Assembly (NCBI RefSeq): GCF_028735875.1
Contig: NZ_CP117834.1
Coordinates: forward strand, 3,832,001-3,896,000
Direction of reading: 5' to 3'
Length of the DNA stretch: 64,000 nucleotides
Source: Shouchella hunanensis
Lineage (GTDB): Bacteria; Bacillota; Bacilli; Bacillales; Bacillaceae_D
A model generated the notes under the pieces. It was not told the DNA's origin, did not search any database, and was given only the letters and a program-made list of their open reading frames with translations. Position numbers and translations under genes: made by a program. Positions 1 through 64,000 of this stretch are shown piece after piece. Numbering within the stretch: the stretch's first letter is position 1; each line of letters opens with the position of its first letter.

Positions 1-21
1 TTTTCAAAAAGATGCTGTCTA

Positions 22-55
22 TTTGTCGTGAAAGAACCTCACTAGTTTTGTCGAA
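22..55 (-). promoter_or_regulatory. Spo0A boxes, probable sirA promoter region
   Basis: TTTGTCGAA at 47-55 is a perfect match to the Spo0A box TTTGTCRAA, and TTTGTCGTG at 22-30 is a partial second copy. In B. subtilis the gene following tkt is sirA (yneE), which is activated by Spo0A~P, and here this DNA lies just past the tkt terminator. The downstream gene itself is outside the window, so its identity is inferred from synteny. Confidence 0.5.
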
Positions 56-101
56 TACCGTATGAAAAGCACCTATTCTGGTTGTCTCTGTTTTTTCTTT
101 T

Positions 102-142
102 AAAAAAAGCCTATGATTCACTGAAGTAGTCAATCATAGGCT
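102..142 (-). terminator. Intrinsic terminator of tkt
   Basis: The 11-bp arms AGCCTATGATT (108-118) and AATCATAGGCT (132-142) form a perfect stem. On the minus strand it is followed by a run of T (102-108). It lies directly after the tkt stop codon. Confidence 0.9.
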
Positions 143-148
143 GCATTC

Positions 149-2143
149 TTATGAAAGTAGTGCTTTTACTTTGCTCACTACATTTTCAACAGTAAAACCA
201 TACTCGGCAATGATTTCATCCCCAGCACCAGAAGCGCCAAATGTATCAATAGTGAGTGTATCGCCTTCATCACCAATGTACTTTGCCCATCCTAGAGAAG
301 CGCCCATCTCAATAGCAAGACGTGCTTTAACGTGTTTTGGAATCACTGCATCTTTATATTCTTTCGGCTGTGCTTCAAAACGATCCCAGCTTGGCATACT
401 TACAACAGAAACATCAATTTTCTCTTGTGCAAGTGCTGCTTTCGCTTTCATCGCAAGTTGTACTTCAGACCCTGTTGCCAATAAAATGGCATCTGGTTCA
501 CCTTTGGCTTCTGAAAGTACGTATCCACCTTTTTTCACACCTTCATATGCTTTCGTTGTTGTTTCTTCTTGTGTATCAACATTTTGACGGCTTAATACGA
601 GTACCGTTGGCTCTTTCTGGGACTCTAGCGCAAGTTTCCATGCTGCTGCGGTTTCATTCCCATCTCCAGGACGAACAACAGATAAACCTGGCATTGCACG
701 TAAAGCCGCTAACTGTTCAACCGGCTCGTGGGTTGGACCATCTTCACCAACAGCGATGCTATCATGAGTTAATACATACGTTACTGGAACGCCCATCAAA
801 GCGGACAGACGAATGGCTGGACGTACATAATCTGAGAAAACAAAGAATGTACCACCGAATACTTTTAAACCACCGTGTAGCGCCATTCCATTCAATGCAC
901 AACCCATTGCAAACTCACGAACACCGAACCAAATGTTTCGTCCAGCATAGTTGTCTCTACCAAAATTGCTCTCGTTCGTTAGCGTGGTTTTATTTGAACC
1001 AGCTAAATCAGCAGAACCACCAAATAATTCTGGAACATGTGCTGCTAAAGCATTTAACGCTTCCCCTGAAGAAGCACGTGTAGCCAAGCTTTTCCCTGCT
1101 TCATAAGTCGGTAACGCTTGATCAAATCCTTCTGGTAAGTCTCCTGCAAAAGCACGCTCATATTGTGCGGCAAGCTCCGGGTTTTCTGCTTTATAAGCAG
1201 CGAACAATTCATTCCACTCATCTTCATGCTTTTGTCCTTGCTCTTTTACAGACGTAAAGTATTCACTTACTTCTTCAGGAATATGGAAGTCTTCCTCATA
1301 TGTCCATTTGTACGCTTCTTTTGTAAGCGCTACTTCATCTGATCCTAATGGAGAACCGTGAGAAGCTGATTTCGCTGATTTGTTTGGTGAACCAAACCCG
1401 ATAACTGTTTTCACTTCAATTAGTGTTGGACGATAAGATGTTTTTGCTTCTTTAATCGCTTTGTTAATCTCTGCTAAATCCATTCCATCTTCTACGTATA
1501 TCACATTCCAACCATAGGCCTTGAAGCGATCTTCCACACTTTCAGAAAATGATTCATGTAGATCTCCATCAAGAGAGATATCGTTTGAATCGTATAACAC
1601 AACAAGACGATTTAACTTTAAGTGACCAGCTAGTGACGCCGCTTCTGCTGATACCCCTTCCATTAAATCCCCATCGCCACAAATGGCATACGTATAGTGG
1701 TCGACAATTTCGTGGTTTGCCGTGTTATACGTTGCCGCTAAGTGACGCTCTGCCATTGCCATCCCTACAGCCATAGCAATTCCTTGACCGAGTGGACCCG
1801 TCGTTGCTTCTACACCAGGTGTATGACCGTATTCAGGGTGACCCGGTGTACGGCTTCCTAATTGACGGAAAGATTTTAAATCATCTAGTGTTACATCATA
1901 ACCTGTTAAATGTAAAAGGCTATATAAAAGCATAGAACCGTGTCCAGCTGATAAAACGAAACGATCGCGGTTTGTCCAGTTCGGATTAGCTGGATTGTGG
2001 TTCATGTGGTTTGCCCACAAATCCAACGCCATAGGTGCTGCGCCCATCGGCATACCTGGGTGACCAGAATTGGCTTTCTCAATACTATCAATAGAAAGTG
2101 TTCGGATCGTATTTACCGCTAATTCTTCAATATTTTTATTCAT
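149..2143 (-). CDS. tkt: Transketolase
   Basis: This is a thiamine-diphosphate enzyme of the non-oxidative pentose phosphate pathway that moves two-carbon units from ketose to aldose phosphates in the cytosol. The protein of 664 residues has the usual family length. Visible marks are the [15 protein letters not shown] segment near residue 68 and the ThDP-binding GDGDLMEG...N stretch near residue 156. The longer frame begins nine bases upstream at a GTG, but GAAAGGG sits nine bases before the ATG at 2143 and that start gives [11 protein letters not shown], as in other Bacillus transketolases. It is a single gene behind the ynzC terminator and ends at its own terminator. Confidence 0.97.
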
Positions 2144-2187
2144 ATGTAACACCCTTTCATTCTTCTTACGTCTCCATCATAAACAAA

Positions 2188-2226
2188 ATAAAAAAAATGT
2201 ACAAGCCTGACAGAAGCTTGTACATT
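2188..2226 (-). terminator. Intrinsic terminator of the yneA-like/yneB/ynzC operon
   Basis: AATGTACAAGC (2196-2206) pairs with GCTTGTACATT (2216-2226). A long T-run follows on the minus strand (A-rich 2188-2197). It overlaps the ynzC stop codon. Confidence 0.9.
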
Positions 2227-2464
2227 AATGAAGTCGAGTTTGCTTTTGAGCTTTACTGTCTTTTAGCTTTTGTGGCGTTACGTCACTACCCTTTTCGTCG
2301 ACTACTTTCACAGAATGAAGCTGGTTTTTAAAGGCTGAACGAAATGTACTTAAATACTCTTTACGCAATGCCTGTTGTTCTTCTTTTTGGGCTTTCGTCA
2401 ATCCTGTTGTTTTCGCTAATTGGGAAAGCTCATTTATACGGTTTAGCTTCGTTTTTGGTAACAA
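2225..2464 (-). CDS. ynzC: DUF896/UPF0291 protein YnzC
   Basis: This small basic soluble protein of 79 residues belongs to the DUF896 family. The N-terminal part LNRINELSQLAKT followed by a KEEQQALRKEYLSTFR segment and SDVTP is the family pattern, and the B. subtilis homologue forms a helical hairpin. Its molecular role is unknown. It is the third gene of the SOS operon after the yneA-like gene and yneB, as in B. subtilis. Translation starts at TTG (2464), with AGGTG seven bases upstream. Confidence 0.9.
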   Translation of the reverse strand: MLPKTKLNRINELSQLAKTTGLTKAQKEEQQALRKEYLSTFRSAFKNQLHSVKVVDEKGSDVTPQKLKDSKAQKQTRLH

Positions 2465-2510
2465 TGAAAATCACCTGTCCTTTTATTGTCATCATAGCAT
2501 CTTCATTGCC

Positions 2511-3366
<856 letters not shown>

Positions 3367-3386
3367 TATAAGATCACCCGTTCGTA

Positions 3387-3435
3387 AGAATATTTGTTCT
3401 TACATGAGAATAGCTCGAACTTTTGTTCGTGTCAA
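3387..3435 (-). promoter_or_regulatory. SOS promoter of the yneA-like operon with two LexA boxes
   Basis: On the minus strand TTGACA (3430-3435) and TATTCT (3407-3412) are separated by exactly 17 bases. The spacer holds the perfect LexA box CGAACTTTTGTTCG (3416-3429, plus-strand reading). A second near-consensus box AGAATATTTGTTCT (3387-3400) lies downstream of the start point and is embedded in a larger palindrome (3384-3403). Binding of LexA here would block the operon until DNA damage. Confidence 0.88.
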
Positions 3436-3445
3436 CCCCTTTTTT

Positions 3446-3485
3446 AGAACTTATGTTTGCGTTCGTATGTTCGATGTGCTACAGT
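3446..3485 (+). promoter_or_regulatory. lexA promoter with LexA box
   Basis: AGAACTTATGTTTG (3446-3459) matches the Bacillus LexA box with end changes and overlaps a possible -35 TTTGCG (3456-3461). A -10 like TACAGT (3480-3485) follows after 18 bases. A half site GTATGTTCG lies in the spacer. This is the expected autoregulation of lexA; the -35 and -10 assignments are weak. Confidence 0.6.
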
Positions 3486-3522
3486 AAGGGTACGAATACA
3501 TAGATAAAGCGGGTGATGAGGA

Positions 3523-4152
3523 GTGTCAAAACTATCTACTAGACAAGAAGAAATACTATTATTTATTAAAGATGAAGTGAAAAAGAAAGGGTATCCACCT
3601 TCCGTTCGTGAAATTGGAGAAGCAGTTGGATTAGCATCAAGCTCTACTGTGCACGGCCACCTTGCACGACTTGAAAAGAAAGGCTACATTCGTCGAGATC
3701 CAACAAAGCCAAGAGCGATTGAAGTTCTTTCCCTCGAAGAAACAGCTGATGAAGCGGTTATTATACGTGAAAAAACCCGCTACATTCCTGTTGTTGGTAA
3801 AGTAACGGCTGGTAGCCCTATTACAGCAATTGAAAATGTGGAGGACTATATTCCACTTCCAGACCATATGGCTGGTCACGAACAAGTGTATGCGCTTGTT
3901 ATCCAAGGGGAAAGCATGATTGAGGCTGGTATATTGGATGGCGATCAAGTGTATGTGAAACAAACGCAAACAGCAGATAACGGGGACATTATAGTAGCGA
4001 TGACTGACGAACACGAAGCGACTGTTAAACGATTTTTCCGTGAGAAAAACTACATTCGTTTACAACCAGAAAATTCAACAATGGACCCAATTATTTTAGA
4101 CAACTGTACAATACTAGGAAAAGTCATTGGCGTATTTCGCACTATCCATTAA
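3523..4152 (+). CDS. lexA: SOS repressor LexA
   Basis: LexA represses the SOS genes and cleaves itself when RecA filaments form. The winged-helix domain (1-70) includes the recognition segment [16 protein letters not shown]. The cleavage pair A96-G97 (TAGSP), the catalytic serine S131 in [15 protein letters not shown] and the lysine K169 in ATVKRFF are all present, so self-cleavage should work. The length of 209 residues is normal. The start is GTG at 3523. It is transcribed divergently from the yneA-like operon, and both promoters carry LexA boxes. Two other likely targets in this window are dinB and recA. Confidence 0.97.
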
Positions 4153-4153
4153 G

Positions 4154-4181
4154 AAAAGCACTGGGGGCTCCCAGTGCTTTT
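4154..4181. terminator. Bidirectional terminator between lexA and the MFS gene
   Basis: AAAAGCACTGGG (4154-4165) pairs with CCCAGTGCTTTT (4170-4181), with T-runs in both directions. It serves the converging lexA and MFS transporter genes, and the MFS stop codon touches its right arm. Confidence 0.9.
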
Positions 4182-5414
4182 TTACTGTTCATTTACCGTT
4201 TCCTGTTCTTCTTTCTTTTGTTCCTGCGACAACAACCATTTCAGTACAGCAGCTGTTAGTAAAAACAGCACGCCTGCGCTGATAAAGACATAGGATATAC
4301 CGAAACTTGCTGCGAGTAATCCCCCAGACACAGGACCTAGCACATTCCCTAAAAAACGAAAGCTTTGATTATAGCCGAGCACTTCTCCTTGCATGGAAAT
4401 TGGACACGCTTGACGAATAAATGCGGTCGTACAAGGAATTAAGCCCCCGACTGCCAATCCGAAAATAAACCGTAACACAATTAACTGCCATAAAGAATCG
4501 ACAAAACCTTGAGGGATAAAGAACAATCCTGATAAAATTAAAAGTAAAAGCATGACTTTTTCATGCCCAATGCGATCACCTAGTTGACCCCATTTTCTTG
4601 TTGACAGTAAATTACCGAGGCCTGTAATCGAAAAAGCCACTCCCGCTAAAAACGCCATATTTTCTGTTGAACTCGTCAAATCATTGACAAATAAAGCGAG
4701 TAGCGGTTGAATGCTAAACAGTGCCATTTGAATAATGAGCGCAACGACCATCACCATCAGAAGGATCGGAGACCGCACGATAAACTGAATGACTTCTTTC
4801 GCGGAATACCGCTTCTTCTTTTCTCCTTTTTCTTCATAAATGACTTCTTTGACACCAAAGACAACTAGAAAAGAAGCAAACGTTAAGATAGAAGCCGTCA
4901 AAATAAAGGTCAGCTCCATTCCAACGGTGTCTGCAATTAGCCCACCAAATAATGGTCCTAGTAAACCTCCTGATACAGTTCCTGTTTGTAACGTTCCAAG
5001 CGTTTCTCCTGCTGTGCGTTTGCTACTTTGAGCAGCAATCAACGCCATAGAAGCAGGAATAAACCCTGTTGCTAAACCCATAAAGGCGCGCAAAACAAAT
5101 AACGCTTCAACAGAATTAACATAGCCCATTAAAAAGACAGAAATAGCAATGCCAAATCCTGTTCCAATTAAAACTTTCTTTCGTCCATAACGATCGCCAA
5201 TTCTACCCCATATTGGTGCGACAAGAAACGCTACTAAAAAAGAAACGCCAAACACGAAACCCGACCATCTTTGCACATCTTCTCCTGAATACTGTCCGAA
5301 CGATTCAATGTACAAGGATAAAAAAGGAATGACCATCGTCATGCTTGCGCCAACAAATAGGTTGGCAAACCACATAATAAGTAAATTACGCTTTTCTGCT
5401 TTTATACCGATCAC
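4182..5414 (-). CDS. MFS multidrug exporter (DHA1 type)
   Basis: The protein is a twelve-helix drug:H+ antiporter of the cytoplasmic membrane. It shows motif A GRIGDRYGRKK after helix 2 and the antiporter motif C in GTVSGGLLGPLFGG (helix 5), with a charged loop (EEKGEKKKR) between the halves and a charged tail. It resembles MdtG/TetA(L)-like Bacillus exporters; the substrate cannot be read. The frame is open back to a TTG at 5450, but that codon lies at the predicted transcription start of a good promoter, so I chose the GTG at 5414, which gives the usual short N-terminus before helix 1 (KRNLLIMWF). AAGGTGATC overlaps this codon, so the real start remains uncertain. Confidence 0.8.
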   Translation of the reverse strand: MIGIKAEKRNLLIMWFANLFVGASMTMVIPFLSLYIESFGQYSGEDVQRWSGFVFGVSFLVAFLVAPIWGRIGDRYGRKKVLIGTGFGIAISVFLMGYVNSVEALFVLRAFMGLATGFIPASMALIAAQSSKRTAGETLGTLQTGTVSGGLLGPLFGGLIADTVGMELTFILTASILTFASFLVVFGVKEVIYEEKGEKKKRYSAKEVIQFIVRSPILLMVMVVALIIQMALFSIQPLLALFVNDLTSSTENMAFLAGVAFSITGLGNLLSTRKWGQLGDRIGHEKVMLLLLILSGLFFIPQGFVDSLWQLIVLRFIFGLAVGGLIPCTTAFIRQACPISMQGEVLGYNQSFRFLGNVLGPVSGGLLAASFGISYVFISAGVLFLLTAAVLKWLLSQEQKKEEQETVNEQ

Positions 5415-5419
5415 CTTCG

Positions 5420-5440
5420 TTACATAAGGATGCTCCTTAT
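5420..5440 (-). promoter_or_regulatory. AUG-UAA minigene and SD hairpin in the MFS leader
   Basis: On the minus strand AAGGAG (5433-5438) is followed after seven bases by ATG (5423-5425) and directly by TAA. The Shine-Dalgarno lies in the perfect palindrome ATAAGGA-GCA-TCCTTAT (5424-5440). This start-stop element precedes the GTG chosen for the exporter by six bases. It may set up stalling or reinitiation, which is inference from layout only. Confidence 0.45.
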
Positions 5441-5455
5441 TATTTCGCAACTCTA

Positions 5456-5484
5456 AATATATGCGAAAAAAAAACAGCCGTCAA
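5456..5484 (-). promoter_or_regulatory. Sigma-A promoter of the MFS exporter
   Basis: On the minus strand TTGACG (5479-5484) and TATATT (5456-5461) are separated by 17 bases. The predicted start point is near 5449, which leaves a leader of about 35 bases. Confidence 0.65.
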
Positions 5485-5556
5485 ACCTCTTTTACGCGCT
5501 AAATCCGTAAAAAAAGGATTAAAACAGCTACTTTCCTTCCTCTTGATTCTTTTTTC

Positions 5557-5583
5557 ACACTTCTTGAAAAAAAACATAATCTA
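5557..5583 (+). promoter_or_regulatory. Candidate sigma-K promoter of the 30-aa peptide
   Basis: CATAATCTA (5575-5583) fits the sigma-K -10 CATAnnnTA, and AC at 5557-5558 lies 16 bases upstream as the -35. The predicted start point lies about 25 bases before the ATG at 5614. Confidence 0.5.
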
Positions 5584-5613
5584 TTGATAACCACTATATA
5601 GGAGGCGAATGGA

Positions 5614-5706
5614 ATGGATCTTTCAGATGAAATGGTGTTACTCATTACCATTCTCGTACTATTTATCTTATTAATTATTGTTGGAATTATTTTGTTTTAC
5701 CTGTAG
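5614..5706 (+). CDS. 30-aa YjcZ-type sporulation membrane peptide
   Basis: A perfect AGGAGG (5600-5605) sits eight bases before ATG, followed by 30 codons and TAG. The peptide is MDLSDEM followed by one hydrophobic helix whose core LVLFILLIIVG matches the signature of the tiny transmembrane proteins of spore formers (YjcZ family, consensus FALLVVFILLIIVGAAFI). It lacks the usual glycine-rich N-terminus. A sigma-K-like promoter precedes it. Function in the family is unknown; a spore or mother-cell membrane location is likely. It converges with dinB. Confidence 0.75.
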   Translation: MDLSDEMVLLITILVLFILLIIVGIILFYL

Positions 5707-5759
5707 TCAACGTTATTCCACTACTGCAACAGCAATACATGTCACATTAGATAGTCATT

Positions 5760-6869
5760 TTAAAACAAAGATAAGGTTTGATAACGGATTTCAACAAGGT
5801 TTGTTACACTTAAACCAAGCAACCGTACTTGACGATCCACCGTTCCATAAGCTAGCCACAGTTCTTGGGCATACCTGTACAGATCATCCCATTTGTGAAC
5901 ATAATCAGGCAAGCTAATACGTCGTGTAATCGTATCAAATGAACGATAGCGAATTTTAATAACAATGGTTTTTCCTTGTTTTTTCACACGCTCAAGAGAG
6001 GATTGCACTTCTTCAGCAAGCACCCGTAACTTTCGCAAAACGTCTTCATCTGTCACGAGGGGTTGAGAATACGTATGTTCTTTCCCGACGGATTTACGAT
6101 CCCGGTGGACTTTTAACCGATTATGATCAATTCCCCTTGCACGCTTATAATAAGAAAGACCCGCTTTGCCAAAATGATGAACGAGATCGAGTTGAGTTAA
6201 CTGATACAAGTCATTTCCGGTATAGATATGCAAGCTATGCATTTTCGCCGCTGTTTTCGGTCCAATTCCAGGAAATTTTTCTACCGGCAGTTCTTTTATA
6301 AACGCTTCTGCTCGATCAGGTGGAATAACGGTTAAACCAGCCGGTTTCTTTAAATCGGAAGCGATTTTAGCGAGAAATTTATTATAGGAAACACCTGCTG
6401 AACTCGTCAGTCCAGTCTTCTCCCAGATCTCACGTTGAATATGCCGAGCTAGTTTGCTCGCGCTTACTTCTCCCAAACGATTTGTTGTCACATCTAAATA
6501 CGCTTCATCAATTGACATCGGTTCTACTAGGTCTGTGTATGCAAGCATAACTTCACGAACTTTCAAAGACGCCTCCTGGTACGCTTTATAGTTACCAGAT
6601 ATGAAAATTCCTTCCGGGCAACGCTTGTACGCTTCATATGCACTCATGGCTGAATGAATTCCGTACTTTCTTGCTTCATAGTTCGCCGTGGAGACAATGC
6701 CTTTACCTCCTGTTTTTCTTGGGTGTTTTGCAATAATAACAGGCTTTCCTTTTAAAGAAGGATTATCCCGTTCTTCTACAGATGAAAAAAAAGCATCCAT
6801 ATCAATGTGAATGATTTTTCGTGACGTATCCCGATATGGCTCAGGCAGCTTAAAATTGTGATTTGCCAT
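5760..6869 (-). CDS. dinB: DNA polymerase IV (Y family)
   Basis: This error-prone lesion-bypass polymerase of 369 residues has the N-terminal catalytic motif IHIDMDAFFSSVEE with its acidic metal ligand D24 region, the SIDEAYLD motif near residue 120, a helix-hairpin-helix (FPGIGPKTAAKM) and the little-finger domain. The C-terminal QTLSLF is a beta-clamp binding peptide. The ATG at 6869 has AGAGGCGG upstream. It stands alone, not with the B. subtilis yqj genes, behind a promoter whose spacer contains a LexA-like box, so SOS induction is likely. Confidence 0.95.
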   Translation of the reverse strand: MANHNFKLPEPYRDTSRKIIHIDMDAFFSSVEERDNPSLKGKPVIIAKHPRKTGGKGIVSTANYEARKYGIHSAMSAYEAYKRCPEGIFISGNYKAYQEASLKVREVMLAYTDLVEPMSIDEAYLDVTTNRLGEVSASKLARHIQREIWEKTGLTSSAGVSYNKFLAKIASDLKKPAGLTVIPPDRAEAFIKELPVEKFPGIGPKTAAKMHSLHIYTGNDLYQLTQLDLVHHFGKAGLSYYKRARGIDHNRLKVHRDRKSVGKEHTYSQPLVTDEDVLRKLRVLAEEVQSSLERVKKQGKTIVIKIRYRSFDTITRRISLPDYVHKWDDLYRYAQELWLAYGTVDRQVRLLGLSVTNLVEIRYQTLSLF

Positions 6870-6907
6870 AACAAACCCGCCTCTTTCGTTTTTTCCTCGT
6901 ACTATCC

Positions 6908-6936
6908 ATTATAGGGGAACGTATGATCGAAGTCAA
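6908..6936 (-). promoter_or_regulatory. dinB promoter with LexA box in the spacer
   Basis: On the minus strand TTGACT (6931-6936) and TATAAT (6908-6913) are 17 bases apart. The spacer reads CGATCATACGTTCC (6916-6929), a LexA box CGAACnnnnGTTCG with changes in the left half and at the last base. Confidence 0.8.
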
Positions 6937-7228
6937 TTAAATTCGGTTGTACCATTTCTAGCCAGAACTCTTAGGTACCAAAAAATGACTTCTCAACAAG
7001 AATAAATCTTTCTATTGAGATCTGGAGATAAACCACCTATTTGCTATGTTTCCTTTCAGAGTGGTTTCAAATAACGAGCATCACTGAAGAATAAACCTAA
7101 ACGCATATTTTATCGTGTCTAACAGTTAGAGGCATAGCTAATAGACACCTCTATTCAAACATTCTATAACTTGTAAATCCTATTAGCTTCATACAGTATC
7201 TATTCCATTAGATGCTTTTCCTATGTAT
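6937..7228. other. Gene-free AT-rich stretch
   Basis: No frame with a ribosome binding site was found on either strand. It holds an imperfect stem (TGTCT...AGACA, about 7116-7147) and AAACCAC/GTGGTTT arms (7031-7037 and 7060-7066). It may be decayed sequence at the edge of the coat-gene island. Confidence 0.4.
6970..6988. repeat. Left copy of a 19-bp imperfect direct repeat
   Basis: CTTAGGTACCAAAAAATGA matches CTTAAGTACCAAAAACTGA at 8407-8425 in 17 of 19 positions. The two copies flank the cotX/cotW-like island. Confidence 0.4.
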
Positions 7229-7255
7229 AAAGAGGGCGAACAACTCTCCCTCTTT
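7229..7255 (-). terminator. Terminator of the cotX-like gene
   Basis: AAAGAGGG (7229-7236) pairs with CCCTCTTT (7248-7255), just past the cotX stop. The T-run is short (TTTATA), so strength is uncertain. Confidence 0.65.
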
Positions 7256-7263
7256 TAAAACGA

Positions 7264-7770
7264 TTACAAGATATCTAATCTTACAAGCAACGCTAAAAGG
7301 ATTTGAAGCAAAAGTTGAATGTTAACGGCAATTTGTGTATCAGTTGTAGTAACATCAACATTTTTAGAGTTTTCAACAACAGTTTTTTGATAGTTTAACT
7401 GTTTGATTTTAGAACTTTGCAGAAGTTCTTGAGTGATCTTATCAGCTTTTTCGCTGTCTGCAATGGAAATACTGATGACTAACGCAATAGCGGTTTGTAA
7501 AGATGCTTGTAATGAAAGAGCTGCTTTCGTATCAGTAGAATTTACTGTTACATCACAAGAATCTTTAATTAGGATAAACTCTTCTGACAATTGCAATGTC
7601 TTGTTAACTTGTGAAGCACCTTGAGTAGGTGAACCTCCATTATTATCCATTGGATGACATGCTTCTGGATCTAAAGCCGACCAACGCTTGTTATTTCTCC
7701 AATGAGATTCGTGATCCTCACATTTCTTACACTCTTTTTCTTCAACTTCAATATGACTTTCTTCACTCAT
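7264..7770 (-). CDS. cotX: Spore coat protein X family (CotX)
   Basis: The protein is a component of the insoluble outer coat/crust. After a Cys/His-rich N-terminus (CKKCEDHES) comes WSALDPEACHPMD, close to the WVALDPDCDHPLD of B. subtilis CotX. Two Coat_X repeats follow, each of the form acidic/SCDVTVNSTDTKAALSLQ or NVDVTTTDTQIAVNIQ plus a long hydrophobic stretch. The length of 168 residues is typical. The ATG at 7770 has GAAGGGG ten bases upstream; the frame extends seven codons further without a binding site. A sigma-K-type promoter lies at 7801-7833, fitting late mother-cell expression. Confidence 0.9.
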   Translation of the reverse strand: MSEESHIEVEEKECKKCEDHESHWRNNKRWSALDPEACHPMDNNGGSPTQGASQVNKTLQLSEEFILIKDSCDVTVNSTDTKAALSLQASLQTAIALVISISIADSEKADKITQELLQSSKIKQLNYQKTVVENSKNVDVTTTDTQIAVNIQLLLQILLALLVRLDIL

Positions 7771-7800
7771 TTCTAATACCCCTTCCTTCATAGTCTACTT

Positions 7801-7833
7801 TACTTTATGTCGTAATATATTTTTTGCTTGGGC
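7801..7833 (-). promoter_or_regulatory. Sigma-K-type promoter of cotX
   Basis: On the minus strand CATAAAGTA (7801-7809) matches the sigma-K -10. It is preceded at a 15-base distance by GCCCAAGCA (7825-7833). The same arrangement occurs before the cotW-like gene with identical spacing. Confidence 0.65.
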
Positions 7834-7859
7834 AGATTAATTAAGGGCTTTTACCTGTT

Positions 7860-8246
7860 TTAAAATCTTCTTCGGTTAACAAATGAATTTGGATTGTGCT
7901 TCCTAGTAATCACAGCTGGTCTCTCATAAAAATCGTTTGAATCAGCTGACATCCCATTATTAACCTCGTAAGAATCTTCTTTTTCTGGAGAATTTGCAGA
8001 ATCGGTCAGTTTCTTTCTTAATAGGCTCTTCTCTAAATTACTAGAATCAAAAGAAGTTTTCATTGGTTTCCCTACAGTATCCATGTCTATATTCTGCAAA
8101 AACTTATTGACTTCTGTTTGAATATCTACGACGGTACTCTTTACTTTTGCTTGATCCGTTAAAGATAGATCTTTAGAAACATTCACATTATACTTGTCTA
8201 AAATACGGCCTACTACTACCTCCACTAAGTGTTGGTGATTATTCAT
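7860..8246 (-). CDS. Probable spore coat protein, CotW-like
   Basis: The protein of 128 residues begins MNNHQHLVEVVVGRILDKYNV, followed by a segment VSKDLSLTDQAKVKSTVVDIQTEVNKFLQN that resembles the start of B. subtilis CotW (LVQNIFSKHGV... LVKDLQ). The rest is polar and ends RRRF. In B. subtilis cotW is next to cotX, which supports the call, but the similarity is weak. The ATG at 8246 is preceded by GGAAGGGG as in cotX. A longer frame exists (ATG at 8330, 156 aa, or the ATG at 8387), but the 8387 start overlaps the predicted -10 element. Confidence 0.6.
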   Translation of the reverse strand: MNNHQHLVEVVVGRILDKYNVNVSKDLSLTDQAKVKSTVVDIQTEVNKFLQNIDMDTVGKPMKTSFDSSNLEKSLLRKKLTDSANSPEKEDSYEVNNGMSADSNDFYERPAVITRKHNPNSFVNRRRF

Positions 8247-8372
8247 GTTGACTTCCCCTTCCAGTAAATTCGTATTTAAGAATGGTTTTTCACACTTTAG
8301 AACATTATTTCTTCTATACTTTTCGTTCATCTTATCCTTCAGTTGTATCCCCATAAATCCATTCTTTCTAAG

Positions 8373-8405
8373 TAGTTTATGTTTCAATACATTTTTTGAT
8401 TGGGC
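8373..8405 (-). promoter_or_regulatory. Sigma-K-type promoter of the cotW-like gene
   Basis: On the minus strand CATAAACTA (8373-8381) matches CATAnnnTA. GCCCAATCA (8397-8405) lies 15 bases upstream, the same spacing and nearly the same sequence as the cotX promoter. It leaves a leader of about 120 bases before the ATG at 8246. Confidence 0.65.
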
Positions 8406-8406
8406 C

Positions 8407-8425
8407 CTTAAGTACCAAAAACTGA
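8407..8425. repeat. Right copy of the 19-bp imperfect direct repeat
   Basis: CTTAAGTACCAAAAACTGA, 17 of 19 identical to 6970-6988. It sits immediately upstream of the cotW-like promoter. The remaining bases up to the glnA terminator (8426-8550) hold no gene that I can support. Confidence 0.4.
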
Positions 8426-8550
8426 TCCTGAAAAAAACTAGCAGTACATAAAACGATTGAATGATTTACGAATCTATTAGATGTCTGCATTCACCGTAGT
8501 TAGAAAATCGAAACAAAGCCTTTCCCACGCTTCGATAAATGACACCAAAA

Positions 8551-8582
8551 CAAAAAACCCTCAACACATAATGTGTCGAGGG
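8551..8582 (-). terminator. Intrinsic terminator of glnA
   Basis: CCCTCaACACAT and ATGTGTcGAGGG (8558-8582) form a 12-bp stem with one mismatch. A TTTTTTG run follows on the minus strand. Confidence 0.9.
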
Positions 8583-8591
8583 CTTCGTCTT

Positions 8592-9941
8592 TTAATAGTT
8601 TTGCATGAACTGTTCTCTTTCCCACGGATGGACTTGGGTGCGGAACATATCCCACTCAATTTCTTTTGCTTCAATAAAGTGTTCAACTGCATGCTCTCCT
8701 AATGCTTGAACAAGTGTGTCGTCTTTCACTAAACTTTCAAGCGCTTCAGCTAGTGAAGCCGGTAAAGCTTTAATGCCTTCTTCTACACGCTCTTCCTTGC
8801 TCATGACGTAAATGTTTCGATCCGTTGCTTCTGGAGGCGTCATTTTACGCTTGATACCATCTAAACCAGATGCTAACATAACAGCCATTGCTAAATACGG
8901 GTTAGCAGATGGGTCTGGACTACGTACTTCAATACGTGTTGATACACCACGTGAAGACGGGATACGGATAAGTGGTGAACGATTACGCATCGACCAAGCG
9001 ATATAAACGGGTGCTTCGTAGCCTGGTACTAAACGCTTGTACGAGTTAACAATTGGATTCGTAATAGCTGTAAAGCCTTCAGCATGCTCTAAAATACCAC
9101 TTAAGAACTGCATGGCTGTTTTGCTTAACTGACTTTCTGTTTTCTCGTCATAAAACGCGTTGCCTTCTTTTGTGAAGAGCGACATGTTTAAGTGCATACC
9201 AGAGCCATTTACACCAAACAATGGTTTTGGCATAAACGTTGCATGAAGACCATGCTTACGAGCAATCGTTTTAACAACAAGCTTAAACGTCTGAATGTTG
9301 TCACATGCGGTAATCGCATCAGCGTATTTAAAATCAATTTCGTGCTGCCCAGGTGCAACTTCATGGTGAGATGCTTCAATGTCAAAGCCCATATCTTCTA
9401 GCTCTAAAACGATATCACGACGACAGTTCTCACCAAGGTCAGTTGGTGCAAGGTCAAAATATCCACCTTTATCGTTTAGCTCAAGGGTTGGCTCGCCTTT
9501 TTCATCATTCTTGAATAAGAAAAATTCCGGCTCTGGACCAATGTTAAACCCTGTAAAACCTAATTCTTCTGCTTGTTTTAACACGCGCTTTAAAATCCCG
9601 CGAGGATCTCCATCAAATGGCGTTGGCTCTTCGCCTGGTTTACCTGGTTGATAAATATCACAAATTAATCGCGCCACTTTCCCTTTTTCCGGTGTCCATG
9701 GGAAGATGACCCACGTATCTAAATCCGGATAAAGGTACATATCTGATTCTTCAATTCGTACAAATCCCTCGATGGAAGATCCGTCAAACATCATCTTGTT
9801 ATCCAGCGCTTTTGAAAGCTGATCCACTGGAATTTCTACGTTTTTAATTGTTCCTAATAAGTCTGTAAACTGTAGACGAATAAAGCGTACATTTTCGTCT
9901 TGTGCAATGCGAACAATATCTTCTCTTGAATAATTTGGCAA
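8592..9941 (-). CDS. glnA: Glutamine synthetase, type I-alpha
   Basis: The enzyme makes glutamine from glutamate, ammonia and ATP and forms dodecamers. The 449 residues carry the GSI fingerprint [21 protein letters not shown], the NGSGMH ATP/ammonia region and the [13 protein letters not shown] flap. R62 in GFVRIEES is the residue that confers glutamine feedback in B. subtilis GlnA, and the adenylylation-loop features of the beta type are absent. The frame opens at GTG 9959, but GAGGAG lies inside it; TTG at 9941, eight bases after that site, gives MPNYSREDI, which lines up with the B. subtilis MAKYTREDI. The glnR gene that normally precedes it is missing. Confidence 0.96.
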
Positions 9942-10029
9942 CGCATTTGCTCCTCTCACTCTGTTTTTATATGTAGAAAAGGACGTAAACGCCTTTTTAC
10001 ATGACTTTTAAACGATAAGCTATGTACGT

Positions 10030-10058
10030 ATCGTACTAAAGGCTTTTTTGTTCGTCAA
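10030..10058 (-). promoter_or_regulatory. Promoter of glnA
   Basis: On the minus strand TTGACG (10053-10058) and TACGAT (10030-10035) are 17 bases apart, between ynbB and glnA. The leader of about 80 bases contains an AAAAGGCGT/ACGTCCTTTT hairpin (about 9976-9996). No canonical GlnR/TnrA site was found. Confidence 0.55.
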
Positions 10059-10067
10059 GAAAAGTCC

Positions 10068-11336
10068 TTATTCATTGTCTTCCTTTTCCCCACGGTTACT
10101 AAACGTCTTTTCTACTGCTTTCGTTACAGCAAGCTTCACATGTTCATACGTTAGGCCACCTTGAACATACGCAGTAAATGGCGCACGCAATGGGCCGTCA
10201 GCAGTTAATTCAATACTTGCACCTTGCACGAATGTGCCTGCCGCCATAATGACATCATCTTCATAACCTGGCATATAGCTCGGCGTTGGTGTAACGTGGG
10301 CATTTACTGGGGAAGTGTGTTGAATGGATTGACAAAAGGCAACCATTTGTTCAGCTGTGTCAAAATAGACCGCTTGAATTAAATCAGTGCGTGTTTCACT
10401 CCAACGCGGTGACGTCTTCATTCCTACATCTTCTAATAAAGCAGCTGTGAAATGAGCACCTTTTACGCTTTGAGCGACCACGTGTGGGGCTAAAAAGAAG
10501 CCTTGATACATGTCTGTTAGTGTCCCAAGTGTTGCCCCTCCTTCAGCACCAATACCCGGTGCAGCTAAACGATAGGAGGCTAACTCTACAAAATCCCGCT
10601 TCCCAACAATATACCCACCAGATTTAGCGATGCCACCACCTGGATTTTTAATTAACGAACCTGCCATTAGATCAGCACCAACGTGACAAGGCTCTTTTGT
10701 TTCAACAAACTCTCCATAACAATTATCAACGAATACAATGACATCCTCTTTTATCGATTTTACATAAGCGATAATATCTGCTAGTTCAGCAATCGTAAAG
10801 GAGGGACGATCTCCATACCCTCGTGAACGCTGAATTCCTACTACTTTCGTCTGTGCATGAATCGCGTTTCGAATACCTTGCTTGTCCATTTTACCGTTCA
10901 AAAGATCAACTTTGTTGTAGCTAATTGAATAATCACGCAGCGAGCCCTTACCATTTCCTCGAATACCGACAATTTCCTCGAGGGTATCATAAGGCGTTCC
11001 GCTAATGTATAGCAATTCATCTCCAGGACGTAATAGACCAAAAAGCGCTACAGCTATGGCGTGTGTACCAGACACAAGCTGATGGCGGACTAAGCTCGCT
11101 TCTCCTCCAAACACATCTGCATAAATTGCTTCTAACGTCTCTCGCCCCGCATCATCATACCCATAACCTGTTGAAGGAGTGAAATGAAAATCGGCGACTT
11201 GATGGGTCGCAAAACTTTCCATCACTCGATTCTGGTTAAATAGAGCGACTGCATCCACTTGTTCATGAATTGGTTTTATTTTGTCTTCTGCGCGTTGTAC
11301 AAGCACGCTGACTTCTTTTGAAAATAATGATTTCAT
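10068..11336 (-). CDS. ynbB: PLP-dependent methionine gamma-lyase family protein YnbB
   Basis: This 422-residue protein of the aluminium-resistance/cystathionine beta-lyase-like family has the fold-type I PLP layout. Marks are STGYGYDDAGRETLE near the N-terminus, RHQLVSGTHAIA, VFVDNCYGEFVE, and SLIKNPGGGIAKSGGYIVG with the probable Schiff-base lysine. The substrate is not established. AGGAGAG lies nine bases before the ATG. In B. subtilis it sits between hflX (ynbA) and glnR; here hflX is absent upstream and glnR downstream. Confidence 0.88.
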   Translation of the reverse strand: MKSLFSKEVSVLVQRAEDKIKPIHEQVDAVALFNQNRVMESFATHQVADFHFTPSTGYGYDDAGRETLEAIYADVFGGEASLVRHQLVSGTHAIAVALFGLLRPGDELLYISGTPYDTLEEIVGIRGNGKGSLRDYSISYNKVDLLNGKMDKQGIRNAIHAQTKVVGIQRSRGYGDRPSFTIAELADIIAYVKSIKEDVIVFVDNCYGEFVETKEPCHVGADLMAGSLIKNPGGGIAKSGGYIVGKRDFVELASYRLAAPGIGAEGGATLGTLTDMYQGFFLAPHVVAQSVKGAHFTAALLEDVGMKTSPRWSETRTDLIQAVYFDTAEQMVAFCQSIQHTSPVNAHVTPTPSYMPGYEDDVIMAAGTFVQGASIELTADGPLRAPFTAYVQGGLTYEHVKLAVTKAVEKTFSNRGEKEDNE

Positions 11337-11425
11337 ACGTTGTTTCTCTCCTAATTAAATTCAATCCTCTTAAGCTTATCACGTCATAAAAAAGAAAGAA
11401 ATAAAATGGCGCCATGACACGCATC

Positions 11426-12352
11426 TTATTTCTTGAATGTGAAATCTTCTTTTCGTAATGTCTCAAGCTCTGATTTTGTAAACTTATCTTCTTTTAACAC
11501 CCGAACCGCTTGAAGTCGAATCGCTTCTTCCACCATATTTCTTATATAACGTCCGTTGCTAAAAGCATACGTTTCCTCTACTAAAACATGCTTTAGATGC
11601 TCACGACAGCGATTCAATGCATCTTTTTCAATCATATAATCTCGATCTTTCGCCATTCCAATAAGCATCTCTATCAGTTCTTCTACCGAGTAATTCGGGA
11701 ACGTAATTGAAATCGGAAAACGAGACGGTAAGCCCGGATTCAAAGACAGAAAAAAATCCATTTCTTTTGAATAACCCGCTAAAATGAGCACAAATTCATT
11801 TGCATGATTCTCCATTCCGCGAACGAGTGTATCAATGGCTTCTTTTCCAAAGTCTTTTTCCCCACCTCTTGAAAGAGAGTACGCTTCATCAATGAACAGA
11901 ACGCCTCCTTGGGCTTGCTTTAAGACATCCCTTGTTTTCTGCGCAGTATGCCCAATATACTCACCAACAAGATCAGCCCGCTCCATTTCGATAAAGTGCC
12001 CTTTTGAGAGAACATTCATTTCATGTAAAAAAGAGGCAATAAGCCGAGCAACCGTTGTCTTGCCAGTGCCAGGATTGCCTTTGAAAATCATGTGCAATAC
12101 TTGTTTTGGTGATTTTAAGCCGACTTCCTTCCGTCGTTCACTAATATAAATCCATGCGTACAGTTCTTTTACAAGCGCCTTTATCTCTTTTAAGCCGATA
12201 TAGTTTGCAAGTTTATGTTCAAACCGAACGAGAACTTCATGCTTTTCTTTTTCTTCAACAGACACAAACCAATCTGTGCTCGCACGCTTTTCAGGAGATT
12301 TATTTAACACGACATTTATCCGCGCATTATTTTTCATTTGGTGATTTGACAT
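11426..12352 (-). CDS. spoVK: Stage V sporulation AAA+ ATPase SpoVK
   Basis: This CbxX/CfxQ-type AAA+ protein is needed for spore maturation. Walker A is GNPGTGKTTVA (about residue 90), Walker B is VLFIDEAYSL (about 150), and the arginine-finger region LPSRFPISI follows. The C-terminal lid contains FSNGRYIRNMVEEAI. The frame is open 26 codons upstream, but GGGAGG precedes the ATG at 12352, which gives a normal-length protein of 308 residues. Mother-cell sigma-E control is expected from the family; the promoter is not obvious in the upstream DNA. Confidence 0.93.
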   Translation of the reverse strand: MSNHQMKNNARINVVLNKSPEKRASTDWFVSVEEKEKHEVLVRFEHKLANYIGLKEIKALVKELYAWIYISERRKEVGLKSPKQVLHMIFKGNPGTGKTTVARLIASFLHEMNVLSKGHFIEMERADLVGEYIGHTAQKTRDVLKQAQGGVLFIDEAYSLSRGGEKDFGKEAIDTLVRGMENHANEFVLILAGYSKEMDFFLSLNPGLPSRFPISITFPNYSVEELIEMLIGMAKDRDYMIEKDALNRCREHLKHVLVEETYAFSNGRYIRNMVEEAIRLQAVRVLKEDKFTKSELETLRKEDFTFKK

Positions 12353-12493
12353 GGTTAGTAAGACCTCCCTCGAAACCTCATCACTCCTACTACTATACGT
12401 GTAAGAAGACAATGCGTGATAAACACCCAAACGATGCTTCCTCTTCTTTATCTTATGGCTATGGTAGAAAAACCATGCCTCTAATCCTTCCCA

Positions 12494-12521
12494 TAGACAT
12501 TTACACGGTTTTTGTTAAAAT
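12494..12521 (+). promoter_or_regulatory. Promoter of the recombinase-like gene
   Basis: TAGACA (12494-12499) and TAAAAT (12516-12521) are 16 bases apart. A TG dinucleotide before the -10 makes an extended -10. Confidence 0.5.
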
Positions 12522-12541
12522 TTAAGAAAAGGGGGAGTTGG

Positions 12542-13510
12542 ATGGACGTATTGTCGTGGAAAAACGTGTTTTTAGATCAGCTCGCTCTAAAAGGAAGAAA
12601 GCAGGCAACGATTCGTCGCTATGACTATGATTTGCTTGACTTCTTTCAATGGTTAGAAGAAAAGCCCTTTAAAACATTAACAACAGATGAGGTTGAAGCG
12701 TTTTACCATCACTTAATGATGTCACGTCAGTATAAAGTACGGACAATCCGCCGAATCTCTTCTGTACTTCGTCGTTTTACACTGTTTTTACTGGAAGAAG
12801 GCTCCTTACAAGATCATCCATTGCTCCATCATGAACCACCTTTGTTGAACCTTGAGCCCTTAACAAGAAATGAGTGGATTAGTCAAAAAGAAACAACAAT
12901 TTTGCTCAAAACAAGCCATTCTGAAAGAGGGTTAACCGAAAACCAACGAGCCGCTCGACCGCAATTAACAGAACGGAATTATACGATTTTGCTATTGCTA
13001 ACGAACTATGGCATTACGCTAGGTGAAGCATGTGCGCTTACAATGAGGGATACATCTTTTATTCAACAAACGATTATTGTTGGTTCAGATGCCTCTAAAC
13101 GGACTCTAGTATTAGAGGACGACCATGCTAAACAACTTTATGTTTATTGGAGTAGCATTCCAGAACCTGTTCGACCTCGTATGCACACAGATGATTCATT
13201 CTTCGTCGCGTTTGATTTTACAAGACGAACCTATCATTGGTCTTATGAACACGATCGCCCAAAAGCATTAACTGCTATTGCTCTTCAAAAAATGATTCGT
13301 ACAGAAGTTGCACGTGCACATTTACGGAAAGGCATTTCCGCACAACATTTTCGTAATTCCTACTTACTACGATCGTTACTCTATTCTGGGCATGATCATC
13401 AGCTACAGCATAAACTTGGATTAAAAAGTCCGTTGTCTCTTCGCCGTTATGTACTGACCGTCTCGCGATTAACGACAAAAGAAAAAGCGCTTTTACTCAC
13501 AACTAGATAA
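12542..13510 (+). CDS. Tyrosine-recombinase homologue, catalytically degenerate
   Basis: The 322-residue protein has the XerC/D layout: a SAM-like core-binding domain (about 1-90) and a catalytic-domain fold (about 110-310). The usual residues are mostly lost. The first arginine (GLRxSE) is T159 in GITLGEA, the HxxR histidine is Q268, the second histidine is N272, and the LGH histidine is L293; only R271 and Y303 in LRRYV remain. It is therefore unlikely to recombine DNA. The ATG at 12542 follows GGGGGAG. It lies on the opposite strand between spoVK and hfq without flanking repeats, so it is not an active element. A DNA-binding or structural role is possible. Confidence 0.75.
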   Translation: MDVLSWKNVFLDQLALKGRKQATIRRYDYDLLDFFQWLEEKPFKTLTTDEVEAFYHHLMMSRQYKVRTIRRISSVLRRFTLFLLEEGSLQDHPLLHHEPPLLNLEPLTRNEWISQKETTILLKTSHSERGLTENQRAARPQLTERNYTILLLLTNYGITLGEACALTMRDTSFIQQTIIVGSDASKRTLVLEDDHAKQLYVYWSSIPEPVRPRMHTDDSFFVAFDFTRRTYHWSYEHDRPKALTAIALQKMIRTEVARAHLRKGISAQHFRNSYLLRSLLYSGHDHQLQHKLGLKSPLSLRRYVLTVSRLTTKEKALLLTTR

Positions 13511-13545
13511 AAAAGATCTCTGAACAGTTGTTCAAGAGATCTTTT
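13509..13545. terminator. Bidirectional terminator between the recombinase homologue and hfq
   Basis: An AAAAAGATCTC arm pairs with GAGATCTTTTT, with a GAAC/GTTC inner stem. T-runs lie on both sides between the two converging genes. Confidence 0.9.
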
Positions 13546-13552
13546 TCTACTT

Positions 13553-13786
13553 TTATACGTCCGTTTCGCTTTTCAACTGGACGTTTTTTTGCGGTGCAAA
13601 TGTTGAAATTGCATGCTTATATACAAGCTGCTGCTTTCCTTCTGTCTCAATAATGACCGTGAAGTTGTCAAATCCCTTTATTGTGCCACGAAGCTGAAAC
13701 CCATTTAATAAAAACATCGTGACTGGAATCGATTCCTTTCTTAGTTGATTTAAAAATTGATCTTGAATGTTCACCGTTGACTTCAT
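13553..13786 (-). CDS. hfq: RNA chaperone Hfq
   Basis: This Sm-like hexameric RNA-binding protein has 77 residues. The Sm1 region [36 protein letters not shown] and the Sm2 motif [11 protein letters not shown] with the KH pair are intact. GAGGGG lies upstream of the ATG. It follows miaA as in B. subtilis and E. coli, with a gap of 37 bases. Confidence 0.97.
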
Positions 13787-13823
13787 AACGATAGCCCCTC
13801 TCTCTCTATGTGTTTCTACTTAA

Positions 13824-14768
13824 TTATTCGAGTCCATTTTTAAATTTCCTGCAAGAAAAATCGACGACTTTCGGTAAAATTTCTTCAATCGTCTGGGAAG
13901 TAACATCAAACCATTCTGCTTCACTTTTATTTTTAAACCACGTTAGTTGTCTTTTTGCATACTGGCGCGAACGAGTTTTGATTTGGTCAATAGCTTGTGA
14001 CAATGATTGCTCTCGATTAAAGTAAGCATACAGTTCTTTATAACCAATGGCTTGGATCGCCGGTCCTTCAATGCCTGCTTTATACAAAGCCTCTACTTCT
14101 TCAACAAGCCCCAGTTCCATCATACGGTCTACACGTTGATTTATGCGACTATACAGAAGCTCTCTATCCATTGTTAGACCAATTAGCGCACTATGGAACC
14201 GAGGCACCGATTGTTCTTCTTCCCGTTCAGAAAAACGATGCCCTGTAGTATGAAGGACTTCCAAGGCACGGATGACACGTCGTTCGTTATGAGGATGAAT
14301 GGATTCTGCTGCTTTTGGATCCTTCTCTACAAGCAATTGAAACAGAGCTGATCCCCCCTGTTTTTGAGCAAACATTTCCAGCTCTTGCCTATAAGCTGGA
14401 TCGCTTTCTGCTTTAGAAAACGATAAATGGTGGGTAATAGCTTGGACGTACAACCCTGTGCCTCCAACCATGATGGGCATTTTACCTCGGGCCTTTACAT
14501 TCGAAATTGCTGCTAGTGCACGGTCTTGAAAGCTCGAAACTGTCCATGGCTCCGTTGGGTGCAGCATATCAATTAAATGGTGAGGTACACGTGCTCTCTC
14601 TGCATCAGTTGGCTTCGCCGTTCCAATCGTCATACCTTGATACACTTGCATCGAATCAGCATTAATTATTTCGCCTTGTAACGTTTCTGCTAGACGTATA
14701 CTTAGTTCGGTTTTTCCGACTGCGGTTGGTCCAACAACTGCAATTAATGGATCTTTTTTCAACAACAT
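13824..14768 (-). CDS. miaA: tRNA dimethylallyltransferase
   Basis: MiaA adds an isopentenyl group to A37 of UNN-decoding tRNAs, the substrate that MiaB (also in this window) later thiomethylates. The P-loop GPTAVGKT, DSMQVYQGMTIGTAKP, the GGTGLY motif and the tRNA-contact segment are present. The frame extends to an ATG at 14792 that overlaps the upstream stop as ATGA, but the ATG at 14768 follows GGAAGG and gives a 314-residue protein that aligns end to end with B. subtilis MiaA. Either start is possible. Confidence 0.94.
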   Translation of the reverse strand: MLLKKDPLIAVVGPTAVGKTELSIRLAETLQGEIINADSMQVYQGMTIGTAKPTDAERARVPHHLIDMLHPTEPWTVSSFQDRALAAISNVKARGKMPIMVGGTGLYVQAITHHLSFSKAESDPAYRQELEMFAQKQGGSALFQLLVEKDPKAAESIHPHNERRVIRALEVLHTTGHRFSEREEEQSVPRFHSALIGLTMDRELLYSRINQRVDRMMELGLVEEVEALYKAGIEGPAIQAIGYKELYAYFNREQSLSQAIDQIKTRSRQYAKRQLTWFKNKSEAEWFDVTSQTIEEILPKVVDFSCRKFKNGLE

Positions 14769-14788
14769 ACTTCCTTCCACTGTTTCAT

Positions 14789-15562
14789 TCATTGCTTGAT
14801 TACACCATATTGAAACGATGCATTTGCTCGTTTTTCTACTGAAAACCCGAGCGTTGCAAACAAATCACTTTTTGTGTGATTTTTTAAAACGACTTTTTTT
14901 CGCGCGACTCGTTTTGCTTCTTCGACCATAGTGGCTGTTAACGATTGATAAGACGCAAATTGCTTTAGCCCTGCAATACCAGGGGAATGTAACCGAACAT
15001 CGAACATCGGATCAAAGTAAACGACATCGACACTTTTTGATTCGCTTTTCTTTAAAAAAGAGAGACTATCTGTTTTAGTGACGTTTATCCGCCTTAAAGC
15101 ATCAATAAAAAGGTCATCACCTTCACGCCAATTTGCAAGTCCGTGACTGACAATAAATGCTATATAGGCATTTGCTTCTAAACCAATAACCTGTCCCTTT
15201 TGGCCGACAGCCAATTGTGCCATCGTAGCGTCTGCCCCCATACCGAGTGTAGCGTCAATAAACGTGTCTCCTGGATGTAACTCTGTTGCGGCTAGAAAAG
15301 GATCATAGCCTGATCTTCGCCACTGCTTATAGCGTAGAAAAGCAACATTCGGGTGATAATAAAACGGCTCTGCCCCTTGCTGCTTATGCAAAATTAGTTT
15401 GTCTTTCGCAACAACTAACAGTGGCTGATCACCAAACGCTAAATAGAAATCTTCGATGGAGCGATCATTTCGATCAATAAACGTACCGTTAAGTGGCGTT
15501 ATATAAGACATCGCTTCCTCTTTTAAGCGTTCCACTTGTTTTCTTGCTGTTGTCACAATCAC
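14789..15562 (-). CDS. RsmJ-like SAM-dependent methyltransferase
   Basis: This is a class I methyltransferase with motif I DATLGMGADATMAQLAVG (about residue 103), an acidic residue after strand 2 (VIGLEAN), and VVYFDPMF at the motif IV position. The DATxGxGxDA and DPMF patterns fit the RsmJ family, which methylates 16S rRNA in E. coli, but the rRNA target here is not shown. It starts at GTG with GAGGGG nine bases upstream, sits 14 bases after mutL and is coupled to miaA. B. subtilis has no such gene at this place. Confidence 0.75.
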   Translation of the reverse strand: MIVTTARKQVERLKEEAMSYITPLNGTFIDRNDRSIEDFYLAFGDQPLLVVAKDKLILHKQQGAEPFYYHPNVAFLRYKQWRRSGYDPFLAATELHPGDTFIDATLGMGADATMAQLAVGQKGQVIGLEANAYIAFIVSHGLANWREGDDLFIDALRRINVTKTDSLSFLKKSESKSVDVVYFDPMFDVRLHSPGIAGLKQFASYQSLTATMVEEAKRVARKKVVLKNHTKSDLFATLGFSVEKRANASFQYGVIKQ

Positions 15563-15576
15563 GTTTGTTTGCCCCT

Positions 15577-17466
15577 CTACATTACACGTTTAAACATTTT
15601 TTCTAATTCATAGGTGGAGAAGTGGATCAGAATAGGACGACCATGGGGACATGTATAAGGCTCTTCACACCGCCTTAACGTTTCTAGCAGTTCAAACATC
15701 TCATCATGTCGCAAGTGCCGATTCGCTTTAATGGCCGCTTTACAACTCATTAAAATGGCCGCTTCTTCTCGCAACCGGTACAAGTCAATTCGTTTAGTCC
15801 CAAGCAACTGGTCTATGATTTCGCGAATAGACGACTCTTCTTCTCCTCTTGGAAACCATATTGGATGTGACCGCACAACATACGTATGGTGACCAAATGG
15901 TTCAAGGGTTAACCCTACCATTTCTAATTTCTCTTTTGATTCTTGAATCATGGCTGCTTCTCGAGCGGTAAATTCTAGTGTTAGCGGAACGAGTAAATCT
16001 TGTAACGTTGACGTAGGCTCACTTAGTTTTTTGCGGAAATACTCATATTTAATCCGTTCCTGTGCCGCATGTTGATCAATTAAGTACATACCGTTATCGT
16101 TTTGCGCAACGATATAAGTTCCATGCATTTGTCCAACTGGGTACAAAGGAGGAATGGTTGAAACGATCACTTCTTCAGATTTTTCTTGTTTGAGTTCAGA
16201 TTGAACCGTTGGCGCTGTTTCAACCAGTTGCTCCATTTCAGCTTCAACATCCTTTTGACTGTTGTATTGCTGTTCTTGCATCGAAAACGGTTCCTCAGTC
16301 TTGGAAGTCGTTTTCAGCGGTGCAAGGTCACTCAACGGTTTCTTTTTGTAGGCATATGTTTCTTCATGAACCGCTACATCTGTCTCCTCTGATTCTACTG
16401 CTCGATCTTGGTAGCGCAATGAAAACGCTAGTTGTTGCGACGTTTGTTTCTCAACAACCGGCTTAGGTGATTGTGGAATTAATGTTTCCTGTGCAAAGAC
16501 TTCTTTGATTGCAGTTGTCATCACTTCGCCAAGAGCCTCTTCTTTACTAAGTCGCACTTCAAGCTTTGATGGGTGTACGTTCACATCAATTAATGTTGGG
16601 TCCATTTCAATTTTCACTACCGCTAGTGGATAACGGCCAATCGGCAACAACGTATGAAAGCCTTGTTGAATGGCTTGTGCCAACTTGTAGTTACGAATGT
16701 AACGACCATTAATAAAGATAGACATGTATTGTCGGCTCGCTCGGGTTAGTTCTGGCTTAGCCACATAACCAGACACCGTATAATCAAGAGACTGTCCTTC
16801 AATCGGCACCATCATTGAAGCGGTTTGACGACCATACACTTCTGCAATGACCTGTAAGAGTCGACCGTTCCCGGTTGTATTTAAAACCGTTTTCCCATCA
16901 CTCGTGTAGTGAAAAGAAATAGCAGGATACGCCAACGCCATTCGATTGACTACATCACTAACATGACCAGATTCAGTCAATTTTGTTTTTAAGTACTTTA
17001 ACCGCGCCGGTGTATTATAAAATAAATCTTTGATGACGATGCTTGTCCCTTTTTTTGCACTGGAAGGCTGCCGATCAATCAATTCACCACCATGAAGAGT
17101 CAATTCTACTCCTTGCGTCCCCGTACTCGTTTGCACAGTTAACGTCGATACCGACGCAATACTTGGTAAAGCCTCTCCTCGAAACCCTAACGTACGAATA
17201 GAAAACAAGTCGCGATCGTTTTGGATTTTTGAGGTGGCATGGCGTAAAAATGCCGTTTCCACTTGATCCGATGCTATCCCATGTCCATTGTCAACAATAC
17301 GAATCGATTCCATACCGCCCTCTACTATTTCAACTAAAATGTCTGTTGCATCAGCATCAATAGCATTTTCAATTAATTCTTTCACAATTGAGGCAGGACG
17401 TTCAACCACTTCCCCAGCGGCTATTTTGTTGGACAAAGAATCATGTAACTGGCGAATGACTTTCAC
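15577..17466 (-). CDS. mutL: DNA mismatch repair protein MutL
   Basis: MutL couples mismatch recognition to strand nicking. The GHKL ATPase motifs are clear (ELIENAIDADA, DNGHGI, RGEAL). A long variable linker (about 340-430) separates them from the C-terminal endonuclease domain with LIDQHAAQERIKYE and CPHGRP metal motifs, and QDLLVPLTL is a clamp-contact-like segment. The GTG at 17466 follows GAGGTG and starts MKVIRQLHDSLSNKIAAGEVVERPAS-like sequence as in relatives. It is ten bases downstream of mutS and cotranscribed. Confidence 0.96.
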   Translation of the reverse strand: MKVIRQLHDSLSNKIAAGEVVERPASIVKELIENAIDADATDILVEIVEGGMESIRIVDNGHGIASDQVETAFLRHATSKIQNDRDLFSIRTLGFRGEALPSIASVSTLTVQTSTGTQGVELTLHGGELIDRQPSSAKKGTSIVIKDLFYNTPARLKYLKTKLTESGHVSDVVNRMALAYPAISFHYTSDGKTVLNTTGNGRLLQVIAEVYGRQTASMMVPIEGQSLDYTVSGYVAKPELTRASRQYMSIFINGRYIRNYKLAQAIQQGFHTLLPIGRYPLAVVKIEMDPTLIDVNVHPSKLEVRLSKEEALGEVMTTAIKEVFAQETLIPQSPKPVVEKQTSQQLAFSLRYQDRAVESEETDVAVHEETYAYKKKPLSDLAPLKTTSKTEEPFSMQEQQYNSQKDVEAEMEQLVETAPTVQSELKQEKSEEVIVSTIPPLYPVGQMHGTYIVAQNDNGMYLIDQHAAQERIKYEYFRKKLSEPTSTLQDLLVPLTLEFTAREAAMIQESKEKLEMVGLTLEPFGHHTYVVRSHPIWFPRGEEESSIREIIDQLLGTKRIDLYRLREEAAILMSCKAAIKANRHLRHDEMFELLETLRRCEEPYTCPHGRPILIHFSTYELEKMFKRVM

Positions 17467-17476
17467 TGCACACACC

Positions 17477-20062
17477 TCATTTCTTTCTTAACTGCATTTG
17501 CCAATCGTTCACCTTTTTCATTGCTTCAAAAGGCGTGACGTGCAAAAGATCTAATTCCTGTAGCGCCTTTAAAACGCTTTGTTCTTTTTTTGTTTTCCCA
17601 TTCTTTTTCTCTTCTTTTACTTGAAACAAACTTAATTGCTCCACATCTTCGTGAGTGGAAGCAACTTCTTCGTGAACGACTGTATGCTCTTGTGTAGCCT
17701 TTGTTGGTTTTGCTTCAAACGTCGCCAACAATTCATTTGCTCGTTTTGTTACAGACTCAGGTAAGCCAGCCAGCTCTGCAACATACACACCATAGCTACG
17801 ATCGGCGGCACCTTCAATAATTTGGTGCAAGAACACGACTGTACCGTCTTCTTCAGCAGCAGACACATGGACGTTTCGTAATGTTGGAATTGACTTTGCC
17901 AGTTCCGTCAATTCATGATAATGGGTGGAGAACAACGTCTTTGCACCAATAGATTCGTGGATATACTCAATAATAGCCTGTGCTAAAGCCATCCCGTCAT
18001 AAGTTGATGTTCCACGACCAATTTCGTCTAGTATAATAAGGCTATTTTCCGTCGCCTTTGTTAAGGCATCCTTTGTTTCCATCATTTCGACCATAAATGT
18101 ACTTTGGCCACTCGCTAAGTCATCAGCAGCACCAATTCTCGTAAAGATTCGATCAAAAATCGGCATTGTTGCTTGCTTAGCAGGCACAAAACTTCCGATT
18201 TGAGTTAAGATAGCGCTAAGTGCAAGCTGTCGCATATAAGTAGATTTACCACCCATATTCGGTCCAGTAATAAGTAACATATCTCGTTCATCTGTTAAAT
18301 CAATATCGTTTTCAACATATGTTCCCCGCTGAATAACCGTTTCTACCACAGGGTGTCGACCTTGAATGATATTAATTTGACGTGTTTCTGTTACAGTTGG
18401 CTTTACATACTGCTGTTTTTCGGCTACCATCGCAAAGCTTGCGAGAACGTCCATTTCGCTTATTTCTGTAGCGAGTTTTTGCAAAGAAGGCACATATTCT
18501 TGCACAACTGTACGAATATCGATAAACAATTGATACTCTAGTTCTGTGAGTGATTCTTCCGCCTCTACTATTAATGCTTCTTTCTCTTTGAGCTCAGGTG
18601 TAATATAGCGTTCTGCGTTTGTTAACGTTTGCTTACGCTCATATCTTCCTTCTGGTAGTAGGTGCGTATTCGCTCGTGACACTTCAATATAATAACCAAA
18701 GACTTTGTTATAACCGACTTTTAATGAACGGATGCCTGTAAATTCTCGTTCTTGCTGTTCCAGTTGTGCAATCCACTGTTTTCCATTTTTACTGGCATCA
18801 CGATACCGATCAAGCTCTTCATTATAGCCATCAACAAGAATGCCGCCATCCGTTAGCGAAATAGGTGGGTCATCCACGATACTGCTCGTTAATAATTGAA
18901 CAAGGGTTTCGTACGTTTCAATCGACTGTAGCCAATTTTTATTAATCGCTAAACCGTCTAACTGGGCTTTGATATCAGGTAGCTTTTTTAACGATCGCTT
19001 TAGCTGTACAAGTTCTCTCGCATTTACACTCCCGTACGCAATACGAGCAGCTAAACGCTCTATATCGTACACTTCTTTTAATAAATCCCGTAACGCTTCT
19101 CGTTCAAAAAAAGCATGATAAAACTGCTCAACAACCTCTTGGCGCTCTTTAATTGCTCTAGGTCGTACAAGTGGTCGATCCATCCATTGTCGCATTAAGC
19201 GCCCGCCCATCGACGTAACCGTTTGATCAATAACTGACAGGAGCGAGCCTTGCTTTTTCTTCTCTCGTAATGTCTCCACTAGTTCTAAATTTCGTTTTGC
19301 GTGAATATCCAATTTCAAATAATCATCTGTTGATAGGAATGTAGCTTGTTGAAGATGATGTAACGATTGCTTCTGCGTCTCTACTAAGTAATGAAGTAAT
19401 CGATAGTATGCTTTCTGTAATACAGGATGTTTAATGTTCGTAACTAAATGCTGATATTCTTCTAGCGGCTCTTCATGCTGCCGATAAGAAATTAAAATGG
19501 AGCGATTATGGGCGAAGGAGGCATGTAACTGCTCTTCCACTTCAATAGGCGCTACAACTTCCTTGGAGCGACTTGTAGTAATCTCTTCTAGTAGATCATC
19601 CATAGTGCCGTTAATAAGTGTGACATCACTTTCGCCAGTCGATAAATCACATCGAGCTACTCCGTACGCACCGTCAGCAACAGCAATGGCAACAAGAAAA
19701 TTGTTTTCTCTTTCTGAAAGAAGCTTGCTGTTCATGAGTGTTCCGGGAGTCAATAATTTCGTCACTTCGCGTTTAACGACCCCCTTCACCATTTTAGGGT
19801 CTTCTACTTGCTCACAAATGGCCACTTTATAGCCTTTATCAATTAACTGGGTCATATAATTTTCAGCTGAATGATGTGGAACACCACACATTGGAATTCG
19901 ATCTTCCCCTTGCCCTCTACCTGTTAGCGTAATTTCTAATTCTTTCGCTGCCGTCTGTGCGTCTTCATAGAACATTTCATAGAAGTCACCTAATCTAAAA
20001 AATAGAATCGCATCTTGATAGTGTTCTTTTATCTCTAAATATTGCTTCATCATTGGCGTCAT
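17477..20062 (-). CDS. mutS: DNA mismatch recognition ATPase MutS
   Basis: MutS binds mismatches and small loops as a dimer. The mismatch-contact Phe-x-Glu motif is in RLGDFYEMF near residue 30. The lever and clamp domains follow, then Walker A GPNMGGKSTYMRQ (about 610) and Walker B LIILDEIGRGTSTYDG. EQLSLFQV near residue 805 is a canonical beta-clamp binding motif, as in B. subtilis. The length of 861 residues is normal. GGAGG lies ten bases before the ATG. The cotE-mutS-mutL order is the Bacillus one. Confidence 0.98.
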   Translation of the reverse strand: MTPMMKQYLEIKEHYQDAILFFRLGDFYEMFYEDAQTAAKELEITLTGRGQGEDRIPMCGVPHHSAENYMTQLIDKGYKVAICEQVEDPKMVKGVVKREVTKLLTPGTLMNSKLLSERENNFLVAIAVADGAYGVARCDLSTGESDVTLINGTMDDLLEEITTSRSKEVVAPIEVEEQLHASFAHNRSILISYRQHEEPLEEYQHLVTNIKHPVLQKAYYRLLHYLVETQKQSLHHLQQATFLSTDDYLKLDIHAKRNLELVETLREKKKQGSLLSVIDQTVTSMGGRLMRQWMDRPLVRPRAIKERQEVVEQFYHAFFEREALRDLLKEVYDIERLAARIAYGSVNARELVQLKRSLKKLPDIKAQLDGLAINKNWLQSIETYETLVQLLTSSIVDDPPISLTDGGILVDGYNEELDRYRDASKNGKQWIAQLEQQEREFTGIRSLKVGYNKVFGYYIEVSRANTHLLPEGRYERKQTLTNAERYITPELKEKEALIVEAEESLTELEYQLFIDIRTVVQEYVPSLQKLATEISEMDVLASFAMVAEKQQYVKPTVTETRQINIIQGRHPVVETVIQRGTYVENDIDLTDERDMLLITGPNMGGKSTYMRQLALSAILTQIGSFVPAKQATMPIFDRIFTRIGAADDLASGQSTFMVEMMETKDALTKATENSLIILDEIGRGTSTYDGMALAQAIIEYIHESIGAKTLFSTHYHELTELAKSIPTLRNVHVSAAEEDGTVVFLHQIIEGAADRSYGVYVAELAGLPESVTKRANELLATFEAKPTKATQEHTVVHEEVASTHEDVEQLSLFQVKEEKKNGKTKKEQSVLKALQELDLLHVTPFEAMKKVNDWQMQLRKK

Positions 20063-20133
20063 TCTAAACGTGCCTCCGTTAATCCTAAAATCTTACGTCA
20101 TTATATCATAGTAAAGGCTGTCCCTTCATTCAA

Positions 20134-20169
20134 GAAAAAAAAAGCCAGCTGTATCATTCAGCTTGGCTT
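20134..20169 (-). terminator. Intrinsic terminator of cotE
   Basis: AAGCCAGCTG and CAGCTTGGCTTA (20141-20169) pair, including bases of the cotE stop codon. A run of nine T follows on the minus strand. mutS therefore needs its own promoter or readthrough. Confidence 0.85.
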
Positions 20170-20743
20170 AGGGTTTATCGATTTCTTCTTGTAAAAAATT
20201 CGGATCAATTTGCTCATAATCATCATCGGATAGGTCTCTGCCTAAAGCATCTAGTGGATACTCTTCAATCACTCCCTCAGGATTGACTGCAACAGCTACT
20301 TTTGTTTCCCCGATACATTCTACTACAAACTCTCGTTCTACTTGAACATCAACGGAATGGCCATTTTCACTAATGACTGCCTCTAACGTGTTTGGTTGTT
20401 GTACAGCTTTTGCAACAACGTCAAGTTCTTCAGAAATGACATTCTCGTCTTTCATCGATAAAGGAACAATGTCGGTGTAAGAAACGGTTTGAGTGGCTAC
20501 CTCTGTTTTTGTATTATTTCCGTATGAATACCAGACATTAATATCGTACGTTCCGCTTACTTCAATGTTGTCTCCGCGTTTCTTTGCACTATAGGTATGA
20601 TTAATGATCCAACACCCTAAAATACTTGACGGACGTTCTGTCGGTCGAATATGATGAGTAGCTTCTGAAAATTTCCGTCCTTTTCCACAGACCGCTTTCG
20701 TAATAATTTCACGATAACTTGATGAACTTCTTGGATCTGCCAT
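20168..20743 (-). CDS. cotE: Outer spore coat morphogenetic protein CotE
   Basis: CotE is the scaffold for the outer coat. The conserved SYREIITKAVCGKGRKF start, RPSSILGCWIINHTY, YDINVWYSYGNNTKTEV and QQPNTLEAVIS segments match B. subtilis CotE throughout, and the C-terminus is acidic as in the family. The ATG at 20743 has GGAGGG six bases upstream; the frame extends six codons further. The 191 residues are near the usual length. It follows ricA as in B. subtilis. TAAGCTATG at 20832-20840 (CATAGCTTA on the minus strand) could be a sporulation -10 element, without a clear -35. Confidence 0.96.
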   Translation of the reverse strand: MADPRSSSSYREIITKAVCGKGRKFSEATHHIRPTERPSSILGCWIINHTYSAKKRGDNIEVSGTYDINVWYSYGNNTKTEVATQTVSYTDIVPLSMKDENVISEELDVVAKAVQQPNTLEAVISENGHSVDVQVEREFVVECIGETKVAVAVNPEGVIEEYPLDALGRDLSDDDYEQIDPNFLQEEIDKP

Positions 20744-20864
20744 CCTGTTCCCTCCATTCACAATTCACCTAAAGCCTAAGCAGCCAGCACTCTTTATCCG
20801 CTCCGTGGGCTTTAGATACACGCTTCTCTATTAAGCTATGTGCACGATGACTTGTTTAGACCAT

Positions 20865-20899
20865 GAAAAAACACCCTAACGAAATAATTAGGGTGTTTC
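20865..20899 (-). terminator. Intrinsic terminator after ricA
   Basis: AAACACCCTAA (20868-20878) pairs with TTAGGGTGTTT (20888-20898), followed by T-rich sequence on the minus strand. Confidence 0.88.
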
Positions 20900-20903
20900 T
20901 AGG

Positions 20904-21323
20904 TTAGCAACGATGAAAGGGACTTTTCGTCGTTGTACCGCGCATGACGTCTCCATCCATGGAACGAATAATTTCATCTGTTACACGTTTTGAAACGGTA
21001 TTGGTTATAACTTGTAGTAGCTCATTCACTTCAATTTGACTACGTTTAAATTCTTGAACCAGCGGAATGTCATCAATTTGATTATGAAGTTCATCTATTT
21101 TTGCTTCTACTTCTTTCATTGCTTCTAGTTTACCGTAATGGCGTAAATTAACAGCTTCCTTTTGGTGCTTTTTAATCTCAGCGATCATCTCTTGAACACG
21201 CAAATGTTCATTGATTTTCTTTTCTGCTCGTTTAAAGAAATCAACCTCTTCTGTTTGCGCAAGCATCGTTGCCAGTTCTTTTGCTTTTTCCCGAATGTCT
21301 TTTCGTGTATACAGTGTGCTCAT
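20904..21323 (-). CDS. ricA: RicA (YmcA), RicAFT complex subunit
   Basis: RicA, with RicF and RicT, forms a complex carrying iron-sulphur clusters that assists RNase Y-dependent mRNA processing and affects sporulation, competence and biofilm entry in B. subtilis. The 139-residue all-helical Com_YlbF-type protein shows LYTRKDIREKAKELATMLAQTEEVDFFKRAE, and the C-terminal Cys (FHRC) fits cluster ligation. Its ATG shares one base with the miaB stop codon, so the two are coupled. RNase Y (rny) is encoded four genes upstream. Confidence 0.92.
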   Translation of the reverse strand: MSTLYTRKDIREKAKELATMLAQTEEVDFFKRAEKKINEHLRVQEMIAEIKKHQKEAVNLRHYGKLEAMKEVEAKIDELHNQIDDIPLVQEFKRSQIEVNELLQVITNTVSKRVTDEIIRSMDGDVMRGTTTKSPFHRC

Positions 21324-22885
21324 TACACACGCACCTCCGCTGTTTCAATCATTTTTCCATTAAGAGACCATGTTTTAGCCTCTGTCACTTGAATATAGAC
21401 AATCTCACCAATAACGGACTTAGGACCGACAAAGTTTACTAATCGATTTGTTCGCGTTCTTCCAGCTAATACATCAGGGTTTTTCTTACTTTCACCTTCA
21501 ACAAGAACTTCGACTACTTTATCTTGATAATCTAAGTTGCGCTTCTCAGATATGCTGTTTACAAGAGCATTCAAACGTGCCAGACGTTTCTTTTTTGTTT
21601 CCATCGGTACATTATCTTCCATTCGTGCAGCAGGCGTGCCTTCACGAGGAGAATAAATATACGTAAAAGCTGCATCAAACTGCATCTCTTCAACAAGTGA
21701 TAACATGTCTTCGAATTGTTCCTCAGTTTCATTTGGGAAACCAACAATTAAATCCGTTGTAAACGAAGCATTAGGAATGGCTTCTTTAATTTTGCTTGCG
21801 AGGGTCACGTATTGCTCTCGTGAGTACTTTCTTCCCATCAGTTTTAAAATCTCAGTATTTCCATGTTGAACAGGTAAATGAATATGTTCAACTAAGTTTC
21901 CACCTTGAGCCAAAACCTCAATTAAATGATCATCAAAGTCTCTTGGATGACTTGTCGTAAACCGAACACGAGGTATATCGATTTTATGAATTGCATCCAT
22001 TAGTTCTCCAAGACCACCGTAATCACCAGGAAGATCTTTACCGTAAGCGTTAACGTTTTGCCCTAGTAATGTTACTTCTTTGTACCCCTGACGAGCTAAG
22101 TCACGAACTTCATTTATAATATCCTCTGGCAAACGACTTCGTTCTTTTCCTCGTGTATAAGGCACAATACAGTACGTACAGAATTTATCGCAACCGTACA
22201 TGATGTTTACCCAAGCTTGCGTTTTATTTTGACGTTTTCGTGGCATATTTTCCACAACGTCGCCCTCTTTTGACCATACTTCAACGACCATTTCTTTTCC
22301 AAAAATGGCTCCTTGTAAAAGAGTAGGCAAGCGGTGAATGTTATGCGTACCAAAAATCAAATCAATGTGCTGATGTTTCTGTAGAATGCGGCTAACAACC
22401 GATTCTTCTTGTGACATACAGCCACAAACACCAATAATGAGCTCGGGTTTCTCTAATTTTAAAGGCTTTAAATGACCAATCTCTCCAAACACTTTGTTTT
22501 CTGCGTTTTCACGAATGGCACATGTGTTAAGAAGAATAACATCCGCTTCAGTCGTTTCGGTTGTTTCTTCGAAGCCCATTTCTACTAGCATCCCTGACAT
22601 ATTCTCTGAATCGTGTACGTTCATTTGGCAACCATATGTACGAATCAGGAATTTTTTTCCCTTTCCGAGATTGGCCAACTCCGCTGGAACAATATGATCT
22701 GGTCGAATCACTTGAACTTCTTCACGCTTGCGTTTGCGACCAGAGCGATAGTTCGGTTGGTCATAAATTGTAATATCTCTACCTTTTATTTTGACTACCT
22801 TTTTTTCATCATCTTCTGATATAATCCGTGCATCACTAAAATCAAAGTAATGGCTGTAATCTTTCGCCTTCTTTTGATCAGACAT
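21323..22885 (-). CDS. miaB: tRNA-2-methylthio-N6-dimethylallyladenosine synthase MiaB
   Basis: This radical-SAM enzyme adds the methylthio group to i6A37 of tRNA, completing the modification begun by MiaA. The N-terminal UPF0004 domain has cysteines in [23 protein letters not shown] and VCGCMSQEE, the radical-SAM triad is CDKFCTYC, and a C-terminal TRAM domain follows. The ATG at 22885 follows AAAGGAG at ten bases and yields 520 residues; the frame is open 32 codons further upstream without a binding site. It carries a Bacillus-type charged N-terminal extension of about 80 residues. Confidence 0.95.
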
Positions 22886-23060
22886 TTCTATTGCTCTCCT
22901 TTCGTGCCAACAATCCATTCCCTCCATATTATACGTGGCAAAGCGGTAGAACACAATGACAACCGTTCTTTTCCTCTTCATTCGAGCTTCATGCGCATAA
23001 TTTCTGTCACTTGATCATTGATTAATAGTAATCGTGCACACATCATTGGAGGGATCTACG

Positions 23061-23867
23061 ATGATAACCATTCAAGATAAACCGTTAAATACATCTTCAT
23101 TACCAGCTTTATCCCAAATCGAAACAGCTATCATTCAAAGTTTGGCTAGTCAAAGCGTTTCCTACAACTACGCATCTTTACAAGAGTTGAGCTTCGAACT
23201 AGCGTTACGAAAACACACGATTCACGCTTCTATTAGTTTGTTGCAAAGCGGGGCTCGTTTTGAATCGTTTATGCGCTCAACTTGTAATCCACGCTTTTGG
23301 AGACGAATGCCTAATGGTGCTTTTCAATTAAATCCTTATGTTCGTCCATCTGATGCCATCGAGGATATTTTTCAAAATGGGCAGCTGTATGGCTTTGAGT
23401 GCGCAACGGCCATTATTATTATTTTTTATAAAGCAGTGAAAGACTCCATTGATCAACAATCCTTTGACCAATTGTTTCAGCAACTCTATTTATATTCTTG
23501 GGAACATGATGAAGATTTGCAGTTAGAAACACGAGCAGGAACAGACTACGTAATTGGTGACTGTCTTTACTTTGATAATCCTGATTTTGCACCTCAGCAC
23601 TCAGTATGGCGGGGAGAAAATGTTATTAAGCTTAATGATAATTTATACTATGGTCATGGAATTGCCATTCGCACGTCTGAAGAAATCATTTATCATTTGA
23701 ATCAAATGCGACGTCCTGGCGCAACTACCACGGCTCATTTACTTCCTCAAGTAACACGGTTAAACTTTACATTTGTGCGTACCTTTTCAAGCAATGGGTA
23801 TACACCAAGAACGTCTCTTGATTCTGCGGTTACCATTCAAACCGGCAACCAAACAAGATTATCGTAA
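23061..23867 (+). CDS. tgl: Spore coat transglutaminase Tgl
   Basis: Tgl crosslinks coat proteins such as GerQ by glutamyl-lysyl bonds. The catalytic triad of the small Bacillus enzyme is visible: C114 in YGFECATAI, E186 in WRGENVI and H199 in YYGHGIAI (C116, E187 and H200 in B. subtilis). The protein is 268 residues, about 23 longer than B. subtilis Tgl, because of a polar C-terminal tail. GGAGGG lies seven bases before the ATG at 23061. It sits on the plus strand between miaB and spoVS, where B. subtilis has tdh-kbl. Confidence 0.95.
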   Translation: MITIQDKPLNTSSLPALSQIETAIIQSLASQSVSYNYASLQELSFELALRKHTIHASISLLQSGARFESFMRSTCNPRFWRRMPNGAFQLNPYVRPSDAIEDIFQNGQLYGFECATAIIIIFYKAVKDSIDQQSFDQLFQQLYLYSWEHDEDLQLETRAGTDYVIGDCLYFDNPDFAPQHSVWRGENVIKLNDNLYYGHGIAIRTSEEIIYHLNQMRRPGATTTAHLLPQVTRLNFTFVRTFSSNGYTPRTSLDSAVTIQTGNQTRLS

Positions 23868-23868
23868 A

Positions 23869-23907
23869 AAAAATAGAGAAGGTGTCATGGACACCTTCTC
23901 TATTTTT
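23869..23907. terminator. Bidirectional terminator between tgl and spoVS
   Basis: An 18-bp perfect stem (23869-23886 with 23890-23907) has a three-base loop and A/T flanks. It overlaps the spoVS stop codon. Confidence 0.93.
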
Positions 23908-24166
23908 AACGCGGTTCAATAATTAGCTTAATAGCCGTTCGCTCTTCCCCTTCAATCTCTATATCCGTAAATGCCGGAATACAAACGAGATCAATTCCAC
24001 TCGGGGCGACAAATCCTCTCGCAATGGCAACTGCTTTTATGGACTGATTGAGTGCGCCTGCACCAATCGCTTGAATCTCTGCGGCACCTCTCTCACGAAT
24101 AACGCCTGCCAAAGCTCCTGCTACTGAATTTGGTGTCGATTTTGCTGATACTTTTAACACTTCCAT
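23906..24166 (-). CDS. spoVS: Stage V sporulation protein S
   Basis: SpoVS is an 86-residue Alba-like fold protein that influences septation and coat assembly during sporulation. The sequence MEVLKVSAKSTPNSVAGALAGVIRERGAAEIQAIGAGALNQSIKAVAIARG is almost invariant in the family. GGAGGGG lies five bases before the ATG. It lies downstream of ymdB as in B. subtilis. Confidence 0.97.
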   Translation of the reverse strand: MEVLKVSAKSTPNSVAGALAGVIRERGAAEIQAIGAGALNQSIKAVAIARGFVAPSGIDLVCIPAFTDIEIEGEERTAIKLIIEPR

Positions 24167-24205
24167 TTCTACCCCTCCTTAAGCAAATAACAGTTCGATC
24201 AATTC

Positions 24206-24260
24206 AAAATCGAATAGATGATGTCTAACAGGCTATCTGCCTTATTACATCTATATTTGC
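24206..24260 (-). terminator. Probable terminator of ymdB
   Basis: ATAGATG and CATCTAT arms, with an inner TAATAAGGC/GCCTGTTA pairing, form a long imperfect hairpin between ymdB and spoVS. It is followed on the minus strand by a T-rich GATTTTG. Confidence 0.55.
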
Positions 24261-24279
24261 TTAGAGGGACAGATATGCC

Positions 24280-25071
24280 TTAATAAATGGTTTGCTCGTC
24301 CGTTCGTGTAATTCTCTTAATGCTCGTTGCGTTCATCGTCTTATCGTTTATTGTAATGATGCATGCATTTAACTGTCTTTTTCCTTCTGCTACTTCAAAT
24401 CGAACAGGCATACTTGTTAGAAATTTATGCAGCACAGCATGACGATCCATTCCTAAAATTCCATCAAGAGGACCTGTCATACCAACATCTGATAAATACG
24501 CTGTCCCTTGAGGAAGAATTCGCTCATCAGCCGTTTGCACATGTGTGTGTGTGCCAATTACTGCACTCACCCGACCATCTAAATACCAGCCCATCGCTTG
24601 TTTTTCGCTCGTTGTTTCAGCATGAAAGTCTACGAAAATGACATCTGCTTCACCATTCATTTCTGCTAAAATGTCATCAACTTTTTTAAACGGACAATCA
24701 ACTGGGTTCATAAACGTTCGTCCAAGTAAATTAATCACAGCTAACTTTACTTGATTAATTTGAATGATTCGATAGCCAACTCCTGGTGTCCCTTCAGGAT
24801 AATTGGCTGGTCGAACAAGAGCCGTTGCATCTTCGATAAACGAAAAAATCTCTTTCTTATCCCAAGAATGATTTCCAAGTGTCACAGCCTGCGCACCTTC
24901 AGCTAAAAAACCTTTGTAAATCTTTTCGGTAATCCCTTTTCCATGAGCCGCATTTTCGCCATTTATAATTGTCACCGTCGGCTTATATTCTTGCTTTAAC
25001 CCTTTTATATGTTCAGTGATCATTTCTCTACCAGGAGAACCAACAACATCACCAATAAATAAAATCTTCAA
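24280..25071 (-). CDS. ymdB: Metallophosphodiesterase YmdB
   Basis: YmdB hydrolyses 2',3'-cyclic nucleotides and controls biofilm and motility choices in B. subtilis. The YmdB-type calcineurin fold is clear from FIGDVVGSPGR (metal ligand D8), INGENAAHGKG, TLGNHSWD, DFHAETTSEK and GTHTHVQTAD. The length of 263 residues is typical. It starts with TTG after AGGGG. A terminator after rny separates it from the upstream gene. Confidence 0.94.
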   Translation of the reverse strand: MKILFIGDVVGSPGREMITEHIKGLKQEYKPTVTIINGENAAHGKGITEKIYKGFLAEGAQAVTLGNHSWDKKEIFSFIEDATALVRPANYPEGTPGVGYRIIQINQVKLAVINLLGRTFMNPVDCPFKKVDDILAEMNGEADVIFVDFHAETTSEKQAMGWYLDGRVSAVIGTHTHVQTADERILPQGTAYLSDVGMTGPLDGILGMDRHAVLHKFLTSMPVRFEVAEGKRQLNACIITINDKTMNATSIKRITRTDEQTIY

Positions 25072-25101
25072 AAAACCCCTACTTTCTTTTTGATTTACAA
25101 A

Positions 25102-25130
25102 AAAATAAAGTGGCTTTCGCCACTTTATTT
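25102..25130 (-). terminator. Intrinsic terminator of rny
   Basis: AATAAAGTGGC pairs with GCCACTTTATT around a TTTC loop, followed by a T7 run on the minus strand. The stop codon of rny lies in the 3' arm region. Confidence 0.9.
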
Positions 25131-26702
25131 AGCATATTCAACTGCACGAGTTTCACGAATGACAGTAACACGTATATGTCCTGGATAATCTAGCTCTTGC
25201 TCAATCTTCTTCGTAATATCTCTAGCAAGACTGTGAGCTAGTGCGTCATCCACCACATCCGGTCTTACCATAATGCGTACCTCTCGACCGGCTTGAATCG
25301 CAAACGTCTTTTCAACACCATCAAATGATTCAGAGATCTCTTCTAGCTTCTCTAATCTTCGAATGTATGTTTCGAGGGTTTCACGTCTAGCACCAGGTCG
25401 AGCAGCTGATAATGCATCTGCTGCTGCAACAAGAGTGGAAATAATGGATGTCGCTTCTACATCGCCGTGATGTGAAGCAATCGAGTTGATCACAACTGGA
25501 TGCTCCTTGTATTTCGTCGCAAGCTCAACACCAATTTCAACATGGCTTCCTTCCACTTCATGATCAATTGCTTTTCCAATGTCGTGCAATAAACCTGCAC
25601 GCTTCGCTAGTTTAACATCCTCACCAAGTTCGGCAGCCATTAAGCCTGTCAAATGAGCGACTTCCATTGAATGTTTTAAGACATTTTGACCATAGCTTGT
25701 GCGGAAACGAAGTCGACCTAAAATCTTTATCAAATCAGGATGAAGACCATGAACGCCTACTTCAAATGTTGTTTGTTCACCATATTCACGTATCGTTTCA
25801 TCGACTTCTCTTCTTGATTTATCGACCATTTCTTCAATTCGAGCTGGATGAATTCGACCGTCTTGCACAAGTTTCTCTAACGCAGACCGCGCAATTTCAC
25901 GACGAATTGGATCAAAGCCAGAAAGAATAACCGCTTCCGGTGTGTCATCAATAATTAAATCAATACCTGTCAACGTCTCTAAGGCTCGAATGTTACGACC
26001 TTCGCGTCCGATAATGCGGCCTTTCATTTCGTCGTTCGGCAGATTCACTACTGAAACCGTTGTTTCGGCAACATGATCCGCTGAGCAACGTTGAATAGCG
26101 AGAGAAAGAATTTCTTTCGATCGCTTGTCCGCCGTTTCTTTTGCTTCAGCTAACTTTTCTTTAATGAGAATTGCTGACTCTTGAGCTACTTCTTGCTCAA
26201 CTTCTTGGCGTATAATCATTCGTGCTTCTTCTCGGCTTAAGCCAGACACCCGCTCTAATTCTTGTTTTTGGTCCAGCAGCAGCTGGCTCATTTTACTTTC
26301 CATCTCTTCAACTTGTCGTTGTTTTTTGGCGAGAGATTCCTCTCGTTTTTCTAATGACTCTTCTTTCTTATCGAGAGTTTCACTTTTCCGATCTAGAATC
26401 TCTTCTTTTTGAACCAAACGATGCTCTTGTTTCTGAATCTCATTTCTTCGCTCACGTACGTCGCGTTCTGCATCACTTCTTAGCTTGTGAACCTCGTCTT
26501 TTACTTCGAGAATCGCTTCTTTTTTGTTCGTTTCTGCTTCACGCGTCGCATCATCAATGATTTGCTTTGCTGCTTGCTCCGCACTTGAAATTTTCCGTTC
26601 AGCGATTGATTTTCGAACAAGATATCCAACAACTGCAAAAACTACAGAGAAAGCAAGTACAATGAGGCTTAGAACCAAGAGATTTAATTCAATGCTTGGC
26701 AT
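25125..26702 (-). CDS. rny: Ribonuclease Y
   Basis: RNase Y is the membrane-anchored endonuclease that starts most mRNA decay in Bacillus. It has an N-terminal membrane helix (about residues 5-27), a long charged coiled coil to about residue 190, a KH domain ([19 protein letters not shown]) and an HD domain ([12 protein letters not shown]). The length of 525 residues fits. The ATG at 26702 has GGGAGGT six bases upstream and yields [13 protein letters not shown]; the frame extends 15 codons further upstream. Confidence 0.97.
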
Positions 26703-26837
26703 CGTTACACCTCCCTTGCTATCCAATTGTTGGTTTAAATGTTTCACATTTGTTAATCAATAATGAATATATTCATAAAAATTCAACCGTGATACATTGT
26801 GTATCATCCATTATTTTACGCTTCACATCTTTTAATG

Positions 26838-27506
26838 TCAAGGGCTCGTCGCTTCTTCTACTTGGCTGATTCCATCCCGTATTGTTACGATAAATGCTTT
26901 ATCTCCTGATTCCGTTAAATGATGATTGTGCGTAATCATCAGTATCTGTCGATCAAACATTGTCGCAAGAGATTTTAAGAACTCATATAAATAATGCGTA
27001 TACTCTCCTGATACATGTTTTCCCGGTTCATCTAAGAGCAATGGACCTGATTGCCTCGGTTGAGTCGTTTCCATTAATGCGACACGTAGTGCAAGAGTAA
27101 CAATGTCTACGACCCCACCGCCTCTAGCATCCTGCGGCTTCGTTTTTATTTTCATACCATCGTAGTTAGAAACAACAAACATTTCTGCTACCGCTCTGTT
27201 ACCATGTTCTTCAAGTTCAATTTCAAAAGCGATCATTGGCCCAAATACATATTGCAGTGCGTTCGTTACTAATGTTTCCATTTGCTGCTTCGCTTGCTTT
27301 CGTGCATACTCTGCCGATTGCTGTAACAGCACTCTCGCTTTTTCATAGGTGTCAAGGGTTTCTTCATATTCCTTTAAAGCCACTGTTGCTTGTTGAATTT
27401 TCTCATTAATAACGTTTCGCTTCTCATCTAAGCGCGTCCACTGATCGTTCTTCTCTCTTAAAGCACGCTCAAGGGCAACAATTGATTCTTGATTTTGATT
27501 AGTCAC
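26838..27506 (-). CDS. Rad50/SbcC-type ATPase, C-terminal half
   Basis: The 222-residue protein begins with a coiled coil (about 5-85) and then shows the second half of an SMC/Rad50 ATPase. A signature-like DARGGGVVDIVTLALRVAL (about 125) is followed by Walker B PLLLDEPGKHVSGEY (about 153) and a switch-type LMITHNHHLT. There is no Walker A in this chain; it is in the separate protein encoded by 27747-29180. The GTG start overlaps the preceding stop by eight bases and has no good binding site, so it is probably made by reinitiation. It should pair with the N-terminal half to form an ATP-binding head. It is the last gene of the four-gene set downstream of recA. Confidence 0.8.
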   Translation of the reverse strand: MTNQNQESIVALERALREKNDQWTRLDEKRNVINEKIQQATVALKEYEETLDTYEKARVLLQQSAEYARKQAKQQMETLVTNALQYVFGPMIAFEIELEEHGNRAVAEMFVVSNYDGMKIKTKPQDARGGGVVDIVTLALRVALMETTQPRQSGPLLLDEPGKHVSGEYTHYLYEFLKSLATMFDRQILMITHNHHLTESGDKAFIVTIRDGISQVEEATSP

Positions 27507-27750
27507 GAGCGATCAATTCTTTCGGGATAAGTGACCATGCCCGTTCCATTGATTGCTCAATCTCTGCCTCTAACTTTACAATCTCTTCGTCTAAGTCTTC
27601 TGGCTGAACACCTAACTCTTCTAGTTCTTCAAGCAAGCGCTTCTTTTGATTCTCTAATTCTTCTAATTTTGCTTCTGCTCGATAACGCAGATCTTTTGCT
27701 TTATCAATGGCTTGCTTCATTTTATCTAAATCTTGCTCAACTTGTTTCAT
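27499..27750 (-). CDS. Small coiled-coil protein within the Mre11/Rad50-like operon
   Basis: This 83-residue, highly charged, all-helical protein (DKAKDLRYRAEAKLEELENQ and later EELEELGVQPEDLDEEIVKLEAE) has a break around GVQPED, suggesting a helical hairpin. I recognise no known domain. Its ATG overlaps the TGA of the N-terminal Rad50 half as ATGA, with AGGAGGAG just upstream. Its stop overlaps the GTG of the C-terminal half. It probably supplies part of the descending coil or an accessory arm of the split ATPase. Confidence 0.75.
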   Translation of the reverse strand: MKQVEQDLDKMKQAIDKAKDLRYRAEAKLEELENQKKRLLEELEELGVQPEDLDEEIVKLEAEIEQSMERAWSLIPKELIARD

Positions 27751-29180
27751 TTTGACTCCTCCTTCTGCTTTATTGGTTGTCCACATGTGGGACAAAGATT
27801 TAACGCGCTTAATGCCTCCGTATAACGTGCAACTTGTTCTTGTTCTTGTTGTTTGGAATGCGCTACAAACGCAGCCCCTTCTTCTAAACGCTTCTTTAAA
27901 AGCGTAATCTTTTCTTGGTAACGTGAAAGCACTTGCGTGCGTTCAAATGTTTGCGAAACACTTTCCGCTAGCGGATACGCTTGTAACACCGTATGTGCAA
28001 GCTGCTTTCGCTTTAATAACTCATTCTCTTCGTCAGTTGTTTTTTGCAGCCATTCTAAACGTTCTCGTAACTGTTGGGTTTTCATTACTTTCTTGCGTAA
28101 ATCCGTTACGTGTTCCTCATTAAACGATTGTAAAAAGTGTGTTCGCTCTAAGTGGCCTTTCAATGCCGCTATATTCTCTGTCACGTTTTCCTTATTCTTC
28201 TTAAGCCGCTGTAAATGGAGCGTCTGGGTCACCTTATTTGCTAATGCTTTCGCCAGCTGGTCAACCTCGTCAATCGACTCCGTTTTCGTAAGCCATGTCT
28301 GACAGGTTGAAAGGTCCTTTGAAATACGTTGCCACTCACTTTGGACAGAAGAAAGCTGATAGCGCTTTGCTGTTAATTGCTGTAATTTTAAAAATAGCAA
28401 CTCCCATGTATTTAGATCTTTTACCTTACGAATGGTTTGATCCAGTTGACTTTTTTGACCATTCAATTGCTTAAACTGTTCACTTAAACGTTTTAGTACT
28501 TGAACCTTTTGTGCATGTTCCTTTACTCGTTCAAGTAAACGAAAACCTTCGTCTAATTGCTGCTTTGCTTGATCAAGAGGCTTGAATGGTTCCAGTTCTT
28601 TCGCTGCTGCTTCTAATTCTTGTTCTTTCCATTTCACCCTTTGTGTTAGCTGTGAAACGTCTTTTGATGTATCACGAATTGCCATATCTAAATAATGAGC
28701 TCCACTCATTCTACCAATGGTTTTCGCTCGTATTGAACCGGTTTGTTCCAGTAAAAACGGTCCTTCTAATTGTTGAGCAATTTGCAGCTGCCACTCATGA
28801 TCGGCATCAATTCGAAACGGTCGCATTTGATGAGCGTTTAAGACTTCCTCTGGTACCGACGAACCGAAACCTTCCAATACGAGATCATCTTGACCCTTTT
28901 TTTTAATGATATAGCGGTTCTTCGATGACGTCCGTTCACGCACAAGTGTATGACCGTTTTCAAATTCAATTGTCACCCGTACAAAGTCCGCCCCGACTTT
29001 TAAAAAATCTGTCCCTCGTGGTTGATTAAAAAGTGCCCAGCGAACCCCTCTTAACACCGCTGTTTTACCACTATCTGATTGTCCGACAACAACGTTTAAA
29101 CCTTTGGATAAAGAAACCATTGTATCTAAATGAGATTGAAAATTCTCAAGCCGGACGGAAACCATTTTACTCAGTTTCAT
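27747..29180 (-). CDS. Rad50/SbcC-type ATPase, N-terminal half with zinc hook
   Basis: The 477-residue chain starts with the Rad50 N-lobe: VSVRLENFQSHLDT, Walker A VVVGQSDSGKTAVLRG (about 32-45) and FLKVGADFVRVTIEFENG. From about residue 175 it is a long coiled coil. It ends in NLCPTCGQPIKQKEESK, a CPTC zinc hook ten residues before the end of the protein. A full Rad50 would continue into a return coil and the Walker B half; here those are in the next two genes. The ATG at 29180 has GGGAG upstream and overlaps the nuclease gene by 14 bases. I infer a split Rad50 that joins through the hook and works with the Mre11-like nuclease. Confidence 0.82.
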   Translation of the reverse strand: MKLSKMVSVRLENFQSHLDTMVSLSKGLNVVVGQSDSGKTAVLRGVRWALFNQPRGTDFLKVGADFVRVTIEFENGHTLVRERTSSKNRYIIKKKGQDDLVLEGFGSSVPEEVLNAHQMRPFRIDADHEWQLQIAQQLEGPFLLEQTGSIRAKTIGRMSGAHYLDMAIRDTSKDVSQLTQRVKWKEQELEAAAKELEPFKPLDQAKQQLDEGFRLLERVKEHAQKVQVLKRLSEQFKQLNGQKSQLDQTIRKVKDLNTWELLFLKLQQLTAKRYQLSSVQSEWQRISKDLSTCQTWLTKTESIDEVDQLAKALANKVTQTLHLQRLKKNKENVTENIAALKGHLERTHFLQSFNEEHVTDLRKKVMKTQQLRERLEWLQKTTDEENELLKRKQLAHTVLQAYPLAESVSQTFERTQVLSRYQEKITLLKKRLEEGAAFVAHSKQQEQEQVARYTEALSALNLCPTCGQPIKQKEESK

Positions 29181-30156
29181 CACGCTCCCATCGCTCTTCT
29201 ATAAGCGTCATTCGCCTCAACGCCTCTTCTCTTACTTTTTCTTCCACATTGGACATGGCTGCGATTTCACGAATGATTTCACCCATTTGTAGCGTTTCAA
29301 AATTCGCTTTTTCTTTTACTTGCTGTACGAAGGCATGGAGCTTTTCCTCTTGATGGCTCGCTTTTTCTACGTAAGATCGATCTAAAACAGCTTCACCTTT
29401 TTGTGCTTTCAACTGTATCTCTTTCAACCTAATTCCAGATTCGTCTACTTCACCAAGGATGACAGTCGGCATCCGCTCTATTTCTGTCCAATGGTTGTTT
29501 ATTCGTGCTAGTGCACCTGGGTTGCAAATTAATGTACCGTCTTTTTCCTTAATGCCAAAACCACTATGAAAATGACCAGTGAAAATGACGTCTGCGGTTG
29601 TTCCCCAAATATGGTCAATTAATGTGTGGGGCACCCCTTCTGGTAGCGCTCTTTCAACGAGCATACTATGAACAAGGTGAATCATGTATGTAGCATCAGT
29701 TTCATTAACAGGGTAATAATCAAGCTTTGGGTCCCGTTGATCAAGGTCATAGTGGTAAGGTTGCCCAGATAGCTGAACCCGAACACCCTCTTTTTCTACT
29801 AAAACTGGTTGATCTGGGTGAATAAGGGTCATAATGCCAAAAGCATCAAGAAGCCCTAGCATCGTCCGTGTTACAGTTAAAGGATTATGCCCAAATGTGT
29901 CGTGATTGCCAGCTATCGCATAAATAGGTGCTTTCGCCTTTCTAAATAACTGCGCAAACTGCCCAACTGTGCTCGGCGACAAATCAGGTCGGTCGAACAC
30001 ATCTCCACCATGGAGTAAAAAATCCACCTGATGCTCGTTAGCCAAAGCCATTACTTGATCAATTTTATCTTTAATAGTATCAGGAAACGAGTCTAAACGA
30101 TTTTTCGGGGTCGTACCACGTATATGCGTATCAGTAAAGTAAAGGAATGATATCAT
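29167..30156 (-). CDS. Mre11/SbcD-type nuclease
   Basis: This 329-residue metallophosphoesterase has all Mre11 motifs: D9 and H11 in FTDTHIRG, GDVFD (51-55), AGNHD (82-86), H163 in LVHSML and GHFH (194-197), so it should bind two metals and cut DNA ends. The C-terminal part (about 245-329) is helical and charged and could contact the ATPase coil. GAAGGA lies six bases before the ATG. It is the first gene after the recA terminator and heads four overlapping genes. It is closer in organisation to phage gp46/gp47-like pairs than to chromosomal sbcDC; that comparison is from memory of the families. Confidence 0.85.
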   Translation of the reverse strand: MISFLYFTDTHIRGTTPKNRLDSFPDTIKDKIDQVMALANEHQVDFLLHGGDVFDRPDLSPSTVGQFAQLFRKAKAPIYAIAGNHDTFGHNPLTVTRTMLGLLDAFGIMTLIHPDQPVLVEKEGVRVQLSGQPYHYDLDQRDPKLDYYPVNETDATYMIHLVHSMLVERALPEGVPHTLIDHIWGTTADVIFTGHFHSGFGIKEKDGTLICNPGALARINNHWTEIERMPTVILGEVDESGIRLKEIQLKAQKGEAVLDRSYVEKASHQEEKLHAFVQQVKEKANFETLQMGEIIREIAAMSNVEEKVREEALRRMTLIEERWERDETE

Positions 30157-30218
30157 ACTATATCCTTCGTTCCTTTCGTTGTTAAACTATTTCTTTCTTT
30201 AAAGGGTACCATTATGAT

Positions 30219-30254
30219 AAAAGACTTTCCTTTTAAAAAACAGGAAAGTCTTTT
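30219..30254 (-). terminator. Intrinsic terminator of recA
   Basis: AAAAGACTTTCCT (30219-30231) and AGGAAAGTCTTTT (30242-30254) form a 13-bp stem. It is followed on the minus strand by TTTTATC. It separates recA from the nuclease operon. Confidence 0.92.
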
Positions 30255-30262
30255 GGCTATTA

Positions 30263-31312
30263 CTATTTTAAATCTAGAGGAACATCTTCAAAAGATTCTT
30301 TATCAGCTTCTTCTACTTTTACTTCTCCATCAAGATTGTGCTCATCACGAATTTTCCGTTCGATTTCAGCTGTAATCTCCACGTTTTCTTTTAGGAATTG
30401 TTTCGAGTTCTCACGACCTTGACCTAAGCGATCACCGTTGTAAGAATACCACGCACCACTCTTATCCACAATCTCTAAATCCGTAGCAATATCAAGAATG
30501 GATCCTTCTCTTGAAATTCCTTCGCCATACATAATATCCACTTCAGCAAGGCGGAATGGAGGCGCTACTTTGTTTTTCACTACTTTAATTTTGGTACGGT
30601 TTCCGACAATATCGTTTCCTTGTTTCAGTGCCTCAGCCCGTCGCACTTCTAAACGAACAGAAGAATAGAACTTAAGCGCACGTCCACCTGGAGTTGTTTC
30701 GGGGTTTCCGAACATCACGCCGACTTTTTCACGAATTTGATTGATAAAGACCGCTACGGTTTTCGATTTGTTAATTGCGCCAGATAGTTTTCTTAACGCT
30801 TGCGACATCAAACGAGCCTGCAAGCCGACGTGAGAATCTCCCATTTCGCCTTCAATCTCTGCTTTCGGAACAAGAGCAGCGACACTATCAATAACAATCA
30901 TATCCAGAGCGCCACTTCGTACAAGCGCCTCAGCGATTTCTAATGCTTGTTCGCCTGTGTCAGGTTGAGACAGAAGCAATTCGTCTACATTTACACCAAG
31001 TTTACCAGCATAAACAGGGTCTAAAGCGTGCTCTGCATCAATAAATGCAGCTTGACCACCTTGACGTTGTACTTCAGCAATAGCGTGAAGAGCAACTGTC
31101 GTTTTACCAGAAGACTCTGGTCCGTAAACTTCAATAACTCTACCTTTTGGATAGCCACCAACACCTAAAGCAATATCTAAAGCTAGTGCACCACTTGAAA
31201 CGGTTGAGATTCGTTGCTCCGCTCTCTCTCCTAATTTCATGACAGAACCTTTACCAAACTGCTTTTCGATCTGGCGTAAGGCCATATCTAACGCTTGTTT
31301 CCGATCACTCAT
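30263..31312 (-). CDS. recA: Recombinase RecA
   Basis: RecA forms filaments on single-stranded DNA for strand exchange and triggers LexA cleavage. The 349-residue protein has Walker [14 protein letters not shown] (about 63), [13 protein letters not shown] for Walker B, loop L1 ([16 protein letters not shown]) and L2 ([22 protein letters not shown]). AAAGGAG precedes the ATG. It has its own SOS promoter and terminator and is separated from cinA by a helicase gene, unlike the usual cinA-recA pair. Confidence 0.99.
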
Positions 31313-31401
31313 TCTTCCATCTCCTTTAAATCATCTTCATGTATTGTTGAGACATATAACGTTATCTGTCTTGTTTCATCGTTAGCTATTGTTCTTGTTC
31401 T

Positions 31402-31453
31402 ATCATACCTCTTTTTTCATCGTTTGCCAATAGGTTTTACGAACATTTATTCG
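31402..31453 (-). promoter_or_regulatory. recA promoter with LexA box
   Basis: On the minus strand TTGGCA (31425-31430) and TATGAT (31402-31407) are 17 bases apart. A LexA box CGAACATTTATTCG (31440-31453), one change from consensus, lies just upstream of the -35. The leader of about 85 bases carries no evident structure. Confidence 0.8.
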
Positions 31454-31467
31454 GTTTTTTTCAATAG

Positions 31468-31497
31468 AAAAAGATCGGGGGCACAACCCGATCTTTC
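31468..31497 (-). terminator. Intrinsic terminator of the deaD-like gene
   Basis: AAAGATCGGG pairs with CCCGATCTTT around a short loop. TTTTTC follows on the minus strand. The recA LexA box lies 15 bases beyond it. Confidence 0.88.
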
Positions 31498-31500
31498 TTC

Positions 31501-33117
31501 TTATGAACGGCGACCTGCAGCATGAGGACGACGCTCACGCTTAGGACGAGGCTTCGCCGGCTCTAAATTCACTCTAGCACCGTTGATTCTCGAATAGCGC
31601 AGACCTTCATATGCAAATGGTGCGCTCTCTTCAGGTACATCGACGAACGAGAAGTTATCAAAGATATCAATACGTCCAATCGTTTTCACTGGAATACCAA
31701 TTAAGCGACTAATTTCCTCACCAAGAATTTTCGGTGTTAAATTGACGTTACGGCCGACGTTAATAAAGAAACGAACCATTCCTTTTGCTCCACCTGTTTC
31801 ACCAAAGCTATAGCCCGCATCCTCACTTGCTGTTTCGGTCGAGAATTTCAGTTTTAGTAATGCAGAAATGATTTCTTTTGCGTCGACTTCTTCTTCTAAC
31901 ATTTGATCAGCGAGCGGACGGAATAATTCCATCTCTTTCCCACCTGATTCGATTGTTTCTTTAATCAAATTTTTCCATGATGTTTGTTGTTTTTCAACCA
32001 CATCTTCAATGGTTGGTACTTCTTGAGACGGGATGTACATTTTTATTTCTTTTTCAATTGAACGTAAGTGCTTCATTTCCCTTGGCGTCACAAGCGTAAT
32101 TGCTGCACCCGTCCGGCCTGCACGACCTGTACGACCAATGCGGTGAACATAACTCTCTGGATCTTGTGGAATATCGAAGTTAATAACGTGACTCACATTT
32201 TCTACATCAATTCCGCGAGCTGCTACATCTGTTGCGATTAAAAATTCAATAGAAGAATCGCGGAATTTTTTCATCACAACATCACGCTGAGACTGTGTAA
32301 GATCTCCATGTAAACCGTCTGCTAAATAACCTCTTGCCTGAAGTGCTTCTGTTAATTCGGCGACCCCTTTTTTTGTACGGCAGAATAAAATACCAAGATC
32401 AACATCATCGCTGTCAATGATTCGACAAAGGGAATCGATTTTATTACGCTCCAGCACTTTATAATACACTTGATTGATAGAAGGGGCGGTTACTTCTCCT
32501 TTATTAATCGTTACAGTAGCAGGATTGTTCATATAATTTCGTGATAGCTTACGAATTGCTGGTGGCATTGTTGCTGAGAAAAGAAGCGTTTGCCTTACAT
32601 CATTCACTTCTTTTAAAATCGCTTCAATGTCTTCAACAAACCCCATGTCAAGCATTTCATCCGCTTCATCAAGCACGACTGTATGAACCGATTGAAGCTT
32701 TAATGTGCCACGACGCAAGTGATCAAGCATTCGACCTGGTGTACCGATCACAATTTGTACACCTTGTTTTAACGCTTTAATTTGATGACCTATTGACTGC
32801 CCACCATAAATCGGTAGCGTGCGAATTGCTTTGTGCATAGACAATTTTTGTAGTTCACCAGCTACTTGAATAGCAAGCTCACGTGTCGGTGTTAAAATAA
32901 GTGCTTGAATCGCTCGATCACTTGTCACTTTGTCCACAACAGGAATACCAAAAGCCGCTGTTTTACCAGTTCCTGTTTGAGCCTGGCCAATGACGTCGCC
33001 TCCGGTAAGAATAGCCGGGATGGCTTTTTCTTGGATAGGAGATGGCTCTTCAAACCCCATCTCCTTAATTGCTTGTTTTACTTGGTCTGAAATCTCGAAG
33101 TCTGAAAAAAATGTCAT
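31501..33117 (-). CDS. DEAD-box RNA helicase with DbpA-type RNA-binding domain
   Basis: The two RecA-like helicase domains are complete: AQTGTGKT, PTRELAIQ, GTPGRMLDH, DEADEMLDMGF, SATM, and HRIGRTGRAGRTG. A linker leads to a C-terminal RNA-binding domain (about 445-520, MVRFFINVGRNVNLTPKILGEEI then FSFVDVP) of the DbpA/DeaD kind and a basic arginine-rich tail (PKRERRPHAAGRRS). It most resembles the DeaD/CsdA and YxiN-like group involved in ribosome assembly and cold adaptation. The start overlaps the cinA stop as ATGA. The position between cinA and recA is not that of B. subtilis. Confidence 0.9.
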   Translation of the reverse strand: MTFFSDFEISDQVKQAIKEMGFEEPSPIQEKAIPAILTGGDVIGQAQTGTGKTAAFGIPVVDKVTSDRAIQALILTPTRELAIQVAGELQKLSMHKAIRTLPIYGGQSIGHQIKALKQGVQIVIGTPGRMLDHLRRGTLKLQSVHTVVLDEADEMLDMGFVEDIEAILKEVNDVRQTLLFSATMPPAIRKLSRNYMNNPATVTINKGEVTAPSINQVYYKVLERNKIDSLCRIIDSDDVDLGILFCRTKKGVAELTEALQARGYLADGLHGDLTQSQRDVVMKKFRDSSIEFLIATDVAARGIDVENVSHVINFDIPQDPESYVHRIGRTGRAGRTGAAITLVTPREMKHLRSIEKEIKMYIPSQEVPTIEDVVEKQQTSWKNLIKETIESGGKEMELFRPLADQMLEEEVDAKEIISALLKLKFSTETASEDAGYSFGETGGAKGMVRFFINVGRNVNLTPKILGEEISRLIGIPVKTIGRIDIFDNFSFVDVPEESAPFAYEGLRYSRINGARVNLEPAKPRPKRERRPHAAGRRS

Positions 33118-34367
33118 TTACTACCATTTCTCCTTTTTAATTCGTCCAACAAATAGAAAAATCCATACTTAACCGCACGCATTCGTACGGCGTTTCTCCC
33201 ACCAGATAACGAAAGTGGAATGGTTCGTACAGGTTGTTGTGGGAAGGCAATGCCAATTACAACCGTTCCTGGCTCTAGGTTCCCTTGTTTTTCTGGTCCT
33301 GCTACTCCGGTAAAAGAGATGGCTACATCGGTTCGTAGTTTTTTTTGAATTCCTTGAGCCATTTCTGCTGCACATGCTTCACTCACTGCCCCGTAATCTT
33401 GGAGGGTTTGTGGAGATACACCGAGTAACGCGATTTTAGCTTCTTCTGTATAAGCCGTAATACTTCCTGTTAAGATCGATGATGCGCCTGGTAAGGCAAC
33501 GAGTTCACTGGCAAATAATCCGCCTGTAAGGCTTTCCGCACTGGCAACAGTAAGACCTTGTTCATGTAAGTAACGAGAAACTTCTTTAACGAGCGTTGTC
33601 TCATCATAGCCGTACAGATAATCTCCTACTCGATCTGTAATCAAAGACTCTGTTTCATCAAGTAATCGCTTAATTTCATTTTTGTCGGTATGCTTCACCG
33701 TCAACCTTAACTTCACTTCACCGTCACTTGCAAGTGGTGCAATTGTAGGGTTTTGCTGATTCTCAATAAGATCTTCTAGATCCGTTTCAAGTTGGGATTC
33801 ACCGATACCAAAAAAATGAAGCACGCGCGACGTAATAGACGCTTGATCGTTTGTTCCTAATAAGACAGGTAAAAACTCTTTTTCAAACATAGGTTTCATT
33901 TCACTTGGCGGTCCTGGTAATAAAACGATTCTTTTTTCATCAGCTAGTTGAACAACCATTCCTGGTGCCATACCATGACGATTAGCAAGAACATGAGCAC
34001 CTTCTATAACGTATGCTTGCTTTTTATTATTTGGTGTCATCGTCCGATTGTGTCGCTTAAAATATGCTTCAATATGATCAAGAGCATTTTGGTCATACAC
34101 AAGCTCGCGTTCACAAAACTTTGCAACCGTATCTTTTGTTAAATCATCTTTAGTCGGGCCTAACCCACCCGTTAAAATAAGCAAATCCGCACGAGCAAAC
34201 CCTTCACTGATCGTCTTATACAGTCGATCCGCATTATCACCAACCACTGTATGTGAATAAACGTCAACACCAACACTTGCAAGTTGTTTCGAAATGTATT
34301 GCCCATTTGTGTTGGCAATTTGGCCAAGCAACAACTCTGAACCAACAGCAATGATTTCCGCGTTCAT
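33114..34367 (-). CDS. cinA: Competence/damage-inducible protein CinA
   Basis: CinA of 417 residues has an N-terminal molybdopterin-binding-like domain (NAEIIAVGSELLLGQIANTNGQYI, LTGGLGPTKDD) and a C-terminal NMN/ADP-ribose-processing domain (SAESLTGGLFASELV, SGVAGP-like FTGVAGPEKQ). Roles are pyridine-nucleotide recycling and, in transformable Firmicutes, RecA recruitment. AGGGG precedes the ATG; it follows pgsA by 11 bases as in B. subtilis. Confidence 0.95.
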   Translation of the reverse strand: MNAEIIAVGSELLLGQIANTNGQYISKQLASVGVDVYSHTVVGDNADRLYKTISEGFARADLLILTGGLGPTKDDLTKDTVAKFCERELVYDQNALDHIEAYFKRHNRTMTPNNKKQAYVIEGAHVLANRHGMAPGMVVQLADEKRIVLLPGPPSEMKPMFEKEFLPVLLGTNDQASITSRVLHFFGIGESQLETDLEDLIENQQNPTIAPLASDGEVKLRLTVKHTDKNEIKRLLDETESLITDRVGDYLYGYDETTLVKEVSRYLHEQGLTVASAESLTGGLFASELVALPGASSILTGSITAYTEEAKIALLGVSPQTLQDYGAVSEACAAEMAQGIQKKLRTDVAISFTGVAGPEKQGNLEPGTVVIGIAFPQQPVRTIPLSLSGGRNAVRMRAVKYGFFYLLDELKRRNGSK

Positions 34368-34378
34368 AGGATCAACCC

Positions 34379-34957
34379 CTATACTGACTTTAGAATAATA
34401 TGTTTGTTTTTAACAAAATAATCAACGCCAGACCAAATCGTCAATATGGCTGCAACATAGAGCATTAAATCAGCGAACGGAAACGAAATCGCTGAGAAAG
34501 GAATGTTATGTAAGAGTGTCGCGATAATAGCAACCATTTGCGTTAAAGTCTTCCATTTCCCTAGGTTACTTGCCGCGATGACATCACCCTCAGCCGCTGC
34601 CACCAACCGAATGCCAGTCACAATAAATTCTCTACTAATAATAACAATCGCAATCCAAGCTGGAATAAGTTGAATCTCCACCAGCCCAATTAATGCAGCC
34701 GTTACGAGCAATTTATCCGCAAGTGGATCAATAAACTTACCAAAGCTTGTTATCAGATTTAATTTACGCGCGTAATAGCCATCAAGCCAATCCGTTCCAG
34801 CAGCAATGACAAAAATAAGCGCTGCAATGAGTAGCGATACAGCAATCGTATCATTAAACATTTCTAGCTCACCAAATGGTAAATCAACAAGCAAGAACAG
34901 CATGAATAGTGGAATTAAGCAAATCCGTGCGATTGTTATTTTGTTAGGTAAATTCAA
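34379..34957 (-). CDS. pgsA: CDP-diacylglycerol-glycerol-3-phosphate phosphatidyltransferase
   Basis: This membrane enzyme makes phosphatidylglycerophosphate for acidic phospholipids. The CDP-alcohol phosphotransferase motif is DWLDGYYARKLNLITSFGKFIDPLADK (about residues 56-82), with the metal-binding aspartates present. Several hydrophobic helices make up the rest of the 192 residues. TTG is the start with AAGGG upstream. It sits between ymfM and cinA. Confidence 0.95.
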   Translation of the reverse strand: MNLPNKITIARICLIPLFMLFLLVDLPFGELEMFNDTIAVSLLIAALIFVIAAGTDWLDGYYARKLNLITSFGKFIDPLADKLLVTAALIGLVEIQLIPAWIAIVIISREFIVTGIRLVAAAEGDVIAASNLGKWKTLTQMVAIIATLLHNIPFSAISFPFADLMLYVAAILTIWSGVDYFVKNKHIILKSV

Positions 34958-35040
34958 TTTCTTCCCTTCTTTCCAACTACGATAAGCGAATCCTTATTTA
35001 TTGTACCACAGTCACGTCCGTACTGAAAAAAAACGAACTC

Positions 35041-35073
35041 AAAAAAATGATTTCCGCCTGTAGACGGAAATCA
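35041..35073 (-). terminator. Intrinsic terminator of ymfM
   Basis: TGATTTCCG (35048-35056) pairs with CGGAAATCA (35065-35073), followed by T7 on the minus strand. pgsA therefore depends on another promoter or readthrough. Confidence 0.9.
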
Positions 35074-35076
35074 CGT

Positions 35077-35976
35077 TTATTCATTTTCAGATTCAAGCAA
35101 CACTTCAATTACTTGGACACTCGATGTATCTAAAAGATCAATTTCTAACCCATTCACAGTAAACGTATCCACTTCTGCACCGAACCCAATTCGAACGTAC
35201 AGAGATTCTAAATCTGTTACATCAGGTTCAAAGTCTTCGTTGAACGGTGGATAGTTTTGCTCTACCGTACCCGAGCCTTCATTTTCACGTAATTCAACAT
35301 ACGTACCTTCATCATTCATTTCAATTAATAGCGAATCAAATGAATCCGCATTCGTTAATGTATACGTTTTTGTCGTCGCGTCTTCATTTTCTAAAACGAG
35401 TTCTGGGTCAGCCCCATTATCTTCCGTATCACTATTCGCTTCTTCATCACCTTGAGCTTCATCTTCATCCGTCACGTCGCCTTCATCATTATCGGCTTCA
35501 TCTTCGTCGGCAGTTGGCCCATCATAAGAAGAACCTTCTTGTGGTTCTTCTGCTGTATTATCTGTATTCGAGCTATCTCCTGCAGTCCAAACGAAATAAA
35601 CAATGAGCGCAAGAACAATGACAATTAAGATCGGAACTAGAATCGTTCCAAGAGATCGATTTCCGCTTTTTGCTGGTGCTTTTTGTTTTGGAGGCTTTAC
35701 TCGCTCCGCTCGAGATGGTAAATCAACGCTTTCGCTTTGCGGGCTAGGAAGTTCATTCTTATACGTCGTTAATACTTCCTCTGCATTTAAGCCAACGGCT
35801 TCTGCATACGTCTTCACAAACGCCCTTGCATAGAAAATTCCTGGAAGCGTATCAAAATTCCCTTCTTCAATTGCCACTAAATAGCGCTTTTGGATCTTTG
35901 TTCGTTGCTGAAGATCATCAAGTGAAAGTTGTTTTTCTTCGCGATTTTCTTTTAAATAATTCCCTAGCTCTGACAT
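35077..35976 (-). CDS. ymfM: RodZ-like membrane protein YmfM
   Basis: The protein has an N-terminal HTH_25 domain (about 1-70), a basic linker, one membrane helix (about 109-131), a strongly acidic segment rich in D, E and N (about 135-195) and a C-terminal beta DUF4115-type domain. This is the RodZ layout, which links MreB filaments to the membrane for cell shape. The acidic region is external, as is common in alkaliphile surface proteins. AGGTAGG precedes the ATG. Confidence 0.88.
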   Translation of the reverse strand: MSELGNYLKENREEKQLSLDDLQQRTKIQKRYLVAIEEGNFDTLPGIFYARAFVKTYAEAVGLNAEEVLTTYKNELPSPQSESVDLPSRAERVKPPKQKAPAKSGNRSLGTILVPILIVIVLALIVYFVWTAGDSSNTDNTAEEPQEGSSYDGPTADEDEADNDEGDVTDEDEAQGDEEANSDTEDNGADPELVLENEDATTKTYTLTNADSFDSLLIEMNDEGTYVELRENEGSGTVEQNYPPFNEDFEPDVTDLESLYVRIGFGAEVDTFTVNGLEIDLLDTSSVQVIEVLLESENE

Positions 35977-35997
35977 CTTTACACCTACCTAGTAACG

Positions 35998-36765
35998 TTA
36001 GCTAATATCGAATGAAGAAAAACCCGATTCAACCACATCGTACGTAATCTCTTCATTATCATCGTTACGTAGTTCAATAATACAGTCAAAGTCTTCTAGC
36101 TCATACTCTGTCTCTCGAATAAAAATATCCGGATGCTCTACAACCTTTACCGCTGGTAGACGCATAATATCATCAACTAGTATACGATGTTTTTCTGTTG
36201 CTCGCATGGTTGAAACGATGCCATCAATAATAAAAATGTTATCGCCATCCATTTCATCTTCAGCGAGCTGGCTGCGCACAGTTTGGCGAAGCAATGTGGA
36301 AGAAATAAACGACCATCGTTTATTCGCACAAACGCTCGCTGCTACAACCGACTCTGTCTTCCCTACTCGGGGCATACCGCGAATACCAATTAAATAGTGC
36401 TCATCTCTTTTCATCATTTCTGCCATGAAATCAACGAGTAAGCCTAATTCACGACGAATAAATCGAAACGTCTTTTTTTCTGTTACGTTTCGCTCAATAT
36501 AGCGACCATGTCGAATCGCTAGTCGATCTCGCACCCTCGGTTCACGAAATTTTGTTACAGTCACACTGCCAATTGTATGTAAGATTGCTTTAAATCGCTT
36601 GACATTGTCATCGTCAGTACTGCGAAGTAACATGCCTCGACGCGTATCGTCAACCCCATTAATCGTCACAATGTTTATAGAAAGCATACCAAGAAGAGAA
36701 GATATATCTCCAAGTATCCCTGGCCGGTTTTCATGTAGCTGGTACTCAAAATACCATTCTTTCAC
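35998..36765 (-). CDS. ymfK: DUF3388 protein YmfK
   Basis: The protein of 255 residues starts with an ACT-like segment (EWYFEYQLHENRPGILGDISSLLGMLSINIVTINGVDD) and contains a P-loop-like GIRGMPRVGKTES followed by a possible Walker B (DNIFIIDGI). It is conserved at this place in Bacilli; the function is unknown. The GTG at 36765 follows GGGAG at seven bases and matches the family start; the frame is open 35 codons further. Confidence 0.85.
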   Translation of the reverse strand: MKEWYFEYQLHENRPGILGDISSLLGMLSINIVTINGVDDTRRGMLLRSTDDDNVKRFKAILHTIGSVTVTKFREPRVRDRLAIRHGRYIERNVTEKKTFRFIRRELGLLVDFMAEMMKRDEHYLIGIRGMPRVGKTESVVAASVCANKRWSFISSTLLRQTVRSQLAEDEMDGDNIFIIDGIVSTMRATEKHRILVDDIMRLPAVKVVEHPDIFIRETEYELEDFDCIIELRNDDNEEITYDVVESGFSSFDIS

Positions 36766-36885
36766 CGTGCCACTCCCTTTCTCTAATAAATTGACAAATA
36801 AAGCTAATCTTCTTGGCTCTATGATATAGGATTCACTTTTAAAAGAAAAGCATTTTCCTTTAGAAACCACAAAACTACAAAAAGA

Positions 36886-36920
36886 AAAACTGCTTGTTCG
36901 TGTATACGAACAAGCAGTTT
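36886..36920 (-). terminator. Intrinsic terminator of ymfJ
   Basis: AACTGCTTGTTCG pairs with CGAACAAGCAGTT around TGTATA. A TTTTTC run follows on the minus strand. The 10-base core ACTGCTTGTT recurs in the hairpin before spoIIIE. Confidence 0.9.
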
Positions 36921-36923
36921 AAC

Positions 36924-37172
36924 TTATCTGTGGCCGACTAATTTCACCATCATATTCGCAATAGCATGTTGTTCTTTTTCATCAGCCACTTTCCAAAGTT
37001 CAGCAAGAACACGCTCTTGCTCGTTTTTAGGTTCTACTTGTTCAGCTAAATACTCACCAACTTGGTAAGCAACGTCGCTCACGATATTTTCATTCATTCC
37101 TTCGTGTTGCGCTTGATCAAGACGATCACCTAAAAATTCTTTCCAATGATCCCAGCTATCTAATACAGACAT
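36924..37172 (-). CDS. ymfJ: DUF3243 protein YmfJ
   Basis: This 82-residue acidic helical protein (SWDHWKEFLGDRLDQAQHEGMNENIVSDVAYQVGEYLA, then EQERVLAELWKVADEKEQHAIANMMVKLV) is YmfJ, a conserved Bacillus protein without known function. Neighbours ymfI and ymfK keep the B. subtilis order. Confidence 0.88.
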   Translation of the reverse strand: MSVLDSWDHWKEFLGDRLDQAQHEGMNENIVSDVAYQVGEYLAEQVEPKNEQERVLAELWKVADEKEQHAIANMMVKLVGHR

Positions 37173-37242
37173 GTGAATCCCTCCTCTAAGTTTTAAAAAA
37201 GATTCACACCTAGTATGCCTTCGTCAAACAGAAATATACATG

Positions 37243-37956
37243 TTAACAATGCCAAGCCCCATTCACTGAAAGTACTTGTCCATTAATATACGATGACCTT
37301 TCCTGGCTTAGAAATAATACCGCATGCGCTACCTCTTCCGGACGTCCTAACCGGCCAGCTGGAATGTCGTCTGCCAGTTCGGCTAGTTCTTGTTCACTAT
37401 AGATGGATAACATGTCACTGTTAATGGCCCCTGGCGCTACCGCGTTTATACGTACCTTACTTCGACCGACTTCTTTTGCAATGCTTTTCATAAAGCCATG
37501 CACACCGCTTTTTGCGGCTGCATAGACACTCTCCATACTAGCACCTTCCAGTCCCCAGATAGAAGTAATAAGTGTAATAACGCCTTTCTGATGGTGAATC
37601 ATTTGTGGCATCACTGCTTGAGTCAGTTTAATCGCACTCGTTAAATGCAATGTCATGGTTTCCTCTAGTTGTTGTGCACTAATATCTTGTAAGAGCTGAG
37701 GCTGGGAATTGCCGGCACAGTATACGACGATATCCGGGATATTCGGTAGTTGCTCCATAAGAGTGGCAACACCATCGATTTTCCCCAAATTAGCATAGAC
37801 TGGAATGGCATCACATTGCAATGATGCACACAAATCTCTTGCTTTCTTCTCATTACGAAAAAAATGAACATAGATGGTACTTGCTTCGAATTGAAAAGAG
37901 CGACAGACGGCTTGCCCGATCGCCCCTGTCGCTCCTGTCACTAAGACACTTCTCAT
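37243..37956 (-). CDS. ymfI: Elongation factor P 5-aminopentanone reductase YmfI
   Basis: This short-chain dehydrogenase of 237 residues has the NADPH motif TGATGAIG, the NNAG-equivalent YCAGNS, and the catalytic S-Y-K set in TSIWGLEGASMESVYAAAKSG. In B. subtilis YmfI reduces 5-aminopentanone on EF-P lysine to 5-aminopentanol, which supports translation of polyproline and swarming. Its ATG overlaps the ymfH stop by four bases, so the modification genes ymfF, ymfH and ymfI form one unit. Confidence 0.93.
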   Translation of the reverse strand: MRSVLVTGATGAIGQAVCRSFQFEASTIYVHFFRNEKKARDLCASLQCDAIPVYANLGKIDGVATLMEQLPNIPDIVVYCAGNSQPQLLQDISAQQLEETMTLHLTSAIKLTQAVMPQMIHHQKGVITLITSIWGLEGASMESVYAAAKSGVHGFMKSIAKEVGRSKVRINAVAPGAINSDMLSIYSEQELAELADDIPAGRLGRPEEVAHAVLFLSQERSSYINGQVLSVNGAWHC

Positions 37957-39248
37957 GACCCAGATTGATCATCCTTAACAATAAGTGTCGTTTTTGCTTG
38001 ATCAGAAAAATGAGCATGTAATACAGTTTCTAGATCGTTTACTGTAAGCTCTTCTAGAGTTGGCAATACAGCGAACAAATCCATATCATTAAAACGGTAA
38101 CGAGTAAATTCATTTGCAATGTATTCTGGCGAGTTTAACGCTTTAAGGAATCCACCAATTTTCTTTTTAATCACACGTGCTGTATCATCTTCATTCAGTG
38201 AACCTGCTTTAAATGATGCAATCGTCTCTTCTACTACCGTAATAAGCTGCTCCGGTTGTTGACTTTCACCACCGATAATGGAAAATCCAAATCCCTTTTC
38301 AGCAGTAAAATCAAACGAAAACGAGTCATCTGCAACACCGTTTTTATACATGTGCTCGTAGGCTTCTGAACTTGGTCCAAACATTAAGTCTAGGAGTACA
38401 TTGAGTGACAATTCGTAGCGAAGCAACTCTTGGCCTTGACGGCTTGCATTTGCTTCTTTATAGCCAATAAATACTTTTGGTGTTTGCACAGGCATGTGTA
38501 TAACATTTGTCGGCTTATCCACTTCCAGCGGCTCGTCTGGAAATGTACGGTCAATGCTCTCTGGCTCTGGAAACGATTTATTTGCTTGGTTTTCACGAAT
38601 AAGAGTCATCATTTCTTCCGGCTCCACTGAACCAACAATGAATAGTAACATATTGTTTGGGTGGTAAAATGTGTGATAGCACGTATAAAGATCTTCTTTT
38701 GTTATTTCATTAATTGAAGGCACAGTACCAGCAATATCTATTTTAACAGGGTGATGTTTATACATGTTTTCAATCGTTCCAAAATAAGCACGCCAATCAG
38801 GATTATCATCATACATCGTAATTTCTTGTTCAATAATGCCTTTTTCTTTTTCGACCGTTTGATCCGTAAAGTACGGGTGTTGTACAAAATCCATTAACGT
38901 TGTTAAATTTTCATTAACATTGGTTGTACTTGAAAACAAATAAGCGGTGCGAGTAAAGCTCGTAAAGGCATTGGCAGAAGCTCCTTGTTTGCCAAACGTA
39001 TGAAAGACATCCCCTTCTTCGCTTTCGAACATTTTATGCTCAAGAAAGTGAGCAATACCGTCAGGGACGCGAACCGGCTTGTCTTTACCAATTGGCTTAA
39101 AATGATTGTCAATGGAGCCATATTTTGTTGTAAACGTCGCAAACGTTTTATGAAATCCTTTTTTTGGCAAAATATAGACATCTAATCCATTGTCTAATTG
39201 CTCATGGTATAAGGTTTCTTCCAATTGCTTGTATTCAATCGGCTTCAT
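37953..39248 (-). CDS. ymfH: M16-family peptidase YmfH (EF-P modification-associated)
   Basis: The zinc motif is complete (GIAHFLEHKMFE, HxxEH, with the downstream glutamate in EKGIIEQEI). The 431-residue chain has the two alpha/beta M16 repeats. It pairs with YmfF, which lacks the motif, in the way M16B proteases work as active/inactive pairs. In B. subtilis the pair is linked to 5-aminopentanol modification of EF-P. The ATG at 39248 follows AGGGGG; the frame extends 16 codons further upstream. Confidence 0.92.
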   Translation of the reverse strand: MKPIEYKQLEETLYHEQLDNGLDVYILPKKGFHKTFATFTTKYGSIDNHFKPIGKDKPVRVPDGIAHFLEHKMFESEEGDVFHTFGKQGASANAFTSFTRTAYLFSSTTNVNENLTTLMDFVQHPYFTDQTVEKEKGIIEQEITMYDDNPDWRAYFGTIENMYKHHPVKIDIAGTVPSINEITKEDLYTCYHTFYHPNNMLLFIVGSVEPEEMMTLIRENQANKSFPEPESIDRTFPDEPLEVDKPTNVIHMPVQTPKVFIGYKEANASRQGQELLRYELSLNVLLDLMFGPSSEAYEHMYKNGVADDSFSFDFTAEKGFGFSIIGGESQQPEQLITVVEETIASFKAGSLNEDDTARVIKKKIGGFLKALNSPEYIANEFTRYRFNDMDLFAVLPTLEELTVNDLETVLHAHFSDQAKTTLIVKDDQSGS

Positions 39249-40528
39249 GCTTTTTCCCCCTGTCCTTTTAAAAAGTAGATCGTATCTAGCTCCCATTTGG
39301 AAACAGCTCGCACGACATCCTCTTTCGTGACGGTTTTAATGTTCTCTATACGCTCTTGAATGGACTTACGATGGTTCGCGACAATTTCATGATAAGATAG
39401 TTCTGCAATTCCTCTCGGCGCATCTAAGGCTTCTAACGCTTGATTAAGAAGCATGCCTTTTGCTTGCTCTACTTCAGCTTCTGAGAAATCACCCTTTTTC
39501 ATTGCTTTTTCTTGTTCCTGAATGATTTCAACTGCACGATCATACTTGTCAAATTCAATACCTGACATCACCATTAATACACCTTTATGGCTCTCAATTT
39601 GCGAAGCTGCATAATAGGCCAGACTTTCTTTCTCACGAACATTTATAAACAGTTTGGAAGAAGGAAATCCTCCAAATAATGCATTTCCAACTCGAGCTGC
39701 TTCATAGTCATCATCCGAAAAGGTAGAGTGGGTTCTATAACCTAAATGAAGCTTACCTTGCTTCACTTGCTGTTCATCATGAACGATGTGAACCTGTTCG
39801 ATCTCTTTGTCTGCTTTTGTAGGCTTAACCGTATTTACCGCTTTATGCTGCTCAGTAAACACTCGGCTTACAGTTTGTTTCACTTCTTCTTCTTGAAATG
39901 AGCCAATAACATACAAGTCAAATCGATCTTGTTCAAGCATTGACTGATACGCGTCGTATAAGGTTTGCGAATTTAATTGGTCCAAGTCCTTTTCTCTTCC
40001 ATACGGCGGCAATCGATAGGCTTCATGTTGGAACATTTCTTCTGTGATACGGACATTGGCATAGCGCATTTTATCATCATAAATCGAAGCAATTCGCTGC
40101 TTTAACGACCGTTTTTCTTGTTCCACTGTTTGGGTAACAAACACGCCATCCTCCAAAACAGGCTGGTAAACGAGTTGATGTAAAAGCGTTAAAGCCTCTT
40201 CAACTAACGAAACGGAATCCTTCAAGTACTGCTCTGAGGCTACATCCATTCGAAACGTAATGACTTGGGCTTCGCCTTTTTTTTGCACATCTGCCGTTAA
40301 AGTGGCACCATACATCTCTTCTAGCTTTTGTTTTAATCGCTTACGATTTGGGTGATCTTTTGTTCCACCTTGAAGAACATGAGGAATTAGCGCTCTTGCC
40401 GTCACCGTTTCTTCTTGAAGTGGCGCATTTACCATTAACATGATGCTAATTGTTTTAAACTTATCTGTGGCACCTAAATGAAGATGTAACCCATTTTGTT
40501 CCGTCGATTTCACTTGTAAATCCGTCAA
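39245..40528 (-). CDS. ymfF: Inactive M16-family protein YmfF (EF-P modification-associated)
   Basis: This 427-residue M16-fold protein has HVLQG where the active partner has HFLEH, so it should not bind catalytic zinc. The second half keeps the substrate-grip signature (FGGFPSSKLFINVREKESLAYYAAS). It probably forms a heterodimer with YmfH. The TTG start is preceded by AAGGAAG, and the gene overlaps ymfH by four bases. Confidence 0.9.
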   Translation of the reverse strand: MTDLQVKSTEQNGLHLHLGATDKFKTISIMLMVNAPLQEETVTARALIPHVLQGGTKDHPNRKRLKQKLEEMYGATLTADVQKKGEAQVITFRMDVASEQYLKDSVSLVEEALTLLHQLVYQPVLEDGVFVTQTVEQEKRSLKQRIASIYDDKMRYANVRITEEMFQHEAYRLPPYGREKDLDQLNSQTLYDAYQSMLEQDRFDLYVIGSFQEEEVKQTVSRVFTEQHKAVNTVKPTKADKEIEQVHIVHDEQQVKQGKLHLGYRTHSTFSDDDYEAARVGNALFGGFPSSKLFINVREKESLAYYAASQIESHKGVLMVMSGIEFDKYDRAVEIIQEQEKAMKKGDFSEAEVEQAKGMLLNQALEALDAPRGIAELSYHEIVANHRKSIQERIENIKTVTKEDVVRAVSKWELDTIYFLKGQGEKA

Positions 40529-40560
40529 TTTTCATCTTCCTTCCGTTAATCGTTCTACTT

Positions 40561-42894
40561 TTAGGATGTCGCCTCTTCATCGGATCTATTCCCTATAAGT
40601 ACTTCTCGCGGCTTACTACCCTCATATGGTCCAACAACGCCTCTTGCTTCCATTTCATCAACTATTCGTGCAGCCCTCGTATACCCAATACGGAAACGTC
40701 GCTGAAGCATAGAAACCGATGCCGTGCCGACTTCAATAACAAGGTCCACCGCATCGTTATAAAGATCATCCTCTGGCGCACTTTCTTTTGATTCAACTAC
40801 CGTTGGTTCCATTTCTTCTACATACTGGGCTTTTTGTTGCGAAACAACGTATGAAACAATTTTCTCTACTTCTTCGTCAGAAAGAAACGCACCTTGAATT
40901 CTTGTTGGCTTTGTTGCTCCCATCGGCAAGTACAACATATCTCCTCGACCAAGAAGCTTCTCCGCTCCTCCACCATCCAAAATCGTTCGAGAATCGGTTT
41001 GCGAGGAAACGCCGAACGCAATTCTTGAAGGTATATTTGCTTTTATTACTCCTGTAATGACATCAACAGACGGACGTTGCGTAGCAATGATCATGTGAAT
41101 ACCTGCTGCCCTAGCCATCTGAGCGAGTCTTGCGATTGAGTCTTCAACGTCCCCAGATGCAACCATCATTAAGTCAGCAAGTTCATCAACAATGACGACA
41201 ATATAGGGCAATGTCGGTTGTTTCGCATCATGTAGTTCATTTTGACGCTTAATATAGTCATTGTAGCCTTCCATATTACGCGTTCCTGAATGTGAAAACA
41301 AATCATAACGTCGCTCCATTTCCGCAACGACTTTTTTTAGTGCTTGAGATGCCTTCTTTGGTTCCGTAACAACGGGTGTTAACAAGTGAGGAATGCCATT
41401 GTATACATTCAGTTCAACCATTTTAGGGTCTATCATCATCATTTTGACTTCATGAGGTTTTGCTTTCATTAATATACTAGTAATAATGCCATTGATGCAT
41501 ACACTTTTTCCACTTCCAGTTGCACCAGCAACAAGGAGATGCGGCATCTTATTTAACGGTGCCAAAACCGGTTCACCTGAAATATCTCGGCCTAGGCCAA
41601 CTGAAAGGACTTCATGCTGTCTATCTGTCGAGCCACTTAATACTTCTTTTAGCGATACAATCGCCACTTCTTGGTTTGGCACTTCAATTCCAACAGCAGA
41701 TTTTCCTGGTATTGGAGCTTCAATACGAATATCTTTTGCTGCTAGTGCTAATGCTAAGTCGTCTGCTAAATTAACAATTTTGCTTACTTTCACTCCGACA
41801 CTTGGATTAACTTCATATTTCGTAACAGCTGGGCCTAAGTGAACTTTTGTCACTCGAACTTTCACTCCGAAACTTTCTAACGTTTTTTCAAGCTTCCGCG
41901 CATTCGATGTTAATTGTTGCTTTTCTGTAAGCTGATCAGGCTTAACTGGCGTATGTAATAAATCAAGATCCGGCAATAAATAAGACTCATTTGTCACATC
42001 TTCATTTACCAGTTCCGTTGAAAGTAACTCCATTTCTTTAGAGTCTTTCTCTTTGTCGTTCGACACCTCTTGAGCAGACTGCTGACGTTGATCAGCTATC
42101 GTCTCTTCTTTAGGCTGCTCTCTTTGTGAGAAATCAACAATTTCAGGTTCCTGCTTGCTATCCCAACGATCTTTTTCTCGTGTTTCTTCTTCTGGTAGAG
42201 GCTCCTCTTTTTTCTTCGTACGCGCTTGTTTACTACGTCTTTCATCATCCATTTTTTCTTTCGCTTCATTTCTCCATTGAGTAATGTCAGACCAAGTTGA
42301 TTTCACAAAATCTGTTACAAATAAATAGCTCCGACGATACCACTTACCTAGCATATCGCTTAAGGAACGCCCAGAAATTAAAATGGCCCCGACCACAATG
42401 AGCATCAGACATAACAAATACGTTCCAGCATTATCAAACAAAAAATGGCTTACTGCATAGCCAATCGCTCCGAGCATACCGCCACCTAAGTCTTCTGTTT
42501 GTCCGGTTGTAAGCTCCTGCCAAAACAACGCCCATGTGCTTTGAATAACTGAACCATTTTCAAGCGTGCCTTCAATAGTAAGCTGTCGAAATAAGCTAAC
42601 GTGCGCAATAATCGCTAGAGCGAGTACAACTGTATACATGCCACTCAATTGTCGATTCCAAATGGCTGGCTTCTTCCTTTTAATCATAATGTAAAGGGCT
42701 GTTATGAAAAAACCGATAGCAAGTAAAATAAACCACTCCCCTAGGAACAGGCGAAACAATCGTACAAATGCTTCTCCTACACTTCCTAAACGAGCGAGTG
42801 TTACAAGTGCGATGACGAGCAGACCTAATCCAATTAGTTCGAACGTTAATTGAGATTTCCATTGTGTTTTTTTTCGTTTCTTTCGCTTTGCCAT
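40561..42894 (-). CDS. spoIIIE: DNA translocase SpoIIIE/FtsK
   Basis: SpoIIIE pumps the forespore chromosome through the septum. The 777-residue protein has four N-terminal membrane helices (to about 170), a linker rich in E, K and Q (about 225-310), the alpha/beta motor with Walker A GATGSGKS (about 455), [10 protein letters not shown], and a C-terminal winged-helix gamma domain ([35 protein letters not shown]) that reads SRS-type sequences. The ATG at 42894 follows GAAGGTGA. Synteny with tepA-ylzJ favours spoIIIE rather than an sftA-like gene. Confidence 0.95.
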
Positions 42895-42919
42895 TCTGTC
42901 ACCTTCTACGTCATACTCG

Positions 42920-42950
42920 AACAAGCAGTCTAACTTATAGACTGCTTGTT
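42920..42950 (-). other. Perfect 13-bp hairpin before spoIIIE
   Basis: AACAAGCAGTCTA (42920-42932) and TAGACTGCTTGTT (42938-42950) form a perfect stem with a five-base loop. On the minus strand no T-run follows, so it is not a classical terminator. It lies between ylzJ and spoIIIE and could slow RNA polymerase or stabilise an mRNA end. Confidence 0.6.
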
Positions 42951-42980
42951 TCATCCTTATCAGTATAACATATCTGTATT

Positions 42981-43202
42981 TTAATAGCGTAACGTACTGG
43001 ATAAAATTGTACCAGGCTCATAGGCAGGATTTAAGTAAGCGTGTGGGTCACTTGAAAGCAAACGAATGATGCGATAGTCACCATCCCCTTGTTGCTCCAC
43101 CATTAACGAGCCTGCTTCACACGGTATGGTTAATTGCTTCTGAAAATCACTTTGATCTGTGGGATAAAGTTGTTCTAATGGAACCGTTGTGTATAAAATC
43201 AT
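42981..43202 (-). CDS. ylzJ: YlzJ-like protein
   Basis: This 73-residue protein starting [14 protein letters not shown] matches the YlzJ family found next to tepA in Bacilli. The function is unknown. Its ATG overlaps the tepA stop by four bases. Confidence 0.85.
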
Positions 43203-43924
43203 TGTACGACCTCTGATGACTTTTGTTCATCTATGAGCTCGTTCAACTTCTTTATTGCTTGCCCAATCCCACCAACTTCATTAATCAATCCATATTCAAC
43301 CGCATCGGTTCCAATGACATTCGTACCAATATCTCTTGTTAAATTTCCTTTGGAGAACATTAATTCTTTAAATTTCTCTTCCGTTATTGAAGAGTGGTTT
43401 GTCACAAAATTAATCACGCGATCTTGCATCTTATCTAAATATTCAAATGTCTGCGGAACCCCAATGACGAGACCTGTTAAGCGAACTGGGTGTATCGTCA
43501 TTGTCGCTGTTTCGGCAATATACGAATAGTTTGCGGCGGTGGCGATTGGCACACCTATTGAATGACCACCACCAAGAACGAGAGTAACTGTAGGCTTTGA
43601 AAGAGAAGCGATCATTTCTGAAAGGGCAAGCCCCGCTTCCACATCACCACCAACAGTGTTTAAAATGATGAGCAATCCTTCAATTTTGGGGTTTTGTTCA
43701 ACTGCTACTAATTGAGGAATCATATGCTCATACTTTGTCGTTTTATTTTGCGGTGGTAGCTGCATATGGCCTTCAATTTGACCAATGACAGTCATACAAT
43801 GGATATTTGTTAGCCCCATATCCGGCACACCAGTCTGACCTAACGCTTGTATTTTCTCCACCAATGAACCTTTTTCCTCTTTTGGTTTTGCCGTATCTGG
43901 TGCTGGTTGCTGTTCGTCTGCCAT
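43199..43924 (-). CDS. tepA: ClpP-like protein TepA
   Basis: This 241-residue ClpP/crotonase-fold serine protease homologue is called translocation-enhancing protein in B. subtilis and is linked to degradation of small acid-soluble spore proteins. Residues [19 protein letters not shown] and the nucleophile region [14 protein letters not shown] are visible; an N-terminal polar segment of about 50 residues precedes the domain. AAGGAG precedes the ATG. Confidence 0.92.
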
Positions 43925-43994
43925 GATTCCACGCTCCTTTTAGTCTTACAACTAGTATGGTCTGCTTTCATTGGAATATGTGTAGGCGCAACTG

Positions 43995-44030
43995 AAAAAA
44001 ACCATTATGATTCGCATCATAATGGTTTCC
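43995..44030 (-). terminator. Intrinsic terminator of rnjB
   Basis: AAACCATTATGAT pairs with ATCATAATGGTTT, followed by TTTTTTC on the minus strand. Confidence 0.92.
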
Positions 44031-44035
44031 TTTTA

Positions 44036-45709
44036 TTATACTTCCATAATAATTGGTAAGATCATCGGACGGCGCTTTGTTTTTTCAAACAAAAAGCGGC
44101 TTAGCCCTTCGCGAATGTTACTCTTTAAACTAGACCATTCGCTCACATTTTCCGTCACACACTTTTGTAGAATAGACGACACGAGTTCGTTAGACTGCTC
44201 AAGCAACGCTTCCGATTCACGCACATAAACAAAACCACGAGAAATGATATTTGGACCAGACACAATCGTACTCGTCTTTTTATTTAACGTGACAACAACA
44301 ACGAGAATACCATCTTTTGAAAGCAAGCGTCGATCTCTTAAAACAATATTACCAACGTCGCCAACACCAAGACCATCAATGAGCACATGTCCCGAAGGAA
44401 CTTTCCCTGCGCGGCGAGCTTGATTGTTTGAAAACTCGACAACTTCACCTTTTTCCACAATATAAATACGCTCCGGCTTTATACCGACGTTTATTCCTAA
44501 GTCTCGGTGAGCGTGCTGCATGCGAATCTCTCCGTGAATAGGCAAGAAATATTTCGGCTTCATTAAATTGAGCATTAGCTTTAATTCTTCTTGAGAACCA
44601 TGACCTGAAGCGTGTACAGCCTGCGAACCATAAACAACATCAGCACCAATGCGATGAAGTTGATCGATAACAGACGAAACGCTTTTTTCATTTCCTGGAA
44701 TAGCAGATGCTGCAATAATGACCGTGTCATTATCTGTTATGGTAATGTGGCGGTGAGCGCCTCTTGCCATCCGTGTCAAAGCAGACATTGGTTCACCTTG
44801 ACTACCCGTTGTTAAAATAACAACTTGCTCTGGCTTATATCGATTGACTTCATCAATATCGATGACCAAATCCTTAGGCATTTTTAAGTAACCTAACTTA
44901 GAAGCAATGGTAATGACACGAACCATACTCTTTCCAACAATGGACAATTTGCGGTTCGCAGCAGCTGTCGCTTGTATCACTTGCTGTAAGCGGTGCACAT
45001 TTGAAGCGAAAGAGGTAACAATCAAACGTCCTGATGTTCGTGCAAATACATCTTTAATACCTATACCGACTTCCGCTTCGGATTTCGTCGTTCCTGGCCG
45101 TTCTGCGTTCGTTGAATCTGAAAGTAAGCAGAGTACACCTTTTTGTCCAATTGCCGCCATTTTACCAATTTCAGCATGTTTCCCATCAACCGGCGTTTGG
45201 TCAAACTTAAAATCTCCAGTGTGAACCACTGCACCTTGAGTTGTTTCAACACATACCCCGACACAATCAGGGATACTATGGCTTGTACGGAAAAATGATA
45301 CAGGCGTTTTCCCTAATTTCACTCTTGAATTAGAATCAATTAAGCGAAGGGTCGTTTCTTTTAAAATCCCTGCTTCTTTAAGCTTTTCTTCAACTAAGCC
45401 AAGAGTTAATTTTGTTCCATAAACAGGTACATTTATTTTCTTTAACACATAAGACAATCCACCAATATGGTCTTCATGGCCATGTGTTAGAATAATTCCT
45501 TTTACTCGCTCTTCGTTTTCTACTAAGTACGAAACGTCTGGAATGACGATATCAACACCGAGCATGTCGTCGTCAGGGAACATTAATCCAGCATCGACAA
45601 CAATGATGTCTTCATCGACTTCAATTCCATACATATTTTTTCCAATTTCTCCTACGCCTCCGAGGGCAAACACTCGGACTTTTCCGTTTTCTATTTCTTG
45701 CTTAGACAA
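44036..45709 (-). CDS. rnjB: Ribonuclease J2
   Basis: This beta-CASP metallo-beta-lactamase RNase has 557 residues. The metal motif THGHEDHIGG is complete, followed by VVHTGDFKFD and HASGHGSQEELKLML in the beta-CASP part and PIHGE. The C-terminal domain is present. By position (dapA upstream, tepA downstream) it is the rnjB/ymfA copy, which pairs with RNase J1. It starts at TTG with AGGAGG eight bases upstream. Confidence 0.93.
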   Translation of the reverse strand: MSKQEIENGKVRVFALGGVGEIGKNMYGIEVDEDIIVVDAGLMFPDDDMLGVDIVIPDVSYLVENEERVKGIILTHGHEDHIGGLSYVLKKINVPVYGTKLTLGLVEEKLKEAGILKETTLRLIDSNSRVKLGKTPVSFFRTSHSIPDCVGVCVETTQGAVVHTGDFKFDQTPVDGKHAEIGKMAAIGQKGVLCLLSDSTNAERPGTTKSEAEVGIGIKDVFARTSGRLIVTSFASNVHRLQQVIQATAAANRKLSIVGKSMVRVITIASKLGYLKMPKDLVIDIDEVNRYKPEQVVILTTGSQGEPMSALTRMARGAHRHITITDNDTVIIAASAIPGNEKSVSSVIDQLHRIGADVVYGSQAVHASGHGSQEELKLMLNLMKPKYFLPIHGEIRMQHAHRDLGINVGIKPERIYIVEKGEVVEFSNNQARRAGKVPSGHVLIDGLGVGDVGNIVLRDRRLLSKDGILVVVVTLNKKTSTIVSGPNIISRGFVYVRESEALLEQSNELVSSILQKCVTENVSEWSSLKSNIREGLSRFLFEKTKRRPMILPIIMEV

Positions 45710-46150
45710 TGATTTATCCTCCTAAATAATTGGTTATATTCTCTATTTCATTTGTTAATCAGAACGTAATCACGCGTATACTAGGTTCATTATTAGGTCA
45801 CTGTTAAAGAAACATCTAGAAAGCACAGCGCTATAAATCTTTTGAACCGCTCCTTAGCATTTGCCTAATGTCCCTGAAATGAATGGCAATATTCATACTA
45901 CAGAAGCTTCAAAAGATAGACACACAGTCTTTCGTACAGTCGCAGTTAACAATGAAAAAAAGAATAGATGGTGATCTTCTCACCTTACCCGAACGCATCA
46001 CTTGAAAACTAGTATACCTTAATTTTCTAGTTAAAAACAAGAGCCATTCCTCGAACACCGATTCTCCGACAAAAAATATCGATCCCTTTCAAATTGTTTC
46101 TTTTTCCGACAAAGAAACATTCTTGCAACTAAACCCCGTGTAACTATACA
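45710..46150. other. Gene-free region between dapA and rnjB
   Basis: No frame with a usable binding site was found. On the minus strand two copies of TTTGTCGGA, one base from the Spo0A box, lie at 46065-46073 and 46105-46113, 40 bases apart. A small GGTGA/TCACC stem (about 45972-45987) is followed on the minus strand by a T7 run. The rnjB promoter must lie here but I cannot place it firmly. Confidence 0.4.
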
Positions 46151-46198
46151 AAAAAAAGACATGCAGAACAACAAGAAATTGTTTGCTCTACATGCCTC
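46151..46198 (-). terminator. Probable terminator of dapA
   Basis: GCATGTAGAGCAAACAA and TTGTTGTTCTGCATG arms form a long hairpin with a few mismatches. A run of T follows on the minus strand. Confidence 0.8.
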
Positions 46199-46213
46199 AC
46201 ATTAAAGTTCGTT

Positions 46214-47110
46214 TTATTTTTTTACAGTTGATAAGGAAGCCAATACGTGATCCACTTGCTTCTTCTCGAGAGCATTTAGTGGAATTAACGGCAGCTGTAC
46301 ATCACCAACGTGTACACCTATCTGATTTAAAGCGTACTTTACACAGGTAGGATTTGGTGCTAAAAACATGGTTTTCATCGCTGGCAGTAATTGTCTATGA
46401 GCCTTTGCGGCATCTTTTTTATTTCCTGCAAGAAATGCGTTAACCATTTGTTTCATTTCCTGTCCGAGCACGTGGGAAGCAACAGACACAATCCCGTCTC
46501 CACCAATCGCTAAGACGGGTAATGTTAACCCATCATCACCGCTATATACTGCAAATGAGTCTGGCGTTCCTTCAATGATAGCCGCTATTTGATCCAAATT
46601 CCCACTCGCTTCTTTAATAGCAACGATTGATTCAATGGCAGATAACCGAATCGCTGTTTCAGCTTCTAAATTACACCCTGTGCGGCCTGGAACATTGTAA
46701 AGCATAATCGGTAGCGAGGTTTTCGAAGCGACATGTTGAAAATGAGCATATAACCCATCTTGTGACGGCTTATTATAGTAAGGTGTTACAAGCATAATCG
46801 CATCTACACCTGCTTCCTCAGCCATAAGCGATCGTTCAACTGTTGATTTTGTGGAATTAGTTCCTGTACCAGCAACGATTGGCACTCTACCATTTACATA
46901 CTTAACACAAAAACGAAATAGCTGCTCACATGCTTCTTGCGTTAAAAACGGCGACTCACCAGTCGTACCTGCAACCACAAGCACATCTGTACCGGTGGCT
47001 ATTAAATGATCCATTAATGATTCACAAGCTTTAAAATCGATTGATCCATTCTCATGAAACGGTGTTACCATGGCCGTCCAGAGCGGTCCGTACTTCCCTG
47101 TAGGTTTCAC
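46214..47110 (-). CDS. dapA: 4-hydroxy-tetrahydrodipicolinate synthase
   Basis: DapA condenses pyruvate with aspartate semialdehyde, the first step of the lysine/dipicolinate branch. The TIM-barrel marks are GTTGESPFL, the TPYYNKP loop, the tyrosine in LYNVPGRTG and the Schiff-base lysine in VAIKEASGN. The frame opens at ATG 47125, but GGAGGG lies inside it and the GTG at 47110, seven bases later, gives MKPTGKYGPLWTAMVTPF. It ends the spoVFA-spoVFB-asd-dapG-dapA cluster. Confidence 0.97.
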   Translation of the reverse strand: MKPTGKYGPLWTAMVTPFHENGSIDFKACESLMDHLIATGTDVLVVAGTTGESPFLTQEACEQLFRFCVKYVNGRVPIVAGTGTNSTKSTVERSLMAEEAGVDAIMLVTPYYNKPSQDGLYAHFQHVASKTSLPIMLYNVPGRTGCNLEAETAIRLSAIESIVAIKEASGNLDQIAAIIEGTPDSFAVYSGDDGLTLPVLAIGGDGIVSVASHVLGQEMKQMVNAFLAGNKKDAAKAHRQLLPAMKTMFLAPNPTCVKYALNQIGVHVGDVQLPLIPLNALEKKQVDHVLASLSTVKK

Positions 47111-47141
47111 TTGCAATCCCTCCATTTACGCGCTAACGGAA

Positions 47142-48356
47142 TTACGTGATGACTTCATTAAGCTGAAACATTTTGTGAAGAGCATTTACTGCTTTGCTCA
47201 TGTCTTCATTTTTTACGAGAACCCAGATGGTCGTGTGCGAGTCAGCGGATTGTAAGATTTGAATATTTTCTCCGCTTAAAGCTGAGACAATACGCGCAGC
47301 AACGCCAGGCACACCCGTCATTCCTGCTCCAACAGCTGATACTTTTGCGCATCCTCGCTGAAGCTGTGGCTTGTAGCCTAACTCTGTTAAAATTCGTAAA
47401 GCATCATCAGCCGCTTCGTCTAAAACCGTATACATAACTCCACTAGGACTTATATTTATAAAATCAACACTAATTCCAGCTTTCGCCATTGATTTAAACA
47501 CGTTCTCTTGTAAATCAAATTGTCCCTCTTTAGCGGAGACTTTAATTTGCGTTACATTAGACACATGAGCAATACCTGTAATCATTCGCTCATGAATGTC
47601 CATTCCATGATTTAAAACCCCTGAATTAACTAACGTTCCTTCTGAATCAGAATACGTAGACCGAACTCGAATCGGAATTTTCGCCTGCATCGCAATTTCC
47701 ACCGCCCGTGGATGTATTACTTTTGCGCCTTGATACGCCATATTACAAATTTCATTGTATGACATTGACTCAAGCGCCCGGGCGTCTTTAACGATACGAG
47801 GGTCAGCTGTCATAACCCCTTCTACATCGGTAAAAATATCAACGTAATCGGCTTGGACTGCAGCACCTATTGCCGTCGCTGATGTATCACTACCTCCACG
47901 GCCAAGTGTCGTCGTTTCACCACTCTTAGACTGGCCTTGAAAACCTGTTACCACCACAACGTCAGACGACTCTAATGTTTTTAATAAGTGGTCACATTTC
48001 ATTTCTCTTATTTTTGCATTTTGGAACTCTTCATTTGTTACAAAACCAGCCTTTGCGCCCGTCATTGCTTCTGCCTGAACTCCGTGAGCGTTTAGTTGCT
48101 CTGAAAACACAACCGCAGAAATCGTTTCGCCACACGAAACGAGCATATCTTGCTCACGCTTGGAAATGTGCGCTTTATGAACTAATGAAAGCAATGTATC
48201 CGTCGCATAAGGGTCACCGCTTCGTCCCATTGCTGATACTACGACAACGACTTTGTAGCCCTCATTTACTGCATTTTGAACGTGTTTAATTGCAAGATCT
48301 CTTGATTCTTTTGATTTCACTGATGTGCCACCGAATTTTTGTACAATTATCTTCAT
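47142..48356 (-). CDS. dapG: Aspartokinase I (diaminopimelate-sensitive type)
   Basis: The enzyme phosphorylates aspartate at the head of the pathway. The kinase domain has VQKFGGTSVKS, VVSAMGRSGDPYATDTLL and TTLGRGGSDTSA. Two ACT domains follow (about 260-404). The length of 404 residues and the position between asd and dapA identify the dapG type, which in B. subtilis is inhibited by meso-diaminopimelate. It starts three bases after the asd stop. Confidence 0.96.
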   Translation of the reverse strand: MKIIVQKFGGTSVKSKESRDLAIKHVQNAVNEGYKVVVVVSAMGRSGDPYATDTLLSLVHKAHISKREQDMLVSCGETISAVVFSEQLNAHGVQAEAMTGAKAGFVTNEEFQNAKIREMKCDHLLKTLESSDVVVVTGFQGQSKSGETTTLGRGGSDTSATAIGAAVQADYVDIFTDVEGVMTADPRIVKDARALESMSYNEICNMAYQGAKVIHPRAVEIAMQAKIPIRVRSTYSDSEGTLVNSGVLNHGMDIHERMITGIAHVSNVTQIKVSAKEGQFDLQENVFKSMAKAGISVDFINISPSGVMYTVLDEAADDALRILTELGYKPQLQRGCAKVSAVGAGMTGVPGVAARIVSALSGENIQILQSADSHTTIWVLVKNEDMSKAVNALHKMFQLNEVIT

Positions 48357-48359
48357 TGC

Positions 48360-49415
48360 TTATGCCTGCTTTTTAATCAGATTCAGTTTAATAAGACTTT
48401 CCGCAATTTGAACAGAATTCCATGCAGCACCTTTTAATAGATTGTCAGATACGATCCATGCATGAAAACCGTTATCGCGATCTAAGTCTTTGCGAATACG
48501 GCCAACAAATACATCCGGCTTTCCTACCGCTGTTGTGACCATTGGATAGACTTGATTAGTCGGATCATCTTGCAACGTTACACCAGGAGCGTCGCTTAAT
48601 AGTGCTTTTACTTCTGTTGCGGAGGCACCACTTTTCTCTGTTTCGAAATAAACAGACTCTGAGTGACCTGTTTCAATTGGCAATCGCACACACGTCGCTG
48701 CTACCTCAAGAGAAGGTAAATGCATAATTTTCTTTGTTTCATTTATCATTTTCATTTCTTCAAAGGTAAATCCATTCTCTTGAAACAAATCAATTTGTGG
48801 AATAGCATTAAAGGCAATTTGATAATGATTCTTATCACCTGAAACTGGCAATACCGATGCAGAGGCTTCTTCTCCTGCAAGTACCGCTTTTGTTTGGGCT
48901 TCCATCTCTTCTACCGCTTCAAGACCAGCACCTGAAACAGCTTGGTATGTTGAAACGACTACCTTATTTAAACCATACGCTTGGCGAATAGGTTCAAGGG
49001 CAACAACCATTTGAATGGTTGAACAGTTTGGATTTGCAATAACTCCTTGGTGCGCTTGTAAATCTTGTTCGTTAACTTCTGGAACGACAAGTGGTACATC
49101 TTTATCCATACGAAACGCACTTGTATTATCCACACAAACAACACCGCGTTTTACCGCTTCTGGAATTAACGCTTTTGAAACAGAACCGCCAGCAGAAAAA
49201 AGTGCAATATCGATCCCTTCAAATGATTCTGGTGTTGCTTCCTCAACTGTATATGGCTGACCGCGAAACGTAATCGTCTTACCAGCTGATCGTTTTGAAG
49301 ATAATAGTTTAAGAGTGGAAATTGGAAAATCGCGCTCTTCCAGTGTTTTTAACATTTGTTGCCCAACCGCACCTGTAGCACCGACAACGGCTAATTGATA
49401 GGATTTGTTCGTCAT
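48360..49415 (-). CDS. asd: Aspartate-semialdehyde dehydrogenase
   Basis: The enzyme reduces aspartyl phosphate to the semialdehyde used by DapA. The NADP motif [24 protein letters not shown], catalytic cysteine in NPNCSTIQM, and [13 protein letters not shown] are present in 351 residues. GGGAGG lies nine bases before the ATG. It lies about 110 bases after spoVFB. Confidence 0.97.
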
Positions 49416-49525
49416 GGTATTCTTCCTCCCTAAAGTTCAGCAGTGGATCTTCTTTATCTTTGTCCTCTATTAAACTTTACGGGATTTAGGAGCAAGACGC
49501 AACTGTCCTGCGCCTATTTTTGTGG

Positions 49526-50104
49526 TTACGTCGTCAGAACGGGCTGAAGTTGAGTATAAGAAAGCGCCGCTTCTGCCGCTGGGACAAGCTGATTCATGTC
49601 TGCTACGAGCGAATTGGGCTTCTTTTTATAGTCGTCCTGACCATAAGGGATAAAGAAAATATTTTTCGTTGCCATCAGCCTCATGATGTTCACTCCATTT
49701 AAACCAAGACCATCATTAGTCGAAATTCCTAATAATACCGGCTTACCATTACGTAGTGTAGATTTGGCACCCATTAAAACAGGACTATCGGTCATAGCAT
49801 TTGCAAATTTTGAGATTGAATTACCTGTAATAGGTGCAATAATCATCAAGTCTAACGGTGTTTTCGGTCCAAACGGCTCCGCCTTTACCATGGAGTTGAC
49901 AAATGGTTCTTGTGTAATGCTTTTTAACCGTTTCATCCAATCTTCACTATCACCAAATTTCGTATCTGTATGCTCAACTGTATATGTTAAAAAAGGGGAT
50001 ACTTTTGCTCCTAACTGGACGAGTTTTTCAATTTGAGGATACACAGCTTCATATGTGCAGTGGGAGCCTGTTAAACCAAATCCGATATGTTTACCTTTTA
50101 ACAT
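49526..50104 (-). CDS. spoVFB: Dipicolinate synthase subunit B
   Basis: This flavoprotein-fold subunit works with SpoVFA to oxidise dihydrodipicolinate to dipicolinic acid in the mother cell. The 192-residue protein has GKHIGFGLTGSHCTYEAV and APITGNSISKFANAMTDSPVLM. It follows spoVFA by 21 bases. Confidence 0.95.
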   Translation of the reverse strand: MLKGKHIGFGLTGSHCTYEAVYPQIEKLVQLGAKVSPFLTYTVEHTDTKFGDSEDWMKRLKSITQEPFVNSMVKAEPFGPKTPLDLMIIAPITGNSISKFANAMTDSPVLMGAKSTLRNGKPVLLGISTNDGLGLNGVNIMRLMATKNIFFIPYGQDDYKKKPNSLVADMNQLVPAAEAALSYTQLQPVLTT

Positions 50105-50125
50105 GTTCTAAACTCCTTCTCCTTC

Positions 50126-51013
50126 TTATTGGGCGCGTGTTTGTTCAAGCAATAAATCACTTAAAACATTGGCAAGGATTTTTCCAGCTGTTTTTGGTGC
50201 AACCATACCTGGTAAGCCTGGAACAATCATAGATTTCAACCCACGCTTTTGAGCATAATCATGATCAATGCCACCTGGTTTTGACGCTAAATCTAATAGA
50301 AACGCATGCTGCATCATTTCAGTTAATACGCTCGAGGTCACAATTTTTGCTGGTACCGTATTGATAACCACGTCCGCTTGTTTTAACGCCTGTTTAATGT
50401 CATCTAAATGGAACGGCTTCATCCCCAGTTGAAAAGCTCTAGCAAGTGACGCTGACTCTTTATCACCTACAGAAACGGTTGCACCTAGTTTTTTGAACGT
50501 AGAAGCAATGGTCATCCCAATTCGCCCGAGACCTAAGACAGCGACATTGGCACCATGAATGGTTGAATCGGTATGCTGAATAACAAACATAACGGCACCT
50601 TCCGCTGTGGGAATGGAATTGTAAATCGCCACATCATCTCTGTTCATGAGTACCACAACATCTCGTTTTGCTTGGCTCGCCATTTTCTCTAACCGATTAG
50701 ACGTAATTCCTGTATAAATCGTGCATGACTCCGATGTTTGCTTTACATGCTTAGCCTCTAGCTTAATTTTATTGGAGGAGAACACGCTATTAATAAAGCC
50801 GTCATTGCCAATGCCTCCTACTGGTAACAAGATCGCTTCAACTGTCTTCCAATCAATATCATCCAATTCTTCCTTACTAACGCCGATAAAGCCTGCCTCT
50901 ATTTGTTCGAAACCAACAAGGGAAACACGCGCATCTAATGTTGATAGTTTCCGAACAATTTCAATCTGCCTTGCATCGCCACCGATCATTACAACATGAA
51001 TTCCTGTAAGCAT
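50126..51013 (-). CDS. spoVFA: Dipicolinate synthase subunit A
   Basis: This 295-residue subunit has an N-terminal dipicolinate-synthase domain (HVVMIGGDARQIEIVRKL) and an NAD(P)-binding Rossmann domain (VAVLGLGRIGMTIASTFKKLGA). It makes the spore-core chelator dipicolinic acid. AGGAGGG lies six bases before the ATG. A sigma-K promoter at 51066-51093 gives mother-cell expression. Confidence 0.96.
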   Translation of the reverse strand: MLTGIHVVMIGGDARQIEIVRKLSTLDARVSLVGFEQIEAGFIGVSKEELDDIDWKTVEAILLPVGGIGNDGFINSVFSSNKIKLEAKHVKQTSESCTIYTGITSNRLEKMASQAKRDVVVLMNRDDVAIYNSIPTAEGAVMFVIQHTDSTIHGANVAVLGLGRIGMTIASTFKKLGATVSVGDKESASLARAFQLGMKPFHLDDIKQALKQADVVINTVPAKIVTSSVLTEMMQHAFLLDLASKPGGIDHDYAQKRGLKSMIVPGLPGMVAPKTAGKILANVLSDLLLEQTRAQ

Positions 51014-51065
51014 GATTGGCCCTCCTACTCGTTCAATTACCCGTCACGATTTACCCGTACTTCTT

Positions 51066-51093
51066 TACCATATGTCTAGAAAAACAATTCCGT
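51066..51093 (-). promoter_or_regulatory. Sigma-K promoter of the spoVF operon
   Basis: On the minus strand AC (51092-51093) and CATATGGTA (51066-51074) are 17 bases apart, matching AC-N16/17-CATAnnnTA exactly. Confidence 0.75.
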
Positions 51094-51105
51094 GCAAACA
51101 GAAAA

Positions 51106-51128
51106 AAGCCTGTCACAAATGACAGACT
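51106..51128 (-). terminator. Intrinsic terminator after ymxH
   Basis: AAGCCTGTCA and TGACAGaCTT pair around CAAA with one mismatch. TTTTTTC follows on the minus strand. A second stem ACAACG/CGTTGT (about 51141-51163) lies just upstream. Confidence 0.85.
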
Positions 51129-51175
51129 TCTAGCTTGCCAACAACGCTTTAAGCGAAACGTTGTGGATAAGGTAT

Positions 51176-51421
51176 TTAATTTCTTAACGATTGTGTGTCA
51201 ATAATAATCATGTCTTGGCCTATCTTTTTAATTTGCTGCCAGTAAACCGTCACTTCTTTATCTTTACGATTGAATTGATACCATTTGGAGACCGGAACAA
51301 CAAAAGCATGAATATCACCTGATTGCTCATCTAACAATACATCTGTTTGACCTAAAATGCCAAGCCGTTCCCCTTTTTCGAAATCGATAATTTCTTTATT
51401 CGCAATTTCGCTTAATCGCAT
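51176..51421 (-). CDS. ymxH: YlmC/YmxH-family PRC-barrel sporulation protein
   Basis: This 81-residue PRC-barrel protein (MRLSEIANKEIIDFEKGERLGILGQTDVLLDEQSGDIHAFVVP) matches the YlmC/YmxH family of spore formers. The function is unknown. GAGGTGATC precedes the ATG at 51421. It lies between mlpA and spoVFA as in B. subtilis. Confidence 0.9.
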   Translation of the reverse strand: MRLSEIANKEIIDFEKGERLGILGQTDVLLDEQSGDIHAFVVPVSKWYQFNRKDKEVTVYWQQIKKIGQDMIIIDTQSLRN

Positions 51422-51468
51422 CACGATCACCTCTTTCTTCATCGTATGAGGCTTGTCGCTATTCTAGA

Positions 51469-52713
51469 CTATCTCGTAAAGATTGTATCTGGCATTGTTT
51501 CGCTTGGTGACACAATGGATAAAGCAGGTGCATCTTTAAAAAGTATATGAGCTAATTCGTTCACATCTTCTAAAGAAATATCGTTAATTCGATTTAATAG
51601 TTCATCTAAACTTTGGTGCTTCTTTAAGAGTAGCTCGTTTTTCCCATTACGACTCATACGGCTACTTGTACTTTCTAGCCCTAGCATAATACTGCCTTTT
51701 AGCTGTTCTTTTCCATTCTCTAATTCTTTTTTTGTTAGACCCTCTGCTTGCATCTGCGCTAATACGTTGTTCATTGATTCAGATAAAGCTTGTAGCTGAT
51801 TCATTTGCGTACCTGCATATACGGTTACCGAGCCGATGTTTTCATAGGCAGAGTGATAGGAGAACACAGAGTAACATAACCCGCGCTCTTCCCTTATTTC
51901 TTGAAACAAACGACTCGACATACTTCCACCTAAAGCGTTATTTAATAAAATTAAATTAAACATTTGAGCGGAGCCAACTTCAAGACCAGGATAGGCTAAG
52001 CAAAGGTGAGCTTGTTCTGTTTCTTTTTGCAAATGCTTTTGTACAGGAATAAACATGGCTTCCCGGGGCTGATGTTGCTTTTTAGCAGAAGGGACAGCTG
52101 AAAACGTATCTTCTAATTGCGCTAGCAAGTCTTCATGGTAATGACCGGCTACCGAGATCACAACACGCTCACCTACATAATAATTGTCCATATACGATAA
52201 AATTTGCTCTCTTGTAAAGCTTGCAAGCGTTTCTTCTGTTCCAAGAATCGGATTGGCTAAAGTTGACTGACCAAATGATGCTTCACTCAACAATTCATGC
52301 ACAAGATCATCTGGCGTATCTTCTACCATCCGTATTTCTTCTAACACGACATTTTTTTCACGTTCTATTTCTTGCTCATCGAACACAGAGTGAAAAAACA
52401 TATCTTGTAATACATCTACAGCAATGTGGGCATGCTCATCTAGCACTTTGGCGTAATAACACGTATATTCTTTTGCTGTAAAGGCGTTTACTTGTCCGCC
52501 TATTCGGTCAAAAGCTTCCGCTATTTCTTGTGGCGATCTCGTTTTTGTTCCTTTAAACAACATGTGCTCAATAAAGTGAGAAATCCCATTCTGTTCATTT
52601 TCTTCATTACGAGAACCTGTTTTAACCCATATGCCAATCGCTACTGAACGGACTGTATTGTTTTTTTCAGCCATAATTCGTACACCGTTACTTAGCTCTC
52701 TTTTATTAATCAC
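51469..52713 (-). CDS. mlpA: M16 zinc protease MlpA
   Basis: This mitochondrial-processing-peptidase-like protease of 414 residues has the inverted zinc motif GISHFIEHMLFKGT and downstream EKNVVLEEI glutamate. The second half has the grip LGGSMSSRLFQEIREERGLCYS. The GTG at 52713 follows GGGGG and gives MINKRELSNGVRIM, which lines up with B. subtilis MlpA; the frame extends five codons further. It overlaps ylxY by eight bases. Confidence 0.94.
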   Translation of the reverse strand: MINKRELSNGVRIMAEKNNTVRSVAIGIWVKTGSRNEENEQNGISHFIEHMLFKGTKTRSPQEIAEAFDRIGGQVNAFTAKEYTCYYAKVLDEHAHIAVDVLQDMFFHSVFDEQEIEREKNVVLEEIRMVEDTPDDLVHELLSEASFGQSTLANPILGTEETLASFTREQILSYMDNYYVGERVVISVAGHYHEDLLAQLEDTFSAVPSAKKQHQPREAMFIPVQKHLQKETEQAHLCLAYPGLEVGSAQMFNLILLNNALGGSMSSRLFQEIREERGLCYSVFSYHSAYENIGSVTVYAGTQMNQLQALSESMNNVLAQMQAEGLTKKELENGKEQLKGSIMLGLESTSSRMSRNGKNELLLKKHQSLDELLNRINDISLEDVNELAHILFKDAPALSIVSPSETMPDTIFTR

Positions 52714-53707
52714 TACTTGAACCCCCATTGATGTCTACTTCCATGTTTCGTGGCAAACGGTTTTCGCTCATCAGTTCAGAAACCGTCCCTACCAGTAAAT
52801 TCTTCTCTTTTATCCCCTTTATCATCGCGTCGAGCCCTTGTGATGATGACTCAGTTGGATGCATGAGTAACATTGATCCAGCTTCCATTTTCGGAACAAC
52901 TCGATTGACCATTGAATGAACCTCAGGCTTCTTCCAATCAATCGTATCAACCGTCCACATAATCGTATTCATACCGTGAGCATGGGCACGATCAACAACA
53001 AGCTGATTGTAATCACCACTGGGCGGGGCAAACCACTTAGGTGTTTCGTCTACTGTCGCTTTAATTACTTCTGTTGTTTTTTCTAACTCTTCGTCTATTT
53101 TTTCTACACTTAGTTTACTCATTTGCGGGTGGGAATAAGCGTGACTCCCAATTTCGTGTCCCTCTTCTTTAATCATCATGGCTAATTGGGGATTTTTCTT
53201 TACCCACGAGCCATCTAAAAAGAACGTTGCGTGGACTTGGTGCTGACGAAGTGTTCGAAGCATATCAGGGATATACTCATTTCCCCAAGCTACATTGATG
53301 AGCATGGCAGTCATTGGTTTCTCTGATACTCCTCGATAAATTGGTGCAGGGTCTAAATCACTTAAATGGACCTCTGGCTTAGCATCTTTAAAAATAAGCA
53401 TCGACTGGTTAAATGTGCCAGATTCTTTCATCTTATCATAGGATTTTTCAACGTCAACCTCTAGTCCATTGTATCCAGGCATCGCCTTCCAAACCCGATC
53501 CATTTTCGCATTTATCGACGGAATATTCACTTTATTAGCGTGTTCAAGAATGGCTTCGTAGAGTGGATCTTCAACAGCTTCAACCATCATAGACGCGTTT
53601 AATTTAACCGTTTCCACATATTGATTTGAAAACGGGTTCTGGATTGCAACAAGAGCTAGTAAAACTACCGTAGAACAAAGGATAACATGTATAACTTTGT
53701 GCTTCAT
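52706..53707 (-). CDS. ylxY: Polysaccharide deacetylase-like protein YlxY
   Basis: The protein has an N-terminal membrane helix or signal anchor and a NodB-type domain (about 130-310). The HxxxH zinc pair is kept (GSHAYSHPQM), but the catalytic Asp-Asp motif is replaced by MLINVAWGNE, as in B. subtilis YlxY, so deacetylase activity is doubtful. It faces the outside of the membrane and is associated with sporulation genes. AAGGAGGGG precedes the ATG. Confidence 0.9.
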   Translation of the reverse strand: MKHKVIHVILCSTVVLLALVAIQNPFSNQYVETVKLNASMMVEAVEDPLYEAILEHANKVNIPSINAKMDRVWKAMPGYNGLEVDVEKSYDKMKESGTFNQSMLIFKDAKPEVHLSDLDPAPIYRGVSEKPMTAMLINVAWGNEYIPDMLRTLRQHQVHATFFLDGSWVKKNPQLAMMIKEEGHEIGSHAYSHPQMSKLSVEKIDEELEKTTEVIKATVDETPKWFAPPSGDYNQLVVDRAHAHGMNTIMWTVDTIDWKKPEVHSMVNRVVPKMEAGSMLLMHPTESSSQGLDAMIKGIKEKNLLVGTVSELMSENRLPRNMEVDINGGSSSD

Positions 53708-53783
53708 TTATTCCCCTCCTTAACCATAAAAAGCTTCTCTTAGCATGTCTATGTCTTATGAAGGGCAACTAGAATGAACAAAC

Positions 53784-53809
53784 AAAAAAGACTAGGAATT
53801 TTCCTAGTC
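53784..53809 (-). terminator. Intrinsic terminator of pnpA
   Basis: GACTAGGAA (53790-53798) pairs with TTCCTAGTC (53801-53809) with a minimal loop. A TTTTTTG run follows on the minus strand. Confidence 0.9.
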
Positions 53810-53815
53810 CATCTA

Positions 53816-55966
53816 TTACGACTGCTCTTGTTCGTTAGATTGTTCTTCTTGCGTTTGATTTTCTTTCTCTTCTTTTTCACGCTGTTCCTTTAAAAGAACT
53901 TTGCGAGACAAGTTAACACGACCTTGATTATCAATCTCCGTTACACGAACGTCAAGCTCATCACCTAATTTTAAGATGTCCTCAACCTTGTTTACTCGTT
54001 CTTCCGCAATTTGTGAAATGTGTAGTAAACCATCTTTGCCTTTGAAAATTTCAAGGAACGCACCGAATTTTTCAATTCGCTTTACTTTACCTGTGTACGT
54101 TTTTCCAACTTCAACTTCACGTACAAGGTCTTCAATGATTTGTTTTGCTTTTCGGTTCATCTCAGAGTCAAGGGAAGAAATATAAACCGTGCCATCTTGT
54201 TCGATGTCAATCTTTACATTTGTTTCTTCGATAATCTTGTTAATGACTTTACCGCTTGGTCCAATGACATCACGAATCTTATCAGGGTTAATGGCTAATG
54301 TTAAAATTTTCGGCGCATAGTCCGAAAGTTCTTTACGCGGTTCTTGAATAGCCGTCAACATATTATCAAGAATTTTCAAGCGTCCTTGTTTTGCTTGATC
54401 AAGGGCTTGTTCAAGTACTTCTCGGTTTATACCAGAAATTTTAATATCCATTTGCAACGCAGTAATACCTGTCGCTGTTCCTGCTACTTTAAAGTCCATG
54501 TCACCTAAGGCATCTTCCATCCCTTGGATATCTGTCAGTACAGTCATATGGTCGCCTTGCTTCACGAGACCCATTGCAATACCTGCTACTGGGGCTTTAA
54601 TTGGAACACCTGCATCCATCATTGCAAGGGTACTCGCACAAATACTTGCTTGAGACGTTGAACCGTTTGATTCAAGCACTTCTGATACAAGACGGATCGT
54701 GTAAGGAAACTCTTGCTCCGAAGGAATAACTTGCTCAAGCGCTCGTTCACCTAACGCACCGTGGCCAATTTCACGACGTCCTGGAGCACGAATGGGACCT
54801 GTTTCACCAACGCTAAATTGCGGGAAATTATAATGGTGCATAAATCGCTTCGTTTCTTCAATGCCAAGGCCGTCCAAAATCTGAACATCTCCTAGTGCAC
54901 CTAAAGTACAAATACTTAACGCTTGAGTTTGTCCACGTGTAAACAAGCCTGAACCATGTGTACGTGGCAGCATATGAATCTGTGAATCAAGTGGGCGAAT
55001 TTCGTCTACACCACGGCCATCAGGACGAACCTTATCAACGGTAATAAGACGACGAACTTCTTCTTTTACAAACATTTGTAAAATGCCTTTGACTTCACTT
55101 ACTTCAACTGTTTCGTCTTCTTCATAACGCTCTACTTGTGCTTTGATGACAGCATCAATCGCATCTTGACGAGCGTGCTTTTCTTCCACACGAACAGCTT
55201 CTTTAATTTGTGCCTCTACGGTTTCTCTAAGGGCATTTTCCAGCTCAGCATCAAATGTTTTTAATTTCAGCTCGCTTTTTTCTTTTCCGCATGCTTCCAC
55301 AATTTTTTCTTGGAACGCAATCATTTCTTTAATATTTTCATGACCAGCTAGAATTGCTTCTAACATCACTTCTTCAGGTACTTCTTTCGCACCTGCTTCA
55401 ACCATATTGATGGCTTCTTTTGTACCAGCAACAATTAGTTCAATATCACTCTCTGCTAATTGAGCAGGAGTAGGGTTCATAATAAATTCGCCATTAATAC
55501 GACCTACCGTTACCCCAGCAATTGGGCCACCAAAAGGAATATCTGAAACAGACAAAGCTAGAGAAGAACCAATCATTGCAGCCATTTCTGACGATGCGCT
55601 TTGATCAGAACTCATGACGATGCTAATGACTTGTACTTCATTTCGAAACCCATCAGGGAATAATGGACGAATCGGACGATCAATTAAACGACTTGTTAAA
55701 ATCGCTTGTTCACTTGGACGCCCTTCACGTTTAATAAACCCTCCTGGTATTTTTCCTGCTGCATATAAACGTTCTTCATAATTGACCGTTAGTGGAAAGA
55801 ATGGTAGATCTTTAGGTTCCTTCGACGCTGTTGCTGTCGATAAAACCGCAGTCTCACCATAACGGACAAGAACTGCACCATTTGCTTGTTTTGCGAGTTG
55901 ACCAACTTCAACGCTGAATGTACGTCCAGCCCAGTTGATTGTAAACTCGTGACGTTCTTGATCCAT
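53816..55966 (-). CDS. pnpA: Polynucleotide phosphorylase
   Basis: PNPase is the main 3'-5' phosphorolytic exonuclease. Two RNase PH domains ([28 protein letters not shown] and [12 protein letters not shown]), a KH domain ([15 protein letters not shown]) and a C-terminal S1 domain ([22 protein letters not shown]) are in order. The ATG at 55966 follows GAGGAG and gives 716 residues; the frame is open 13 codons further. Confidence 0.97.
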
Positions 55967-56019
55967 GTATGTGTACTCCTCTCGTACATCTAAAAAAATT
56001 CTCATTCTTTATTATGACC

Positions 56020-56059
56020 GAAACAGCGTAAGTTTAAAAGAGCGAATTACAGCTGTTTC
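56020..56059 (-). other. Stem-loop in the pnpA leader
   Basis: GAAACAGC (56020-56027) and GCTGTTTC (56052-56059) can pair across a 24-base loop upstream of pnpA. A weak -35/-10 pair overlaps it, so it may only be partly transcribed. Confidence 0.3.
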
Positions 56060-56096
56060 AATGTTTTTTAGATTCCATTGTTTTTCACATGAAGAA

Positions 56097-56123
56097 AAAA
56101 GCGGGAGAACATCCCCCGCTTTT
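56097..56123 (-). terminator. Intrinsic terminator of rpsO
   Basis: AAAAGCGGGaGA and TCcCCCGCTTTT pair around ACA, followed by TTTTTTC on the minus strand. Confidence 0.9.
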
Positions 56124-56130
56124 ACAAACC

Positions 56131-56400
56131 TTATCGACGTAAGCCAAGTTTGTCAACTAAGTTACGGTAACGCGTAACATCTTTTTTACGCAAATACGTT
56201 AACAAATTACGACGTTGTCCAACCATTTTCAAAAGACCGCGACGTGAGTGGTGATCTTTCTTGTGTGTACGTAAATGATCGTTTAATGAATTAATTTGCT
56301 CTGTTAAAATCGCCACTTGAACTTCTGGAGAACCAGTGTCCGTGTCGTGTGTTTTGAAGTCTGCAATTAGTTCATTTTTACGCTCTTGTGTTAAAGCCAT
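56131..56400 (-). CDS. rpsO: 30S ribosomal protein S15
   Basis: This 89-residue four-helix protein binds 16S rRNA early in assembly. [24 protein letters not shown] and [22 protein letters not shown] are invariant. AAGGAGGT precedes the ATG at 56400; the frame is open 33 codons upstream without need. Its own promoter lies at 56505-56533, leaving a leader of about 100 bases where S15 autocontrol could act. Confidence 0.98.
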
Positions 56401-56504
56401 TAGAGCCACCTCCTTGTAATGTAACCCTAGTTTCCGAGCAAACGTTGGTGAATCGTTTTGCCAAGAAGCGGGCTGTCCTCTGAAAACTTCAGTGAACATT
56501 AGTT

Positions 56505-56533
56505 ATTATAGACGGTTGCTTGTTAAAATGCAA
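56505..56533 (-). promoter_or_regulatory. Promoter of rpsO
   Basis: On the minus strand TTGCAT (56528-56533) and TATAAT (56505-56510) are 17 bases apart. It lies directly after the ribF stop. Confidence 0.75.
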
Positions 56534-56538
56534 GTGTC

Positions 56539-57495
56539 TTAGTGTATGTTCTCCTCAAGCCATCGTAAACTCGTTTCTTGATCACGGGTGAGCTGAGCTT
56601 TGATTTCATCAATACCGTTAAACTTTTGTTCTGCTCGAATCCACTTAAGGAACTCAACTTCAACAATTTCTCCGTATATGTCCTCGGCAAAATGAAAGAG
56701 GTTTACTTCCACACTTGGTTCTGGTAAATTGTCTACAAAAGTTGGTTTGTAGCCAACATTAGCCATCCCCGTATACTTGTTTCCCTTTACATAGAAAGCA
56801 ACAACATATACACCCGTTTTCGGTATATGATAGCGCTCAGCAGCACTTACGTTTGCAGTCGGGAAACCGAGTAAACGCCCTCTCGCATCTCCATGGATAA
56901 CCTCGCCTTTTACTTTGTACGGATAGCCAAGAAGAAACGATGCTCTTTGAACATCACCTTCCTCTAATTCTTGGCGAATGCGTGTCGATGAAATCTTTTC
57001 GTCTTCATCGGTTACTTTGTCAATAATACTATACGTGAAGCGCTCTTTCGCATAGTCGCCAAGCTGCTCCATCGTTCCTGCACCTTTTACACCGTATGTA
57101 AAATCAAACCCTGCAACGACATGCTCAACATGAAGGGACACAATAAAGTCATCGACAAATTGTTGTGGTGTTAACTTAGAAAATGATGGCGTGAAACGCA
57201 CCGCATAAATCCGGTCAACACCAAGCGCTTTTAAACGTTCAATCTTTGAATCAAAAGGGGTTAAATAGCGCATAGGTACTTCTGGTTTACCAAGAACCTC
57301 TTTAGGATGGGGGAAGAACGTCATCACCGCTGCTTCAATCCCTCTTGCGCTTGCTTCATCTATTGCTTTTTTTATAACGGTTTGGTGCCCTTTATGGACA
57401 CCATCAAAATAACCAATCGCCAAAACAGTACGAGCGGCTTCTTTCGTCCACTCCTGTTTGTCCATATGATCTAAATCAATTTTTATAAGCTTCAT
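56539..57495 (-). CDS. ribF: Bifunctional riboflavin kinase/FAD synthetase
   Basis: The enzyme makes FMN and then FAD. The N-terminal nucleotidyltransferase domain has IGYFDGVHKGHQ and STRIRQELEEGDV; the C-terminal kinase domain has GDARGRLLGFPTANV. The 318 residues are the usual length. AGGAGGG precedes the ATG, 12 bases after truB. Confidence 0.96.
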   Translation of the reverse strand: MKLIKIDLDHMDKQEWTKEAARTVLAIGYFDGVHKGHQTVIKKAIDEASARGIEAAVMTFFPHPKEVLGKPEVPMRYLTPFDSKIERLKALGVDRIYAVRFTPSFSKLTPQQFVDDFIVSLHVEHVVAGFDFTYGVKGAGTMEQLGDYAKERFTYSIIDKVTDEDEKISSTRIRQELEEGDVQRASFLLGYPYKVKGEVIHGDARGRLLGFPTANVSAAERYHIPKTGVYVVAFYVKGNKYTGMANVGYKPTFVDNLPEPSVEVNLFHFAEDIYGEIVEVEFLKWIRAEQKFNGIDEIKAQLTRDQETSLRWLEENIH

Positions 57496-57507
57496 TCCAT
57501 GACCCTC

Positions 57508-58425
57508 CTAAAGTCCTGCTGCCTGAGAGAAAAGCTTTTCTGGCTTCATCAAGCCTTCTTTTGTCGGGTGAGGTTGATAAAGCGCAAGACATTCTCCATC
57601 CTCATTATAAAATAAAAAGCGCGTGTCTCCAAAAATTTGGTCTTCGTTCGCTAAGACAGCACCATTTTTTATTCGTTGTTCGAGAGCTCGGTCAGCCGTT
57701 CTTTTCGGAAAATTTGTCAATGCATGATCAAACGGATACAGTTTCTCGTACCGTTCTTCTAGCGACAGCTCCTCCAACGTATCAAATGTAATGGTGTTGG
57801 CCAGCTCAAATGAGCCAGAAGCCGTCCTAGTAAGAGAAGACATATGAGAGGGGAAACCCAGGGCAGCACCTATATCCACTGCTAACGTTCGGACATAGGT
57901 GCCTTTGCTGCAGCGCACATCAAAAGAAAAACGTTGCGTGTCTTCTTTCGCTTCTTCTACATTGGTTAAAGTTAATTGATGAATGTTCACTTGCCGCGTT
58001 GGTCTGTCTACTTCAATACCTTTCCTTGCATATTCATACAATCTTTTCCCATTCACTTTAACAGCTGAATAGTAAGGAGGTGTCTGCATGATAGCACCTC
58101 GAAATTGCGCGAGGACTGCTTCAATCTGGTCACTAGAGACAGATTGAAGAACAGGAAGCCGTTCTACTACTTCTCCATAAGCATCCTCAGTAGTCGTCGT
58201 AAATCCTAATGTGACATCGCCAGTATAGGTCTTATCGAAGTCAGACATATACTCAGCCACTTTCGTCGCTTTGCCAATACAAATTGGCAGCACGCCATCA
58301 ACTTCTGGGTCAAGAGTCCCAGTGTGTCCAACTTTCTTTGTTTTGTACAACCGACGAATACGATTTACACAGTCGTGGGACGTCATCCCTCTTGGTTTAT
58401 ACAAAGCTACTATTCCTGCATCCAT
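57508..58425 (-). CDS. truB: tRNA pseudouridine55 synthase TruB
   Basis: TruB isomerises U55 in the T-loop of tRNA. Catalytic aspartate is in KVGHTGTLDPEVDGVLP; KTYTGDVTLG and CSKGTYVRTLA are also present. The ATG at 58425 follows AAAGGA; the frame extends six codons further. It follows rbfA with a hairpin between them. Confidence 0.96.
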   Translation of the reverse strand: MDAGIVALYKPRGMTSHDCVNRIRRLYKTKKVGHTGTLDPEVDGVLPICIGKATKVAEYMSDFDKTYTGDVTLGFTTTTEDAYGEVVERLPVLQSVSSDQIEAVLAQFRGAIMQTPPYYSAVKVNGKRLYEYARKGIEVDRPTRQVNIHQLTLTNVEEAKEDTQRFSFDVRCSKGTYVRTLAVDIGAALGFPSHMSSLTRTASGSFELANTITFDTLEELSLEERYEKLYPFDHALTNFPKRTADRALEQRIKNGAVLANEDQIFGDTRFLFYNEDGECLALYQPHPTKEGLMKPEKLFSQAAGL

Positions 58426-58457
58426 CAAAACGATTCCTTTCACTTAACGTTATGTAA

Positions 58458-58494
58458 AAAATGAGGATAGCAATGTTTGCCACCCTCACTTTTT
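58458..58494 (-). terminator. Hairpin with T-run between rbfA and truB
   Basis: GTGAGGGTGGCA pairs imperfectly with TGCTATCCTCAT, followed by TTTTTTAC on the minus strand. It could be a partial terminator inside the infB-truB operon. Confidence 0.6.
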
Positions 58495-58851
58495 TTACTG
58501 ACTTTCGTTTTCGCTTTTCACTTCTCGTAAAAGCGACTCAATTCGATTACCGTATTGAATTGACTCATCAATTGAGAAACTTAGCTCCGGGGTTTTTCGA
58601 AGACGAATTCTTTTTCCGATCTCGGAACGAATGAATCCTTTTGCCTTTTCTAAACCAGCGAGAGTCGCTTTTTGTTCTTCTTCGTTCCCAAGAACGGTAA
58701 TAAACGCCGTTGCTTGTTGAAGATCTCCGGTTACATCCACACCTGTAATGGTCACAAATTTTACCCGTGGATCTTTAATTTCACGTAGAAGAATGTCGCT
58801 AAGTTCTTTCTTCATTTGTTCGCCAACTCGTTCAGCACGATTGTTCGCCAT
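58495..58851 (-). CDS. rbfA: Ribosome-binding factor A
   Basis: This 118-residue KH-like protein binds the immature 30S subunit. [30 protein letters not shown] is the family start. AGAGGTG precedes the ATG at 58851. It keeps the infB-ylxP-rbfA-truB order. Confidence 0.96.
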
Positions 58852-58935
58852 GACTTTCACCTCTATCTATCTGACTATTCATCGAACCCATTTGGTTCGA
58901 TCCTACTCTCATGGAGTGCCCTTTTTTAGGACAGA

Positions 58936-59217
58936 TTAAACCCATTCCCAGTCGGTTAAAGTACGCTCTGCCTCACCATGTCGATCAAGAAGATCGAGCG
59001 CTTTTTGTAGTTCTGTTTCGACGCTTTGTCTAGATGAACCGACTGCAGCGATAGTTAGCTCTGCTCGCTGCCATACATTTTGGTGGTCAGTTTCAGCTAC
59101 ACTAACATTTAATCGTTGCCGCATTCTCGTTACAATGCTTTTAACAACAGATCGTTTATCCTTTAAAGACTGCGCCATAAAGATAAAGCATTCACAACGG
59201 ACAACCGCAACGTGCAT
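58936..59217 (-). CDS. ylxP: DUF503 protein YlxP
   Basis: This 93-residue protein (SLKDKRSVVKSIVTRMRQRLNVSVAETDHQNVWQRAEL) belongs to DUF503, a family associated with ribosome assembly in the infB operon. Its ATG shares one base with the infB stop codon. Confidence 0.92.
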   Translation of the reverse strand: MHVAVVRCECFIFMAQSLKDKRSVVKSIVTRMRQRLNVSVAETDHQNVWQRAELTIAAVGSSRQSVETELQKALDLLDRHGEAERTLTDWEWV

Positions 59218-61400
59218 TAGCGCTTAACTTCTTCCATCACATAGGCTTCAATAATGTCGCCTTCTTTAATGTCGTTAAACTTCTCAAGAGTAATACCACA
59301 CTCGTACCCTGCAGCAACCTCTTTCGCATCATCTTTAAAACGTTTTAATGCGTTCAGTTCACCTTCATAGACAACAATTCCGTCACGGATTAAGCGAACA
59401 GCTGAGTTACGCGTGATTTTTCCTTCGGTTACGTACGAACCTGCAATTGTACCGATTTTCGATACTTTGAACGTTGTACGAACCTCTACCTGACCAATGA
59501 CTTTTTCTTCAAACTCAGGATCAAGTGCGCCTTTCATCGCTTGCTCAATTTCATCTATTGCGTTATAGATAACACGGTGTAGACGAATATCTACATTTTC
59601 AGCTTCAGCTACACGCTTCGCATTCACATCTGGACGAACATTAAATCCAATGACAATAGCATTTGATGCAGAAGCTAAAATAATATCGGACTCTGTAATG
59701 GCGCCAGCACCTGTGTGAATAATATTTACTTTTACACCAGCGACATCAATTTTTTCCAGTGATCCTTTCATTGCTTCAACCGAACCTTGAACATCCGCTT
59801 TAATAATGACGTTAATATCTTTAATATCCCCTTGCTGGATTTGATTAAAGAGATCATCTAAGCTAACTTTGGATGTTTCAGACAAGTTTTGCTCACGGTA
59901 ACGAGCCATTAAGCCTTCACCAACTTGGCGCGCTTTCTTCTCGTCTTTAAAGGCTTGGAAACGATCGCCTGCTTGTGGAACTTCATTTAAGCCCGTTATT
60001 TCAACTGGTGCAGACGGACCAACCGTTTTCACACGGCGACCAAGATCATTTACCAATGCTCGGACACGACCGAATGTGCTACCCACAACAACCGCATCTC
60101 CAACGTTTAACGTACCACTTTGAACAAGAAGTGTTGCAACAGGGCCACGACCTTTGTCAAGCTGTGCTTCTACAACAGTACCTGTAGCAAGCTTATCAGG
60201 ATTTGCTTTTAGCTCTTCTACCTCAGAAACAAGTAGAATCATTTCAATCAGCTCGTCAATGCCGTCTCCATTTAATGCGGATACGTTAACAAAAATAGTA
60301 TCCCCGCCCCACGCTTCAGGAACAAGTTCATACTCTGTTAATTCTTGCATAACACGGTCTGGATTGGCAGTTTCTTTATCCATTTTGTTGACAGCGATAA
60401 TAATTGGCACTTCTGCCGCTTTCGCATGGCTAATCGCTTCTTTTGTTTGAGGCATGACACCGTCATCAGCTGCTACAACAATAATAGCGATATCCGTTAC
60501 TTGCGCACCACGTGCACGCATCGTCGTAAATGCAGCGTGTCCAGGTGTATCTAAGAATGTAATCTTTTTATTGTTTTGCTCAATTTGATACGCTCCGATG
60601 TGCTGCGTAATACCGCCAGCCTCACCTGCTGTTACTTTTGTGTTACGAATAGAGTCAAGCAACGTTGTTTTCCCGTGGTCGACGTGACCCATAATCGTTA
60701 CGACTGGCGGGCGCTCTTGCAATTCTTCTTCTTTATCTTCGCTATCATAAAGCTCAATATCAAGCTCATCTACAAATACTTCTTCTTCAACTGCTACGCC
60801 GTAATCAGCAGCAAGTAGCTCGATTGTATCTTTATCGAGTTCTTGATTAATCGTCGCCATTACACCAAGCTTCATTAGTTTTTTAATCAATTCAGATGCT
60901 TCACGGTGGAGTTTCGCTGCAAGTTCACTTACGCTTAAGCTACCTGAAATCATAATTTTTTCAGGTAAAGGCATTTGTTGGTGATTTGGACGGTTTTGTG
61001 GTCCGCCACGCTTCTTCCCACGACCTTGATTGCGTCGGTTGTTATTTCCAGGTCTTCCTTGAGTGCGGTTTCCGCCACCACCAGGACGATTCCCTTGAGT
61101 GCGGTTATTTGGACCACGGTTTCCACCTTGAGTCGCATTGCCTTGCTTTTGCGCGCCTCGTTGTTCTTGGCCTGCTGGTTTCTTATCGTTCGGTCGATCA
61201 TCTGTTTTTTTGTTCATACTTTTTTGATCTCCATTTCCTCCAGAAGCCTGTACTTGTTGGTTGGCTTTCTTTAATGTCTCCTCTTCCACAGTCGACATAT
61301 GGTTTGACACAGTTTCACCCATCGCTTTTAGCTTTTCGATTAATTGTTTGCTTTGAACATTATTTGCTTTTGCGTATTCATGAATTCGCATTTTTGACAT
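59217..61400 (-). CDS. infB: Translation initiation factor IF-2
   Basis: IF-2 delivers initiator tRNA to the 30S subunit. A basic N-terminal part rich in G, N, Q and R repeats (about 50-145) precedes the IF2_N domain and the GTPase domain with GHVDHGKT (about 237), DTPGHAAFT and NKMD. Domains II-IV follow. The ATG at 61400 follows GGAGGT at six bases. The 727 residues are normal for Bacilli. Confidence 0.98.
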
Positions 61401-61413
61401 ATACATACCTCCA

Positions 61414-61722
61414 TTATTGGTTCAGTAATGCAGCAATTTTCTTAGCAAACCCTTTACTTCGTATGCCTATTACAACACGTGCTTCTTTCCCTATTGCAGA
61501 ACCGAGTTCGTAACGATCACTAACGGCAAAAAGGGGAACATGATAATAGCTACATTTATCTCGCACTTTTTTTGCTGTATTTTCACTTGCATCACTAGCT
61601 AGTAATACAAGCGCTACATTCTTTTTGCGGACTGCTTCTAACGTTAATTCTTCTCCTGTTACAAGCTCCCCTGCACGCATACAAAGCCCGAGTAATGATA
61701 AATAGTGTTGGTTAGGGTTCAT
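61414..61722 (-). CDS. ylxQ: L7Ae-family RNA-binding protein YlxQ
   Basis: This 102-residue L7Ae/L30e-fold protein ([35 protein letters not shown]) binds kink-turn-like RNA; no essential role is known. It overlaps rnpM by four bases. Confidence 0.92.
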
Positions 61723-61994
61723 TTCTTTTTAACCTTCTTTAAGTCAGTTAAAAGCTGATCATACACTTCAGCCGTTACGTTCACTTGTAAGTGTCGTGTC
61801 AAACTATTTCTTTTTTTCGCCAGCTCAAATACATCTTCATCGTGTGATAAGTAGGCTCCTCGACCGTTCTTTTTACCAGTCGGGTCTAGCTCTACAGTTC
61901 CTTCAGGTGTTCGGACAATTCGAATCAGTTCACCTTTAGGCTTCATTTCGTTTGTGACGATACATTTTCTAAGCGGTATTTTTCGTTGCTTCAT
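61719..61994 (-). CDS. rnpM: RNase P modulator RnpM (YlxR)
   Basis: This 91-residue DUF448 protein has RKCIVTNEMKPKGELIRIVRTPEG and the GRGAYLSHDEDVFELAKKRN motif. The B. subtilis homologue binds RNase P RNA and modulates its activity. It lies between nusA and ylxQ. Confidence 0.93.
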   Translation of the reverse strand: MKQRKIPLRKCIVTNEMKPKGELIRIVRTPEGTVELDPTGKKNGRGAYLSHDEDVFELAKKRNSLTRHLQVNVTAEVYDQLLTDLKKVKKK

Positions 61995-62015
61995 CTTGAC
62001 CCCCGCCTTATTCGA

Positions 62016-63113
62016 TTAATCTAGCTCTTGTTCAAGAAGATCTTCATCTAGGGTTTCCTCAGCGTCAAGTAGTCCTAACTCTCTAGCTTCTGTTTCGTTT
62101 TTGATATCGATTTTCCAACCGGTTAATTTGGCTGCTAAACGCGCATTTTGACCACGTTTTCCGATTGCTAGAGAAAGCTGATAATCAGGTACGATGACTT
62201 GAGTCATTTTCTCCTCTTCGTTTACATTCACACGCATAACTTTCGCTGGGCTTAGAGCGTTTGCGATGTAAACAACTGGATCTTCAGACCATTCAACAAT
62301 ATCAATTTTTTCCCCTTTAAGTTCGTCCACAATGGTTTGAACACGTTGGCCTCTTTGTCCAACACATGCACCAACAGAATCGACTTCAGGGTTTTCAGAA
62401 TGAACAGCAATCTTTGAACGATCACCAGCTTCTCGTGATACGGATTTAATTTCAACGGTTCCGTCGTAAATTTCCGGTACTTCTAGTTCAAATAATCGCT
62501 TTAATAAACCAGGATGAGTACGGGAAATTAAAATTTGTGGTCCTTTTGTTGTTTTTTCGACTTTCGTAATATAAGCCTTAATACGATCATTATGGCGGTA
62601 TACTTCGTTTGGCATTTGTTCTGTTAATGGTAATAGTGCTTCTACTTTACCGAGATCAACATAAATAAAGCGGTGATCTTGCCTTTGCACAATTCCATTC
62701 ATAATGTCTTCTTCACGATCAATAAAGTCTGAATAAATAATGCCACGCTCTGCTTCACGCACACGCTGCGTTACAACTTGCTTTGCCGTTTGGGCTGCAA
62801 TTCGGCCAAAGTCTTTCGGCGTGACTTCGATTTCGACAACGTCGTCTACTTCAAAGTTTTGATTAATCCCTTGTGCTTCTTCCTCTGAAATTTCTAGTCT
62901 TTTATCAAACACTTCTTCGACAACGACTTTACGTGCAAACACGCGGATGCTTCCGTTCGTACGGTTCACATCAACGCGAACGTTTTGTGCTTGCCCGAAA
63001 TTCCGTTTATAACCAGAAATAAGTGCTGCTTCAATCGCTTCTATGATGACTTCCTTTTTAATCCCTTTGTCAGCTTCAAGGGTTGTTAAAGCTTCCATAA
63101 ATTCGCTATTCAT
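62016..63113 (-). CDS. nusA: Transcription factor NusA
   Basis: NusA pauses RNA polymerase and strengthens weak terminators. An N-terminal polymerase-binding domain, S1 domain (ERGIIYSDFIDREEDIMNGIVQ) and two KH domains (GACVGQRGQRVQTIVDEL and IGKRGQNARLAAKLTGWKIDI) are visible. The ATG at 63113 follows AAGGAGGT. The 365 residues are the short Gram-positive form. Confidence 0.97.
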   Translation of the reverse strand: MNSEFMEALTTLEADKGIKKEVIIEAIEAALISGYKRNFGQAQNVRVDVNRTNGSIRVFARKVVVEEVFDKRLEISEEEAQGINQNFEVDDVVEIEVTPKDFGRIAAQTAKQVVTQRVREAERGIIYSDFIDREEDIMNGIVQRQDHRFIYVDLGKVEALLPLTEQMPNEVYRHNDRIKAYITKVEKTTKGPQILISRTHPGLLKRLFELEVPEIYDGTVEIKSVSREAGDRSKIAVHSENPEVDSVGACVGQRGQRVQTIVDELKGEKIDIVEWSEDPVVYIANALSPAKVMRVNVNEEEKMTQVIVPDYQLSLAIGKRGQNARLAAKLTGWKIDIKNETEARELGLLDAEETLDEDLLEQELD

Positions 63114-63140
63114 GGAAAGCACCTCCTTCGTTTTCTTAAC

Positions 63141-63611
63141 CTAGAACAGAATCGATAAACGGATATTCGCAATTTTATCGTATGGAATAGTATACGTCAC
63201 AGTACGTGTTTTCACTTTTGTATCAACTGTAAGCTGATCATCTTCAAAAGCTTTCAGCGTACCTTCAAACGTTTTTTCGCCATTTAAAGGTTCGTATGTT
63301 GTGATGTAAACGCCTTTTCCAACCGCTTTCTCCACGTCTGCTTTTTTCTTTAATGGACGCTCTGCCCCTGGTGAAGATACTTCAAGAAAATAAGCTTCTT
63401 TAATAGGATCCGCTTCGTCTAGCTGTTCACTAAGCTTTTCGCTGACCTTTTCGCAGTCATCTAGATCAACGCCTTTATCTGAATCAATATAAACGCGTAA
63501 AAACCAGTTCGGCCCTTCTTTTTTGTATTCTACTTCTACTAATTCAAGCTGTAAGTCGTCTACAATTGGAAGGACCAATTGTTCCACTTTACTAGAGACA
63601 ATTTTACTCAA
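63141..63611 (-). CDS. rimP: Ribosome maturation factor RimP
   Basis: RimP of 156 residues helps 30S assembly. [37 protein letters not shown] and SSPGAERPL are the family motifs. TTG is the start with GGAGGG eight bases upstream. It is the first gene of the nusA-infB operon and follows a terminator-like hairpin at once. Confidence 0.96.
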
Positions 63612-63638
63612 ACATCTGTCCCTCCTTTTATCACATAA

Positions 63639-63670
63639 TAAAAAAACGTATGCCTATAACCAGCATACGT
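63639..63670 (-). promoter_or_regulatory. Terminator-like attenuator directly before rimP
   Basis: ACGTATGC and GCATACGT (63646-63653 and 63663-63670) form a perfect 8-bp stem with TTTTTTATTA after it on the minus strand. The rimP binding site begins about ten bases later, so no promoter fits between. In B. subtilis NusA represses its own operon by NusA-dependent termination in this leader, and this hairpin is the obvious counterpart. Confidence 0.65.
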
Positions 63671-63714
63671 CATCAGGCATATCCAACTTTTCATGCGCCT
63701 AGCGAGTTGCGAAC

Positions 63715-63740
63715 AAAAAGAGTGGGTTGCCCCACTCTTT
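63715..63740 (-). terminator. Intrinsic terminator of polC
   Basis: AAAGAGTGGG pairs with CCCACTCTTT around a short loop. TTTTTG follows on the minus strand. A second small stem (AGCCT/AGGCT, 63790-63806) lies closer to the polC stop. Confidence 0.88.
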
Positions 63741-63817
63741 CATCATTCCGTATGCTAACTATTACCATAAACGATTTTATCACAGGATAGAGCCTCGCGC
63801 AAGGCTTGTTCTTTTTC

Positions 63818-64000
63818 TTAAAATAGTGATAGCTGATTTGATTCAGGAAGATCGTGTAAACATCCGTGATCAGATAAATTCTCGACAACTGTTTTTGTCA
63901 ACTTCGCTCGTTGCTGTAGATCCTCTTTTGACAAAAAGTGACCATTTTCTCTTGCTTTCACAATATTAAGCGCCGCGTTTGTACCAACTCCGTTTAATGA
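63818..64000 (-). CDS. polC: DNA polymerase III PolC, C-terminal end (partial)
   Basis: Only the last 60 codons are in the window. They read [31 protein letters not shown] and end SNQLSLF, the terminal beta-clamp peptide of PolC. This is the tail of the Gram-positive replicative polymerase that precedes rimP in Bacilli. Confidence 0.93.

Follow-up and report, generated by a model that had tools for sequence, protein, structure and literature searches.

Adjacent to recA in Shouchella hunanensis is a minus-strand set of four genes encoding an Mre11 nuclease, the N-terminal half of Rad50, an 83-aa coiled-coil protein, and the C-terminal half of Rad50 (Table 1). We consider it probable that the products constitute a diverged heteromeric Mre11–Rad50 end-processing complex in which Rad50 is made in two pieces and carries an undescribed arm or hook subunit, and which prepares ends for RecA. 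Mre11–Rad50 is a universal DNA-break repair machine, among the most studied, and Rad50 is regarded as a single polypeptide that folds back at the hook. Many Bacillus–Clostridium group bacteria, as well as some phages and plasmids, encode split Rad50 together with the small protein, and no description of such an arrangement was found in the open-licence full-text literature.

A four-gene locus adjacent to recA

The window is a 64,000-nucleotide stretch of contig NZ_CP117834.1 (positions 3,832,001 to 3,896,000), for which an original prediction, made from the letters alone, had proposed a recA-linked, four-gene split Mre11/Rad50 system. This system is real, with the same split found in the chromosomes of relatives and in phages and plasmids. 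The predicted overlaps of 14, 4 and 8 bases between the genes are as described, and are the same in a 100%-identical relative (L062). The four-gene order, proposed as something to look for in other genomes, recurs in relatives: recA, mre11, N-half, small gene, C-half and rny stand in this order in 35 of 36 regions, and the 36th contig begins at mre11. Overlap of the N-half and small genes is not general, as 1–45 bases lie between them in 27 of 34 relatives (with starts chosen by script). A promoter scan found 8 candidates, which is not above the shuffle mean of 8.0, and we therefore do not claim an operon boundary. The single usable dN/dS value, 0.076, is from the comparison with S. oshimensis, and comparisons with four of five relatives are saturated.

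Table 1. Positions of the split Mre11–Rad50 genes, their motifs and flanking genes in the window
Feature	Position	Strand	Description
rny	25125..26747	-	directly downstream of C-half
Rad50 C-half	26838..27506	-	222 aa, GTG start; coil of ~70 residues, then lobe II (signature, Walker B, H-loop)
Walker B LLLDEP	27024..27041	-	in C-half
signature-like GGGVVDIV	27099..27122	-	in C-half
small helical subunit	27499..27750	-	83 aa
Rad50 N-half	27747..29180	-	477 aa from ATG; lobe I (Walker A, Q-loop), helical arm, terminal zinc-hook motif
zinc-hook motif CPTC	27783..27794	-	11 residues before N-half chain end
Walker A GQSDSGKT	29061..29084	-	in N-half
mre11	29167..30156	-	329 aa, Mre11/SbcD-like metallophosphoesterase, five metal motifs
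recA	30263..31312	-	directly upstream of mre11

Mre11 and the two halves of Rad50

All five metal motifs that had been attributed to the mre11 product are visible by eye (DTH, GGDVFDR, GNHD, LVHSM and GHFH), and the protein exceeds the cut-off of Pfam Metallophos (PF00149; 4.9e-13) and matches Mre11 in the PDB. Four of these motifs are found in 106–111 of 113 sequences, depending on the motif (loose patterns), and the phosphoesterase motifs that define the Mre11–Rad50 superfamily are thus present.

The best PDB sequence matches of both halves are to Rad50. The N-half profile matches the Rad50 N-lobe chains 1f2t_A/1ii8_A, with weak matches to the hook chains 1l8d and 6zff (8e-4 to 1e-3), and the C-half profile matches the C-lobe chains 1f2t_B/1ii8_B; the corresponding PHROG families are phrog_16465 (7.4e-66) and phrog_15167 (1.2e-60). 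The original prediction placed Walker A and a terminal CPTC hook in the second gene, which is correct except that the hook lies eleven rather than ten residues from the stop, and it placed GGGVVDIV and Walker B in the fourth, where both are seen by eye (GGGVVDIV, LLLDEP) together with ITHN. Using loose patterns, Walker A is present in 111 of 113 N-halves, and Walker B and the H-loop in 121 and 122 of 122 C-halves, respectively. Residues G33, G38 and K39 of Walker A and C463, P464 and C466 of CPxC are invariant in 60 aligned N-halves, chosen among the complete ones. The N-half is complete in 34 of 36 fetched relatives, its frame being broken in the other two, and in all 34 the chain stops 6–19 residues past CPxC. 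The ABC ATPase motifs of Rad50 (Walker A, Q-loop, signature, Walker B and H-loop) are all present but are spread over two chains, and the CxxC hook is, by sequence, a putative zinc site; a single chain carrying both lobes, its hook amid a paired coil, is not seen. The chain arrangements predicted by AF2 are unreliable (pTM 0.37 and 0.44).

Distribution and linkage of the halves

Of 80 fetched genome loci, 73 contain all four genes, as do 38 of 42 viral contigs; recA shares the fetched stretch with all four in 66 of the 80 genome loci, spanning several families within the Bacilli and Clostridia, and rny likewise in 66. Each of 41 genomes of the host's family contains the C-half as a single match. 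In a sample of 398 Bacillota genomes, the C-half is found in 65 and the small protein in 61, each of which also has the C-half; none of the 333 genomes without a C-half has the small protein.

The two halves can be unlinked. In all seven genomes with a lone C-half, which are metagenome assemblies, mre11, the N-half and the small gene are together on another contig; a distance of 73 kb separates the halves in a complete megaplasmid, and one of about 107 kb in the complete phage Tunturi_5. In phage vB_BboS-125 an AP2-domain gene sits between the N-half and the small gene, and five of the fetched plasmids, from Geobacillus and Paenibacillaceae, carry fusions of Mre11 to the N-half.

The small subunit and the arm

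The 83-residue product of the third gene, proposed to be a coiled coil, is helical in its predicted model, with helix 2–45, a turn, and helix 50–74 (44 and 25 residues). It matches phrog_18563 (4.1e-8), and searches of Pfam and NCBIfam gave no family above its cut-off; its Pfam, NCBIfam and PDB matches appear to be chance coils and were set aside. The length is nearly fixed (77–92 aa in 73 genome loci), and the median identity over 71 genomes is 0.44, compared with 0.50 for Mre11, 0.29 for the C-coil and 0.18 for the N-coil, such that its conservation resembles that of the enzymes and not that of the coil. The small gene follows the N-half even when the C-half is unlinked, and no natural fusion joining the small protein to either half was seen among 122 loci (80 genome, 42 viral).

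Three of the four C-half carriers without the small protein encode a single Mre11-N-C chain that has neither coil nor hook, and which adjoins addB-addA. This is the only uninterrupted form among the relatives (three genomes, one family code), and it gives no reason to regard the split as erroneous. The absence of the small protein where coil and hook are also missing points to the arm as its place. Phage Magritte, with an N-half that has no CxxC, also has no small gene. As far as the models see, some loci depart from this pairing of hook and small protein: a Caloramator locus (L161) has the small gene and a 441-aa N frame without CxxC; phage Mvi-JY20 has a CSQC-ended N-half with no small match by model and only an unmatched 94-aa coil gene; one genome (G523) has mre11 and a hook-ended N-half, with neither C-half nor small protein detected; and another (G393), with contigs of 3–4 kb, has a hook-ended N-half and a C-half, and no small protein.

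The distance from Walker A to the hook steps by about 47 residues. Taken by itself, lag 47 in the autocorrelation of the N-coil falls short of the shuffle threshold (z 3.06; 95% level, 3.33); a joint test of lag 47 and its double passes (10 of 2000 shuffles). The N-arm spans 161–459 residues and the predicted return helices are far shorter (about 70 residues in the C-half coil, and 44 plus 25 in the small subunit), too short for an arm closed by simple one-to-one pairing. It is conceivable, but rather doubtful, that the arm is a modular rod in which N-arm units of about 47 residues are gained or lost whole and the small subunit binds in register, perhaps in several copies per arm. Each unit would be a 44-residue helix plus a short linker, matched by the first helix of the small subunit, also of 44 residues, and about three copies would make up for the shortness of the C-half coil. 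Such a Rad50 would be a rod tiled with multiple copies of a separate subunit, a design that we know of in no SMC-like protein.

Comparison with known systems

The locus resembles archaeal and eukaryotic Mre11–Rad50 in the Mre11 metal motifs, in Rad50 lobes I and II, and in the CPxC zinc hook, but differs in that Rad50 is two polypeptides, the chain stops at the hook, and a further subunit, of 77–92 aa, is present. Phage T4 gp46/gp47 is likewise a phage Mre11/Rad50, working with a recombinase, although gp46 is one chain. Two Mre11/Rad50 fusions (from Anaerostipes and a Bacillus phage), each with one NTPase segment not observed, have been reported (PMC3175470) and may resemble the plasmid fusions described above; the excerpted text of that article names no separate C-half or small partner.

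Domain order and a presumed role at DNA ends are shared with bacterial SbcCD, and the N-half coil and hook align with a profile of four SbcC sequences (hhalign probability 96.9), whereas the C-half and small subunit do not (1.5 and 3.4). Canonical SbcC, however, consists of a single chain (about 1040 aa) whose CxxC lies near the middle (519–521 in L058–L060), and in the SbcCD test (TIGR00618/TIGR00619) the Mre11 protein scores 34 bits with the sbcD model, below the cut-off of 77.65. Of the separate sbcCD that the original prediction had suggested looking for, no SbcC was recognised in the host genome, where nothing exceeds the sbcC cut-off. This cut-off misses even the SbcC of Bacilli (0 of 199 genomes exceed it), and we therefore give architecture more weight than the score. 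Ordinary SbcCD was rejected on architecture and scores, despite the N-half alignment. Among the 14 carriers in the order sample, six have an SbcC match, full-length in five, and the split system is thus not strictly a replacement for SbcC.

Alternative explanations

The short 4- and 8-base overlaps in the window and the broken N frames in two of 36 relatives might suggest that the split reflects sequencing error, gene decay or programmed frameshifting, with one Rad50 chain made in life. We give this almost no credence, as the N-half and small genes are separated by 1–45 bases in most relatives and by an AP2-domain gene in vB_BboS-125, and the hook ends the chain in every complete relative; the unlinked halves, on different contigs in seven of seven genomes and far apart in Tunturi_5, contradict a frameshift or assembly artefact. 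It is also very improbable that the locus is a mobile-element or anti-phage defence module, similar to Lamassu, parked next to recA. The N-half matches the Rad50-like ATPase LmuB (PADLOC, 6.7e-17) and relatives are carried by phages and plasmids, but each half covers only part of the LmuB model, which is one chain of 611 positions. Lamassu clusters combine a single-chain LmuB with the effector gene LmuA; here LmuB-like sequence is spread over two chains, and the neighbours are recA and rny. The single match in every genome of the host's family, the recurrence of recA in the same stretch across families, and a C-half tree (quick method) on which the chromosome label requires two changes also argue against such a module.

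That the small protein is no part of the arm and instead regulates or chaperones the complex, for example by controlling hook dimerisation or Mre11, is possible but on the unlikely side. Its near-enzyme conservation, near-fixed length, and position after the N-half even where the C-half is unlinked all speak for such a role. Its absence together with coil and hook, while Mre11 and both lobes remain, ties it to the arm, although a regulator acting on the hook would also be absent from coil-less, hook-less forms.

Model and implications

In the heteromeric complex that we favour, the N-half would provide ATPase lobe I, a long helical arm, and a zinc hook at its very end, and the C-half a short coil and lobe II with the signature, Walker B and H-loop. 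Neither half forms an ATP site alone, and the halves are unlinked in the seven genomes, the megaplasmid and the phage, so that the ATPase would have to assemble in trans, as with the two separate Rad50 fragments in old crystal structures. The small subunit may bind the hook-bearing outer N-arm and supply the antiparallel return helix missing from the cut chain, which would give the arm of three polypeptides that the original prediction proposed. Mre11 would presumably cut DNA ends that are blocked or form hairpins, controlled by ATP, and the processed ends would be handed to RecA, the job done by SbcCD in other genomes.

The natural cut at the hook, the separable halves and the conserved subunit offer a natural test of the roles of the coiled arm and hook, as the arm can be withheld, or compared across natural forms differing by unit steps; the coil-less form beside addAB provides a further comparison for the role of the arm. 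The findings also suggest a likely role for three protein families that are vaguely named or nameless in PHROGs, and the split complex may account for the ability of some Bacilli to do without SbcC.

The split Mre11–Rad50 genes

Four minus-strand genes lie between recA and rny where the original prediction had placed them, and they overlap by 14, 4 and 8 bases as it had described. The first encodes an Mre11 nuclease (329 aa) in which all five metal motifs can be seen by eye. The second, the N-half (477 aa from its ATG), corresponds to Rad50 lobe I and has the expected Walker A motif and a CPTC zinc-hook motif near its end, although the hook is 11 residues from the terminus rather than the 10 first counted. 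A small helical protein of 83 residues follows, and then the C-half (222 aa), in which GGGVVDIV, LLLDEP and ITHN are present. The N-half, small protein and C-half each match a separate PHROGs family, phrog_16465 (7.4e-66, labelled 'exonuclease'), phrog_18563 (4.1e-8, labelled unknown function) and phrog_15167 (1.2e-60, labelled 'ATPase') respectively, and the small protein matches no Pfam or NCBIfam family over cut-off. An inverted repeat in the gap between recA and mre11, noted by eye and absent from the terminator scan list, may be the end of the recA transcript. Elsewhere in the window, a plus-strand open frame is surrounded by minus-strand genes.

Coordinates of the genes and other features
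Feature	Location	Strand	Remarks
mre11, N-half, small and C-half genes	window 26838-30156	minus	
Inverted repeat	window 30214-30262		
Open frame	window 23034-23867	plus	277 aa
Mre11-like gene, phage vB_BboS-125	NC_048735.1, 22426-23352 (fetched locus L011, about 6896-7822)		unannotated; after gp36
Single chains (genomes G282, G597, G535)	L255:5655-7739, L256:4779-6815, L257:5586-7670		about 690 aa

Gene order and distribution

Within the family, the C-half is found in 41/41 genomes and 7/7 genera, with one match per genome in an open frame of 221-251 aa; that of the window is 100% identical to the C-half of Shouchella miscanthi AK13. The four-gene order recurs in relatives, as cinA-recA-mre11-N-small-C-rny in 35 of 36 fetched regions (family and order carriers), and the contig of the 36th begins at mre11. 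N-halves are complete in 34 of the 36, and all 34 chains end 6-19 residues after CPxC. From a scan of species genomes the best 80 of 207 relatives were retained as loci, and these come from Bacillaceae, Thermoactinomycetaceae, Peptoniphilus, Caloramator, Halobacteroidaceae, Thermoanaerobacteraceae and others. All four genes are present in 73 of these 80, with recA in 66 and rny in 66 of the 73 fetched stretches; rny is on the opposite strand in L155, L158 and L175. Broken frames affect N, or mre11 and rny, in the draft loci L118, L127 (same genomes as L096 and L097) and L101, from Halalkalibacter akibai JCM 9157, Bacillus sp. JCM 19034 and Bacillus sp. JCM 19041, perhaps through sequencing errors.

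Mobile elements carry the genes in other arrangements. A separate scan, of viral contigs, gave 42 loci, 38 of them with all four genes, and Mre11 is mostly downstream of C. In five of eight fetched plasmids (Geobacillus, Paenibacillaceae) Mre11 and the N-half are fused in one chain, followed by small and then C, and an Alkaliphilus plasmid has the same four-gene order as the window. By a quick method, a C-half tree of 66 rows requires two label changes for chromosome, four for viral and three for plasmid. In phage vB_BboS-125 an AP2-domain gene (gp33) sits between the N-half and small genes. Three genomes (G308, G346, G530) have two copies each of the C-half and small genes, and in the second copy of G346 (L264) Mre11 follows C, as on the viral contigs.

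The two halves are encoded apart

The C-half stands alone, without the other three genes, in 7 of the 80 loci (best 80 of 207 relatives), and in 7/7 of these genomes the N-half is elsewhere, with mre11, N and small together; these are metagenome assemblies, in any single one of which false binning is possible. The unlinked mre11-N-small cluster adjoins rimO and pgsA, by model in L231 (the one tested) and by eye in L228. Complete replicons give the same picture: N and small occupy 375-377 kb in a Jeotgalibacillus megaplasmid that has its C-half at 450 kb, and in phage Tunturi_5 the C-half is about 107 kb from the N-half. The Tunturi_5 N-half (485 aa) is hook-ended, with CGKC, and clusters with a short gene, a gene for a UvsX-like recombinase and one for a 97-aa protein that reaches only E 0.014 with the small model. 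Since the halves are unlinked, frameshift or read-through cannot join them, and the Rad50 split is real.

The small protein accompanies the split

Identities were compared across 71 genomes that have all four genes and whose N-half exceeds 400 aa, giving 2485 pairs (2415 in the case of the C coil). The medians are 0.50 for Mre11, 0.50 for the N-lobe, 0.18 for the N-coil, 0.44 for small, 0.29 for the C-coil and 0.58 for the C-head. The small gene has a dN/dS of 0.076 against S. oshimensis, which together with its identity argues against the small protein being a passive spacer.

Across a sample of 398 Bacillota genomes (E <= 1e-12 for the C-half and N-half, E <= 1e-5 for small; at most 7 C-half, 13 small and 4 N-half candidates scored per genome), the C-half was found in 65, small in 61 and the N-half in 67. 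All 61 small carriers have the C-half and all 65 C-half carriers the N-half, and small was matched in none of the 333 genomes without the C-half. Nine small matches cross one stop codon, probably the end of the gene.

Four C-half carriers are without a small match. In three of them (G282, G597 and G535, family f94) Mre11, N-lobe and C-lobe form one chain, in frames of 686-702 aa. It lacks a CxxC, and the profile matches leave next to no space for a coil. This chain adjoins addB (tested in L255, where TIGR02773 gives 1223 bits) and addA (TIGR02785, 631 of 708 bits, the piece being cut at the L257 end), with the neighbourhood in L256 judged by eye, and constitutes a minimal Mre11-Rad50 that would lend itself to structural work. 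The fourth carrier, G393, has contigs of only 3-4 kb, which may not extend as far as its small gene. The complete record of phage Magritte, with an N-half without CxxC, also has no small match. There are exceptions: Caloramator locus L161 has small with a 441-aa N frame without CxxC, and phage Mvi-JY20 has CSQC near the N-half end and no small match, with a 94-aa coil gene, unmatched by the small model, ahead of its C-half. Locus L203 gave a weak small match in one search and none in another. The N-half is matched without the C-half in two genomes: in G272 over only 47 residues of a longer frame, and in G523 on a 3.4-kb contig with mre11 and a 512-aa N frame (CPTC 18 residues from the end), where neither C-half nor small was detected.

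SbcC in the host and its order

The host genome (4.06 Mb, one contig) has a single match to the window Mre11 at E <= 0.001. A search for a separate SbcC recognised no canonical one, because the sbcC model finds only a RecN-like 559-aa frame (all 50 candidates scored), and full-length AAA_23 matches are confined to a 1207-aa frame, SMC-sized by its length alone, and the N-half (150/152 candidates scored). The RecN-like frame matches AAA_23 over 1-177 of 201; the remaining matches are short or weak. In an order sample of 199 genomes, sbcC is matched at E <= 1e-10 in 176 (three best candidates per genome scored) and the C-half in 14, of which eight are without an sbcC match, one has a weak match (G005, 8e-13) and five have a full-length match, which in G181 is in two pieces. 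Fifteen of the 185 genomes without the C-half have no sbcC match (Fisher p 1.8e-5, G005 counted as positive), and the genomes are not independent, as 8/14 carriers belong to one family.

Arm architecture and proposed mechanism

Walker A-to-hook distances in 137 N-halves are 292 (1), 309 (1), 329-331 (4), 380-385 (7), 389 (1), 393 (1), 411 (1), 422-439 (96), 445 (1) and 473-486 (24). With lineages grouped by hand and a lag of 47 taken from the N-coil autocorrelation, where it ranked first, 20 of the 24 representatives of lineages that fall outside the main class differ from a multiple of 47 by no more than 10 (p 1.2e-4), and the Rayleigh measure is highest at 47-48. For the N-half, an AF2 model built from 60 sequences (mean pLDDT 80.7, pTM 0.37) predicts helices at 161-254, 256-299, 303-346 and 356-459, the inner two of 44 residues each, and that of the small protein (mean pLDDT 87.1, pTM 0.44) helices at 2-45, also 44 residues, and 50-74; the helix arrangement is untrustworthy in both.

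The arm is likely built from three chains. By analogy with Rad50, the N and C lobes would come together in trans, like the two separate Rad50 fragments of crystal structures (the N-half matches 1f2t_A and the C-half 1f2t_B), with Mre11 binding the root of the arm and the small subunit presumably pairing with its outer, hook-proximal part. The return path is mismatched, about 300 residues of N-arm against about 70 of C-half coil plus 69 of small protein, a gap that would close with several small subunits per arm, or with a folded arm. The complex may process DNA ends for RecA.

We found no account of a split Mre11–Rad50 in the open-licence full-text papers searched. One study (PMC3175470) describes a pair of Mre11/Rad50 fusions, one from Anaerostipes and the other from a Bacillus phage, with one NTPase segment unobserved, and the split system offers a candidate explanation for the missing segment. 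The system is a real and widespread Mre11–Rad50 variant that is undescribed within the reach of the searches made, and its small protein represents a new conserved subunit family.
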